DNA from: Prevotella sp.
GTDB lineage: Bacteria; Bacteroidota; Bacteroidia; Bacteroidales; Bacteroidaceae
NCBI GenBank assembly: GCA_017474515.1
Contig: JAFVHN010000042.1
Coordinates: 1 to 46,338, forward strand
Length of the DNA: 46,338 bases
Direction of reading: 5' to 3'
In this document: positions 1 to 46,338 of the stretch, piece after piece
Layout of the letters: each line of letters begins with the position of its first letter
How positions within the stretch are numbered: the stretch's first letter is position 1
Notes under the pieces: generated by a model
Database searches by the model: none
What the model saw: only the letters and a program-made list of their open reading frames with translations
Told to the model about the DNA's origin: nothing
Program-made: the position numbers and the translations under genes

Positions 1-1
1 C

Positions 2-1372
2 GGAAAGGGCGATGTGGTGGATGAATATACAGACCGCGTCTTGTCAAGCCTGGAAGAGAAATTGAAAAAAGACAGTGCGCTGGAAGACAACGGCTATTCA
101 ATCCTGGTGGGGCAGATTGTCTTCGTGGCAGTGCTCATTCTGCTGTTCACCCTCTACATGAGCCTTTTCCGCGGCGATTATTTTGAGAAACCGCGCAGCA
201 TATTGATGATTTATGTGTTGCTCACGCTGTTCCCGGTGCTCACCTCGCTCGTGGTCAAACACTACGGACAGCAGTGCGTCTATCTCCTTCCTTTCGCCGT
301 GGTGCCCATTTTTATCAGGGTGTTCATGGACTCGCGCACGGCGTTTATTGCCCATACCGCCATGATATTGATTTGTGCCCTAGCGGTGAAAGACCGCTAC
401 ACCTTTGTCGTCATACAGCTGACGGCGGGACTCGTGGCCATCTATTCCTTGAGGGAGTTGTCGCAACGGGCACAACTCTTCCGCACCGCGTTGATGGTGG
501 CCGTCACCAGTGCGGTCGTTTACTACACTATACAGGTGATGGAAACCAACGAAACGAAACTTGTATTCACTGACACCTATTGGTATATTATTGCCAATGG
601 CGTCATCTTGCTTTTTGCCTATCCGCTCATGCTTGTGGTGGAAAAAACGTTTGGTTTCATCAGCAATGTCACGCTCATTGAGCTTTCCAATACGAGCAAG
701 GACCTGCTGAACCGCCTTAGCGAAATGGCGCCCGGCACTTTTCAACACAGCATGATGGTGAGCAACTTGGCGGCTGCCATTGCCCGCAAAATCGGTGCCG
801 ATGCGCAGCTGGTGAGGACCGGCGCCTTGTATCACGATATCGGGAAGATGCAAAATCCCGCCTTCTTCACCGAGAACCAGGGCGGCGTGAACCCCTTGGA
901 GAAGATGTCGAGGACCGAGGCGGCGCAGATTGTCATCAGCCATGTCACCGAGGGCCTGCGCATGGCCGACAAGGTGGGACTGCCCTCCGTCATCCGCGAT
1001 TTCATCCTGACACATCACGGTGAGGGCATGACCAAGTATTTCTTTATTTCCTACAAGAACGAGCACCCCGACCAGCCTGTTGACGATGCCATTTTCCGTT
1101 ATCCCGGCCCCAATCCGTTCACCCGCGAACAGGCCATCCTGATGATGGCCGATGCCACCGAGGCCGCCTCGCGCTCCCTGCCGGAATATACCGAGGAAAG
1201 CATTTCCTCGCTGGTGAACCGCATTATCGACGGTCAGGTGGCCGAAGGGTTCTTCAAGGATTGCCCCATCACATTCCGCGACATCGGCGTGGCCAAGCAG
1301 GTGCTCACCGAGCGTCTGAAGAACATCTACCACACGCGCATCAGCTATCCCGAACCGCAGAAAATGGAATGA
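2..1372 (+). CDS. 7TM-HD family phosphohydrolase (PgpH/YqfF-like), 5' end outside window
   Basis: The reading frame is open to the left edge, so only the C-terminal 456 residues are present. The first residues (GKGDVVDEYTDRVLSS) match the segment just before the membrane domain in 7TM-HD receptors, so an extracytoplasmic N-terminal region is missing. About six or seven hydrophobic segments follow. The cytoplasmic HD domain then shows QHSMMVSN, YHDIGK, LTHHGEG and MADATEAASRS, which carry the metal-binding His and Asp residues. Characterised relatives such as Listeria PgpH hydrolyse c-di-AMP. That activity here is inferred from the family. The internal GTG at position 14 is not a credible start because homology continues upstream of it. 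A long hairpin follows the stop codon. Confidence 0.88.
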   Translation, partial: GKGDVVDEYTDRVLSSLEEKLKKDSALEDNGYSILVGQIVFVAVLILLFTLYMSLFRGDYFEKPRSILMIYVLLTLFPVLTSLVVKHYGQQCVYLLPFAVVPIFIRVFMDSRTAFIAHTAMILICALAVKDRYTFVVIQLTAGLVAIYSLRELSQRAQLFRTALMVAVTSAVVYYTIQVMETNETKLVFTDTYWYIIANGVILLFAYPLMLVVEKTFGFISNVTLIELSNTSKDLLNRLSEMAPGTFQHSMMVSNLAAAIARKIGADAQLVRTGALYHDIGKMQNPAFFTENQGGVNPLEKMSRTEAAQIVISHVTEGLRMADKVGLPSVIRDFILTHHGEGMTKYFFISYKNEHPDQPVDDAIFRYPGPNPFTREQAILMMADATEAASRSLPEYTEESISSLVNRIIDGQVAEGFFKDCPITFRDIGVAKQVLTERLKNIYHTRISYPEPQKME

Positions 1373-1429
1373 TTTGAGTCCTGGGCATGGCTTTCGTACC
1401 GTCTTTCCTCTTACTTGGCAGCCTCCCTA

Positions 1430-1483
1430 AAAGCAAAATGTTTCTGCACAAAACCTCTTGTTTGTGCAGAAACATTATGCTTT
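1430..1483 (+). terminator. Long hairpin after the HD gene
   Basis: Two 23-nt arms (1430-1452 and 1461-1483) pair with one mismatch around an 8-nt loop. The right arm ends in TTT and the U tract beyond it is weak, so this is a probable terminator or 3'-end stabilising hairpin. It works on paper in either orientation. Confidence 0.6.
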
Positions 1484-1540
1484 AACGTTAATCAAAGTTA
1501 ATTATTGTGTGCGCATACAGGAAATATGGAACAATATAAA

Positions 1541-1548
1541 TACCTTTG
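1541..1548 (+). promoter_or_regulatory. Bacteroidetes -7 box for the FadL-like gene
   Basis: TACCTTTG followed by CA fits TAnnTTTG. No good TTTG lies at the -33 distance. The expected transcription start near 1555 gives a leader of about 20 nt before the ATG at 1576. Confidence 0.55.
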
Positions 1549-1575
1549 CAAACAATATTTTTAATTTAAATTAAG

Positions 1576-3144
1576 ATGGATAACTTAAAAATTGTATGCG
1601 TGGCATTTGCCATGAGCGCCGTTTCTGTTGTCAAGGCAGGCGGCATCCTGACCAACACCAACCAGAACATAGCTTTTAACCGCAATATGGCCCGCGACGG
1701 TGTCATTGCCATCGACGGTGTCTATAGCAATCCCGCCGGTGTGGCTTTCCTGCCCAACGGCCTGCACCTTTCGTTCAATAACCAAAGTGCCTTCCAGACG
1801 CGCACCATCCAGAGCGGCATCACCGTTCCGGCTTTCCAAGGAACGCCCTTTTACCAGCCTTTCAACCTGAACGGCGGCGTCAACGGCATCAAGGAGTTCG
1901 AGGGCGAGGCCTCGGCACCTATCATTCCCTCCATTCAGGCAGCCCTTAATTATGACAAGTGGGGTTTCCAGGCTTCGTTTGCCATGGTGGGCGGCGGTGG
2001 AAAGTGTACCTTCAACCATGGCCTGGCATCGTTTGAGCGCACCGTGTCGCTGGTGCCCGCCGTGCTGGCCCAGGCACAGCAGACCTATCAGTCGCAGTAC
2101 GGCGTGGACCTCGGACTGGGCTCCCAGACACCCTCATATTCGCTGAGCAGCTATATGAAAGGCCAGCAGTACATTTTCGGCCTCCAGCTCGGCACCACTT
2201 ATAAGTTCAATGAGCACCTTTCCGCCTACGCCGGTTTCCGCTTCAATTACATCTATAATAAGTATGAAGGAAACATCAAGGGCATTACGGCCAATATCAA
2301 CGGCACCAACGAAAACCTCTACGACTACCTCGGACTGAAGGCCAACGCCATGACCGAGCAGGCCGCTGCCTATAAAGCGCAAGCCGCCGCCATGGCACAG
2401 ACCAACCCGGAAGTTGCCGCACAGCTGGAAAGAGGCGCTGCATTGGCTGCCGGCGGAGCAACGACGATGGAGAATGTAAGGTTGCAGCTGGCCGACCGCT
2501 ATCTCGACTGCACGCAGAACGGGTGGAGCATCGACCCCATCATCGGCCTCGACTTCCGCTATGGTAAGCTCAACATTGGCACAAGACTGGAGTTCACCAC
2601 CCATTTCAACATTCAAAACAATACGAAGGTTGACGACACCGGACTCTTTGCCGATGGCGTGAACACCCCTGCCGACATGCCCGGACTCTTCACGATAGGC
2701 GCACAATATGAGGTGCTGCCCACGCTCCGCGTCATGGGCGGATACCATTATTTCTTCGATAAAGACGCACGCATGGACAAGGATAAGCAGAAACTTCTTG
2801 AAGGCAATACCTGGGAATACAATGCCGGCGTGGAGGTGGACGTCACGAAAGACCTTATGTTGAGCGCAGGCATGCAGAAGACCAACTATCGCCTGGGCGA
2901 TGGCTCCTTCCTCAGCGACATGAGCTTCGTTACCAGCAGCTACTCCATCGGCTTCGGCGGGCAGGTGCGGCTCAACGACAAGATGAAACTCAACGTGGCC
3001 TATTTCTGGACCACTTACGACGACTTCGACAAATCGTACAAACAGGACTTCAGCGCTGCCGGCCAGACCATCACCGCCGACTGTACCGACACCTTCTCTC
3101 GCACGAACAAGGTGTTTGGCGTCGGCCTCGACATCGACCTGTAA
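1576..3144 (+). CDS. FadL/OmpP1-type outer membrane transport protein
   Basis: 522 residues with an N-terminal signal peptide ending near VVKAGG. The opening region (NTNQNIAFNRNMARDGVIA, then GVYSNPAGVAFLPNG) is the conserved N-terminal hatch region of the OmpP1/FadL/TodX family, where the NPAG motif is typical. The rest alternates short amphipathic strands as in a 14-stranded beta-barrel and ends in VGLDIDL, a plausible barrel-closing strand. Family members carry hydrophobic molecules such as long-chain fatty acids across the outer membrane. The substrate here is unknown. An Ala-rich helical stretch around residues 255-295 (MTEQAAAYKAQAAAMAQ) is probably an extracellular loop insertion. The gene stands alone, between the HD gene hairpin and the tmRNA terminator. 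Confidence 0.88.
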   Translation: MDNLKIVCVAFAMSAVSVVKAGGILTNTNQNIAFNRNMARDGVIAIDGVYSNPAGVAFLPNGLHLSFNNQSAFQTRTIQSGITVPAFQGTPFYQPFNLNGGVNGIKEFEGEASAPIIPSIQAALNYDKWGFQASFAMVGGGGKCTFNHGLASFERTVSLVPAVLAQAQQTYQSQYGVDLGLGSQTPSYSLSSYMKGQQYIFGLQLGTTYKFNEHLSAYAGFRFNYIYNKYEGNIKGITANINGTNENLYDYLGLKANAMTEQAAAYKAQAAAMAQTNPEVAAQLERGAALAAGGATTMENVRLQLADRYLDCTQNGWSIDPIIGLDFRYGKLNIGTRLEFTTHFNIQNNTKVDDTGLFADGVNTPADMPGLFTIGAQYEVLPTLRVMGGYHYFFDKDARMDKDKQKLLEGNTWEYNAGVEVDVTKDLMLSAGMQKTNYRLGDGSFLSDMSFVTSSYSIGFGGQVRLNDKMKLNVAYFWTTYDDFDKSYKQDFSAAGQTITADCTDTFSRTNKVFGVGLDIDL

Positions 3145-3177
3145 TGGCCACGCCATTTCATAAAGCCCATAAAAACA

Positions 3178-3212
3178 GAACCCCCTTCTTCCGTTGTCGG
3201 GAGAAGGGGGGT
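3178..3212 (-). terminator. Intrinsic terminator of tmRNA
   Basis: CCCCCTTCT (3181-3189) pairs with AGAAGGGGG (3202-3210). Read on the minus strand the stem is followed by TTCTGTTTTTA, just after the tmRNA 3' end. It may also stop transcription from the FadL-like gene. Confidence 0.75.
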
Positions 3213-3218
3213 CTGATG

Positions 3219-3614
3219 TGGACCTGGTGGGAATCGAACCCACGTCCGCACAAGGAAACCATGTGCTTTCTACATGCTTATTCCGGACTGAATTTTCGTG
3301 ATGCTGCAAGACCCGGACCACTGGGCAACACCCTTATCCCCTAAATTTCATCAGACTGTCGGGGCCCGGCCTGACTATTTCCGATTTCACTGCGCCGCTG
3401 GGTCCTCAGATTCGGAACAACACCCTTGGAGCGACGTCTCGTTCTCCTACCTTGTAAGAGAATAAAGCCGATGACCTACTGTGCTTCGATCAAGCTGCGA
3501 GAGCATACGAATTGTTGCCAATTAATTTTTCGACCGAGTTGTTTTAAGAGTTCACAGTCTTCACTCCACATGCTTACACACCATTTCGTCTTGCCGTCAA
3601 ATCCTGTCAAGCCC
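3219..3614 (-). ncRNA. ssrA: Transfer-messenger RNA (tmRNA)
   Basis: The tRNA-like ends are visible. The 5' GGGCTTG (3614-3608) pairs with CAGGTCC (3226-3220), followed by discriminator A. The T arm is GTGGG-TTCGATT-CCCAC. The 5' strand continues ACAGGATTTGACGG, the typical tmRNA D-like region. The tag frame reads GGC AAC AAT TCG TAT GCT CTC GCA GCT TGA (3519-3490), giving GNNSYALAA, which ends in the protease-recognised ALAA and starts with Gly as in other Bacteroidales tags. The remaining length is consistent with pseudoknots. CCA is not fully encoded (ACA follows the stem). The RNA rescues stalled ribosomes together with SmpB. A TACCTTTG promoter lies just upstream and an intrinsic terminator just downstream. 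Confidence 0.95.
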
Positions 3615-3628
3615 ATGGTTTGCGGCTG

Positions 3629-3659
3629 CAAAGGTACAAATCTTTTGCTTTCTTGCAAG
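3629..3659 (-). promoter_or_regulatory. tmRNA promoter
   Basis: On the minus strand TACCTTTG (3636-3629) lies 19 bp after CTTG (3659-3656), close to the TTTG-N19-TAnnTTTG consensus. The predicted start near 3622 leaves a short 5' leader to be trimmed from the precursor. Confidence 0.7.
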
Positions 3660-3723
3660 GATTTTCCTGTATTTTTTTTGCAAGAATGCGATTTTTGTTG
3701 ATTTTTTTGATTGATAAAGCCCC

Positions 3724-4497
3724 TCAATACGATGCTGAGCAGTTGATGCCCATCTGCCTGACACGCTGGCAGATGGCGTCGAGCACCTCGTGCGAAGCCT
3801 TCTTCAGACCCTTTGTGGGCGTTTCGCGGTCGATAGTGTAAATCATCACCATTTGCGGCGCAATCTCTTTCACCGCCTTCAGCCACGGCTCCACAAATTC
3901 CTCGCCCGTGTTGTCGGGGCAAACACCTTCCAGGCCCTGCATGAACATGGTCTGAATGATGACCTTGCCATTAAAGAGCTTCATGTTGCTGATGATTTCT
4001 TTCACGTCGTAGTGACCTGCCGGCCGGTCCACGAGCCGGATGTATTCGCCGTCCACGGTGTCGAGTTTCACAATGTTGTTGTCAATGCGCATCAACGCCT
4101 CCCTTACGTTTTCGCGGTGGATGAACGTGCCGTTGGTGAGCACCGACACGCGGGCTTTGGGGCACAATCGGTCGCGAAGCATCAGGGTGTCGCCGATGAT
4201 GTCGGCAAACTGCGGGTGCGCCGTCGGCTCGCCGTTTCCGGCAAAAGTCAGCACGTCGGGCACCTCGCCATTCCCGGCCATGCTGGTGAGCCGTTCTTCC
4301 AGAGCCCTGCGCACTTCCTCGCGTGTGGGGCGGGGAAGGGTGGGGCGGTGGTCGCCGTTGAAGCCGCACTCGCAATAGATGCAATCGAAAGTACACACCT
4401 TTCCGTCGCCGGGCATCAGGTTGATGCCGAGCGAAATGCCCAATCGCCGGCTTCTCACCGGTCCGAAAATGGGGCTTGTATAGATGATTGTTGCCAT
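3724..4497 (-). CDS. Radical SAM protein
   Basis: 257 residues from the ATG at 4497. C35, C39 and C42 form the CX3CX2C iron-sulfur motif (CTFDCIYC). FAGNGEPTAHP is the GGE-like SAM-binding motif, and VLTNGTF and VKLDTVDGEY are further typical strands. The N-terminus (FGPVRSRRLGISLGINLMP) is the conserved opening of a family of small stand-alone radical SAM proteins whose substrate is not established. There is no SPASM-like Cys cluster at the C-terminus. An in-frame ATG seven codons upstream (4518) overlaps the promoter box at 4506-4513, so it is rejected as the start. The gene is transcribed alone, upstream of tmRNA, which has its own promoter. Confidence 0.85.
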   Translation of the reverse strand: MATIIYTSPIFGPVRSRRLGISLGINLMPGDGKVCTFDCIYCECGFNGDHRPTLPRPTREEVRRALEERLTSMAGNGEVPDVLTFAGNGEPTAHPQFADIIGDTLMLRDRLCPKARVSVLTNGTFIHRENVREALMRIDNNIVKLDTVDGEYIRLVDRPAGHYDVKEIISNMKLFNGKVIIQTMFMQGLEGVCPDNTGEEFVEPWLKAVKEIAPQMVMIYTIDRETPTKGLKKASHEVLDAICQRVRQMGINCSASY

Positions 4498-4505
4498 AGC
4501 GGATG

Positions 4506-4536
4506 CAAAATTACGCATAAACGATTGAAAAGCAAA
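4506..4536 (-). promoter_or_regulatory. Promoter of the radical SAM gene, almost leaderless
   Basis: Minus strand TTTG (4536-4533), 19 bp, TAATTTTG (4513-4506). The expected start falls within a few bases of the ATG at 4497. A second TAATTTTG overlaps the -33 element (4540-4533) and could start a transcript about 27 nt longer. Confidence 0.65.
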
Positions 4537-4694
4537 ATTAAAAGGACTTTTTCTTCTTTCTTTCTGACCAGGTCGGGCTTGAGTCGCCGTTGATTCCCGT
4601 CAGTCCGTCGGTATATATGGCGATACGCCATTTACGGAATGAGGCTCCTTTTTGAGCGTTCATTGTCCCTTTCTGCCGAAAAAAGGGCGTAGTT

Positions 4695-4726
4695 CTTGGT
4701 CGTTTGGTCAAAAATGTTTACTTTTG
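4695..4726 (+). promoter_or_regulatory. Promoter of the DUF6057-like / PD40 unit
   Basis: TACTTTTG (4719-4726) followed by CA, with a weak -33 match CTTG at 4695-4698. The leader would be about 15 nt before the ATG at 4749. Confidence 0.55.
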
Positions 4727-4748
4727 CAATGTTTTGTAAGAAAACATC

Positions 4749-6611
4749 ATGAAGACAAAAATCCGCCGCTTCGCATTGCTCGTGCCGCTCCTTGCGGCCG
4801 CCCTTTTCCTGTTGGTCCGCGAGCACCATTTGCTTTGGAAGGTTCAGGAGTTGAACCTTTTCCTCAACACCCCTCAGTTTTTCACCCAGCAGCTGATAGT
4901 GCCTGGCGGCCTGCTCACCTATCTGGGCACGTTTTTCACGCAATTCTTTTTCCGCCCTTGGCTTGGCGTGCTGATTCTTTTCGGGTGGTGGTGCCTGCTG
5001 GTGTGGCTCACTCGCCGTGCCTGTCGCCTCAGCCGGCGGTGGAGCGTGCTGCTCCTTATTCCCGTGGCGTTGCTTTTGTTGTCCAATGTCACGCTGGGCT
5101 ATTGGATTTACGTGCTGAAGTTCCGCGGCATTTTCTTTGCACCCCTCATCGGCACCTGTGCCGCCATGGCCCTGCTTTGGGCCTATCGCTCGCTGCCCCG
5201 TTCGTGGTGGTGGCGTGCGGCGTTCATGGTGGTGGCCGTCGTGGTGGGCTATCCCTTGGTGGGCATCTATGCGCTGGCCTCCGTGCTGCTCATGGCCCTT
5301 GGCGGCTTCGCCTGGCGCGAGAAGGTTCCCGGAGCCGTCCTGCTCGCCCTGCTGGCGGTGGTGTGCGTGACCGGCGTGCCGCTTGTGTTCTACCGCCTGG
5401 TGTATATTCAAACCAACATCATCAACATCTACTGGGCCGGCCTTCCCGTTTTCGCCCTTATGGAAGTTTATTACGCCTATTATATTCCTTATTACCTGCT
5501 CGCCGCATTCTATGTGCTGATGATGTTTTCAGACCGTCTGCCCGAGCCCAAGCCTGCACCCCTTCCCAGCCGCAAGTCCAAGAAGAGCGTCAAGGAGCCG
5601 CGCCGCCGGCAGTGGCTCGCGCCTGCCGTCAACGTACTGGCCGTCATAGTGCTTGCCGCCGTCGTGTGGACCTTCTGGTATAAGGATGAAAACTACCGCC
5701 ACGAGCTGGCCATGCAGCACTTTGTGGAGCGCCAGGACTGGCCGGGCGTGCTTGAAGAGGCCGCCGCTCAGGTTGACGAACCCACGCGCGCCATTGTGAT
5801 GATGCGCAACCTGGCCCTTTCGAGACTTGGGCGGCAGGGCGACGACATGTACAACTACCTGCCCGGCTCGAAGCAAAGCAATGCCCCGTTCCCCGTCACC
5901 ATGTCGATTGTGGTGGGACGGCTCATCTACTATCACTACGGATTGCTCAACGAGTGCCACCGCCTCTGTATGGAGGAGGGCGTGGAGTTCGGATGGCGCG
6001 CCGAGCACCTGCAATATATGGCCCGTTGCGCCATGATCAGCGGTGAGAACGTTGCCGCCCGCAAGTATCTGGACCTCTTGGACAAAACCTTCTACTACGG
6101 CAAGTGGGTGAAGGCCGTGGAACCGCTCATGGGGCGCCCCGACCTGATGGAGCAAACCGCCGAGATGGGTCCCGTGGTTCACATGCAGCACTACGACAAC
6201 CGCGTGGGCACCGACAACAACTACGTTGAGAAATTCCTCCTTCAGCTGCTTGCCCAGCTCGATGCCGACGACCCCTATTTCCAGGAGCAGGCCCTCCTGG
6301 CCGCCCTCTGGTCGAAGAATGCCTCGCTCTTCTGGCCCCGCTTCACCCATTATGTGGAGCTTCACCCGCAGGGCGCCATTCCTCGCCTCTATCAGGAGGC
6401 CGCCTATCTTTTTGGCAACCTGGAGCACCGTTCCAACCTCGACCAGGTGCCTTTCCGCCAGGATGTAAAGGACAACTACGCCGCCTTCATGAATGCCCTG
6501 CAGCAGTGCGAGGGCATGCCCATCGAGGAGGTCAGGGGCCGCCTCTATCCCCAGTTTGGCAACACTTATTATTTCGACTATTACCTGGTGAGGGGTCTCA
6601 CCTTGCTTTAA
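4749..6611 (+). CDS. DUF6057-like polytopic membrane protein
   Basis: 620 residues. The first half has about nine or ten strongly hydrophobic segments (from residue 8 to about 265, then one near 295-310). Between these last segments is a basic cytoplasmic loop with RKSKKSVKEPRRRQ. The C-terminal half is soluble and helical, with paired-helix stretches (ALSRLGRQGD, LNECHRLCMEEG, GENVAARKYLDLLDK) resembling TPR-type repeats. It resembles the uncharacterised Bacteroidetes family DUF6057. I assign it from memory of the family's appearance, not a search. No catalytic motif is visible. The stop is 13 nt from the next start, so it is almost certainly co-transcribed with the PD40 lipoprotein, and the two may work together at the envelope. 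Confidence 0.72.
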   Translation: MKTKIRRFALLVPLLAAALFLLVREHHLLWKVQELNLFLNTPQFFTQQLIVPGGLLTYLGTFFTQFFFRPWLGVLILFGWWCLLVWLTRRACRLSRRWSVLLLIPVALLLLSNVTLGYWIYVLKFRGIFFAPLIGTCAAMALLWAYRSLPRSWWWRAAFMVVAVVVGYPLVGIYALASVLLMALGGFAWREKVPGAVLLALLAVVCVTGVPLVFYRLVYIQTNIINIYWAGLPVFALMEVYYAYYIPYYLLAAFYVLMMFSDRLPEPKPAPLPSRKSKKSVKEPRRRQWLAPAVNVLAVIVLAAVVWTFWYKDENYRHELAMQHFVERQDWPGVLEEAAAQVDEPTRAIVMMRNLALSRLGRQGDDMYNYLPGSKQSNAPFPVTMSIVVGRLIYYHYGLLNECHRLCMEEGVEFGWRAEHLQYMARCAMISGENVAARKYLDLLDKTFYYGKWVKAVEPLMGRPDLMEQTAEMGPVVHMQHYDNRVGTDNNYVEKFLLQLLAQLDADDPYFQEQALLAALWSKNASLFWPRFTHYVELHPQGAIPRLYQEAAYLFGNLEHRSNLDQVPFRQDVKDNYAAFMNALQQCEGMPIEEVRGRLYPQFGNTYYFDYYLVRGLTLL

Positions 6612-6624
6612 ACCATTCCGAGTT

Positions 6625-8169
6625 ATGAACGACAAGAAAACAAACAATCTGCGGCGCGGCGCGTGGATGGCCGTAGCCCTGGCAGCCGTGGTTTGCGCCC
6701 TCGTTTCCTGCGGCCGCAAGTTGCCTTCTTCCTATAGCCAGAGCAAGGACCTGCCGGCCATTTATCCCGACTATGCGCAGGCCACCATTCCTCCGAACAT
6801 TGCTCCGCTGACGTTCCAGATGAACGACGGTGCCGACGACATGGTGGTGCGCTTCAGCTATAACGACGACGAAATCATCTGCGGCGGCAACGAGGCCGCC
6901 CCGGGCCTGAAGCCCTGGCGCCAGCTGATGGCGGCCGCCAAGGGACATGCCGTGGTGGTGGAGGTCTATGCCCGCCACGACGGACAATGGACGCGCTTCA
7001 AGCCTTTCAACCTCTTCGTCTCCAACGACTCCATCGACCCGTGGCTCTGCTATCGCCTCATTTCGCCTTCGTTTGTCACCTACGAGGAGCTGACCATCAA
7101 CCAGCGATGCCTGGAAAACTACGACGAGCGCGTCATCTACGACAACATGTTGTGCAGCATTGAGAAAAGCGGGCAGTGCATCAATTGCCACCACTTCCAG
7201 GCCTACAATCCCGAGCGCATGCAGTTCCACGCCCGCCAGTACCAGGGCGGCACCGTGGTGGCCTACAACGGCAAAGTGAAGAAAATCAATATGAAAAACG
7301 ATTCGCTGCTGTCGGCCGGCGTTTATCCTGCCTGGCATCCGCAGCTCAATTTCATCGTGTATTCCACCAACAAGACGCACCAGAGTTTTCATACCATCGA
7401 CCCCAACAAAATCGAGGTTTTCGACGATGCCAGCGACCTCATAGCCTTCGACGTGGAGCGCAACCAGGTGACAACCGTCGAGAAGGAGAAAGACGAGCTG
7501 GAGGTGTTCCCCTGCTGGGCTCCCGACGGCCGTACGCTCTATTATTGCAGCGCCCACCTGGAAATTCCCGACACGGTGAAAGACCGCGCCCTGGCCACCA
7601 TCCTGAAAACCTACGAGATAAAATACAACATCTACAAGAAGGATTTCAATCCTCAGACCATGCAATTCGGTCCGCGCCAGCTGGTCTTCGATGCCGCCGC
7701 CCTTGACAAGAGCGCCACGCTGCCCCGCATCTCGCCCGACGGCCGCCGCCTGATGTTCACTTTGGGCGAGTTCGGCGTGTTCCACATCTGGCACCACGAT
7801 GCCGATTTGTGGATGATGGACCTGGAAACGTCGGAGACCGCACCGCTGACCGCCCTCAACAGTGCCGACACCGAGAGCTATCACTCGTGGTCGTCGAACG
7901 GCCGGTGGGTGGTGTTCAGCAGCCGCCGCACCGACGGCAATTTCACCCGCCCCTTCATCGCACATATTGACGAGCAGGGGAAATGCGGCAGGCCTTTCGA
8001 GTTGCCCAGCCGCCACGCCGACTATCACCGCCAGCTGATGAAGAGCTACAACGTGCCCGAGTTGGTGAAAGGCCCCGTGACCGTCAACCCGCGCCGCTTT
8101 GCCGAGGTGCTGAAGACCGACGGCGAGCCGCCCGTGGAGTATGTGAAGCAACTGCAACCGGCACGTTGA
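6625..8169 (+). CDS. PD40/TolB-like beta-propeller lipoprotein with a CXXCH motif
   Basis: 514 residues. A lipoprotein signal ends in LVSC with C29 as the lipidated residue. C185-I-N-C188-H189 is a CXXCH motif of the kind that binds haem c, preceded by MLCSIEKSGQ. Propeller blades follow: GVYPAWHPQLNFIVYST, VFPCWAPDGRTLYYCSA, LPRISPDGRRLMFTL, SYHSWSSNGRWVVFSS. These W/S-PDG-R repeats are typical of WD40-like PD40 or TolB propellers, with about four to six blades. It is probably periplasm-facing and anchored to a membrane. Whether haem is bound is not shown. No cytochrome c maturation genes are in the window, and the four Cys near the motif (C162, C177, C185, C188) could form disulfides instead. 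It is the second gene of the unit with the membrane protein at 4749. Confidence 0.8.
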   Translation: MNDKKTNNLRRGAWMAVALAAVVCALVSCGRKLPSSYSQSKDLPAIYPDYAQATIPPNIAPLTFQMNDGADDMVVRFSYNDDEIICGGNEAAPGLKPWRQLMAAAKGHAVVVEVYARHDGQWTRFKPFNLFVSNDSIDPWLCYRLISPSFVTYEELTINQRCLENYDERVIYDNMLCSIEKSGQCINCHHFQAYNPERMQFHARQYQGGTVVAYNGKVKKINMKNDSLLSAGVYPAWHPQLNFIVYSTNKTHQSFHTIDPNKIEVFDDASDLIAFDVERNQVTTVEKEKDELEVFPCWAPDGRTLYYCSAHLEIPDTVKDRALATILKTYEIKYNIYKKDFNPQTMQFGPRQLVFDAAALDKSATLPRISPDGRRLMFTLGEFGVFHIWHHDADLWMMDLETSETAPLTALNSADTESYHSWSSNGRWVVFSSRRTDGNFTRPFIAHIDEQGKCGRPFELPSRHADYHRQLMKSYNVPELVKGPVTVNPRRFAEVLKTDGEPPVEYVKQLQPAR

Positions 8170-8184
8170 GACCTATTCGCTGGA

Positions 8185-8300
8185 GTTCAGGAGTCCTGTA
8201 GTTCAGGAGTTCAGACAATACAATTATACGCTGGGAAAAAAGAAAAACGCTGCCCGTTCAGAATCATCGTCTGAACTCCTGAACTCCTGGACTCCTGAAC
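8185..8300. repeat. 32-bp inverted repeat pair with 52-bp spacer
   Basis: Arms 8185-8216 and 8269-8300 are inverted copies differing at three consecutive central positions. Each arm is made of repeats of GTTCAGGAGT. A related solo motif, GGAGTTCAGGAGT, lies at 39706-39718 after aroA. It is placed after the PD40 gene stop and could act as a terminator-like stem, but there is no U tract directly after the right arm. Confidence 0.8.
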
Positions 8301-8411
8301 TACAAATAAGTCGAGGGCAAGCGAACTTGTATTCCTCATTTTTTCCAACTACTTTCACGTCGTTTTGAGTTGTGTTTTTCGGCTCAAAAAAAATGGGTTT
8401 TCGGCCTCGGA

Positions 8412-8621
8412 AAAACCATGAAAAATCTTTACAAAATCGCCGATTTTTGGGCGATTTTGTAAAAGCCTGATAATCAAATACTTTGGAATTGGCTGAGGTT
8501 TGACCGCAAATTTCGGTGAGAAATCTTCAAGTTTGAGAGGAGAAATCTTGAAGTTTTCTCTCCAAAATTTGCGGTCAAACTATTTTGGTCTTTCCGAAAA
8601 CCATGAAAAATCTTTACAAAA
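8412..8621. repeat. Composite dispersed repeat, copy A
   Basis: Flanking 25-bp direct repeats (8412-8436 and 8597-8621, identical, core ATGAAAAATCTTTACAAAA) enclose TGATAATCA (8468-8476) and an 83-bp palindrome (8498-8580) that begins GTTTGACCGCAAATTT and ends AAATTTGCGGTCAAAC. The palindrome has internal inverted GAAATCTTCAAG-like segments. Copies B (20840-21046) and C (31628-31834) have the same layout. It sits between the convergent PD40 and gldH genes. Short reading frames inside it are by-products of the repeat. Confidence 0.9.
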
Positions 8622-8622
8622 C

Positions 8623-8645
8623 GGCTTCCCAAAACGCAGGAAGCC
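8623..8645 (-). terminator. Probable gldH terminator
   Basis: On the minus strand GGCTTCC pairs with GGGAAGCC around a short loop and is followed by GTTTTGT, five bases beyond the gldH stop. The stem touches the right end of repeat copy A. Confidence 0.6.
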
Positions 8646-8649
8646 GAGG

Positions 8650-9126
8650 TCAGTTTCTTGTAAGTTTGATACCGACGTCCGACACCCCCGGCATGCTCTC
8701 GCGTTCCATGATGTGTCGCACGGTGATGTGCAGGCTGTCGCCGCGCCTCAGGTCGATGGTGCCCAGGGGAAAGTCGTACTGGTGGAGGGTGACGCCCGTG
8801 CCGGTGAATGCCCCCTCGCTGTCGGCCATGCGGCATTTCAGCGTGTCGGTCTTGGTGCGGCGTCCGGGCAGCACGCGTTGCTCCACCACGAGGGTGATGC
8901 CCGTGAAGGGGAATGTTTCGTCGATGCGCATGCCCAGTTCCTGCGTAAATCGTCCGGGCGTGCTGATGGGCGGCACGTCGAAGAAAAGGGTGTCGTTGCG
9001 GCTCCATCCCGACAGGTCGATGCTCTCGTATCGGTTGAAGACCGTGCTGAGGTTGCACGACGGCAACATGACGGCCACAAGCAGTGTGGCCGTCGCTGAC
9101 AATATGAAACCCGCTTTTCTGGTCAT
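8650..9126 (-). CDS. gldH: Gliding motility lipoprotein GldH
   Basis: 158 residues, normal size for GldH. The lipoprotein signal ends LPSC (C24). The mature start NLSTVFNRYESIDLSGWSRN followed by DTLFFDVP matches the GldH hallmark in which a Y-x-x-I...GW...DTL.F pattern begins the domain. The rest is a beta-rich domain ending in the H-I-M-E-R-E region (HITVRHIMERESMPGV) seen in this family. In Flavobacterium GldH is needed for gliding. In non-gliding Bacteroidales the gene persists and the role is less clear. It lies downstream of the PSP1 gene (122-nt gap), the usual Bacteroidetes order holB-PSP1-gldH. The gap contains CATTTGG/CCAAATG inverted arms but no clear promoter box. Confidence 0.88.
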   Translation of the reverse strand: MTRKAGFILSATATLLVAVMLPSCNLSTVFNRYESIDLSGWSRNDTLFFDVPPISTPGRFTQELGMRIDETFPFTGITLVVEQRVLPGRRTKTDTLKCRMADSEGAFTGTGVTLHQYDFPLGTIDLRRGDSLHITVRHIMERESMPGVSDVGIKLTRN

Positions 9127-9248
9127 AAGTCTGATGAAATATCCTGAATACCCCCGGAAACTCCCGGACTGTCAGGCATTTGGAAAATGTATAATCCCCA
9201 AATGCGCGGTGTTGGTCCGTGAATTTCCGTGGCTGGTGATGGTGGCGC

Positions 9249-10481
9249 TTATTCTTGCTTGTCTTGCTTGTCGGCTTTCGGTGTTGCGGCGGAGTTTGCC
9301 TTTGCGTCGCCGTCTTGTTGCGGCTTGGGAGCCTTTTTCTTCTTTGGCTGCTGTGGCTTGGCATCGGCCTTTTTCTCGGCCTGCTTGTTCTTCTTTTTCT
9401 TTTTCTTGCTCTTGTCGAAGCGGGTGAGGCTCTCGCCGGCCAGCAGGTCGATGGCCTTTTCGGGCTGCTTCTTGTTGTCCTCGCTTTGCAGCGACTCGGG
9501 CTTTTCGCCCCGTTTGTTCATTTCGGCCACCTCCATGGCGCGTTCTGCCGAGATGGTTTCCAGGTTGGCGGCCACGCGCTTGTCGGTGCTATAGGTGACG
9601 ATGCCTGCCAGGATGTCGCTCTTGAAGAAGTAATAGTCGCTGTCCTGGGTTTGCAAGACCACGTCTTTTCCAGGCAGTTTGCGGCTGGCCTCTATGTAGT
9701 CGTCAACCTCATAGTTGAGGCAGCATTTCAGTTTTGCGCACATGCCGGCGAGTTTCTGCGGGTTGAGCGAGATGTCCTGGAACCTGGCGGCACCTGTTGA
9801 CACGCTGACGAAGTTCTTCATCCACGTGGCGCAGCACAGTTCGCGCCCGCAGGGTCCGGTGCCTCCAATGCGTCCTGCCTCCTGTCGTGCGCCAATCTGC
9901 TTCATTTCAATCCTTACGTGGAAGGTGGCGGCCAGGTCCTTGATGAGCTGTCGGAAGTCCACGCGCTCGTCGGCAATGTAGTAGAAGATGGCTTTGTTGC
10001 CGTCGCCCTGGTATTCCACGTCGCCGATTTTCATTTGCAGTCCCAGGTCCTTGGCAATCTGGCGGCTCAGTATCATGGTGGAGTGTTCGCGCTTCTTGGC
10101 CTCGAAGTATTTGTCCATGTCGGACTGTCGTGCCAGGCGATACACGCGCTTGATGTCGTCTTCCGACTTGAGGTTGGCCTTTTTCACTTGTATGTTGACC
10201 AGCCTTCCGGTGAGTGTCACTACGCCGATGTCGTGCCCCGGGCTGGCTTCCACGGCCACGATGTCGCCCTTCTTGAGCGGCAGGTTGTTCACGTTGTGGT
10301 AATAGCCTTTGCGGGTGTTCTTGAACTGCACCTCCACGAGGTCGGTGTCTTCGTCGTTGCCCGGCACGTCGGCCAGCCAGTCGTAGGTGTTGAGCTGGTG
10401 GTCCTGCCGTCCCACGGCGCACCGGCACAATCCGCGTCCGCAGTCGTTGGTTATCTTGTATTTCAGGTTCTTATAGTCCAT
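9249..10481 (-). CDS. PSP1 domain protein (RicT/YaaT-like)
   Basis: 410 residues. The N-terminal Cys cluster CGRGLCRC is followed by the PSP1 core (VEVQFKNTRKGYYHN, GHDIGVVTLTG, DVEYQGDGNKAIFYYIADERVDFRQLIKDL). Cys-rich motifs GPCGRELCC and CAKLKCCLNYE match the RicT/YaaT family, which in Bacillus takes part in an Fe-S-binding complex (RicAFT) affecting RNA processing and development. The last 90 residues are low-complexity Lys-rich (KKKKKKNK, then alternating K/A/P/Q), probably disordered and able to bind nucleic acid. The function in Bacteroidetes is not established. It is 47 nt downstream of holB, so likely one operon. Confidence 0.85.
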   Translation of the reverse strand: MDYKNLKYKITNDCGRGLCRCAVGRQDHQLNTYDWLADVPGNDEDTDLVEVQFKNTRKGYYHNVNNLPLKKGDIVAVEASPGHDIGVVTLTGRLVNIQVKKANLKSEDDIKRVYRLARQSDMDKYFEAKKREHSTMILSRQIAKDLGLQMKIGDVEYQGDGNKAIFYYIADERVDFRQLIKDLAATFHVRIEMKQIGARQEAGRIGGTGPCGRELCCATWMKNFVSVSTGAARFQDISLNPQKLAGMCAKLKCCLNYEVDDYIEASRKLPGKDVVLQTQDSDYYFFKSDILAGIVTYSTDKRVAANLETISAERAMEVAEMNKRGEKPESLQSEDNKKQPEKAIDLLAGESLTRFDKSKKKKKKNKQAEKKADAKPQQPKKKKAPKPQQDGDAKANSAATPKADKQDKQE

Positions 10482-10528
10482 CTTTTTTTGGGAGTTATAT
10501 ATTTATGTTAGGAATGATTGTCTGATTG

Positions 10529-11683
10529 TTATTTGCTCAAGAGCAGCACGATGACCTTGAGCACCATGTCGAAGAACACGATTTTTGCGTTGGCGTTCTG
10601 GCCGATGTCCCTCTGGCAACGTGCGAAGAGTTCGTTGAGCCCTATGACGTTGGCCTCGTTGATGAAGCGTGCGAAGTTGCGCGAGAAGTTCTCCTCCTCC
10701 TGCGTCATGTAGATGAGCTCGGGGTTATGGAAATTGTAGATGAAGTTCTCGCGGATGAGCCTTTGGAAGTATGTCAGCATGCGCTTTTGCCGTTCGCGTC
10801 CGTATGCGGCCACCGTTTCGCTCCATTTCTTCAGTTCCTTGATGTTCCGTTGGTAGGCCAGTCGCATGAGCTGAATGAACATGTCGAGGAAGACCTTGTT
10901 CTCGTTGTCGGCATCCAGCTCTTCGAGGGCTTTCAGCCAGTCGCCGTTGGCCACGCGGGCTATGCGGTGTGCCACGTCGGCGTCGATGCCTCGTTTTTCC
11001 ACCAGTGCCTGCTCCAGCTGGGGCGTGCCTATTTTCTTGAGGTCGATGCGCTGGGTGCGGCTGCGGATGGTTTCCAGAAGCTTCTCGGGCTCCTCGCTCA
11101 CCATGATGAAGACGGTCTGCCGCGGCGGTTCCTCAATGATTTTCAGCATCTTGTTGGCACATTCGCCGTTCATGCGCTCCGGCAGCCACATCACGCACAC
11201 CTTGTATCCGCCCTGGCTCGACTTGAGCGAGAGCTTGTGGATGAGGTTGTCGCTTTCGCCTGCAAAGATGATAGCCTGCTGGGTGGTGGCCTTCATGCGC
11301 TCCAGCCATTGGTCCATGGTGAAATAGGGGCCCTGCATGAGCAGGGCGTTCCATTCCTTGGCAAAGTCGTCGCTCGTCATCTTGTGGTCGCTGCTGGTGC
11401 CGGAAGGCTTGATGACGGGATAAGAGAAATGAAGGTCGGGATGCTGCCACTTGGCCAGCATGGCCTTGGTGTTTACCACCTGTTGGGGTGTGAAGCCGGC
11501 GGCAGGCGTGTCGCTGTTGCCGCGCTCGCCCAGCAGGTACGATGCGAAGGCCAGGGCCACGGCCATCTTGCCGCAGCCGGCAGGGCCGCAGAGCAGCAGG
11601 GCATGGGGCAGGCGCCCCTCGTCGGCCAGGGCGGTGAGCCGCTGGCGGGCCTCTTCTTGTCCTATCACTTGGTCGAAAGTCAT
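10529..11683 (-). CDS. holB: DNA polymerase III subunit delta prime
   Basis: 384 residues from the ATG at 11683, beginning MTFDQVIGQEEARQRL, the standard start of clamp-loader delta-prime proteins. An in-frame ATG 20 codons upstream would place the -7 box inside the gene and is rejected. The AAA+ fold shows GPAGCGKMA (33-41) where Walker A Ser/Thr is replaced by Met, KVCVMWLPERMN as the degenerate Walker B strand, NKMLKIIEEPP and RSRTQRI (the SRC-like sensor 1 region written RSR). Loss of the Walker A hydroxyl agrees with delta prime being a non-hydrolysing stator in the clamp loader. The C-terminal collar domain is all helical. It is the first gene of holB-PSP1-gldH. Confidence 0.9.
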   Translation of the reverse strand: MTFDQVIGQEEARQRLTALADEGRLPHALLLCGPAGCGKMAVALAFASYLLGERGNSDTPAAGFTPQQVVNTKAMLAKWQHPDLHFSYPVIKPSGTSSDHKMTSDDFAKEWNALLMQGPYFTMDQWLERMKATTQQAIIFAGESDNLIHKLSLKSSQGGYKVCVMWLPERMNGECANKMLKIIEEPPRQTVFIMVSEEPEKLLETIRSRTQRIDLKKIGTPQLEQALVEKRGIDADVAHRIARVANGDWLKALEELDADNENKVFLDMFIQLMRLAYQRNIKELKKWSETVAAYGRERQKRMLTYFQRLIRENFIYNFHNPELIYMTQEEENFSRNFARFINEANVIGLNELFARCQRDIGQNANAKIVFFDMVLKVIVLLLSK

Positions 11684-11704
11684 GGATATGGCGTGAATTG
11701 CCTG

Positions 11705-11712
11705 CAAAATTA
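11705..11712 (-). promoter_or_regulatory. -7 box for the holB operon
   Basis: Minus strand TAATTTTG followed by CA, about 21 bp before the ATG at 11683. TTTGC at 11740-11736 is 23 bp upstream, longer than the ideal 19. Confidence 0.55.
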
Positions 11713-11931
11713 CGAAAAATCTGAGTAAGTGAAAAGCAAACAAATGATTTTGTTTGATTGAGCGTGAAGATTTTATGTAAAAATAAGTGAAACACGGCTT
11801 GTTTTATCTTTTTTTATGTTTCCGTTCTTGTCTGGTTTTTCAAAAGGCCGTGTGCAGGTGTCAATGCGTCATGTTTTCCGACAAATTGTCACACCTTTGT
11901 GGTCGGGCATACTATTTGAGGCATTTATGGG

Positions 11932-11953
11932 CGGGAAGGCGCTTCCCGTTTTT
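11932..11953 (+). promoter_or_regulatory. Terminator-like hairpin in the clpB leader
   Basis: CGGGAAG (11932-11938) and CTTCCCG (11942-11948) form a 7-bp stem around a GCG loop, followed at once by TTTTT. It ends 30 nt before the clpB ATG. The 300-bp divergent holB-clpB region otherwise holds the holB -7 box (11705-11712) and a near-palindrome GACAAATTGTC (11880-11890). I see no consensus TAnnTTTG box for clpB. Confidence 0.55.
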
Positions 11954-11983
11954 AAAAAGCATAAAAGAAAGGAGAAACTATAT

Positions 11984-14572
11984 ATGACACTCGACAACTT
12001 TACAATCAAGGCGCAAGAGGCTGTGCAGCATGCTGTGCAGCTGGTGCGAAGAAACGGCCAGCAGGCCATTGAACCTGTCCACCTGCTGAAGGGTGTGATG
12101 GAGAAAGGAAAAGATGTTGCCACTTTCATCTTCCAGAAAATGGGCATCAACGCCGCCCATGTGGAAACGCTCGCCGACTCGGAAATACAGCATCTGCCCC
12201 GCGTGCAGGGCGGTGAGCCCTTCCTGAGCCGCGAGTCTAACGACGTGCTGATGAGGGCCATGGACATGTCGAAGCAGATGGGCGACGAGTTCGTGAGCGT
12301 GGAGCCACTGCTCTTGGCCATCCTCGAGGTGAACTCGCCCGCCTCGCGCATACTGAAAGATGCCGGCATGACCACCGCCGACACCATGAAGGCCATTCAG
12401 GCACTGCGGCAGGGCGGACGCGTGGAAAGTCAGAGCGGCGACGACAACTACCAGAGCCTCTCGAAATATGCCAAGAACCTGGTGGAGGAGGCACGGGCCG
12501 GAAAACTCGATCCCGTCATCGGCCGCGACGACGAGATAAGGCGCGTGTTGCAGATTCTTTCCAGGCGTACCAAGAACAACCCCGTGCTCATTGGTGAGCC
12601 CGGCACCGGAAAGACCGCCATCGTGGAGGGACTGGCACAGAGAATTGTCAGGGGCGACGTGCCCGAAAACCTAAAAGACAAGCAGCTCTTCTCGCTCGAC
12701 ATGGGCGCTCTCGTGGCCGGTGCCAAGTACAAGGGCGAGTTTGAGGAAAGGCTGAAAAGCGTCATCAAGGAGGTGACGGGCAGCCAGGGACGCATCATCC
12801 TCTTCATAGACGAAATCCACACGCTGGTGGGAGCAGGGGCCGGAGAGGGCGCCATGGACGCCGCCAACATCCTGAAACCGGCGCTCGCAAGGGGCGAGCT
12901 GCGCTCAATCGGTGCCACCACGCTCAACGAGTACCAGAAATACTTTGAGAAAGACAAGGCCCTGGAGCGCAGGTTCCAGACTGTCATGGTGGACGAACCC
13001 GACGAGCTGTCGGCCATTTCCATCCTTCGCGGACTGAAAGAGCGCTACGAGAACCACCACAAGGTGCGCATACAGGATGATGCCTGCATAGCCGCCGTGA
13101 AATTGTCGGAAAGGTATATCAGCGACCGCTTCCTGCCCGACAAGGCCATCGACCTCATGGACGAGGCCGCCGCCAAGCTCAGGATGGAGCGCGACTCGGT
13201 GCCCGAGGAACTCGACGACATCACCCGCCAGCTGAAGCAGCTGGAAATAGAGCGCGAGGCCATCAAGCGCGAGAACGACCAGGAAAAGATTTCGCAGCTC
13301 GACAAAGACATTGCCGAACTGAGGGAAAAGGAAAACACCTTCAGGGCAAAATGGGAAAGCGAGCGCGCATTGGTAAACAAAATCCAGCAGGACAAGCTGG
13401 AGATGGAGAACCTGCGCTATGAGGCAGAACGCGCCGAGCGTGAGGGCGACTACGGACGGGTGGCCGAAATAAGGTATTCGAAGCTGAAAGCCCTCGAGGA
13501 CGACATCCACAACATACAACAACAGTTGGCGTCGGCACAGGGCGGAAATGCCATGGTAAGGGAGGAAGTGACCGCCGACGACATTGCCGAAGTGGTGAGC
13601 CGATGGACGGGCATCCCCGTCAGCCGGATGTTGCAGAGCGAGAAAGACAAGTTGCTGCACCTCGAAGAGGAACTGCACAAAAGGGTGATTGGACAAGACG
13701 AGGCCATCACCGCCGTGGCCGATGCCGTAAGGCGGAGCCGCGCCGGCCTGCACGACCCCAAGCGCCCCATCGCATCGTTCATCTTCCTCGGCACCACCGG
13801 CGTGGGAAAGACGGAGCTTGCCAAGGCCCTGGCAGAATATCTTTTCAACGACGAACAGATGATGACGCGCATCGACATGAGCGAATATCAGGAAAAGCAC
13901 ACCGTGAGCCGCCTCATCGGCGCCCCTCCGGGATACATCGGATATGACGAGGGCGGACAACTCACCGAGGCCGTCAGGCGCAAGCCATATTCCGTCGTCC
14001 TCTTCGACGAAATAGAAAAGGCGCACCCCGACGTGTTCAACATCCTTCTGCAGGTGCTCGACGACGGAAGGCTTACCGACAACAAAGGCCGCACGGTGAA
14101 CTTTAAGAACACCATCATCATCATGACCTCCAACCTTGGAAGCCAGATGGTAAGAGAGGAAGTGGAGCGCGACGGCGGCATGCTCAACGCGCAGCAGCAG
14201 CAAGCCCTGCACGACAAGCTCATGGCCCTGCTCAAGCAGGTCATCCGTCCCGAATTCCTCAACCGCATCGACGAAACCATGATGTTCCTGCCCCTTACCA
14301 AGGCAGAAATTGCCGAGGTGGTGCGCCTTCAGGTGGCCAATGTGCAGAAAATGCTGGCCGCCCAGGATGTGCAGCTGGAGGTGACGCCCCACGCCGTGAA
14401 CTACCTGGCAGAAGTGGGCTTCGACCCCGAGTTCGGCGCAAGGCCCGTGAAGCGAGCCATTCAGCGTTACATGCTCAACGACCTGTCGAAGCGGTTGCTC
14501 GCCGGCGAGGTGAGCCACGACAAGCCCATCATCGTTGACAGCTTCGGTGACGGTTTGGTATTCAGGAACTAA
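11984..14572 (+). CDS. clpB: ATP-dependent disaggregase ClpB
   Basis: 862 residues from ATG 11984, chosen because MTLDNFTIKAQEAVQ is the conserved ClpB opening and an AAAGGAG element lies 8 nt upstream. The open frame continues 56 codons further but those residues are not ClpB-like. Order: Clp N domain (1-145), first AAA+ module with Walker A GEPGTGKT (204-211), Walker B ILFIDEIH, a coiled-coil middle domain (about 405-525, very rich in E/K/R), second AAA+ module with GTTGVGKTE near residue 607 and VVLFDEIEKAHPDV, then a C-terminal domain. The middle domain identifies ClpB instead of ClpA/ClpC. Together with DnaK it dissolves protein aggregates in the cytoplasm. It is monocistronic with a strong terminator. 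Confidence 0.97.
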   Translation: MTLDNFTIKAQEAVQHAVQLVRRNGQQAIEPVHLLKGVMEKGKDVATFIFQKMGINAAHVETLADSEIQHLPRVQGGEPFLSRESNDVLMRAMDMSKQMGDEFVSVEPLLLAILEVNSPASRILKDAGMTTADTMKAIQALRQGGRVESQSGDDNYQSLSKYAKNLVEEARAGKLDPVIGRDDEIRRVLQILSRRTKNNPVLIGEPGTGKTAIVEGLAQRIVRGDVPENLKDKQLFSLDMGALVAGAKYKGEFEERLKSVIKEVTGSQGRIILFIDEIHTLVGAGAGEGAMDAANILKPALARGELRSIGATTLNEYQKYFEKDKALERRFQTVMVDEPDELSAISILRGLKERYENHHKVRIQDDACIAAVKLSERYISDRFLPDKAIDLMDEAAAKLRMERDSVPEELDDITRQLKQLEIEREAIKRENDQEKISQLDKDIAELREKENTFRAKWESERALVNKIQQDKLEMENLRYEAERAEREGDYGRVAEIRYSKLKALEDDIHNIQQQLASAQGGNAMVREEVTADDIAEVVSRWTGIPVSRMLQSEKDKLLHLEEELHKRVIGQDEAITAVADAVRRSRAGLHDPKRPIASFIFLGTTGVGKTELAKALAEYLFNDEQMMTRIDMSEYQEKHTVSRLIGAPPGYIGYDEGGQLTEAVRRKPYSVVLFDEIEKAHPDVFNILLQVLDDGRLTDNKGRTVNFKNTIIIMTSNLGSQMVREEVERDGGMLNAQQQQALHDKLMALLKQVIRPEFLNRIDETMMFLPLTKAEIAEVVRLQVANVQKMLAAQDVQLEVTPHAVNYLAEVGFDPEFGARPVKRAIQRYMLNDLSKRLLAGEVSHDKPIIVDSFGDGLVFRN

Positions 14573-14585
14573 GGATAGCAATAAA

Positions 14586-14656
14586 GCGCCGTGGCGCGTT
14601 CAAGGCTCAATGTGACAATGCTCACAACAAGCCTTTGAACGCGCCACGGCGTTTTT
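14586..14656 (+). terminator. clpB intrinsic terminator
   Basis: A stem of about 20 bp (CGCCGTGGCGCGTTCAAGGC against its inverted copy, with one bulged base) encloses a 22-nt loop with its own GTGA/TCAC pairing. It is followed by TTTTT at 14652-14656. Confidence 0.88.
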
Positions 14657-14732
14657 GGAAGTCTGACAATACTATGGCGGTTGGTTAACTCGTTTTTTTG
14701 GCCGAAGGGGAGATGGACTTTATAGAAACCAA

Positions 14733-15455
14733 CTAAAAGGCATATCCTAAACTTAATAGAATCTGATTTGAGTAGGAGTCTTCTTCTTCGTCTATTGAAG
14801 AAATACCTTTTTGATAACTTAAATCAATCACCCAGTGATTATACCAAAGACCGATGCCACCAATTGGCCCAATATCGTATTTGTTATATTTGGCACCATA
14901 GTCTTTCAAATCGTTAAGTCCTATAGTTTTTGTTATCTTTGTGTCGTCTGAAGATGTTATAATTTTATAAGAACCAGCGAAGTCACAACTAACGAATAAA
15001 CCTAAATGGAAATCCAATGCTGTGTGATTACAAAGTTTAACAATATAACCGACGTTGGTTGGGGCAATTTGAGCTTTGAAAGCGGTAAATCTCGTTTTGT
15101 TCTTTAGGTTGTTGGTGCTTTCCAACCATTCTTCAGCCGTTCTGAAACCACGCATGCCTGCAGTTACATTCAAACCATAATAGAAAGGGCTTGTCCCAAA
15201 AGGCAAATACAAACCCAATGTGAGATTTCCTCCCCATGCATTTTTATATTTTCCATAACACTTTTGCCTAGCCCATTCTTTTTCAGAATTCTCTAAACCA
15301 GATCCTGAAACGTTGCTAAGGCTTACGCCACTTCTTACAATCCATACATTTTTGTCATTAGTAAATCCAACTGGCAGTGATGAAACTTGTGCCTTTGAAA
15401 TAAGTCCTAATGAACCGAGAATGGATAAAACTAAAAGACTCTTAATCCTTTTCAT
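14733..15455 (-). CDS. Small outer membrane beta-barrel protein, unassigned
   Basis: 240 residues. An N-terminal signal peptide ends near LISKAQ. The mature part alternates short beta strands with turns (NLTLGLYLPFG, YYGLNVTAGMRGF, DFHLGLFVSCDFAGSYK, GIGLWYNHWVIDLSYQKGI) and ends QILLSLGYAF, with the C-terminal aromatic residue typical of outer membrane barrels. It resembles porin-like or OmpW-like small barrels of Bacteroidetes, with no closer assignment. The coding sequence is clearly more AT-rich than its neighbours, and AT-ending codons are common, which suggests recent acquisition. No TAnnTTTG box is visible in the 65 bp before the ATG. Read-through from the structured RNA just upstream is possible. 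Confidence 0.75.
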   Translation of the reverse strand: MKRIKSLLVLSILGSLGLISKAQVSSLPVGFTNDKNVWIVRSGVSLSNVSGSGLENSEKEWARQKCYGKYKNAWGGNLTLGLYLPFGTSPFYYGLNVTAGMRGFRTAEEWLESTNNLKNKTRFTAFKAQIAPTNVGYIVKLCNHTALDFHLGLFVSCDFAGSYKIITSSDDTKITKTIGLNDLKDYGAKYNKYDIGPIGGIGLWYNHWVIDLSYQKGISSIDEEEDSYSNQILLSLGYAF

Positions 15456-15520
15456 ACTTTTTCTTTTTTCCTTATTAGTAATTCTTAATTGTCTTTACCC
15501 TACAACTGCACTAACTCTTG

Positions 15521-15707
15521 GAAAAAAGAAAGCGCAGACTTCTGTCATACGCTTCTCGGGCCTTCCACAGCCTCTAACATCCTATGACGAGGTCCACGCT
15601 TATAGCATGAACTCCATGGATGTTAGTATTTTCTGCTCTTAGGCTTGTCTGATGTGGAAGTTTGAGAAGCGATTGAGCAAATAAAAATAGTGCTTCTTAT
15701 GAAAACA
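15521..15707 (-). ncRNA. ssrS: Candidate 6S RNA (rod-like structured RNA)
   Basis: The transcript has a consensus promoter (15713-15743) and a U-rich end (TTTCTTTTTT, 15531-15522). Five stems nest along one rod: AAGAAGC (15698-15692) with GCTTTCTT (15533-15526, one bulge); CGCTTCTC (15671-15664) with GAGAAGCG (15557-15550); CTTCCAC (15660-15654) with GTGGAAG (15568-15562); AGCCT (15645-15641) with AGGCT (15573-15569); CTAACATCC (15626-15618) with GGATGTTAG (15582-15574). A terminal stem-loop caps it. Asymmetric bulges of 8 and 14 nt sit on the 5' strand mid-rod. Size (about 187 nt) and shape suit 6S RNA, which binds RNA polymerase holoenzyme. Bacteroidales have a 6S-like family known as Bacteroidales-1, and membership is inferred. 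No protein frame explains the pairing. Confidence 0.68.
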
Positions 15708-15712
15708 CAATG

Positions 15713-15743
15713 CAAAAGTACATAAAAACTTTGAAATTCCAAA
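15713..15743 (-). promoter_or_regulatory. Consensus promoter of the 6S-like RNA
   Basis: Minus strand TTTG (15743-15740), exactly 19 bp, TACTTTTG (15720-15713) followed by CA. It is among the best consensus matches in the window. The predicted start is near 15707. Confidence 0.82.
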
Positions 15744-15839
15744 AAAATACAAGGAAAAAATGTCTTACTTTTAATGCGGTTAGATTAATTATGGAGAAAA
15801 TGGAAATAATTAATGTGTGATTATAATTTTGACCATCAA

Positions 15840-15870
15840 AATAAGGGATGCGATAGTCGCATCCCCTATT
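15840..15870 (-). terminator. speA operon terminator
   Basis: GGGATGCGA and TCGCATCCC form a 9-bp stem around a 3-nt loop, extended by AATA/TATT after one mismatch. On the minus strand TTATTTTG follows. It lies 20 bp after the speA stop. The remaining space up to the RNA promoter (15744-15839) is AT-rich with nothing recognised. Confidence 0.75.
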
Positions 15871-15890
15871 AAATTTTTTGGTGTGAATGG

Positions 15891-17783
15891 TTACTCAAGG
15901 TAGGTGTAGCCGTAGAGTCCTGAGCGGTAATTACTTAGAAATTCCTTGCCCTCCTCGAGGGTGATTTTTCCTTCTTTGACGCTCTTGGTCACCCAGATTT
16001 CCAGTTGCCGCACCAGCTTCTTGGGGTTGTACTGCACGTATTCGAGCACTTCTTCCACGGTTTCGCCGTCGATGATCTGGTCGATGTGGTATTGTCCGTC
16101 CTTCACGGAGATATGGACGGCGTTGGTGTCGCCGAAGAGGTTGTGCATGTCGCCAAGGATTTCCTGATAGGCTCCCACGAGGAACACGCCGAGGTAGTAG
16201 CGGTCGTTGCGCTTCAGGCTGTGGACGGGCAGGGAGTGGGAGTTGTTGCGGTTGGTGACGAAATTGGCTATCTTGCCGTCGCTGTCGCAGGTGATGTCCT
16301 GAAGGGTGGCGTGGCGCGTGGGCCGCTCGTTGAGCCGTTGGATGGGCATGATGGGGAAGAGCTGGTCGATGGCCCACGAGTCTGACAGGCTCTGGAAAAG
16401 CGAGAAATTGCAGAAATATTTGTCGGCCAGCAGCTTGTCGATGTTCATCAGTTCCTCGGGGATGTGCTTGAGGTTCTTGGCCAGGGCATTTATTTCGTGG
16501 CAGACGCTCCAATACATGGCTTCGATTTCGGCGCGCGTCTTCAGGTCCACGATGCCGTGGGAGAAGAGGTCGAGCACTTCTTCCCTGATTTGTTCGGCGT
16601 CGTGCCAGTCTTCAAGGACGTTGCGCGGCGACAGGTTGTCCCAAATCTCATAGAGGTCTTTCACGAGCTGGTGGCTGTTTTCGTCGGGCTCGAATTCTTC
16701 GTCCATCTCGGGCAGCGAGGCTGTTTCCAGCACGTCGATGACGAGCACCGAGTGGTGGGCGGCCAGCGATCGCCCGCTCTCGGTGATGATGTTGGGGTGG
16801 GGCAGGCTGTTTTTGTTGGCTGCTTCCACGAAGGTGTAGATGCAGTCGTTGACATATTCCTGGATGGAGTAGTTGACCGAGCTTTCGCTCGACGGCGACC
16901 GCGTGCCGTCGTAATCGACGCCCAGTCCGCCTCCGCAGTCCACGAAGTCCACGTTGTAGCCCATTTTGTGCAGCTGTATGTAGAATTGCGAGGCTTCGCG
17001 CAGGGCGGTCTGTATGCGGCGTATCTTGGTGATTTGCGAGCCAATGTGGAAGTGGATGAGCCGCAGGCAGTCGCGCATGTCTTTCTTGTCGAGCATGTCG
17101 AGCGCTTCCAGCAGTTCGGAGCTGGTGAGCCCGAACTTGGATGCGTCGCCGCCGCTTTCCTCCCATTTCCCGCTGCCGCTGCTTGCCAGTTTGATGCGAA
17201 TGCCGATGTTTGGCCTGACGTTGAGTTTTTTCGCCTCTTTGGCAATGAGTTCCAGCTCGTTGAGTTTTTCCACGACGATGAACACCTGCTTGCCCATTTT
17301 CTGCGCGAGCAATGCCAGTTCTATGTAGCTCTGGTCCTTGTATCCGTTGCAGATGATGATGGAGTCGCTCTGGCACTGCATGGCGATGACGGCGTGGAGC
17401 TCGGGTTTCGAGCCTGCCTCGAGGCCCAAGTTGAACTTGCGTCCGTGGGAGATGATTTCCTCCACCACGGGCTGCATCTGGTTCACCTTGATGGGATATA
17501 CCACGTAGTTTTCGGCCTTGTAGTCGTATTGTGCGGCAGCTTTCTTGAAGCAGCTCCATGTCTTCTCGATGCGGTTGTCGAGGATGTCGGGGAAGCGCAG
17601 CAGCACGGGTGCCTGCACGTCGCGCAGTGCCAGCTCGTCCATCACCTCGCGCAGGTCCACCTGTGTGGTGTCCTTGCAGGGTGTTACGAAGACGTTGCCC
17701 TTGCCGTTGATGCCAAAGTAGGAGGTTCCCCAGCCGTTGATGTTGTAAAGCTCTTTCGAGTCTTCAATGGTCCATTTCTTCAT
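15891..17783 (-). CDS. speA: Biosynthetic arginine decarboxylase
   Basis: 630 residues, the usual length of SpeA. It is a fold-III PLP enzyme: YPIKVNQ carries the PLP lysine K99, HFHIGSQ and DCGGGLGVDYDG bind the cofactor phosphate, and ITESGRSLAAHHSV is conserved. The C-terminal barrel has TLQDITCDSDGKI, where the Cys-Asp-Ser-Asp segment supplies substrate-binding residues across the dimer. The inserted domain between about 370 and 470 is typical of SpeA. The enzyme converts arginine to agmatine, the first step of the agmatine route to polyamines. No agmatine deiminase gene is in the window. It is the third gene of topA-aroK-speA, 15 nt after aroK. Confidence 0.96.
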   Translation of the reverse strand: MKKWTIEDSKELYNINGWGTSYFGINGKGNVFVTPCKDTTQVDLREVMDELALRDVQAPVLLRFPDILDNRIEKTWSCFKKAAAQYDYKAENYVVYPIKVNQMQPVVEEIISHGRKFNLGLEAGSKPELHAVIAMQCQSDSIIICNGYKDQSYIELALLAQKMGKQVFIVVEKLNELELIAKEAKKLNVRPNIGIRIKLASSGSGKWEESGGDASKFGLTSSELLEALDMLDKKDMRDCLRLIHFHIGSQITKIRRIQTALREASQFYIQLHKMGYNVDFVDCGGGLGVDYDGTRSPSSESSVNYSIQEYVNDCIYTFVEAANKNSLPHPNIITESGRSLAAHHSVLVIDVLETASLPEMDEEFEPDENSHQLVKDLYEIWDNLSPRNVLEDWHDAEQIREEVLDLFSHGIVDLKTRAEIEAMYWSVCHEINALAKNLKHIPEELMNIDKLLADKYFCNFSLFQSLSDSWAIDQLFPIMPIQRLNERPTRHATLQDITCDSDGKIANFVTNRNNSHSLPVHSLKRNDRYYLGVFLVGAYQEILGDMHNLFGDTNAVHISVKDGQYHIDQIIDGETVEEVLEYVQYNPKKLVRQLEIWVTKSVKEGKITLEEGKEFLSNYRSGLYGYTYLE

Positions 17784-17798
17784 TTTTACTGTCGTGGG

Positions 17799-18326
17799 TT
17801 ATAACTTCAAAAGTTCGCGCAGCCGGGCCACGCTGATATGTATTTTCTCGTAGTTGTTCATCAGGTTGACGTCGAGTATGTGGCGGGCCTGGTTGTAGAA
17901 CAGCTCGCGCTCGGCCAGCTGGTTGGCAATGAACTGCAGCAGTTCCCCGTGCTCTTTTCCCTTGATGAGCGGCCTTTCCGTCCTGCCCATTTTCAGGTGT
18001 TCGTAGAGCACCTCGGGGCTGGCTTTCAGATAGACCGTTTCGGCCTGCTGGTTCATGTATTCCATGTTGTCGAAGAAGCAGGGTGTTCCGCCTCCGCAAC
18101 TCATGACGACGTTCTCAAATTCGGCCACCTCGTGGAGCATGTTGTGCTCAATCTTTCGGAACCCTTCCTCTCCGCGCTCGGCAAAAATCTGCGGCACCTT
18201 TTTGCGCATGCGGCTTTCGATGTACCAGTCGAGGTCGTAGAACGGCACGCCGAGTTCGTGTGCCAGGGCCCTTCCCACGGTGGTCTTTCCGGCTCCCATG
18301 TAGCCGATGAGGATGACGCGCACCAT
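17799..18326 (-). CDS. aroK: Shikimate kinase
   Basis: 175 residues. GYMGAGKTT (8-16) is the P-loop. DLDWYIE holds the Asp that binds shikimate, FRKIEHNML the conserved Arg, VVMSCGGGTPC the Gly-Gly-Gly shikimate motif, and GRTERPLI the lid with the Arg contacting ATP. The enzyme phosphorylates shikimate in the cytoplasm, one step before AroA, which is also in this window (38421) but not linked. Only 1 nt separates its ATG from the topA stop, so translation is probably coupled. Confidence 0.95.
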   Translation of the reverse strand: MVRVILIGYMGAGKTTVGRALAHELGVPFYDLDWYIESRMRKKVPQIFAERGEEGFRKIEHNMLHEVAEFENVVMSCGGGTPCFFDNMEYMNQQAETVYLKASPEVLYEHLKMGRTERPLIKGKEHGELLQFIANQLAERELFYNQARHILDVNLMNNYEKIHISVARLRELLKL

Positions 18327-18327
18327 G

Positions 18328-20646
18328 CTATTCCTTGTTGATAATCTTCATGCACTCTTCCAGCGTGAGCGAGGCGGCGTTGGCGTGCATGGCCTTCGGC
18401 AGACGGTAGTTCTTGCCTTTATAGGCCAGGTAGGGACCGTAGCGGCCGTTCATCACCTCGAGTTCCGGCTCTTCTTCGAAGGTCTTCAGGTGGCGCGCCG
18501 ATTCCTGTTTCCTTTTCTCCTCAATGAGTTTCACGGCCTCGTCGAGGGTGATGCTCAGCGGGTCCATGCCCTTGGGCAGGCCCACGTATTTTTTCTGGTG
18601 GAGCACATACGGCCCGAAGCGTCCTGCCCCGATGACCACGTCGTCGCCCTCGAACTGTCCTACCGTGCGGGGCAGGCGGAACAGTTCAAGTGCCTCGTCG
18701 AGGGTGATGCTCTCAATGCTCTTGTCGGCGGGCATCTGGGCGAAGCGCGGCTTTTCCTGGTCGTCGGCAGAGCCTATCTGCACCACGGGTCCGAAGCGTC
18801 CTATCTTCACGAACACGGGCTTCCCTGTTCCCGGCTCGGTGCCTATCTGCCGTTCGCCGGCCTTGTGCTCCTCGCGCGCGTTCATAGTTTTTTCTACCAC
18901 GGGCTCAAAGCTGTTGTAGAACTCCTGAATCATCTGCGTCCAGGTTTCCTTGCCGTTGGCAATGTCGTCGAACTCCTGTTCAGCCTTGGCCGTGAAGTTA
19001 TAGTCCATCACGGTGGGGAAATACTTCATGAGGAAGTCGTTCACCACGGTGCCGGTGTCGGTGGGCAGCAGTTTTCCTTTGTCGCTGCCGGCCATTTCCT
19101 TTTTGGTCTTGGTGGTAATCTTGATGCCTTGCAGGGTATCGACGGTGTAATTTCGCTCCTCGCCCTTTTTGTCACCCCTCTGCACATATTCGCGCTGCTG
19201 GATGGTGGAAATGGTGGTGGCGTAGGTGGCGGGGCGGCCGATGCCCAGCTCCTCCAGCTTTTTCACAAGCGATGCCTCGGTGTATCTTTGCGGACCCTGG
19301 CTGTAGCGCTCAATGGCCGTTATCTCCCTGCGGGTGAGCATGTTGCCCACGGCAATGGGCGGCAGTATGTGGGTCACCTCCTCGGCGTTTTCCTGCTCGT
19401 CGTCGTTCGATTCGCGATACACCTTGAGGAATCCTTCAAACTTCACCACCTCTCCCTGGGCCACGAACATGGGCATGTCTTTCTTGCCGCTGGTCGGGGT
19501 GTCTATGTTTATATAAACCGATGTTTTCTCAATGAGTGCGTCTTCCATCTGCGAGGCGGCGGTGCGCTTCCAAATCAGCTCATAGAGGCGCTTTTCCTGA
19601 ATGTTGCCCTCAATTTCATGTTTGTTCATGTAGGTGGGGCGGATGGCCTCGTGCGCCTCCTGGGCACCCTTGGCGCTGGTGTGGTATTGCCTCACGCGGC
19701 TATATTCCTTGCCCCAGAGCCTTGTGATTTCCTCCTTGCTCGTGTTGATGCAGAGGCTCGACAGGTTGACCGAGTCGGTACGCATATAGGTGATATGTCC
19801 GTTTTCATAAAGCCGCTGGGCCACCATCATGGTCTGGCTCACGGTGAAGCCCAGCTTGCGGGCGGCCTCCTGCTGAAGGGTGGAGGTGGTGAAGGGCGGT
19901 GCCGGCGTGCGCTTTGTAGGCTTTTTCTGAACGTCGCGCACCTCGAACTTGGCATCCTTGCATTGTTCAAGGAATGCCAGCACCTCGTCGTGCGTCTTGA
20001 AGCGGGTGTCCAGTTCGGCTTTCACCTCGCTTTGCGAGCCGTCGGCGTTCTGAAGGCCGAAAATGGCGTGAACGCGGTAGTAGGGCTCGCTATGGAAGGC
20101 CTGGATTTCGCGCTCGCGCTCCACGATGAGCCTTACGGCCACGCTCTGCACGCGGCCTGCCGACAGGGCGGGCTTCACCTTCCGCCACAACACGGGCGAG
20201 AGCTTGAAACCCACCAGGCGGTCGAGCACGCGCCGCGCCTGCTGGGCGTTCACCAGGTTCATGTTCAGGTGGCGCGGATGGGCAATGGCCTCCAGAATGG
20301 CAGGCTCCGTGATTTCGTGGAACACGATGCGGTTGGTGTTCTTCTTGTCGAGGCCAAGCACCTCGCACAGGTGCCACGAAATGGCCTCTCCCTCGCGGTC
20401 TTCATCGCTTGCCAGCCACACCTTTTCCGATTTCTTCACCTGGCTTTTCAGCTCACCCACCAGTTTCTTCTTTTCTTCGGGAATTTCATAGTCGGGCTGC
20501 AGGCTCGACATATCTATACTGATTTCCTTCTTTTTCAGGTCACGGATATGACCGTATGACGACATCACTTTGAAGTCCTTTCCAAGGATCTTCTCGATTG
20601 TCTTCGCCTTTGCGGGGCTCTCCACAATCACAAGATTTTGCTGCAT
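18328..20646 (-). CDS. topA: DNA topoisomerase I
   Basis: 772 residues. The TOPRIM domain shows [16 protein letters not shown] and [15 protein letters not shown] (acidic triad around 81-85). The active-site Tyr is Y287 in ITYMRTDS. Further core motifs are [13 protein letters not shown] and [13 protein letters not shown]. The C-terminus, from about residue 585, has three repeats of the TopoI C-terminal type ([31 protein letters not shown], each followed by a SITLDEAL-like stretch). It lacks the Cys4 zinc ribbons of enterobacterial TopA. The enzyme relaxes negative supercoils. It is the first gene of topA-aroK-speA with a -7 box 30 bp upstream. Confidence 0.96.
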
Positions 20647-20674
20647 GACAATTAGAGATTAAAAATTGAGGGTG

Positions 20675-20682
20675 CAAATGTA
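20675..20682 (-). promoter_or_regulatory. -7 box for topA-aroK-speA
   Basis: Minus strand TACATTTG followed by CA, about 30 bp upstream of the topA ATG. No TTTG at the ideal -33 distance. Confidence 0.55.
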
Positions 20683-20839
20683 GGCAAAAGTTTTACATAC
20701 ACCTTATTATATGTATGTTTTTTTAGAAAAATTAAGACTTTGGGGCGCTTGCATCCCGTCGGCTGACTTCTCGAAGTCTTTTTTGGGGGTAGGGCAGGGG
20801 GTGAAAAACGCCCTGAAAACGCCTCAAAAAAGCCACGGA

Positions 20840-21046
20840 TTTTTATGAAAAATCTTGACAAAATTTACAAAAATCAAACGGTATTGTAACACGCTGATAA
20901 TCAGCGGTTTCAAAATTGCCCTTGGTTTGACCGCAAATTTTGGGTGGAAATCTTCAAGATTTCTCCCCTTAAACTTGAAGATTTCTCCTCGAAATTTGCG
21001 GTCAAGCATCTCCGGGGTGGATAGTTTTTATGAAAAATCTTGACAA
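20840..21046. repeat. Composite dispersed repeat, copy B
   Basis: 22-bp identical direct repeats (20840-20861 and 21025-21046, core ATGAAAAATCTTGACAA) enclose TGATAATCA (20895-20903) and a palindrome (20927-21005) bounded by TTGACCGCAAATTT and AAATTTGCGGTCAA. TGATAATCA begins 31 bp before the TTTGACCG of the palindrome, exactly as in copies A and C. It lies in the divergent topA-nrdJ gap. Confidence 0.9.
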
Positions 21047-21232
21047 TTTGAACGCTCCCAACACCCGCCGAAGTTGAGATATAAGACCTCCTTTCAAATC
21101 CAACGAGGTGGGGGCCACTCACCATCGTCTATAATCCAAAGGTCACGTGGGATTTGAGAGTTGGAGCATAGCCGTTATTTTGTGTCATCGTCATGTTCTA
21201 AAAGAACTTGCTACTCCGGATTTTTTCGTAAT
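21047..21232. other. Gene-free segment with pairing elements
   Basis: No credible gene on either strand. CTTTCAAATCC near 21090 can pair with GGATTTGAGAG near 21150, and GTTCT-AAA-AGAAC (21194-21206) forms a small hairpin. Together with the terminator that follows, this could be a short transcript or a decayed gene. Nothing was recognised. Confidence 0.35.
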
Positions 21233-21270
21233 AATCGGGAGTATGGTCCCGATTTTTATGGTTTTTTTTG
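21233..21270 (+). terminator. Orphan intrinsic terminator
   Basis: AATCGGGA (21233-21240) pairs with TCCCGATT (21247-21254), followed by TTTATGGTTTTTTTT. No gene ends upstream of it on the plus strand. The segment from here to the nrdJ promoter is AT-rich and appears non-coding. It holds one isolated minus-strand TATCTTTG box at 21282-21275. Confidence 0.6.
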
Positions 21271-21507
21271 CTTGCAAAGATAGAATGTAGAGCCTTTCCA
21301 TCAGGTCGCACCAGTTGGTTTTGGTTACTTGGAAAATAAAGAGAACTGATTGCGCCGAGAGAAGCTGTGTGATTTCCAAATCGTTCAACTTTTTCCTGGA
21401 CAAATTGTAGCGGGTTGTACGAAATGGAAATTTTATGCAACAAAATTCACGTCGAAGTATTCCAAAAAAGAAATTTTCCGTTGCCCTTTGTTTTTTTCGG
21501 TTTATTT

Positions 21508-21538
21508 TTTGGAGAGCCGGATATTTGTTGTAACTTTG
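21508..21538 (+). promoter_or_regulatory. Consensus promoter of nrdJ-folB
   Basis: TTTG (21508-21511), 19 bp, TAACTTTG (21531-21538) followed by CA. The predicted start near 21545 gives a leader of about 100 nt. Confidence 0.82.
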
Positions 21539-21643
21539 CACCAATTTACGTCGCGCCCTTCGCGCCATGCAATTCCGGCCGCGTGAAAACGCCTTGGCCG
21601 TGACCTTCTTCAAGACAACAATCCTACATTATTAAATATATTT

Positions 21644-24190
21644 ATGAAGACATACTCCTACGATGAAGCTTTCGAGGCTTCGCTTGACTATTTCAATGGT
21701 GACGAACTGGCTGCCCGTGTGTGGGTGAACAAATATGCCATGAAGGACAGCTTTGGCAATATCTATGAGCGCAGTCCCGAAGACATGCACCACCGCATTG
21801 CCTCCGAGATAGCACGCATAGAGCAGAAATATGAGAACCCCATGAGCGAGGAGGAAATTTTCAACCTGCTCGACCATTTCCGCTACATTGTTCCCGCCGG
21901 CAGCCCCATGACGGGCATCGGCAACACCTTCCAGGTGGCGTCGTTGTCGAACTGCTTCGTGATAGGCCTCGACGGCGATGCCGACTCCTACGGCGCCGTC
22001 TTGCGCATTGACGAGGAGCAGGTGCAGCTGATGAAGCGGCGCGGCGGCGTGGGCCACGACCTCACACACATCCGCCCGAAGGGTTCGCCGGTGAACAACT
22101 CCGCCCTTACTTCCACCGGCCTGGTGCCCTTCATGGAACGCTACAGCAACAGTACGCGCGAGGTGGCGCAGGACGGCCGCCGCGGTGCGCTGATGCTCTC
22201 CGTGGGCATCAAGCATCCCGACTCTGAGGCGTTCATCGATGCCAAGATGACCGAGGGAAAAGTCACCGGCGCCAATGTCAGCGTGAAAATCGACGACGAG
22301 TTCATGGAGGCCGCCATCAACGACAAGGAGTATGTGCAACAATTCCCCGTGGACAGCGCCGAGCCCATGGTGAAAAAGGAAATCAGCGCCAAACGGCTCT
22401 GGGAGAAAATCGTACACAATGCCTGGAAGAGTGCCGAGCCGGGCGTGCTCTTCTGGGACACCATCCTCAGGGAAAGCATTCCCGACTGCTACGCCGACCT
22501 GGGCTTCCGCACCGTCTCTACAAACCCCTGCGGCGAAATTCCCCTGTGCCCCTACGACTCGTGCCGACTGTTGAGCATCAACCTTTACAGCTATGTGGTC
22601 AACCCCTTCACGCCGGAGGCCTATTTCGATTATGAACTGTTCCGCAAACACGTTGGCTTCGCACAGAGGCTGATGGACGACATCGTGGACCTGGAGCTGG
22701 AGAAAATCGACCAGATTATGGAGAAAATCAAGGTGGACCCGCAGAGCCAGGAGGTGAAAGGCGCCGAATTCCACCTCTGGGAGAAAATCAAGCGCAAGAG
22801 CTCCATGGGCCGGCGCACCGGCGTGGGCATCACCGCCGAGGGCGACATGATTGCCGCCATGCTGCTGCGCTATGGCACGCAGGAGGCCACCGACTTCTCG
22901 GTGAATGTTCACCGCACGCTGGCACTCTCGGCCTACGCCTCGTCGGTGAGGATGGCCAGGGAGCGCGGGGCATTCGAAATCTTCGACGCCGGCCGCGAAA
23001 AGAACAACCCCTTCATCCTGCGACTGAAGGAGGCCGACCCGCAACTCTATGACGACATGGTGAAATACGGGCGCAGGAACATTGCCTGCCTTACCATAGC
23101 ACCCACCGGCACCACATCGCTCATGACGCAGTCAACCAGCGGAATTGAACCCGTGTTCATGCCCGTTTACAAGCGCCGCCGCAAGGTCAATCCCGGCGAT
23201 GCCAACGTGCACGTGGACTTCGTAGATGAGGTGGGCGACAGCTTTGAGGAATACATCGTTTACCACAAGAAGTTCCTGGAGTGGATGCGCATCAACGGCA
23301 TTGATACCGAAAAGCGCTATTCCCAGGGCGAGATAGACGAACTGGTGGCACGCTCGCCTTATTATAAGGCCACGGCCAACGACGTGGACTGGCTCATGAA
23401 GGTGAAGATGCAAGGCGCCATTCAGAAGTGGGTGGACCATTCCATCAGCGTTACCGTCAACCTGCCCAACGACGTTGACGAGGCTCTGGTGAACAAACTC
23501 TATGTGGAGGCATGGCGCTCGGGGTGCAAGGGATGCACCATCTATCGCGACGGCAGCCGCGCCGGAGTCATGGTGCAGGTGACCGAAAAGAAAAAGAAGG
23601 AAGAACCCAAGCCCGAGGCATTGCCCTGCAAGCATCCCGAAGTGACCGAAGTGAGGCCCCAGACACTGGAGTGCGACGTGGTGAGGTTCCAGAACAACAA
23701 AGAGAAATGGGTGGCCTTCGTAGGACTGCTCGACGGCTATCCCTACGAAATCTTCACCGGACTACAGGACGACGAGGAAGGCATCATGCTGCCAAAGAGC
23801 GTCACCAAGGGAAAAATCATCAAGCGAAGCAACGAGGACGGCACCAAGCGCTACGACTTCCAGTTTGAGAACAAACGCGGCTACAAGACCACCGTGGAGG
23901 GACTGAGCGAGAAATTCAATCCCGAATATTGGAACTATGCCAAGCTCATTTCGGGAGTGCTCAGGTACCGCATGCCCATTGAGCACGTCATCAAGCTGGT
24001 GAGTTCGTTGCAATTGAAGAGCGAAAGCATCAACACCTGGAAAGTAGGCGTGGAAAGGGCATTGAAGAAATACATCACCGACGGCACGGAGGCCAAGGGA
24101 CAGAAATGCCCGAATTGCGGACATGAGTCGCTGGTTTATCAGGAGGGATGCCTCATTTGCAAGAATTGCGGGGCAAGCCGTTGCGGATAA
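21644..24190 (+). CDS. nrdJ: Adenosylcobalamin-dependent (class II) ribonucleotide reductase
   Basis: 848 residues. Core motifs include SLSNCFVIG (the N-terminal active-site Cys), GGVGHDLTHIRPKGSPV, ALMLSVGIKHPD, the STNPCGEIPLCPYDSC loop with radical-accepting Cys and Glu, and CLTIAPTGTTSLMTQSTSGIEPVF. A TSCPD-type domain (residues about 650-790) follows CKGCTIYRDGSR. The C-terminus is a zinc ribbon, CPNCG and CKNCG, ending SRCG. This layout is the NrdJ class II enzyme, which reduces ribonucleotides to deoxyribonucleotides with a B12-derived radical and no oxygen requirement, suited to an anaerobe. There is no NrdB partner. The 100-nt leader shows no cobalamin riboswitch that I can recognise. 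folB follows after 9 nt. Confidence 0.95.
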   Translation: MKTYSYDEAFEASLDYFNGDELAARVWVNKYAMKDSFGNIYERSPEDMHHRIASEIARIEQKYENPMSEEEIFNLLDHFRYIVPAGSPMTGIGNTFQVASLSNCFVIGLDGDADSYGAVLRIDEEQVQLMKRRGGVGHDLTHIRPKGSPVNNSALTSTGLVPFMERYSNSTREVAQDGRRGALMLSVGIKHPDSEAFIDAKMTEGKVTGANVSVKIDDEFMEAAINDKEYVQQFPVDSAEPMVKKEISAKRLWEKIVHNAWKSAEPGVLFWDTILRESIPDCYADLGFRTVSTNPCGEIPLCPYDSCRLLSINLYSYVVNPFTPEAYFDYELFRKHVGFAQRLMDDIVDLELEKIDQIMEKIKVDPQSQEVKGAEFHLWEKIKRKSSMGRRTGVGITAEGDMIAAMLLRYGTQEATDFSVNVHRTLALSAYASSVRMARERGAFEIFDAGREKNNPFILRLKEADPQLYDDMVKYGRRNIACLTIAPTGTTSLMTQSTSGIEPVFMPVYKRRRKVNPGDANVHVDFVDEVGDSFEEYIVYHKKFLEWMRINGIDTEKRYSQGEIDELVARSPYYKATANDVDWLMKVKMQGAIQKWVDHSISVTVNLPNDVDEALVNKLYVEAWRSGCKGCTIYRDGSRAGVMVQVTEKKKKEEPKPEALPCKHPEVTEVRPQTLECDVVRFQNNKEKWVAFVGLLDGYPYEIFTGLQDDEEGIMLPKSVTKGKIIKRSNEDGTKRYDFQFENKRGYKTTVEGLSEKFNPEYWNYAKLISGVLRYRMPIEHVIKLVSSLQLKSESINTWKVGVERALKKYITDGTEAKGQKCPNCGHESLVYQEGCLICKNCGASRCG

Positions 24191-24199
24191 TCTCTGGCA

Positions 24200-24571
24200 A
24201 TGACATTGAAAGAAAGTTTTGTAAGCCTGAAAGGCGTGAGGTTTCACGCCTTTCATGGTGTAGGGCGGCAGGAGAGGCTGACCGGCGCCGACTTTGTAGT
24301 TGACCTGCGCGTGAAGATTGACGTGGGAAAGGCGGTCGGCTCCGACAACGTGGCCGACACGCTCAGCTACGACCGCCTCTACGCCATTGCGGAGGAAGAA
24401 ATGCGGGTGCCTTCCAACCTGCTCGAGCACGTGGCGGGAAGAATGGCACGGCGCATTGCTCAGGAATGGGAGCAGGCGGAGGAAATCTTCGTGGCCATCA
24501 CCAAGGAAAACCCGCCTATGGGAGGGCAAATGGAAGGGGCAACCGTGGAGTTGTGCTTCAAAAAAGACTAA
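24200..24571 (+). CDS. folB: Dihydroneopterin aldolase
   Basis: 123 residues, the normal size. The sequence VSLKGVRFHAFHGVGRQER carries the conserved HGV..xE substrate-binding Glu. The strand VDLRVKIDV, the segment DTLSYDRLYAIAEEEM with its conserved Tyr, NLLEHVAGRMARRI, and FVAITKENPPMGG with the catalytic Lys followed by Pro-Pro are all FolB features. It cleaves 7,8-dihydroneopterin to 6-hydroxymethyl-dihydropterin in folate synthesis. It starts 9 nt after nrdJ, so the two are likely co-transcribed and link nucleotide reduction with folate supply. Confidence 0.92.
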   Translation: MTLKESFVSLKGVRFHAFHGVGRQERLTGADFVVDLRVKIDVGKAVGSDNVADTLSYDRLYAIAEEEMRVPSNLLEHVAGRMARRIAQEWEQAEEIFVAITKENPPMGGQMEGATVELCFKKD

Positions 24572-24699
24572 TCCCGGCCCGCCTCTTTTGTCCCCTTTGC
24601 TATGACATCGCTGCGGCCTCTCTCTCAAAAACAGTCCCCTCCATTCTTAATAAATGATAAAACGCGGAGGCAATAGGCAGTTTTATCCACGAAAATGTT

Positions 24700-24707
24700 T
24701 AATTTTG
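24700..24707 (+). promoter_or_regulatory. -7 box of the amidase gene, almost leaderless
   Basis: TAATTTTG followed by CA ends 7 bp before the ATG at 24715, so the transcript would begin at or within about two bases of the start codon. No TTTG at the -33 distance. Confidence 0.6.
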
Positions 24708-24714
24708 CAACCGT

Positions 24715-25884
24715 ATGACAAAAAGACTATTTCTCTTCGCGGCATTGCTCATGATGGTTGTCACCATGGCAAGTGCCAAGTTCACCCTCGTCATTGACGC
24801 AGGGCATGGCGGACGCGACTCGGGAGCAAAAGGCAAATCGGCCTACGAAAAAAACATTAACCTGAAGGTGGCATTGGCCTTTGGGAAGTATGTGGAAAAG
24901 AACTGCCCCGACGTGAGAGTCATCTACACCCGAAAGACCGACGAGTTCATATCGCTGGCAGAGCGGGCGGCCATCGCCAACCGCAACAAGGCCGACCTGT
25001 TCATAAGCATTCACACCAATGCTCTGCCCAACGGTGCCGTGGCACGCGGATTTGAGGTCTATACCCTCGGTATGCACCGCGCAAACGACAATTTGGAGGT
25101 GGCAAAGCGCGAGAACTCGGTCATTCTCGTGGAGAAAGACTATAAGACGCGCTATCAGGGCTTTGACCCAAAATCCAGCGAGAGCTACATCATGTTCGAG
25201 TTCATTCAGGACAAATACATGGCGAAAAGCGTGGAACTGGCAAAGCTCGTGCAAAGCAACGTGTGCAAGATTGCCAACCGGCCCAACAAGGGCGTCCACC
25301 AGGCCGGTTTCCTCGTGCTGAGGGAAACGTCCATGCCCAGCTGCCTTGTGGAACTGGGATTTATAACCACGCCCGACGAGGAGAAACTGCTCGTTTCGGA
25401 AAGTGGCATCGACGCTCATGCCCGCGGACTCTACCAGGCATTCTTGAAATATAAGAACAAGTTTGCGGGAGGACAGGCCCCTTTCGTGGAGGCGGTCGTG
25501 GAGGAACAGGAAAATCCAACGACCGCGTCAACAAAGGAAACAATAAAGGAGGAACCGGTCAAGCCGGAAAGCAAGGAAAAGGAACCAGCAAAGGAAAAGG
25601 AAAGTGAAGCGACTGGTCCGGCCGTCTTCAAGGTGCTGATCTTATCAGTGGAAAAACCACTCGACGACAACGACAAACGCCTGCAAGGGCTCAGCAACGT
25701 GGCCCATTTCACAGAAAACGGCCGCGTGAACTACACCTGCGGGGCGTCGGAGGATTATCAGGAAATATTCCTTCTGAGAAAGACGCTTTCGGAGAAATTT
25801 CCAAACGCCTATATCGTGGCTTTCAAAAATAACCGGATGACCGACGTGAAACAGGCCATTGACGAATATACCCGTGGCCAATGA
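24715..25884 (+). CDS. N-acetylmuramoyl-L-alanine amidase (Amidase_3) with C-terminal SPOR-like region
   Basis: 389 residues. The signal peptide (MTKRLFLFAALLMMVVTMASA) needs this start. The catalytic Amidase_3 domain shows VIDAGHGGRDSGAKG (H31), E45 in YEKNINL, FISIHTNAL (H100) and CLVELGFITTPDEEKLL with the catalytic Glu. These are the zinc ligands and acid of AmiC-type enzymes. A linker rich in Glu, Lys, Pro and Thr (about 265-305) leads to a C-terminal domain of about 80 residues (FKVLILSVEKPL to AIDEYTRGQ) resembling a SPOR domain that targets denuded septal peptidoglycan. It cleaves the amide between MurNAc and the stem peptide in the periplasm. The MCE gene follows after 28 nt. Confidence 0.92.
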   Translation: MTKRLFLFAALLMMVVTMASAKFTLVIDAGHGGRDSGAKGKSAYEKNINLKVALAFGKYVEKNCPDVRVIYTRKTDEFISLAERAAIANRNKADLFISIHTNALPNGAVARGFEVYTLGMHRANDNLEVAKRENSVILVEKDYKTRYQGFDPKSSESYIMFEFIQDKYMAKSVELAKLVQSNVCKIANRPNKGVHQAGFLVLRETSMPSCLVELGFITTPDEEKLLVSESGIDAHARGLYQAFLKYKNKFAGGQAPFVEAVVEEQENPTTASTKETIKEEPVKPESKEKEPAKEKESEATGPAVFKVLILSVEKPLDDNDKRLQGLSNVAHFTENGRVNYTCGASEDYQEIFLLRKTLSEKFPNAYIVAFKNNRMTDVKQAIDEYTRGQ

Positions 25885-25912
25885 CGTTTTTCATTTAAAT
25901 AATTAAAGACAC

Positions 25913-26824
25913 ATGAAAATCAACAAGGAAATAAAAATTGCCCTCATGGCCATCGTGGCGCTCGTCGTGCTCTTCTTCGGCCTGAATTTCCTCAAGGGGC
26001 TTGAGGTGTTCTCCACCGACACCAAGTATTTCATGGCCTTCAAGAACATCAGCGGCCTGGGAACTTCAACGCCCATCTATGCCAACGGATACCGCGTGGG
26101 AGTGGTGAAAGTCGTTGACTATGACTATACTAACGAAAGAGACATCATGGTGGAGGTGGGCGTGGACCCCAAACTCAGAATACCCCAGGGAACCACGGCC
26201 GAAATCTCAAGCGACCTGTTGGGAAACCTGCAGGTCAACCTCCTTTTGGGCGAGAATACAAAGGAAATCATTGAGCCAGGAGGCATCATAAAAGGCGACA
26301 TCAACGAAGGAGCCATGGGAAAATTGAAAGCCATGATTCCCACCATTGAAAAGATGATGCCCAAGCTCGACAGTATCATGACCAGCCTCAACACGCTGAT
26401 GGCCGACCCCGCTATTTCACAATCGTTGCACAACGTGGAGGGCATTACGGCCAGTCTGACAACAACGACCCGCGAGCTTAATACCCTCATGGGACAGCTT
26501 AACCGCCAGGTTCCGGGAATTATGAACAAGGCCAATGGATTGCTCGACAATTCCGCCAACGCCGTGACCGCTCTCAACGGACAGCTGGCAAAGGTTGATG
26601 TGGAGGCCACCATGACGAGAGTGAACGCCACGCTTGACGAAGTACAGCAACTAACCAATCGCATGCAAAGCAACGAGGGAAGCCTGGGTCTGCTCATGAA
26701 CGACGACCACCTCTACAGGTCGCTCAACACTACCGTGCTTTCTGCCGATTCGCTCCTCATCAACTTCAGACAGCATCCCAAACGATATGTGCATTTTTCT
26801 ATTTTCGGAAAGAAAGACAAATAA
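25913..26824 (+). CDS. MlaD/MCE family lipid-transport protein
   Basis: 303 residues. One N-terminal membrane anchor (residues 8-29, IALMAIVALVVLFFGLNFLKG) is followed by a single MCE domain (about 37-125: YFMAFKNISGLGTSTPIYANG, VEVGVDPKLRIPQGTTAEI, SSDLLGNLQVNLLLGEN). A long helical region (about 140-270) contains heptad-like Leu/Met repeats typical of MCE proteins that form periplasmic hexameric tunnels. It probably shuttles phospholipids between inner and outer membranes with an ABC transporter encoded elsewhere (no permease or ATPase gene here). It is likely co-transcribed with the amidase gene, an association common in Bacteroidetes. Confidence 0.9.
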   Translation: MKINKEIKIALMAIVALVVLFFGLNFLKGLEVFSTDTKYFMAFKNISGLGTSTPIYANGYRVGVVKVVDYDYTNERDIMVEVGVDPKLRIPQGTTAEISSDLLGNLQVNLLLGENTKEIIEPGGIIKGDINEGAMGKLKAMIPTIEKMMPKLDSIMTSLNTLMADPAISQSLHNVEGITASLTTTTRELNTLMGQLNRQVPGIMNKANGLLDNSANAVTALNGQLAKVDVEATMTRVNATLDEVQQLTNRMQSNEGSLGLLMNDDHLYRSLNTTVLSADSLLINFRQHPKRYVHFSIFGKKDK

Positions 26825-26849
26825 GACAATTTAAATTGTGTTCAAATAA

Positions 26850-26926
26850 GAATGTTTGCGGCGGTGAACCGCCAAAACATTCGCAAAGGTCTAAAAGGTG
26901 ACACTTTAGACGTGTTTTCAAAACAC
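26850..26926 (+). terminator. Three consecutive hairpins after the MCE gene
   Basis: 26850-26882 pairs GAATGTT/AACATTC with an inner GGCGG-TGAA-CCGCC. 26889-26911 pairs GTCTAAA/TTTAGAC. 26912-26926 is the palindrome GTGTTTTCAAAACAC followed by TTTTG. Together they look like a terminator cluster. The rest of the 357-bp gap up to dnaA holds only the dnaA promoter. No DnaA boxes (TTATNCACA) were seen. Confidence 0.55.
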
Positions 26927-27091
26927 TTTTGTCAACGGTTTGCCTCTCTTGGGCGTTCTTTGATTTTCTTAATTTTCAGCCACTTGCAAATATACAAGAG
27001 CCGGAACCTGTCTTTAAACGTCCATCATTCGATAAAGTCCCATCATTTCGCCATTTGCAAGCGTTTGATTAAAAAATCCTAAATCTTTGGA

Positions 27092-27123
27092 TTTGCCCGT
27101 TTCTTTTTTTTTTGCGACCTTTG
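27092..27123 (+). promoter_or_regulatory. dnaA promoter
   Basis: TTTG (27092-27095), 20 bp, GACCTTTG (27116-27123) followed by CA. One mismatch from TAnnTTTG. The leader to the ATG at 27182 is about 50 nt. Confidence 0.55.
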
Positions 27124-27181
27124 CAATGCGAAAACAGCCCTGCCCCCAATGGGCAACCTGAAAGCGAGAATAACTGAAAAC

Positions 27182-28591
27182 ATGAACAGCAACCCCCGCG
27201 AACTTTGGCAACAATGCCTTGAACTCATCAAAGGCAACGTTACCGAACAGCAATTCAACACGTGGTTCCGCCCCATAGTTTTTGGAGCATACCAGCCGGC
27301 CACCAAGACACTCTTGGTGAACGTGCCAAGTATGTTCGTCTATGAATATCTGGAGGAGAACTACGTTGACTTGCTCAAAAAGGTGCTTACCCGTGTTTTC
27401 GGAAACAATGTCCGCCTTAATTATAATGTTCTCACGGACAAAACCAACAATCTTGTTCAGACCGTGCAGCCCGAGCCCACCGCCGACATTGACACAATGC
27501 GGCCGCAGGTTCGCGGCAACCAGCCCCCGTCTGTTTTCGACGCAGCCCCCCTTCAGCCCCTTGATTCTCAGCTGAACCCTCATCACACATTCCAGAATTT
27601 CATTGAAGGCGACAGCAACAAATTGTGTCGTAGCGTAGGCCTTTCCATAGCCGAGCACCCGCAGGGGTCGCAGTTCAACCCCATGTTTGTGTTCGGTCCA
27701 AGCGGTTGCGGAAAAACCCACCTTATCAATGCCATGGGCGTGCGAACCAAAGAATTGTATCCGCAGAAGCGCGTGCTCTACGTCAGTGCCCGACTCTTCC
27801 AGGTGCAATATAGCAACGCCGTGCTGCAGAACAAGACCAACGATTTCATCAATTTCTACCAGACCATCGACATGCTCATTGTCGATGACATTCAGGAGTG
27901 GATGACATCGGCCAAGACGCAAGTCATCTTCTTCCACATCTTCAACCACCTGTTGCGCAACGGCCGCCGCATTGTCCTGGCCTCCGACCGGCCTCCGGTT
28001 GACTTGAAAGGCATGAGCGACCGACTGATAACACGTTTCTCCGGCGGCCTGCTTGCCGAGATTGAGAAACCCAACGTGCAGCTGTGCATAGACATCCTCC
28101 ACAGCAAAATCAAGCGCGACGGCCTCCGCATCCCCGAAGACGTGGTGCAGTTTATTGCCCAGACGGCCAACGGCAGCGTTCGCGACCTCGAGGGAGTTAT
28201 CAATTCGCTCCTGGCTTTCAGCATTGTCTATAACGGCAACATCGACATGCGGCTGGCTGAAAGGGTCATCAAACGCGCCGTGAAGATGGACGACCACCCG
28301 CTCACGATGGATGACATCATAGAGACTGTGTGCAACCACTACAACGTGTCGCCGACGGCCTTGGAGAGCCGTTCAAGAAAACGTGACCTCGTGCTGGCCA
28401 GGCAGGTAAGCATGTATCTTGCGCAAAAGCATACGAAGATGCCCACGTCGAGAATTGGCAAGCTGGTGGGAGGCCGCGACCACAGCACCGTGCTCCACAG
28501 TTGTTCTCTCGTGGAGCAGCGAATGAAAATCGACAAGCTCTTCTGCGAAGAAATACTGGAAATCGAGAAATCCTTCAAATTGAAGCAATAG
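27182..28591 (+). CDS. dnaA: Chromosomal replication initiator DnaA
   Basis: 469 residues from ATG 27182. The in-frame ATG at 27149 adds 11 residues, but MNSNPRELWQQCLELIK aligns with the start of other Bacteroidales DnaA proteins, so the later start is preferred. Domain I (1-85) includes NTWFRPIV. Domain II is short and Pro-rich. Domain III has FVFGPSGCGKTHL (Walker A 172-179), LIVDDIQEW (Walker B) and ASDRPPVDLKGMSDRLITRFSGGL (sensor 1 and Arg finger). Domain IV ends with the DnaA-box-binding motif GGRDHSTVLHS. ATP-DnaA unwinds oriC. The neighbours are not the common dnaA-dnaN pair, which is normal for Bacteroidales. The terminator begins inside the last codons. Confidence 0.96.
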   Translation: MNSNPRELWQQCLELIKGNVTEQQFNTWFRPIVFGAYQPATKTLLVNVPSMFVYEYLEENYVDLLKKVLTRVFGNNVRLNYNVLTDKTNNLVQTVQPEPTADIDTMRPQVRGNQPPSVFDAAPLQPLDSQLNPHHTFQNFIEGDSNKLCRSVGLSIAEHPQGSQFNPMFVFGPSGCGKTHLINAMGVRTKELYPQKRVLYVSARLFQVQYSNAVLQNKTNDFINFYQTIDMLIVDDIQEWMTSAKTQVIFFHIFNHLLRNGRRIVLASDRPPVDLKGMSDRLITRFSGGLLAEIEKPNVQLCIDILHSKIKRDGLRIPEDVVQFIAQTANGSVRDLEGVINSLLAFSIVYNGNIDMRLAERVIKRAVKMDDHPLTMDDIIETVCNHYNVSPTALESRSRKRDLVLARQVSMYLAQKHTKMPTSRIGKLVGGRDHSTVLHSCSLVEQRMKIDKLFCEEILEIEKSFKLKQ

Positions 28592-28617
28592 GCCGAAATT
28601 TGAAGGATTTTTCTTTT
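28568..28617 (+). terminator. dnaA terminator overlapping the coding end
   Basis: AAATCCTTCAAATT (28568-28581, inside codons of the final residues KSFKL) pairs over 14 bp with AATTTGAAGGATTT (28597-28610), followed by TTCTTTT. The dnaA stop lies in the loop. Confidence 0.85.
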
Positions 28618-28752
28618 CACGCCTTTTTGTTCCATAACGTTTCCTGTGCTTGTAAAAATGGTCGCGCTCGAAACGTACAGTTGTTTCGCAATTATTGAAA
28701 TAACAAAGCTTCCGAAGAAAAATAAAAATGTTGTCATTTTACACTAAAATAC

Positions 28753-28783
28753 TTTGCAATTTCGTTTTTTTTTCTTACTTTTG
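28753..28783 (+). promoter_or_regulatory. Consensus promoter of the TonB-domain gene
   Basis: TTTG (28753-28756), 19 bp, TACTTTTG (28776-28783) followed by CC. The predicted start near 28790 gives a 75-nt leader. Confidence 0.8.
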
Positions 28784-28864
28784 CCCCGAAAATGCGGCTT
28801 TTGAGCTTTTTACGGCCTCAAGCCACCCGTTACTTACATTTTTAGAACTTCAACGCAGCCTATT

Positions 28865-29614
28865 ATGAGAAAAAAACTTTGCCTGTTGGTATCGGCATTA
28901 CTGACCACAGTCGTGGCATTTGCACAAACCCCCACCGTGCAAGAGCCGGCATCCCAGAAGGAAGCCACGCAGCCCGAGAAATCAAAGAAAGTAGATACAT
29001 ACCGCGGCCCCTCGAGCGACGACATCGTGCGTTCGTCGAGCAAGGAGTCGAATGTGAAGACCCTGCCACCGGGACAAGTGGCCCCCGTGGCCACCCAGCC
29101 CGACGTGAATGAAACCATTAAGACCGAGGGCAAGGCCGTGGAACGCCGTAGCGTACGCGACCGTATGACGCCGCCCGAACAGACCAAGGGCAGCAAGACT
29201 GTCACCAGTTCCACGCGCACCATTGCCCCGCCGCCGCAACCCGTAGCAACGGAAACGGCCGGCGAAGTAGTACACCGTCAGGTCGTGGAGCGCCCCCGTG
29301 TGGAGCCGCAGATGCCCGTCTTCCCCGGCGGGCCAACAGCCCTTCAGCAGTACATTCGCGACAACCTGAAGATTCCCGCCGAGGTGAAGGCCGAAGACCT
29401 TAACGGCAGGGTCATCGTGGAATTTTATGTGGAGGCCGACGGCAGTGTTGACAATGTCTCCATTGTTCAGTCGCTCCACCCGCTGGTTGATGCAGAGATG
29501 GTTCGCGTGGTCAGTGCCATGCCGACTTGGGCCCCGGGCATCGACTCGCTGGGCCAGCCCACGCAGACAAAATACCAGATGCCTTACAGCTTCGGCGTAA
29601 AGCCCGCAAGGTAA
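28865..29614 (+). CDS. TonB C-terminal domain protein with signal peptide
   Basis: 249 residues. The N-terminus (MRKKLCLLVSALLTTVVAFA, then QTPT) looks like a cleavable signal peptide and not a retained TonB anchor. A 130-residue Pro/Thr/Glu/Lys-rich linker follows (VATQPDVNETIKTE, PPPQPVATETAGE). The TonB C-terminal fold is at about 155-245: MPVFPGGPTALQQYIRDNLK, GRVIVEFYVEADGSVDNVSIV, VRVVSAMPTWAPG, QTKYQMPYSFGV. This is the Bacteroidetes TonB_C type in which PGG and GxV.V.F.V..DG are conserved. Canonical TonB energises outer-membrane receptors from the inner membrane. With a cleaved signal this protein would be soluble in the periplasm and may have another role. It is monocistronic with its own terminator. 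Confidence 0.82.
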   Translation: MRKKLCLLVSALLTTVVAFAQTPTVQEPASQKEATQPEKSKKVDTYRGPSSDDIVRSSSKESNVKTLPPGQVAPVATQPDVNETIKTEGKAVERRSVRDRMTPPEQTKGSKTVTSSTRTIAPPPQPVATETAGEVVHRQVVERPRVEPQMPVFPGGPTALQQYIRDNLKIPAEVKAEDLNGRVIVEFYVEADGSVDNVSIVQSLHPLVDAEMVRVVSAMPTWAPGIDSLGQPTQTKYQMPYSFGVKPAR

Positions 29615-29622
29615 TAAACGAG

Positions 29623-29661
29623 AATCCCACCCCCGGCTCATCCGTGGGGTGGGTTCATTTG
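29623..29661 (+). terminator. Terminator of the TonB-domain gene
   Basis: CCCACCCC (29626-29633) pairs with GGGGTGGG (29646-29653) around a 12-nt loop, followed by TTCATTTGTT. Confidence 0.7.
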
Positions 29662-29746
29662 TTATCAAGCCTCCTTGTCGTGGGGAGGCCGGCGTGTGCA
29701 AAGTTTGCCATTTATTAATCTAACTCACTTATAATCTGACGTTTTT

Positions 29747-31216
29747 ATGCAAAACAACACTCAGGGTAGTAAGCTCTACCTCTTTTCCATCGTCTTGGTG
29801 GCCGTGCTGGGCGGCCTGCTCTTCGGTTACGACACGGCAGTCATCTCGGGAGCCGAGAAAGGACTGCAAGCGTTCTTTATGGAAGCCAAGGACTTCGGCT
29901 ATTCTGATGGCTGGCATGGCTTTACTTCGGCTTCGGCACTCATCGGTTGCATCATCGGCTCGGCGTTGTCGGGCCTGCTGGCCACCAACCTGGGCCGCAA
30001 GAAGTCGCTCATCATTGCCGGCTTGCTGTTCTTCATCTCAGCCTTGGGATCGATGGAACCGGAGTTCCTGTTCTTTGAGCACGGCACTCCCACTTTCTCT
30101 CTGCTCATCATGTTCAACATCTACCGCGTCATCGGTGGCGTGGGTGTAGGTTTGGCCTCCGCCATCTGCCCCATGTATATTGGCGAGGTGGCACCTTCGA
30201 ACATCCGCGGCATGTTGGTGTCGTGGAACCAGTTTGCCATTATCTTCGGTCAGTTGGTGGTCTATTTTGTCAACTTCTTCATCTTGGGCGACCACATTCA
30301 GCCCCTTGTAGAGGAGATGGGCCAGGGCCTTGCCGCCATCGACCCCCGCGCACAGTGGACAGTGACCACCGGCTGGCGCTATATGTTTGGAAGCGAGGCT
30401 GTTCCCGCCGGATTGTTTGCCCTGTTGATATGCTTCGTTCCTGAAACCCCGCGTTATCTCGTGTCTGTGGGACAAGACCAGCGTGCCCTGGGCATTCTCT
30501 CGAAGATCAACGGTTCGGCCAAGGCCCAGCAGATTTTACAGAACATCAAGGACACCATGACGGTGAAGACCGAAAAGCTGATGACCTACGGCGCCATGTG
30601 CATCTTCGTGGGCATCATGCTCAGCGTGTTCCAGCAGGCCGTGGGTATCAACGCCGTGCTCTACTATGCCCCGCGCATCTTCGGCGACATGGGCATCAAC
30701 GACCCGATGAAGATTACCGTCTTCATGGGTATCATCAACATCCTGTTCACCCTGGTGGCCATCTTCACCGTTGAGAAATGGGGCCGCAAGCCGCTCCTCA
30801 TCTTCGGCTCATTGGGCATGGCCCTGGGTGCTTTCGGCGTGGCTCTGACCTTTGGACATTACGACAAGGAGCTGTTCACGGCAGCCTCGTTGCTCATCTA
30901 TTCCGCCTCGTTCATGTTCTCGTGGGGTCCCATCACCTGGGTGCTCATTGCCGAAATTTTCCCCAACACCATCCGTGGTGCTGCCGTGGCCATTGCCGTG
31001 GCCTTCCAGTGGATTTTCAACTTCATCGTATCGTCAACCTTCGTGCCCATGTTCAACATGCACCTCACCAAGGGCGATGATTTCGGCCACTGGTTCACCT
31101 ACGGCCTTTATGGCATCATCTGCATCATTGCCGCCATCTTCGTCTGGAGGCTCGTGCCCGAGACCAAGGGCAAGACGCTTGAAGACATGACCAAGATGTG
31201 GAAGGAAAGAAAGTAA
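29747..31216 (+). CDS. xylE: Sugar:proton symporter, XylE-like (MFS)
   Basis: 489 residues with twelve hydrophobic segments. The sugar porter signatures are all present: GGLLFGYDTAVISGA in helix 1, NLGRKKS after helix 2, MYIGEVAPSNIRG with the R-G-M loop, CFVPETPRYLV after helix 6, FQQAVGINAVLYYAPRIF in helix 7, EKWGRKPLL, GPITWVLIAEIFP in helix 10, and VPETKGKTLEDM at the C-terminus. The closest known type is the XylE proton-coupled D-xylose transporter. Glucose, arabinose or galactose are possible alternatives because no xylose genes lie nearby. It is monocistronic with a very strong terminator. Confidence 0.88.
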   Translation: MQNNTQGSKLYLFSIVLVAVLGGLLFGYDTAVISGAEKGLQAFFMEAKDFGYSDGWHGFTSASALIGCIIGSALSGLLATNLGRKKSLIIAGLLFFISALGSMEPEFLFFEHGTPTFSLLIMFNIYRVIGGVGVGLASAICPMYIGEVAPSNIRGMLVSWNQFAIIFGQLVVYFVNFFILGDHIQPLVEEMGQGLAAIDPRAQWTVTTGWRYMFGSEAVPAGLFALLICFVPETPRYLVSVGQDQRALGILSKINGSAKAQQILQNIKDTMTVKTEKLMTYGAMCIFVGIMLSVFQQAVGINAVLYYAPRIFGDMGINDPMKITVFMGIINILFTLVAIFTVEKWGRKPLLIFGSLGMALGAFGVALTFGHYDKELFTAASLLIYSASFMFSWGPITWVLIAEIFPNTIRGAAVAIAVAFQWIFNFIVSSTFVPMFNMHLTKGDDFGHWFTYGLYGIICIIAAIFVWRLVPETKGKTLEDMTKMWKERK

Positions 31217-31234
31217 ATTCCGTTACTTGAAAGG

Positions 31235-31298
31235 AATTGGAATAATAAGAACAAATGGCTTAGGCCAATGATATTTGTTCTTATTATTCCAATTTTTT
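31235..31298 (+). terminator. Terminator of the sugar transporter gene
   Basis: A perfect 22-bp stem (31235-31256 with 31273-31294) around a 16-nt loop that can itself pair GGC/GCC, followed by a T run to 31298. Confidence 0.88.
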
Positions 31299-31363
31299 GT
31301 CCATTTTTGTCAAATTGCTTTTTGGGGGTTGGACACTTAAATGATATATTCCTTTTTCTTATA

Positions 31364-31441
31364 GTAGGGACATACTTTATGTATGTCCGAAATTACCCGA
31401 ATATGTCGCGGCGGGCGGACATACATAAAGTATGTCCCTAC
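31364..31441. repeat. Perfect 26-bp inverted repeat, GTAGG...CCTAC type
   Basis: Arms 31364-31389 and 31416-31441 are perfect inverted copies separated by 26 bp. The outer ends are GTAGGGACAT and ATGTCCCTAC. Each arm also contains a near-palindromic CATACTTTATGTATG core. It has no coding function and follows the sugar transporter terminator. Confidence 0.9.
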
Positions 31442-31471
31442 TTCGTGAAAAGAACGGGGTGTGGAGCCGAC

Positions 31472-31542
31472 GTAGGAGCCGACGCCTCCGAGCGTCGGGG
31501 TAACTAAAATATACTCCGACGCTTGGAAGCGTCGGCTCCTAC
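31472..31542. repeat. 31-bp imperfect inverted repeat, GTAGG...CCTAC type
   Basis: Arms 31472-31502 and 31512-31542 pair with a few mismatches around a 9-nt loop. The outer ends are GTAGGAGCCGACGC and GCGTCGGCTCCTAC. It has the same terminal five bases as the adjacent repeat at 31364 but a different body. Confidence 0.88.
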
Positions 31543-31627
31543 TGTCGGTTTCTACAGCGTCGGTTGGTGCTTGTTTTTTTCATTTGAAAATGCTGGGAAA
31601 AGGTGGGTAAGGGGATGGGGTGAAATT

Positions 31628-31834
31628 GGTAAAAATATTTGACAAAATTACGAAATATGCGGCCACTTTGTAACGTATTGATAATCAGAGGGTTTAAAAT
31701 AGGCTGGGGTTTGGCCGCAAATTTCGGTGAGAAATCTTGAAGATTTCTCCTCTCAATCTTCAAAATCTCTCTTTGAAATTTGCGGTCAAACTATTTTGGG
31801 GGTTACAAAATCTTTGAAAAATCTTGACAAAATG
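31628..31834. repeat. Composite dispersed repeat, copy C
   Basis: Palindrome 31709-31791 (GTTTGGCCGCAAATTT to AAATTTGCGGTCAAAC), TGATAATCA at 31679-31687, and flanking related segments (31630-31650, partly decayed; 31814-31833 TTGAAAAATCTTGACAAAAT). The spacing from TGATAATCA to the palindrome (31 bp) and the total length match copies A and B. It lies between the convergent sugar transporter and MATE genes. Confidence 0.88.
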
Positions 31835-31920
31835 GAGCCGCATCTGCTTGCTCATTTGGGAGTTCAGATAATCGTTCTGAATGCGCTTTTTCGGGGACTT
31901 GATTTGAATAGTATGAAGAC

Positions 31921-33234
31921 CTATATCTTTTTCCTGATATTTGTGGCGTAAAGCCATGACTGGACGAGGCCGCGCGTGAGCATGAAGCACAGGAATGCCA
32001 GCCAGAGGCCGTGGTTATGAAGTGTCGGGATGGTGAGGGCATAGACGGAGAAGAACACTGCGGCGGCGGCAAACGACGAGAGGAGCATCTGCCGCGAGGC
32101 GGTGATGCCGATGAACACGCCGTCCCAGATGAATGCCCCCACGCTGCATGCCGGCACCAGCCACGCCCATGCCACATACGCGGCTGATGCCTCCACCACG
32201 TTGCCCTCGTCGGTGAGCAGGTGAAGGAACGGCTCGCCGCCTATTATATATAATAAGGTGAAAAGGGCGGTGCAGGCCGCGCCCCATAGGAAGCACCGTT
32301 TCACCGTCTGCCGGAATGCCATGCCGTTGCCCGCGCCCCAATATTTCCCGCTCATGGCCTCGGCAGCATTGGCAAAGCCGTCCATCACATAGCTCACCAA
32401 TAGATAGAGCTGCATGAGCAGTGTGTTTACGGCAAGAATCACCTCGCCCTGTCGCGAACCCGCCGCGGTGAAGAACATCAAAACGCTGACCAGGCATAGC
32501 GTGCGCAGGAAGATGTCGCGGTTGATGCGGAAAAGAGCGCCTGCCGAGATGCCCTCGCCCCGTTCCCTGGCGTGCCGCCGGAGCATTTTGCCGTAGTATT
32601 TCCGGCAGAGCAGGGCGGCCAGCAAGAAGCCCGACCACTGGGCCACGAGCGTTCCGGCGGCCACCCCTTCCACCTTCATTCCGAAGAAAAACACGAGGCA
32701 GAGCGACACCACGATGTTGATGACGTTCTGCGCGATGGCCACCGCCATGGGCGACCGCGAGTTCTGCATGCCTATGAACCACCCGTTGAGGGCAAAAAGC
32801 CCCAGACTGGCTGGTGCTCCCCAGATGCAGATGGAAAAATAAGTGATGGTGAAAGAACGTACGTCGCCGGTGGGCTGCATAATGATCAGCCCCAGTTCCC
32901 TGACAGGCACCTGAAAAAGAATCAGTGCCGAAGCGATGGCCAATGCCACCGTTAGCGACTTGCGCAACAGGCTGACGCATTGTGCTGGCCTCCGCCTTCC
33001 CAGGGCTTGCGAAGTGAGGCCGCTGGTTCCCATGCGCAGGAATGCGAACAGCCAGTAGATGACGTTGAACAGCATTCCCCCCACTGCTATGGCGCCGATG
33101 TAAGCCGCCGACCCCAGGTGCCCGGTGATGGCCACATCGACCAGTCCCAGCAATGGCACCGTGATGTTGCTCACGATGCTGGGAATGGCAATTCTCAGGA
33201 TGTGGCGGTCGCGCTCTGTCAGCAGGCTTTTCAC
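31921..33234 (-). CDS. MATE family efflux transporter (DinF-like)
   Basis: 437 residues with twelve hydrophobic segments in two related halves. The opening RHILRIAIPSIVSNITVPLLGLVDVAITGHLG is typical of the DinF subgroup of MATE antiporters (Pro in helix 1, VDVAITG in the first loop). Other conserved stretches are AFLRMGTSGLTSQALGR, ALNGWFIGMQNSRSPM with an internal repeat-like GVFIGITASRQM in the second half, and YVMDGFANAAEAMSGKYWGAG, the second-half equivalent. Members export cationic drugs or oxidised molecules using sodium or proton gradients. The substrate is unknown. It is downstream of typA, 67 nt away, with the typA terminator in between, so expression may depend on read-through or an unseen promoter. 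Confidence 0.88.
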   Translation of the reverse strand: MKSLLTERDRHILRIAIPSIVSNITVPLLGLVDVAITGHLGSAAYIGAIAVGGMLFNVIYWLFAFLRMGTSGLTSQALGRRRPAQCVSLLRKSLTVALAIASALILFQVPVRELGLIIMQPTGDVRSFTITYFSICIWGAPASLGLFALNGWFIGMQNSRSPMAVAIAQNVINIVVSLCLVFFFGMKVEGVAAGTLVAQWSGFLLAALLCRKYYGKMLRRHARERGEGISAGALFRINRDIFLRTLCLVSVLMFFTAAGSRQGEVILAVNTLLMQLYLLVSYVMDGFANAAEAMSGKYWGAGNGMAFRQTVKRCFLWGAACTALFTLLYIIGGEPFLHLLTDEGNVVEASAAYVAWAWLVPACSVGAFIWDGVFIGITASRQMLLSSFAAAAVFFSVYALTIPTLHNHGLWLAFLCFMLTRGLVQSWLYATNIRKKI

Positions 33235-33242
33235 AAAAAGGG

Positions 33243-33296
33243 GAAAAGAAAAAAGGGCATGGCCTCCGCCCGTTGTGGCGTCGTGCCATGCCCTTG
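33243..33296 (-). terminator. typA terminator
   Basis: On the minus strand AAGGGCATGGC (33295-33285) pairs with GCCATGCCCTT (33263-33253), followed by TTTTTCTTTT. Confidence 0.85.
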
Positions 33297-33301
33297 GTTG
33301 A

Positions 33302-35104
33302 TTATTCCTTGGCGGCCCGTTTCCGCTCGGTGTGGTCGAGAATTATTTTCCTCATGCGCATCGACTTGGGCGTCACCTCCACATATTCGTCTTCCTTGAT
33401 GTATTCAAGGCATTCCTCCAGGCTCATGATGGTTTTCGGAATGATGCGCGCCTTGTCGTCGGTGCCCGAGGCGCGCACGTTGGTGAGCTGCTTGGCCTTG
33501 CACACGTTGATGACCAGGTCGTTGTCGTGGACATGTTCGCCCACCACCTGTCCGGCATAGACGTCCTCTCCCGGGTCGATGAAGAATTTTCCGCGGTCCT
33601 GCAGCTTGTCGATGGCGTAGGCGTAGGCGGTGCCGTTCTCCAGGGCAATCATCGAACCGTTGATGCGGCGCGTGATGTCACCCTTGAAGGGCTGGTATTC
33701 CTTGAAGCGGTGGGCCATGATGGCCTCGCCCTGCGATGCCGTGAGCACGTTGGTGCGCAGGCCGATGATGCCTCGCGAGGGCACGTCGAACTCAATGTTC
33801 ACCCTGTCGCCCTGCGTTTCCATGCTCGTCATTTCGCCCTTTCTGCGTGTCACCATGTCAATCATTTTCGAGGCAAATTCCTCCGGCACGTTGATGGTGA
33901 GCTCCTCGATGGGCTCGCATTTGCGGCCGTCGATTTCCTTGTAGATGACCTGGGGCTGGCCCACCTGCAGCTCGTAGCCTTCGCGCCTCATGGTCTCGAT
34001 GAGCACCGAGAGGTGGAGCACTCCGCGTCCCGACACAATCCACTTGTCGGTGGAGTCCTCGAAGGGTTCCACCCTTAGCGCGAGGTTTTTCTCCAATTCG
34101 CGCCCAAGCCTTTCCTGAATGTGCCTCGACGTGCACCATTTTCCTTCTTTTCCGAAGAACGGCGAGTCGTTGATGGTGAAGAGCATCGACATGGTGGGCT
34201 CGTCGATGGCGATGGGCGGCAGGGGCTCGGGGTTGTCGAAGTCGGTGATGGTGTCGCCAATCTCGAACCTGTCGAGGCCGATGACGGCGCAGATGTCGCC
34301 CGAATCCACGTGGTCGGCCTTTGTGTGGCCCATTCCCTCGAAGGTGTGGAGTTCCTTTATTTTGGTTTTTTCAAACGACCCGTCGCGGTGTGCGATGGTG
34401 ATGTTCATACCCCCCCTGAGCGTACCGCGGTGAACGCGTCCCACGGCAATGCGGCCGGTGTAGCTTGAGTAGTCGAGCGAGGTGATGAGCATCTGCGGCG
34501 AGCCTTCTATCTGCCTCGGCGCCGGAATCACCTCGATGATTTTGTCGAGCAGGTAGGTGATGTCCTGCGTGGGGTGATTGTAGTCCTCGCCCATCCATCC
34601 GTTCTTGGCCGAGCCATACACCACGGGGAAGTCGAGCTGGTCTTCGGTGGCGTTGAGGGCAAACATCAGGTCGAACACCATTTCGTAAACCTCCTCGGGC
34701 CGGCAGTTGGGCTTGTCCACCTTGTTCACTACAACGATGGGCTTGAGTCCAATCTGCAGGGCCTTTTGCAATACGAAGCGCGTCTGGGGCATGGGCCCTT
34801 CAAAGGCATCCACCAGTAGCAGGCATCCGTCGGCCATGTTGAGCACGCGCTCCACCTCTCCGCCGAAGTCGGAGTGTCCCGGAGTGTCGATGATATTGAT
34901 TTTTACACCTTTATAGTTGATGGAGACGTTTTTCGAGAGGATGGTGATGCCTCTTTCGCGCTCCAGGTCGTTGCTGTCGAGCACCTGGCTGCTCAGGTTC
35001 TGCCCGTCGCGGAACAGGTGTCCGGCGAGCATCATTTTATCTACCAGCGTCGTCTTTCCATGGTCCACATGGGCAATAATGGCAATGTTTCTGATGTCTT
35101 GCAT
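33302..35104 (-). CDS. typA: Translational GTPase TypA/BipA
   Basis: 600 residues from ATG 35104. The open frame extends 27 codons upstream, but [20 protein letters not shown] is the universal TypA start and the promoter lies within the extension. G1 AHVDHGKT (11-18), switch I with [12 protein letters not shown]3 [15 protein letters not shown]4 NKVDKP, G5 GSAKNG. EF-G-like domains III and V and the BipA C-terminal domain follow ([40 protein letters not shown]). It acts on the ribosome in stress and low-temperature adaptation and 50S assembly. It is divergent from rpsO, each with its own TACCTTTG box. Confidence 0.96.
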
Positions 35105-35141
35105 ATATTTCCTGGTTCTTGTTATTTTCCTAAATCGGGTG

Positions 35142-35149
35142 CAAAGGTA
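35142..35149 (-). promoter_or_regulatory. -7 box for typA
   Basis: Minus strand TACCTTTG followed by CA, about 38 bp before the typA ATG. TTTT stands at the ideal -33 position (35172-35169). Confidence 0.62.
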
Positions 35150-35212
35150 CGGAAAAAACGCCGTATGTAAAAAGTTTACAGCCAAAAAGTTGTGGGAATG
35201 GAAGAAAAAGCG

Positions 35213-35220
35213 TACCTTTG
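35213..35220 (+). promoter_or_regulatory. -7 box for rpsO
   Basis: TACCTTTG followed by CA. A TTGTG element lies 18 bp upstream. The predicted start near 35227 leaves a leader of about 100 nt. S15 binds its own leader in other bacteria, and I did not recognise a defined S15 site here. Confidence 0.62.
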
Positions 35221-35328
35221 CAGCCGATTTCGGAAAATCCGATGCATTCGACGATGTTCCGCGTTGTGATTAAGGCACGAGGCATCAGAAGGATGTAATT
35301 TCAAAACCCTTTATTAATCAACAACATT

Positions 35329-35598
35329 ATGTATTTAGACAAAGCCAAGAAAGAAGAGATTTTCGGCAAGTATGGCAAGACGGCCGCCGACACGGGTTCT
35401 GCAGAGAGTCAGGTAGCCCTGTTCTCCTATCGCATCACTCATCTTACCGAGCACCTGAAGAAGAACCACAAGGACCACAACACGGCCCGCTCGCTGACCA
35501 AGCTTGTTGGTAAGCGCCGCGCATTGCTCGACTATCTGAAGGACCGCGACATTGAGCGCTACCGCGCCATCGTGAAGGCCCTCGGTCTGCGCCGATAA
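35329..35598 (+). CDS. rpsO: 30S ribosomal protein S15
   Basis: 89 residues, the standard length. All helices of S15 are recognisable: KKEEIFGKYGKTAADTGSAESQVALFSYRI, then HLTEHLKKNHKDHNTARSL with the His/Asp 16S rRNA-binding turn, and the highly conserved LVGKRRALLDYLKDRDIERYRAIVKALGLRR. It binds the central domain of 16S rRNA early in 30S assembly. The gene stands alone between its promoter and a strong terminator, not linked to pnp as in many Proteobacteria. Confidence 0.98.
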   Translation: MYLDKAKKEEIFGKYGKTAADTGSAESQVALFSYRITHLTEHLKKNHKDHNTARSLTKLVGKRRALLDYLKDRDIERYRAIVKALGLRR

Positions 35599-35629
35599 TT
35601 CCCGTTTATTGGAATTTCTACAGACATTG

Positions 35630-35661
35630 TCCCCGGCTTGCTCGTCAGGCCGGGGATTTTT
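35630..35661 (+). terminator. rpsO terminator
   Basis: TCCCCGGC (35630-35637) pairs with GCCGGGGA (35649-35656), followed by TTTTTG. Confidence 0.9.
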
Positions 35662-35681
35662 GTTTGCATAAGGCTTTCTTG

Positions 35682-37937
35682 TTATAGCGGGTCCACGTCG
35701 AAAAGCACTTGCAGGGAGTTGTTCTGGCGGTCCTGCATCACCATTTCCTCCACGCTTCTCAGGCATTGCCTTGCGCGCTTCATGTCGATGCCGTTTTCCA
35801 ATTTCACCACTATTTTCCTTATGTTGAGCGTCTTGACCTTGGCCACGGCGGGCTTGTCGGGTCCCAGCACGCGGTCGCCGAAAAGCCTTCTCAGCTGTGT
35901 CGCCATGACTACTGCGGCACGCTCCACCACGGCCACCTGTTTGTGGCGCAGGAAGACGTTGACAAGTCTGTAGAACGGGGGGTAACGGAACGTCTGGCGC
36001 TCCTGCATGAGGTCGCTGAAGAACGAGGCGTAGTCGTTGTTCACCACTTGCTGGATGACGGGCAGTTGTGGGTTTCTGGTCTGAAGGAGCACACGGCCGC
36101 GGTGCCCTTTTCGCCCGGCCCTTCCGCTCACCTGTGCCATCATCATGAAGGCATGCTCATAGGCGCGGAAGTCGGGAAAGTTGAGCATGGCGTCGGCATT
36201 CAGTATTCCCACCACCGACACATGGTCGAAGTCAAGCCCCTTGGTCACCATCTGCGTGCCTATCAATATGTTGGTGCGACCGGCTGAGAAGTCGTTGATA
36301 AGCCGTTCGTAGGCCGTCCGTGTGCGTGTGGTGTCGAGGTCCATGCGTGCCACCCGTGCTTCGGGAAATGCCTCCATGACCTGGTCTTCCACTTTTTCGG
36401 TGCCGTAGCCTCTTCCCCTCAGTTCGGTTGAGCCACAGTTGGGACATGCCGCCGGCAGGCGATAGGTGGTGCCGCAATAGTGGCATGAAAGGAGCCCCAG
36501 GCTTTTGTGGTGCGTGAGCGACACGTCGCACTGGTTGCAGTGTGGCACCCATCCGCATTGCTTGCACTCCACCATGGGTGCGAAGCCCCTGCGGTTTTGG
36601 AAGAGAATGGCCTGTTCGCCTTTCTCCAGGGCCTGCCTGACGGCGGCGAGGAGTTGTGGCGAGAACATGCCGCTCATCATTTTCCGCCGTTGCAGGTCGG
36701 CCACGTTGACGACCTCTATTTCCGGTAGCTGAATGTCCTGGTAACGTTGTGTGAGCGTCACCAGCCCGTACTTGCCCGTCAACGCGTTCTGGTAGCTCTC
36801 GGCCGACGGTGTCGCCGTTCCCAGGAGCGTCTTTGCCCCGCACATCTGCGCCAGCACGATGGCTGCCGACCGCGCATGATATCGCGGGGCGGGGTCTTGT
36901 TGCTTGAACGACGTTTCGTGTTCTTCGTCAACAATGACCAGTTGCAGCTTCTTGTAGGGCAGGAATACTGCCGAGCGTGCGCCGAGGATGATGTCGTAGG
37001 GATTGTCCGACAGCTGTTTGCGCCAAATTTCCACGCGTTCGTTGTCAGAATATTTGGAATGGTAGATGCCCAGCCGGTTGCCGAAAACCCTTTGCAACCT
37101 CTCGCGCATCTGCACGGTGAGCGCTATTTCGGGCAACAGGTAGAGCACCTGTCCTCCGCGCTCCAATGTCCTTTTAATCAGGTGAATGTAGATTTCCGTC
37201 TTTCCGCTCGACGTTACTCCGTGAAGCAACACCACATTCTTGCCCATCATTTGGAGCAATATGCGGTTGTAGGCCGTGGCTTGCGCCTCGTTGAGCGGCT
37301 TTATATTTTTGAAGTCGGGCTCACCGCCTTTGTTGAGCCTTCCCACTTCTTTCTCGTAAGTTCTCAGGAATCCGCGCTCCAGCAGTGCGTTCATCACGCC
37401 GGCGGTGCAATGTGCTGCGTTTGCGAGTTCGTCTTTTGCCACCTCGCAAACGTTGTCCATCTCATCCCAGTGCGACATCCTGAGATATTCCATGAATAGT
37501 TTTTGCTGCTTCTGAGCCCTTTCCATCATGTCGAGCGCCAGGTGCATGGCCTGCTCATTGCGGTATTTCGGTGCCAGTTCCACATAGGTTTCGGTCTTGG
37601 GCTTGAAGGTTCCGGTCACCTTCATTCCTTGCGGGAAGGCGGCGTTGAGCACTTCGCCCAGTGGCGACATGAAGTATTCGGCAATCCATTTCCACAATTT
37701 CATCTGCACCGGAAGGAGCACGGGCTGGTTGTCGAGCACGAGGCGGATGTCCTTCACGTCAAATTGCGGCTTGTTGTCGTGAAGTTCGGCCACCACGCCC
37801 ACATAGGTCTTGTTGCTGCCGAAGGGCACGAGCACGCGCACACGCTCCTTCACCTCTCCGGCCAGCGTGTCCGGAATGGAGTAAGTGAAGCAGCCGGGAA
37901 GGGGCAGCGGCAATATGATGTCGGCATAGCGGCACAT
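35682..37937 (-). CDS. priA: Primosomal protein N' (replication restart helicase PriA)
   Basis: 751 residues. The 3'-DNA-binding domain opens YADIILPLPLPGCFTYSIP. The winged-helix linker is followed by the SF2 helicase core: HGVTSSGKTEIY (Walker A 240-247), LLPEIALT, GARSAVFLPYKKLQLVIVDEEHE (DEEH box), GTATPS, and in the second lobe GTQMVTKGLDFDHV and QVSGRAGRKGHRG. Eight zinc-binding Cys come in four CXXC pairs (CKQC, CNQC, CHYC, CPNC) between the lobes. PriA reloads the replisome at stalled forks. The gene begins 2 nt after a small basic protein gene, so the two are probably translated from one mRNA. Confidence 0.96.
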   Translation of the reverse strand: MCRYADIILPLPLPGCFTYSIPDTLAGEVKERVRVLVPFGSNKTYVGVVAELHDNKPQFDVKDIRLVLDNQPVLLPVQMKLWKWIAEYFMSPLGEVLNAAFPQGMKVTGTFKPKTETYVELAPKYRNEQAMHLALDMMERAQKQQKLFMEYLRMSHWDEMDNVCEVAKDELANAAHCTAGVMNALLERGFLRTYEKEVGRLNKGGEPDFKNIKPLNEAQATAYNRILLQMMGKNVVLLHGVTSSGKTEIYIHLIKRTLERGGQVLYLLPEIALTVQMRERLQRVFGNRLGIYHSKYSDNERVEIWRKQLSDNPYDIILGARSAVFLPYKKLQLVIVDEEHETSFKQQDPAPRYHARSAAIVLAQMCGAKTLLGTATPSAESYQNALTGKYGLVTLTQRYQDIQLPEIEVVNVADLQRRKMMSGMFSPQLLAAVRQALEKGEQAILFQNRRGFAPMVECKQCGWVPHCNQCDVSLTHHKSLGLLSCHYCGTTYRLPAACPNCGSTELRGRGYGTEKVEDQVMEAFPEARVARMDLDTTRTRTAYERLINDFSAGRTNILIGTQMVTKGLDFDHVSVVGILNADAMLNFPDFRAYEHAFMMMAQVSGRAGRKGHRGRVLLQTRNPQLPVIQQVVNNDYASFFSDLMQERQTFRYPPFYRLVNVFLRHKQVAVVERAAVVMATQLRRLFGDRVLGPDKPAVAKVKTLNIRKIVVKLENGIDMKRARQCLRSVEEMVMQDRQNNSLQVLFDVDPL

Positions 37938-37939
37938 GG

Positions 37940-38272
37940 TCAGTCTTCCACCTCTTTCTTCGACTTGAAGAGGCCCTTCAGCCAGTCGCCGATGGTGCGG
38001 CCTATTTTCCGTTCTATGCCGGCCTGCGTGGTGGGGATGCCCGTTTTCTTGGTGAACTTGCGGCGAAGCTTGTTGATGCCCAGAAATTCTTTCCAGTTGA
38101 AGCGCACGGAAAGTCCCGGAATGCCCGTCTTCTGATACTTGTCGGACGATGATTTGCGGGTGCTCGTCGTGGTCGATTTTCGCTTGGTGGTGGTCTTCCG
38201 CTTTTTCGTGGCCGATGATTTTGCGGCATCAATCATCTCGTCGGAAGTGTTTGGAGAGCTGAGAAAAGACAT
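37940..38272 (-). CDS. Small basic hypothetical protein upstream of priA
   Basis: 110 residues, very rich in Lys, Arg, Ser and Thr. Residues 18-45 are low complexity (KKRKTTTKRKSTTTSTRKSSS), probably disordered. The second half (GLSVRFNWKEFLGINKLRRKF, GIPTTQAGIERKIGRTIGDWLK) looks folded or amphipathic. No signal peptide, membrane segment or known motif is seen. The charge suggests nucleic acid binding, which is inference. Its coupling to priA (2-nt gap) hints at a role linked to replication restart. A degenerate box (TAACTTCG, 38311-38304) lies upstream. Confidence 0.7.
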   Translation of the reverse strand: MSFLSSPNTSDEMIDAAKSSATKKRKTTTKRKSTTTSTRKSSSDKYQKTGIPGLSVRFNWKEFLGINKLRRKFTKKTGIPTTQAGIERKIGRTIGDWLKGLFKSKKEVED

Positions 38273-38324
38273 GGTAGAAGTATTAAATAATGCTATCAGG
38301 TTGCGAAGTTACGAAAAAGTTTTG

Positions 38325-38332
38325 TAAATTTG
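38325..38332 (+). promoter_or_regulatory. -7 box for aroA
   Basis: TAAATTTG followed by CA. The leader would be about 80 nt before the ATG at 38421. The box is in the divergent gap with the small basic protein gene. Confidence 0.5.
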
Positions 38333-38420
38333 CAAGAAAATCGGAGAAAACTCGGCAACATGGCCAAAACAAGCCTTGTGCCGACAGCTCCCCACACCTT
38401 ATTTATATAATATAAACGAC

Positions 38421-39686
38421 ATGAGATATACACTGAGCGGCCCTCAAGAGCTGCGTTTCACGGTGCCCCTTCCCGCCTCTAAGAGCGTCAGCAACCGGGC
38501 GCTCGTCATCAATGCCCTGGCCCGCGGCCCACAGTTACCCCTTAACCTGAGCGATTGCGACGACACCCGCGTGGTGCTTGATGCGCTGCGCCACATGCCC
38601 GAAATCATTGACATCGGCGCCGGCGGCACGGCCATGCGCTTCATGACCGCCTACCTGTGCACCCTGCCCGGACACGTTCACACCATCACCGGCACGGAGC
38701 GTATGAAGCACCGCCCCATAGGGAAACTGGTGGACGCCCTGCGACAGCTTGGCGCACAAATCGACTACCTGGGCGAGGAAGGTTTCCCGCCGTTGCGCAT
38801 CCAAGGCAGGCACCTCGCCGGCGGGAGCGTCGTCATGGATGGCGGCGTCAGTTCTCAGTTCATTTCCGCCCTGCTCATGATTGGCCCGGTGATGGAGCAC
38901 GGCTTGGAACTGACACTCACCGGCAAGATTATTTCCCGGCCATACATCGACCTCACGCTGCACACCATGCACGATTTCGGGGCCAAGGTTGACTGGACCG
39001 ACATCAACGTGATTGCCGCCGAGCCCACCGGTTACCGCCAGCGGCCCTACTACATTGAAAACGACTGGAGCGCGTCGAGCTATTGGTACGAGATGATGGC
39101 CCTTTCGCAGGGCGCCGACGACGAGGTGGTCTTGCAGGGCCTTACCGATGCCTCGCGTCAGGGCGATTCCGTGGCGCGATACCTCTTCTCCATGCTCGGC
39201 ATACGTTCACGGTTCGGAAGCACCGAGCAGGGCGTGCCCACCACGGTGACGCTGAAACGTTTTCCCACCCGCCTGACGCGCTTCGACTACGACTTCGTCA
39301 ACCAGCCCGACTTGGCGCAGACCCTCGTGGTGACCTGCGCCATGCTCGACGTGCCGTTCCATTTCACCGGTCTGGCCACCCTGCGCATCAAGGAAACCGA
39401 CCGCCTGGAGGCCCTTGTCAGGGAAATGCGGAAACTGGGATTTGTGGTGGAAGAGCGCAACGGCAGCGAACTGATGTGGGACGGCACCCGCTGCCAGCCC
39501 ACCGGCGAGCCCATCGACACCTATGAAGACCACCGCATGGCCTTGGCCTTTGCACCTGCCTGCCTGCGCTTGGGGGCGCTGACAATCAACAATCCCGGCG
39601 TGGTCACAAAGTCGTACCCCATGTTCTGGAACCATCTCAGGCAGGCCGGATTCACCATCACCGAGGAGGCCGATTTCGCCGGATAA
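38421..39686 (+). CDS. aroA: 3-phosphoshikimate 1-carboxyvinyltransferase (EPSP synthase)
   Basis: 421 residues from ATG 38421. An in-frame ATG 15 codons upstream precedes sequence unlike the family. LPASKSVSNRALVI holds the substrate-binding Lys21 and Ser. DIGAGGTAMRFMTAYL is the PEP and inhibitor-binding loop (NAGTA/MR equivalent, here GAGGTAMR). GTERMKHRPIGKLVDALRQLG, GGVSSQFISALLM, and LRIKETDRLEALVREMRKLG followed by YEDHRMALAFA complete the active site. It converts shikimate-3-phosphate and PEP to EPSP. The GAGGT variant in place of GNAGT is common in Bacteroidetes enzymes as I recall. It is not clustered with other aro genes. Confidence 0.95.
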   Translation: MRYTLSGPQELRFTVPLPASKSVSNRALVINALARGPQLPLNLSDCDDTRVVLDALRHMPEIIDIGAGGTAMRFMTAYLCTLPGHVHTITGTERMKHRPIGKLVDALRQLGAQIDYLGEEGFPPLRIQGRHLAGGSVVMDGGVSSQFISALLMIGPVMEHGLELTLTGKIISRPYIDLTLHTMHDFGAKVDWTDINVIAAEPTGYRQRPYYIENDWSASSYWYEMMALSQGADDEVVLQGLTDASRQGDSVARYLFSMLGIRSRFGSTEQGVPTTVTLKRFPTRLTRFDYDFVNQPDLAQTLVVTCAMLDVPFHFTGLATLRIKETDRLEALVREMRKLGFVVEERNGSELMWDGTRCQPTGEPIDTYEDHRMALAFAPACLRLGALTINNPGVVTKSYPMFWNHLRQAGFTITEEADFAG

Positions 39687-39840
39687 TTCAAGATTGTAAA
39701 TCAAAGGAGTTCAGGAGTTACAAGTGTCCTGCATTTCAGGCAACGCTTATAACCCCTGTATATTCTTGATAGTGAGTGCCTTGATTAAAAACTTCTTAAC
39801 GAAAGACTTTGTTTTTCTGCCCTCAAAACGGCAAATCTCG

Positions 39841-39939
39841 CCAGTCCAAACCGCGTCCGACTCCAGTCCTTCTGCGGTTTGGACTGGAGTCGGATGCGGT
39901 TTGGACTGGAGTCGGATGCGGTTTGGACTGAGCCGGACT
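39841..39939. repeat. 22-bp tandem repeat with an inverted partner
   Basis: Units at 39874-39895 and 39896-39917 are identical 22-mers beginning GCGGTTTGGACTGGAG and ending TCGGAT. A third unit (39918-39939) matches for the first 13 bases and then diverges. An inverted copy (39841-39869) lies 4 bp upstream, so a 20+ bp hairpin with alternative registers can form. There are no spacers, so it is not a CRISPR. The rest of the aroA downstream gap (39687-39840, 39940-40017) shows nothing but a solo GGAGTTCAGGAGT motif at 39706-39718. Confidence 0.85.
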
Positions 39940-40017
39940 GGAAGGGTAGTGGTAGGGAAAGCATGGAAACAGACCATTCAAAACCAATGTCCGAACTCCA
40001 ATGAAGCGGCCTAAATT

Positions 40018-40131
40018 GGTAAATTATCGTATTCGGAACCATGCGAAAAAAGTAAATTATCGCATTTGAAAAAGTCGAAAAAGGATATTTTTCGCAATCA
40101 GGACAATATAAAATTGGTAATTTGTCGCGTT
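40018..40131 (+). repeat. Four-unit array of about 33-bp period upstream of the PorW operon
   Basis: Cores start at 40018, 40051, 40083 and 40116, intervals of 33, 32 and 33 bp. The first two share GTAAATTATCG-ATT and then C/TGAAAA. The fourth is GGTAATTTGTCGCGTT. The third, GGATATTTTTCGCAAT, is degenerate. The last core ends 15 bp before the -7 box at 40147. The spacing equals about three helical turns, so all cores face the same side of the DNA. Confidence 0.65.
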
Positions 40132-40146
40132 TTGCAATTCTTTTTG

Positions 40147-40154
40147 TATATTTG
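40147..40154 (+). promoter_or_regulatory. -7 box for the PorW-PorX operon
   Basis: TATATTTG followed by CA. The nearest TTTG (40121-40124) is 22 bp upstream and lies inside the fourth unit of the periodic array. The leader would be about 35 nt. Confidence 0.6.
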
Positions 40155-40195
40155 CACCCACACATTCCTATAACCCGCCATTCAGCATTCATCCG

Positions 40196-40585
40196 ATGAC
40201 ATTCCTTATTCTTTCGCTTGTGGCCCTTGCGGCCTTTTCTGCATTATTCGGCCTGTTTCAACACAATAAAGACGGGGTCAACGACGTTATTACAAAAGGC
40301 AGCGACTGCGCCTCGTGTACCCCTCTTGACAAAAAATGCGAGCAGGTGTGCATGATGGAAGCCGCCGTGAACGACATAGAATACTTCGACGACGAGGAAC
40401 TCGACACCTTCGGCGGCCGCCTTTCCAACAGCTATACCGACCAGGAGGCCGAGGCATTCAGGGAGGTGCTCTACACCATGCAGCCCGGCGAGGTGAAAGA
40501 CTGGGCGCGGAGCCTCACGCTGAGGGGAATTGAACTGCCCGACCAGGTGAAAGACGAGGCCTTCATGCTGATGAACGAACAATGA
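40196..40585 (+). CDS. Small membrane-anchored Cys-cluster protein, unassigned
   Basis: 129 residues. One N-terminal hydrophobic segment (residues 3-21, FLILSLVALAAFSALFGLF) is followed by four Cys in CASC-x8-CEQVC (about residues 38-52), then an acidic region (DIEYFDDEELDTF) and a helical C-terminus with a stretch resembling a short amphipathic domain (DQEAEAFREVLYTMQPGEVKDW). The Cys spacing suits a metal or Fe-S site or disulfides. No enzyme motif is seen. I recall similar small proteins at this position before the PorW-like gene in Prevotella and Bacteroides, without known function. Its stop overlaps the next start by 4 nt (ATGA), so translation is coupled to the PorW-like protein. Confidence 0.75.
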   Translation: MTFLILSLVALAAFSALFGLFQHNKDGVNDVITKGSDCASCTPLDKKCEQVCMMEAAVNDIEYFDDEELDTFGGRLSNSYTDQEAEAFREVLYTMQPGEVKDWARSLTLRGIELPDQVKDEAFMLMNEQ

Positions 40586-43500
40586 ACAACGTTACCACCA
40601 CCACCGGCCATGCCGGCAGAAGCCAACAACGGCGGGGCGTGCGCGTGCCGAAAGGCTTGCGCCCGCTGTTCTGCGCCTTGTCCGCCCTGACAATCGTCAT
40701 GGTGGTGGCCACGTCGTGCTCTACCGAGAAAAACACTTCTCAGACCCGCTGGTGGCACTCCTTCACCGCCAAATACAACACCTACTACAACGGCTCGCTG
40801 GCCTACATCGACGGCTCGCTGGAGAAAGAAGAAGGCAACAAAGACAACTACACCGAGATGATTCCGCTCTATGCCGTGGGCAACAAGAATAGCCGCGAGA
40901 TAGGAAAGGGAAACTTTGACAAGGCCATTGAGAAAAGCCAGAAAGCCATTAAGCAGCACAGCATTAAGCGCCGCCCCGAGTGGACCAAAAACCGCAAGAA
41001 GACCGAGCGCGACATTGAATGGCTCAACCGCCGTGAATACAACCCCTTCCTGTGGAAAGCATGGATGATGATGGGGCGCTCCCAGTTTCACAAGGGCGCC
41101 TTCGACGAGGCCGCCTCCACCTTTGCATACATGAGCCGCCTCTACCAGACGCAGCCGGCCATCTATGGAAAGGCTCGCGCATGGCTCGCCAAGTGCTACA
41201 TTGAGCAGGACTGGATATACGATGCCGAGGACGTCATCAACAAAATGAACCGCGACTCGCTCGACTGGAGGGCACGCAAGGAGTGGGACTACACCATGGC
41301 CGACTATTACCTGCACACCGGGAAACTGGAACAGGCCGCCACAAGCCTGAAAAAGGTCATCAAGCACGAAATGAGGAAAAAGCAGAAGGCACGTCAGTGG
41401 TTCCTGCTCGGACAGGTATATGCCGCCCAGGGCGACAAGAATGCCGCCTACAAGGCGTTCAAACACGTGGCTTCCATGAACCCGCCCTACGAACTGGAGT
41501 TCAACGCCAGGATTGCCATGAGCGAGGTGATGGCCGGCGGCAACCCGAAGAAAATGGTGTCAAGGCTGAAAAGAATGGCCGCCTCCGACAAGAACAAAGA
41601 CTACCTCGACCAGGTGTATTACGCCATGGGAAACATCTACCTGGCACAGAAAGACACCGCCCACGCCGTATGGGCCTACGAGAAAGGCAACGAGAAGGCC
41701 ACGCGCTCGGGCATCGAGAAAGGCGTACTGCTACTACACCTGGGCGACCTCTACTGGCAGATGGAGAAGTTCAGCGATGCCGGAAGGTGCTACGGCGAGG
41801 CCATCGGACTCCTCGACAAAGACCGCGACGACTATGAACAGCTGGCCGACCGTTCCAAGAAACTCGACGAACTGGTGCCTTTCACCGAGGCCATCCACTT
41901 GCAAGACTCGTTGCAATGGCTCGCCAAACTGCCCGAAAAAGAGCGCAATGAGGCCATCGACCGCGTGATTGAGGAGCTGAAGAAAAAGGAAAAGGAGGAG
42001 AAAAGAAAGCAACAGGAGGCCGAGGCCGAACAGCAACTCAAGGAGCAGGAAGGGAAAAACGGAAACAACCGTGGCAACCAGAGCAAGACAAACACACCGC
42101 TGGCCCAGCAGGAAAAAGGCCTCTGGTACTTCTATAACCCCATGGCCGTGAGCCAGGGAAAGCAGACTTTCCAAAAAGAATGGGGAAAGCGCGAGAACGT
42201 GGACCACTGGCAACGCGTCAACAAAACCGTGGTGGCCGGGCCGACAGGGGCCGAGGAAATGACCGACGAGATGCGCGACTCCATTGCCAGGGCCGCTGAG
42301 ATTGAAGATTCGCTCTCACAAGTGACCGACAGCGCTCAGAACGACCCGCACAAAAGGGAGTATTACCTGGCGCAGATTCCTTTTACCGAGGAGGCCGTGG
42401 AGGCCAGCAACCTCATCATCATGGACGGACTCTACAACAGTGGCGTCATCTTCAAAGATAAGCTCGACATGCTGAAACTCAGCGAGAAACAGTTGCGAAG
42501 GCTCTCGGACAATTACCAGACCTTTGAGCACATGGACGATGCTTATTACCACCTCTGGCTGCTCTACCAACGGCTCAATTTGCCACAGGTGGCCGACACT
42601 TACCTCGCCCTGCTCAAGGAAAAATGGCCCGAAAGCCAGTGGACCCAGCTGCTCAGCGACCCCAACTTCGTGGAAAACGCCAAGTTTGGCGAGCACATGG
42701 AGGACTCGCTCTACGCCGCCACCTACGCCGCTTTCAAGAAAGACCGTTTCGACGAGGTGCGCTTCAACACCGGTTTCTCGGAAAGCAGGTTCCCGCTGGG
42801 TTATCATCGCGACAAATTCATCTTCATTGGCGGACTGAGCAAGCTCAATGCCGGCGACGGTGAAGGATGCCTGAAGGACATGCAGACGGTGGTTGAGAAG
42901 TATCCTCAAAGCGAAGTCAGCAACATGGCCGGAATGATTATTAACGGCGTGAAGGCAGGAAAAAGGCTGCATGGCGGTAAATTCGACATCGACGATGTGT
43001 GGGCAAGGAGAGCCGTGGTGATGAGCGACAGCGACTCCATTGCAGCAAGAAAGTTTGAGGTGGAGCGAAACACCGAATTCGTGTTTATGATTGTCTATCA
43101 GCCAGATTCGGTCAACGAGAACCAGCTGCTCTTTGAAATGGCACGCTTCAACTTCACAAGCTTCCTGGTAAGGAATTTCGACTTGGAGATAGAAGAGCTT
43201 GAAGGACTGAGACGTTTGAAAATCAGCGGGTTCCAAAGTTACGATGAGGTGCTGCAATATGCCCGCCAGCTCTATGAAAACAAGGCGGTGGCACAACTGG
43301 CAAGCAAGGGCCGTGCCGTTCTCATAAGCACCAAAAACATGGAACTGCTGGGAACTCAGTTCAGCTACAACGACTACGAGGAGTTCTACGAAGAACACTT
43401 CATACCCTTGAAAATCAGTACGGTAGAACTGCTCAACGAGCCCGTGGACGTGGAATACGAGAGGCAGATAGAGGAGCAACAGCCTGACGACGGCGAGGAA

Positions 43501-43977
43501 CGCGAAGACTTGTTCAACGGCGGAGTGGTGGACGACGACGCCTTGTTGGATCTCGGCATAGGCACCGAAGTGGAAGACTCGCCACCACCGGCTGAGGAAG
43601 CACCGTTGCCCGCCGTGCCCGTGGCCGACGATGGCAACGTATTGCCGCCTGCCGCAGAAGAGGACGACGGCACCGTGGTTGAGGACGACGGCACCGTGAT
43701 TGATGAAGACGACGGCACCGTGGTCGTGGAGGACGACGAGGCCCCGGCACAACCGGCTCCCCGCCCGCAACCGCAAAAGCAGGAGGAAAAGCCCAAGACC
43801 GTTCCGCAAAGCAGCAATCCCCCGGCCGCCCCGAAGCCAACGCCCCAGTCGCAGCAACAACCCCAGGCCAAGCCGCAACCGCAGGCTCAGCCCCGGCAAC
43901 CGCAGACTCAGCAACCCCAGAACCAGCCGCAGGTGCCCGACATCGACGACGAGTATTACGACTTTGAGGGCTTCTGA
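40582..43977 (+). CDS. porW: PorW/SprE-like TPR lipoprotein (type IX secretion)
   Basis: 1131 residues. After a long basic N-terminus, a lipoprotein signal ends VATSC (C46), followed by STEKNTSQTRWWHSFTAKYN, the hallmark opening of PorW/SprE. Residues about 60-420 are TPR-type helical repeats (SRLYQTQPAIYGKARAWLAKC, AATSLKKVIKHEMRKKQKARQW, LGQVYAAQGDKNAAYKAFK). A Lys/Glu/Gln coiled coil lies at about 450-495. A conserved helical/beta part runs to about 960. The tail from about residue 965 is unusual: acidic, with three DDGTV repeats (about 1030-1048), then a Pro/Gln-rich segment to the end. SprE is required for type IX secretion and gliding in Flavobacterium. The tail is longer than I expect for the family. 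Followed by porX after 60 nt. Confidence 0.82.
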   Translation: MNNVTTTTGHAGRSQQRRGVRVPKGLRPLFCALSALTIVMVVATSCSTEKNTSQTRWWHSFTAKYNTYYNGSLAYIDGSLEKEEGNKDNYTEMIPLYAVGNKNSREIGKGNFDKAIEKSQKAIKQHSIKRRPEWTKNRKKTERDIEWLNRREYNPFLWKAWMMMGRSQFHKGAFDEAASTFAYMSRLYQTQPAIYGKARAWLAKCYIEQDWIYDAEDVINKMNRDSLDWRARKEWDYTMADYYLHTGKLEQAATSLKKVIKHEMRKKQKARQWFLLGQVYAAQGDKNAAYKAFKHVASMNPPYELEFNARIAMSEVMAGGNPKKMVSRLKRMAASDKNKDYLDQVYYAMGNIYLAQKDTAHAVWAYEKGNEKATRSGIEKGVLLLHLGDLYWQMEKFSDAGRCYGEAIGLLDKDRDDYEQLADRSKKLDELVPFTEAIHLQDSLQWLAKLPEKERNEAIDRVIEELKKKEKEEKRKQQEAEAEQQLKEQEGKNGNNRGNQSKTNTPLAQQEKGLWYFYNPMAVSQGKQTFQKEWGKRENVDHWQRVNKTVVAGPTGAEEMTDEMRDSIARAAEIEDSLSQVTDSAQNDPHKREYYLAQIPFTEEAVEASNLIIMDGLYNSGVIFKDKLDMLKLSEKQLRRLSDNYQTFEHMDDAYYHLWLLYQRLNLPQVADTYLALLKEKWPESQWTQLLSDPNFVENAKFGEHMEDSLYAATYAAFKKDRFDEVRFNTGFSESRFPLGYHRDKFIFIGGLSKLNAGDGEGCLKDMQTVVEKYPQSEVSNMAGMIINGVKAGKRLHGGKFDIDDVWARRAVVMSDSDSIAARKFEVERNTEFVFMIVYQPDSVNENQLLFEMARFNFTSFLVRNFDLEIEELEGLRRLKISGFQSYDEVLQYARQLYENKAVAQLASKGRAVLISTKNMELLGTQFSYNDYEEFYEEHFIPLKISTVELLNEPVDVEYERQIEEQQPDDGEEREDLFNGGVVDDDALLDLGIGTEVEDSPPPAEEAPLPAVPVADDGNVLPPAAEEDDGTVVEDDGTVIDEDDGTVVVEDDEAPAQPAPRPQPQKQEEKPKTVPQSSNPPAAPKPTPQSQQQPQAKPQPQAQPRQPQTQQPQNQPQVPDIDDEYYDFEGF

Positions 43978-44037
43978 GCACCAAAATCTTTTTCTGATTA
44001 TTTAGTTTTTTCCACCTTTTCACCTGATTGACTTCTA

Positions 44038-45678
44038 ATGAGCAACGGACTTTTACTTTGGGTTGACGACGAAATAGAACTGCTGAAAGCCCATATTTTG
44101 TTCCTTGGCAAGAAAGGATACGACGTGGTGACGGTGAGCAACGGTACCGATGCCATTGACCAATGCCGTCAGAAGACGTTCGACCTCATCTTGCTCGACG
44201 AGATGATGCCCGGACTCAACGGCCTGGAAACCCTGCAATACATCAAGGAGATACAGCCCGCCACGCCCGTCGTAATGGTCACCAAGAGCGAGGAGGAGGA
44301 CATTATGAACCAGGCCATCGGCTCAAAGATTGCCGACTATCTCATCAAGCCCGTCAACCCCAACCAGATACTGCTCACGCTGAAAAAAAACATCCACCGC
44401 CGCGAAATCGTCACCGAGGTGACGCAAAGCGGCTATCAGCAAGATTTTCAACAGATTGCCATGCAGATTGCAGATTGCCGCACCTGGCACGACTGGGTGG
44501 ACGTCTATCGCCGGCTGGTGAGGTGGGAGCTGGAATTGAGCAGCACCGACAGCTCCATGACCGAAATGCTCCAGATGCAGAAAGAGGAGGCCAACAACGG
44601 CTTTTCAAAATTCGTGAAAAGCAACTACATGGACTGGATGTCCACTTTGGCAGGGCCGGCCACCCCGTCGCAAAATCCACGCCTGCTAAGGCCGGGCGGA
44701 CGCATGGCGCCGGTGCAGTCGGCCAAGGCCGCCGATGCAGCGCAAACACCCCTGCTCTCACCCCATATCTTCAAGAAAACCATTTTCCCCCTGCTCGACA
44801 ACAAGGAGCAGGTGTTCCTCATTGTCATCGACAATTTCCGCTTTGACCAGTGGCGGATGCTGGCGCAGGAAATCGGCGACATGTTCGACATTGACGAGCA
44901 GCTCTACATGAGCATATTGCCCACCGCCACGCAATATGCCCGCAACGCCATCTTCAGCGGACTCATGCCTAACAAGATTGCAGAGATGTTTCCCGAACTG
45001 TGGGTTGACGAGGACGAGGAAGAAGGAAAGAACCTCAACGAGGGCCCGCTCATCCAGACGCAGCTCGACCGCTATCGCCGTAGAAACAGCTTTTCCTATC
45101 ACAAGGTGAACGACTCGGTGGGCGGCGACAGGTTCATGCAGCAGTTTGCCAACCTCGCGCAGAACGACCTCAACGTGCTGGTGGTCAACTTTATAGACAT
45201 GCTCAGCCATGCACGCACAGAGTCGAAAATGGTGCGCGAACTGGCCAACAACGAGAGCGCCTACCGCAGCATCACCCTCAGCTGGTTCCGACATTCGGTG
45301 CTTTCGGAGCTGTTCCGGCAACTGGCCAACAGCAACTACACCGTTGTCATTACCACCGACCACGGAAGCATACGTGCCGACAAGCCGGTGAAAATCGTTG
45401 GCGACCGCAACACCAACACCAACCTGCGCTACAAGCTGGGCAAGAACCTCAGCTACAACGCCAAGGAGGTGTTCGTCATCAAGGAGCCCGCCAAGGCCAT
45501 GCTGCCCGTTCCCAACCTCTCCACAAGCTATGTGTTCACCACGGGCAACACCTTTTTTGCCTATCCCAACAACTATAATTACTACGTCAATTACTATAAG
45601 AACACGTTCCAGCACGGAGGCATCTCGATGGAGGAGATGCTGGTGCCGCTCATCACCATGCGCCCAAGGCGCAGATAA
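44038..45678 (+). CDS. porX: PorX: response regulator with PglZ domain, type IX secretion regulator
   Basis: 546 residues. The receiver domain has D10-D11, phospho-acceptor D54 (LILLDEMMPG), T82 and K104 (LIKPVNP). A helical linker domain (130-215) contains CRTWHDWVDVYRRLVRWELELS. The PglZ domain of the alkaline phosphatase superfamily (about 230-540) shows VIDNFRFDQWRML, ILPTATQYARNAIFSG, VVNFIDMLSHA, VVITTDHGSI and EVFVIKEP, with metal ligands Asp/His visible. In Porphyromonas PorX with the PorY kinase controls type IX secretion genes, and its PglZ domain has been reported as a nucleotide phosphodiesterase. A porY kinase gene is not in the window. A Pro/Ala-rich linker (about 207-235) joins the domains. 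tsaE follows after 12 nt. Confidence 0.93.
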   Translation: MSNGLLLWVDDEIELLKAHILFLGKKGYDVVTVSNGTDAIDQCRQKTFDLILLDEMMPGLNGLETLQYIKEIQPATPVVMVTKSEEEDIMNQAIGSKIADYLIKPVNPNQILLTLKKNIHRREIVTEVTQSGYQQDFQQIAMQIADCRTWHDWVDVYRRLVRWELELSSTDSSMTEMLQMQKEEANNGFSKFVKSNYMDWMSTLAGPATPSQNPRLLRPGGRMAPVQSAKAADAAQTPLLSPHIFKKTIFPLLDNKEQVFLIVIDNFRFDQWRMLAQEIGDMFDIDEQLYMSILPTATQYARNAIFSGLMPNKIAEMFPELWVDEDEEEGKNLNEGPLIQTQLDRYRRRNSFSYHKVNDSVGGDRFMQQFANLAQNDLNVLVVNFIDMLSHARTESKMVRELANNESAYRSITLSWFRHSVLSELFRQLANSNYTVVITTDHGSIRADKPVKIVGDRNTNTNLRYKLGKNLSYNAKEVFVIKEPAKAMLPVPNLSTSYVFTTGNTFFAYPNNYNYYVNYYKNTFQHGGISMEEMLVPLITMRPRRR

Positions 45679-45690
45679 ACAATCAGTTGC

Positions 45691-46107
45691 ATGGAAATCA
45701 AGATAAACAACATTGCCGACATTCGCGCCGCCGCAAGGCAGTTTGTCAGCCAGATGCCCGCGGGCAACGTCTTTGCCTTCTATGGCGAGATGGGTGCGGG
45801 CAAGACAACCTTTATCAAAGCCCTCTGCCAGGAGCTGGGGGTGGTGGAGGAGGTGACGTCGCCGACGTTTGCCATTGTAAACGAATACGAGGCCACTGCG
45901 ACAACGCCGCCCGTTATCTACCATTTTGACTTCTACCGCATAAAAAAAGTCGAGGAAGCCTACGACATCGGCTTCGACGACTATATCGACAGCGGTGCGC
46001 TCTGCTTCATTGAGTGGCCGGAAATGATTGAGGAACTGCTGCCCGAAGATGCTACTCGCGTGGACATCGTAGTGGCCGACGACGGCTCGCGCACGGTCAG
46101 CTTCTGA
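45691..46107 (+). CDS. tsaE: tRNA threonylcarbamoyladenosine biosynthesis ATPase TsaE
   Basis: 138 residues. GEMGAGKTTF (32-41) is the P-loop. SPTFAIVNEYEA carries the conserved Thr-Phe, IYHFDFYRIKK the Walker B-like Asp, and GFDDYIDSGALCFIEWPE with the E-W-P motif is diagnostic. ATP hydrolysis by TsaE resets TsaB-TsaD during t6A37 modification of ANN-decoding tRNAs. The start is 12 nt after the porX stop, so it is expressed from the PorW-PorX operon. The porX-tsaE pairing is common in Bacteroidetes. Confidence 0.95.
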   Translation: MEIKINNIADIRAAARQFVSQMPAGNVFAFYGEMGAGKTTFIKALCQELGVVEEVTSPTFAIVNEYEATATTPPVIYHFDFYRIKKVEEAYDIGFDDYIDSGALCFIEWPEMIEELLPEDATRVDIVVADDGSRTVSF

Positions 46108-46203
46108 CGGCATCCGTCAGCCGGTTTTTCACCTTTCCACCTTCTCTTTTTCCCCTTTTTGGGGTGGATATGAAAAATGGTAGGAACTGTCAAAAATTTG
46201 GCG

Positions 46204-46284
46204 TATAGGTCATTTTGCAGGCTGTAATCGACCACATGTTGTTCTATAGGTCAAATTGCAGGCTGAGATTTCGGCCTGCAATTT
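46204..46284. repeat. Direct repeat pair and hairpin near the window end
   Basis: TATAGGTCA-TT-TTGCAGGCTG occurs at 46204-46224 and, with two changed bases, at 46245-46265 (41 bp apart). The second copy also pairs with an inverted segment: AAATTGCAGGC (46253-46263) with GCCTGCAATTT (46274-46284), followed by TTGCTG. No gene is seen between tsaE and the window edge. TACCTTTA at about 46307 is a weak -7-like box. Confidence 0.7.
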
Positions 46285-46338
46285 TGCTGTGTCAATGAAA
46301 GTTCTTACCTTTACATCGCAGTCTGAAGCATAGTGGAG

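What the first reader, a model, noticed from the sequence alone, without database searches (positions are those of the whole stretch)
15521..15707. Rod-shaped 6S-like RNA with a textbook promoter next to an AT-rich gene
Five nested stems (7, 8, 7, 5 and 9 bp) cover almost the whole 187 nt, with bulges mid-rod and a capping loop, between a TTTG-N19-TACTTTTG promoter and a U-rich end. This is the shape expected of 6S RNA, which is poorly described in Bacteroidales. It is not beside rplT, which I recall as the frequent location of the Bacteroidales-1 family, so it may be a second or divergent copy. The AT-rich barrel gene downstream has no visible promoter and may be expressed by read-through.
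Basis: partly seen in the sequence, partly recalled or inferred. Interest (0 to 1): 0.78.

Follow-up and report, generated by a model that had tools for sequence, protein, structure and literature searches.

The report
Switch-like RNA leader, not 6S
The folded RNA is real, but rather than a 6S RNA it is one copy of a widespread, apparently undescribed family of messenger-RNA leaders that sits in front of exported-protein genes in Prevotella and relatives and looks built to switch them.

Summary
The rod is real, on the minus strand, under a Bacteroidetes-type promoter. It is not 6S: Rfam 15 has no match, and the same genome holds a full-scoring Bacteroidales-1 RNA elsewhere. A covariance model from seven homologues matched 194 of 398 genomes of the genus, 105 of 301 of the family and 11 of 247 of the order; stricter samples of class and phylum matched only the window's own genome. 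One genome has eight copies. In 91 of 104 distinct copies a same-strand reading frame starts 33-134 nt downstream (random positions 36%); 79 of 91 encoded proteins look exported, against 52 of 189 control ORFs. All 33 rod pairs show two-sided changes. Apical strand B has two conserved partners, A and the 3' strand C. Start regions tend to be complementary to the 5' linker or, as in the window, to the U-tract. Best reading: a cis-acting, riboswitch-like leader of accessory surface-protein genes. The switching is inferred and its trigger unknown.

The parts
15713..15743 (-). promoter TTTG-N19-TACTTTTG
   Evidence: position; TAnnTTTG at the 5' end in 77 of 104 copies
15690..15708 (-). 5' hairpin at the inferred transcription start
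   Evidence: start site inferred from the promoter
15674..15689 (-). conserved U-rich linker L ending in GCUCA
   Evidence: alignments
15664..15671 (-). P1 5' strand
15653..15660 (-). P2 5' strand
15627..15650 (-). one-sided bulge with GAGC (15633-15640), which can pair with GCUC of L
   Evidence: GCUC:GRGC paired in 57-58 of 58 rows, almost without variation
15618..15626 (-). P3 5' strand
15604..15611 (-). strand A, 5' side of the apical hairpin
   Evidence: A:B covariation, (helix 5)
15583..15601 (-). strand B, pairs with A or with C
15574..15582 (-). P3 3' strand
15562..15569 (-). P2 3' strand
15550..15557 (-). P1 3' strand
15529..15549 (-). strand C, alternative partner of B
15520..15528 (-). 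U-rich tract after C; in the window complementary to the region before the ATG
15474..15516 (-). 3' hairpin between the rod and the start codon (AGUUAGUG at 15509-15516 with UUACUAAU at 15474-15481)
   Evidence: over 77 copies; window pairs
15456..15471 (-). A-rich start region GGAAAAAAGAAAAAGU, complementary to the U-tract
14733..15455 (-). downstream gene, 240 aa, N-terminus like a signal peptide, AT-rich
   Evidence: no Pfam match; no homologue in 199 other genomes of the genus

Best explanation
The element is a cis-acting, riboswitch-like mRNA leader. Transcription starts at the 5' hairpin, the rod P1-P3 folds, and the exported-protein gene follows on the same transcript. Strand B at the top of the rod has two conserved partners: A, which closes the apical hairpin, and C, the 3' strand followed by a U-rich tract. 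The start region of the gene is complementary in many copies to the 5' linker L or, as in the window, to the U-tract after C. I infer that A:B leaves C and the U-tract (or L) free to mask the start region (OFF), and that B:C ties up the C side and frees it (ON). B:C plus the U-tract could instead end transcription, which would reverse the direction. Shown by comparison: the family, its place before genes, both B helices, a tendency to start-region complementarity. Inferred: one transcript, switching, its direction, and a ligand or protein as trigger.
For: Family: with 0 of 344 and 0 of 295 other genomes in class and phylum samples at E up to 1e-4. Place: 91 of 104 copies followed by a same-strand frame at 33-134 nt, 1456 of 4000 random positions. 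Exported proteins: 79 of 91 against 52 of 189; at 150 aa or more, 71 of 78. AT-rich genes: 32 of 32 loci. Rod and A:B: 93.9% of cells paired, 33 of 33 pairs with two-sided changes, 555 such cells against 160.8 shuffled. B:C: 90.4% paired, 10 of 15 pairs, 38 cells against 10.3; own against swapped -18.96 and -16.5 kcal/mol; both helices kept with other letters in L104, L106, L107, L110, L111. Start region: L own -8.0, swapped -6.76, 0 of 200; U-tract -6.71 against -6.27, 2 of 200, window -14.4. 3' hairpin -10.1 against -8.3.
Against: No expression data. A fold in which B:C replaces the rod is about 10 kcal/mol worse than the rod (rod better in 55 of 59); both together would be a sterically demanding pseudoknot. 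Much of B:C is near-invariant (one pair formed in only 23 of 57 rows). L:start pairing at -10 kcal/mol or better is in 29 of 96 copies, swapped 15.5 on average; start regions of other genes average -7.1 with L; the window is weak for L (-4.8). The U-tract effect over all copies is small. Related copies share both partners; with 14 non-redundant copies the linker test gives 14 of 500 and the U-tract 1 of 500. 13 of 104 copies lack a frame at the usual distance. The best-scoring copies were sampled.
Confidence: 0.58

Rival explanations
1. A static structured leader: it protects the mRNA or sets a fixed translation level for exported proteins, with no switching.
For: The rod with A:B is the better fold in 55 of 59 copies, and position and export bias need no switch.
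Against: B keeps two mutually exclusive partners with compensatory changes, which a static rod does not need.
Confidence: 0.22
2. A free, trans-acting small RNA of about 185 nt that ends at the U-tract and happens to lie before genes.
For: Own promoter and a U-rich tract after strand C (U 0.66 against 0.29).
Against: Same-strand reading frame at 33-134 nt in 91 of 104 copies, a further supported hairpin between the U-tract and the ATG, and start-region complementarity to the leader.
Confidence: 0.12
3. A second or divergent 6S RNA that binds RNA polymerase.
For: Rod shape, length and own promoter.
Against: No Rfam 6S or Bacteroidales-1 match; a full-scoring Bacteroidales-1 elsewhere; one-sided bulge; up to eight copies; position before genes.
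Confidence: 0.03
4. A DNA-level mobile repeat (MITE-like) with inverted ends.
For: Dispersed copies; linker and start region look like inverted repeats in some copies; adjoining genes AT-rich.
Against: Fixed orientation and distance to a gene, a promoter at a fixed place, covariation with G-U pairs, one copy in the window's genome, none of 39 viral contigs with the linker word matching the model.
Confidence: 0.03

Closest known systems
6S RNA (RF00013) and Bacteroidales-1 (RF01693)
   Same: Rod-like RNA of about 180 nt with its own promoter. That Bacteroidales-1 is the Bacteroidales 6S is recalled; passages of PMC7366714 report a Bacteroides 6S RNA with product RNAs.
   Different: No covariance-model match; one-sided bulge; several copies per genome; sits before reading frames.
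Riboswitches with strand-exchange expression platforms
   Same: 5' leader, conserved core, one strand with two exclusive partners, start region complementary to leader strands.
   Different: No ligand known; no Rfam match; genes behind it are diverse exported proteins rather than one pathway.
Ribosomal-protein leaders (e.g. L20, L10)
   Same: Structured 5' leader acting in cis.
   Different: Not before ribosomal-protein genes; spread over unrelated accessory genes.
Candidate structured RNAs of human microbiomes (PMC8040213; passages seen)
   Same: Cis-regulatory candidates found by covariation in gut bacteria.
   Different: No candidate in the passages matches in size, place and genes; the supplementary list could not be read, so overlap is not excluded.

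Membership tests
6S RNA | Match to the RF00013 or RF01693 covariance model | tested here: not met
   RF01693 matches another contig of the genome instead
6S RNA | Open-promoter-like central bubble on both strands | tested here: not met
   the large bulge is on the 5' strand only; the 3' strand is continuous there
6S RNA | Binding of RNA polymerase and product RNAs | not testable with these tools
   needs pull-down and RNA-seq
riboswitch or cis-regulatory leader | Conserved RNA structure with compensatory changes | tested here: met
riboswitch or cis-regulatory leader | Fixed place upstream of and on the same strand as a gene | tested here: met
   91 of 104 copies, random positions 1456 of 4000
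riboswitch or cis-regulatory leader | Alternative exclusive pairings tied to terminator or start region | tested here: inconclusive
   A:B and B:C both conserved; link to the start region holds in part of the copies; B:C with the rod melted is the weaker fold
riboswitch | Specific binding of a small ligand | not testable with these tools
   needs probing or binding assays

The most novel reading that the evidence does not exclude
A new class of riboswitch, spread through gut and rumen Bacteroidales, in which one signal sets the expression of a scattered, largely accessory set of surface and secreted proteins through a B-strand exchange coupled to masking of the start codon.
Probability: 0.3. 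Interest if true: 0.9.

Novelty: new variant of a known kind. Interest (0 to 1): 0.74.

Why it matters
One recognisable leader before many unrelated, AT-rich, exported-protein genes would define a regulon that gene annotation does not show, and would point to a common signal for the accessory surface proteome of Prevotella and relatives. It is directly testable: a reporter fusion with mutants in strands A, B and C decides whether it switches.

Tried and rejected
6S and Bacteroidales-1 membership: rejected. Rfam at the gathering threshold on 20 loci that each hold a member: 0 matches. Phage origin: 39 viral contigs carried the 16-base linker word, none matched the model. Linker masking of the start codon as a universal mechanism: rejected, strong in 29 of 96 copies and weak in the window. 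B:C with the rod melted as the ground state: disfavoured by energy. Barrel gene: single-sequence fold failed; no homologue in 199 other genomes of the genus, so no alignment could be made. Literature: ten searches of the held open-access library; I recognised no description of this element in their listings. Papers opened, passages only: PMC2864571, PMC7366714, PMC8040213, PMC6429828. The 2014 survey of 6S RNAs is not held.

Limits and dropped rows. The 104 copies are the distinct cores among 113 that became loci, mostly best-scoring matches. Copy numbers are lower bounds, since 6 to 11 candidates per genome were scored. The weak second match in L053 was left out but is in A3 and. One search used 96 copies, one search used 77 for the 3' hairpin, one search used 82. 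Pfam was run on 80 of the 91 downstream proteins. Control ORFs are the longest non-overlapping frames of 150 aa or more in L040-L079 and may include some that are not genes. In one search B was defined as the best partner of C, which favours B:C. One search's alignment was fitted to a related structure, which favours it; its measure 'further pair types' was reached by 39 of 500 shuffles.

Full report
What is there. The rod-shaped RNA is real and lies on the minus strand. A TTTG-N19-TACTTTTG promoter sits at 15743-15713. The inferred transcript starts near 15708 with a small hairpin, passes the linker UAUUUUUAUUUGCUCA (15689-15674), the rod (P1 15664-15671 with 15550-15557, P2 15653-15660 with 15562-15569, P3 15618-15626 with 15574-15582, plus an apical hairpin), a 3' strand (15549-15529) and a U-rich tract, and reaches the ATG of a 240-aa gene at 15455. 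The 187 nt fold with z -4.25 on the minus strand and z -4.19 on the plus strand, so the strand rests on promoter, gene and relatives. The leader up to the gene start has z -5.19.

It is not 6S. At the gathering threshold Rfam finds only the tmRNA in the window, and at E up to 10 two eukaryotic families far below their cut-offs at this place. The same genome holds a full-scoring Bacteroidales-1 RNA on another contig (131 bits) and no RF00013 match.

It is a family. A DNA search of 60 genomes hit the window's own and 5 others, all of the same genus, with 6 copies. Their alignment gave a consensus structure in which 33 of 59 predicted pairs had a two-sided change. A covariance model from the seven sequences matched 194 of 398 genomes of the genus at E up to 0.01, and at E up to 0.001 105 of 301 of the family, in 15 of 30 genera, and 11 of 247 of the order; these totals include the window's own genome, and some order-level matches are weak (28-49 bits). 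A second model at E up to 1e-4 matched only the window's own genome among 345 of the class and 296 of the phylum; both samples also held family members without a match and were run with stricter filters. Among 38 nearest relatives it matched 9, all of the genus. Named carriers among fetched contigs include Prevotella sp. UBA2456, UBA6994 and RGIG2735 and several uncultured Prevotellaceae and Bacteroidaceae, many from rumen. Contig lengths shared with G229, G151 and G202, genomes of the window's genus, make Prevotella the likely genus; this is inference. Twenty loci that hold members gave no Rfam match.

Where it sits. In 104 distinct copies I looked for the first same-strand ATG that opens a frame of 60 aa or more (or 40 aa or more cut by the end of the stretch). 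It lay 33-134 nt away in 91, further off in 9, and 4 had none. By eye several of the 13 exceptions have a short frame at the usual place. The same test at random positions of L040-L079 succeeds in 1456 of 4000. Of the 91 proteins 79 have a signal-peptide-like start by a simple hydropathy rule, against 52 of 189 other ORFs of those loci; among proteins of at least 150 aa, 71 of 78. The gene has lower GC than the mean of the other ORFs in 32 of 32 loci tested (40.5% against 50.8%). Pfam matches in 80 of the 91 proteins are few: BspA-type leucine-rich repeats in 12, Ig-like domains in 3 (Big_2) and 3 (Big-like), single cases of carbohydrate-binding, sorting and other domains. The window's gene has no Pfam match and no homologue in 199 other genomes of the genus.

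Covariation. On 57 distinct rows of A3 the rod and apical hairpin have 93.9% of cells paired, 33 of 33 pairs with two-sided changes and 555 such cells against 160.8 in shuffles; sliding the partner gives at most 42.5%. The alignment was fitted to a related structure, which favours this. Helix B:C was not part of the fitted model: 90.4% of cells paired, 10 of 15 pairs with two-sided changes, 38 cells against 10.3, at most 58.6% when slid; much of it is near-invariant. Own B:C duplexes average -18.96 kcal/mol and swapped ones -16.5. In the distant copies L104, L106, L107, L110 and L111 the letters of A, B and C change and both helices survive. B thus has two conserved partners. The local hairpin with A averages -14.2 kcal/mol, B:C -19.0, and B:C is stronger in 101 of 104. 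But a fold in which B:C replaces the rod is about 10 kcal/mol worse (rod better in 55 of 59). Either the exchange happens at the apex while the rod stays, a pseudoknot unproven in space, or during transcription, or with help.

The start region. The linker is more complementary to its own start region than to swapped ones (-8.0 against -6.76, sd 0.20, 0 of 200 swaps, 96 copies); start regions of 120 other genes average -7.1. Energies of -10 or better occur in 29 of 96 own pairs, and in 15.5 on average (at most 23) when swapped. In L098 and L111 both sides differ from the usual letters and still match. The window does not use this pairing (-4.8), but its U-tract pairs with the A-rich stretch just before its ATG (-14.4 kcal/mol, second of 82 with a near tie; also in the fold). 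Over 82 copies the U-tract effect is small (-6.71 against -6.27, 2 of 200); in 14 non-redundant copies swaps reached the own value in 1 of 500 (U-tract) and 14 of 500 (linker). A hairpin between U-tract and ATG is supported over 77 copies (-10.1 against -8.3, best of 200 swaps -9.1). GCUC of the linker can also pair with GRGC in the bulge in 57-58 of 58 rows, nearly without variation.

Interpretation. The most economical reading is a cis-acting leader with alternative pairings that gates the expression of exported, accessory genes by masking the start region and perhaps by termination at the U-tract. One continuous transcript, the direction of the switch and its trigger are inference. Novelty: no Rfam family matches, and ten searches of the held library did not turn up a description; supplementary lists of earlier motif screens could not be read.

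Noticed in passing
L001:1501-1682 (G000:C66:40316-40497): Full-scoring Bacteroidales-1 RNA of the window's genome (131 bits), a ready reference for true 6S in the same organism.
   Followed up: partly
window 3216-3614: tmRNA gene on the minus strand (RF00023, 123 bits).
   Followed up: no
window 14733-15455: AT-rich, apparently exported 240-aa protein with no Pfam match and no homologue in 199 other genomes of the genus.
   Followed up: partly
L048, L049, L057, L058, L029, L120: A recurring leader-linked protein family, N-terminal ATLSHxGxxxxxYGxxAL, without Pfam match where scanned (L048).
   Followed up: no
G706:C38:48213-48389 and 49352-49527: Two copies of the leader about 1 kb apart on the same strand.
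   Followed up: no
L062/L063 and L064/L072: The same leader with the same following genes recurs with different further neighbours in different genomes, as if leader and genes move together.
   Followed up: no
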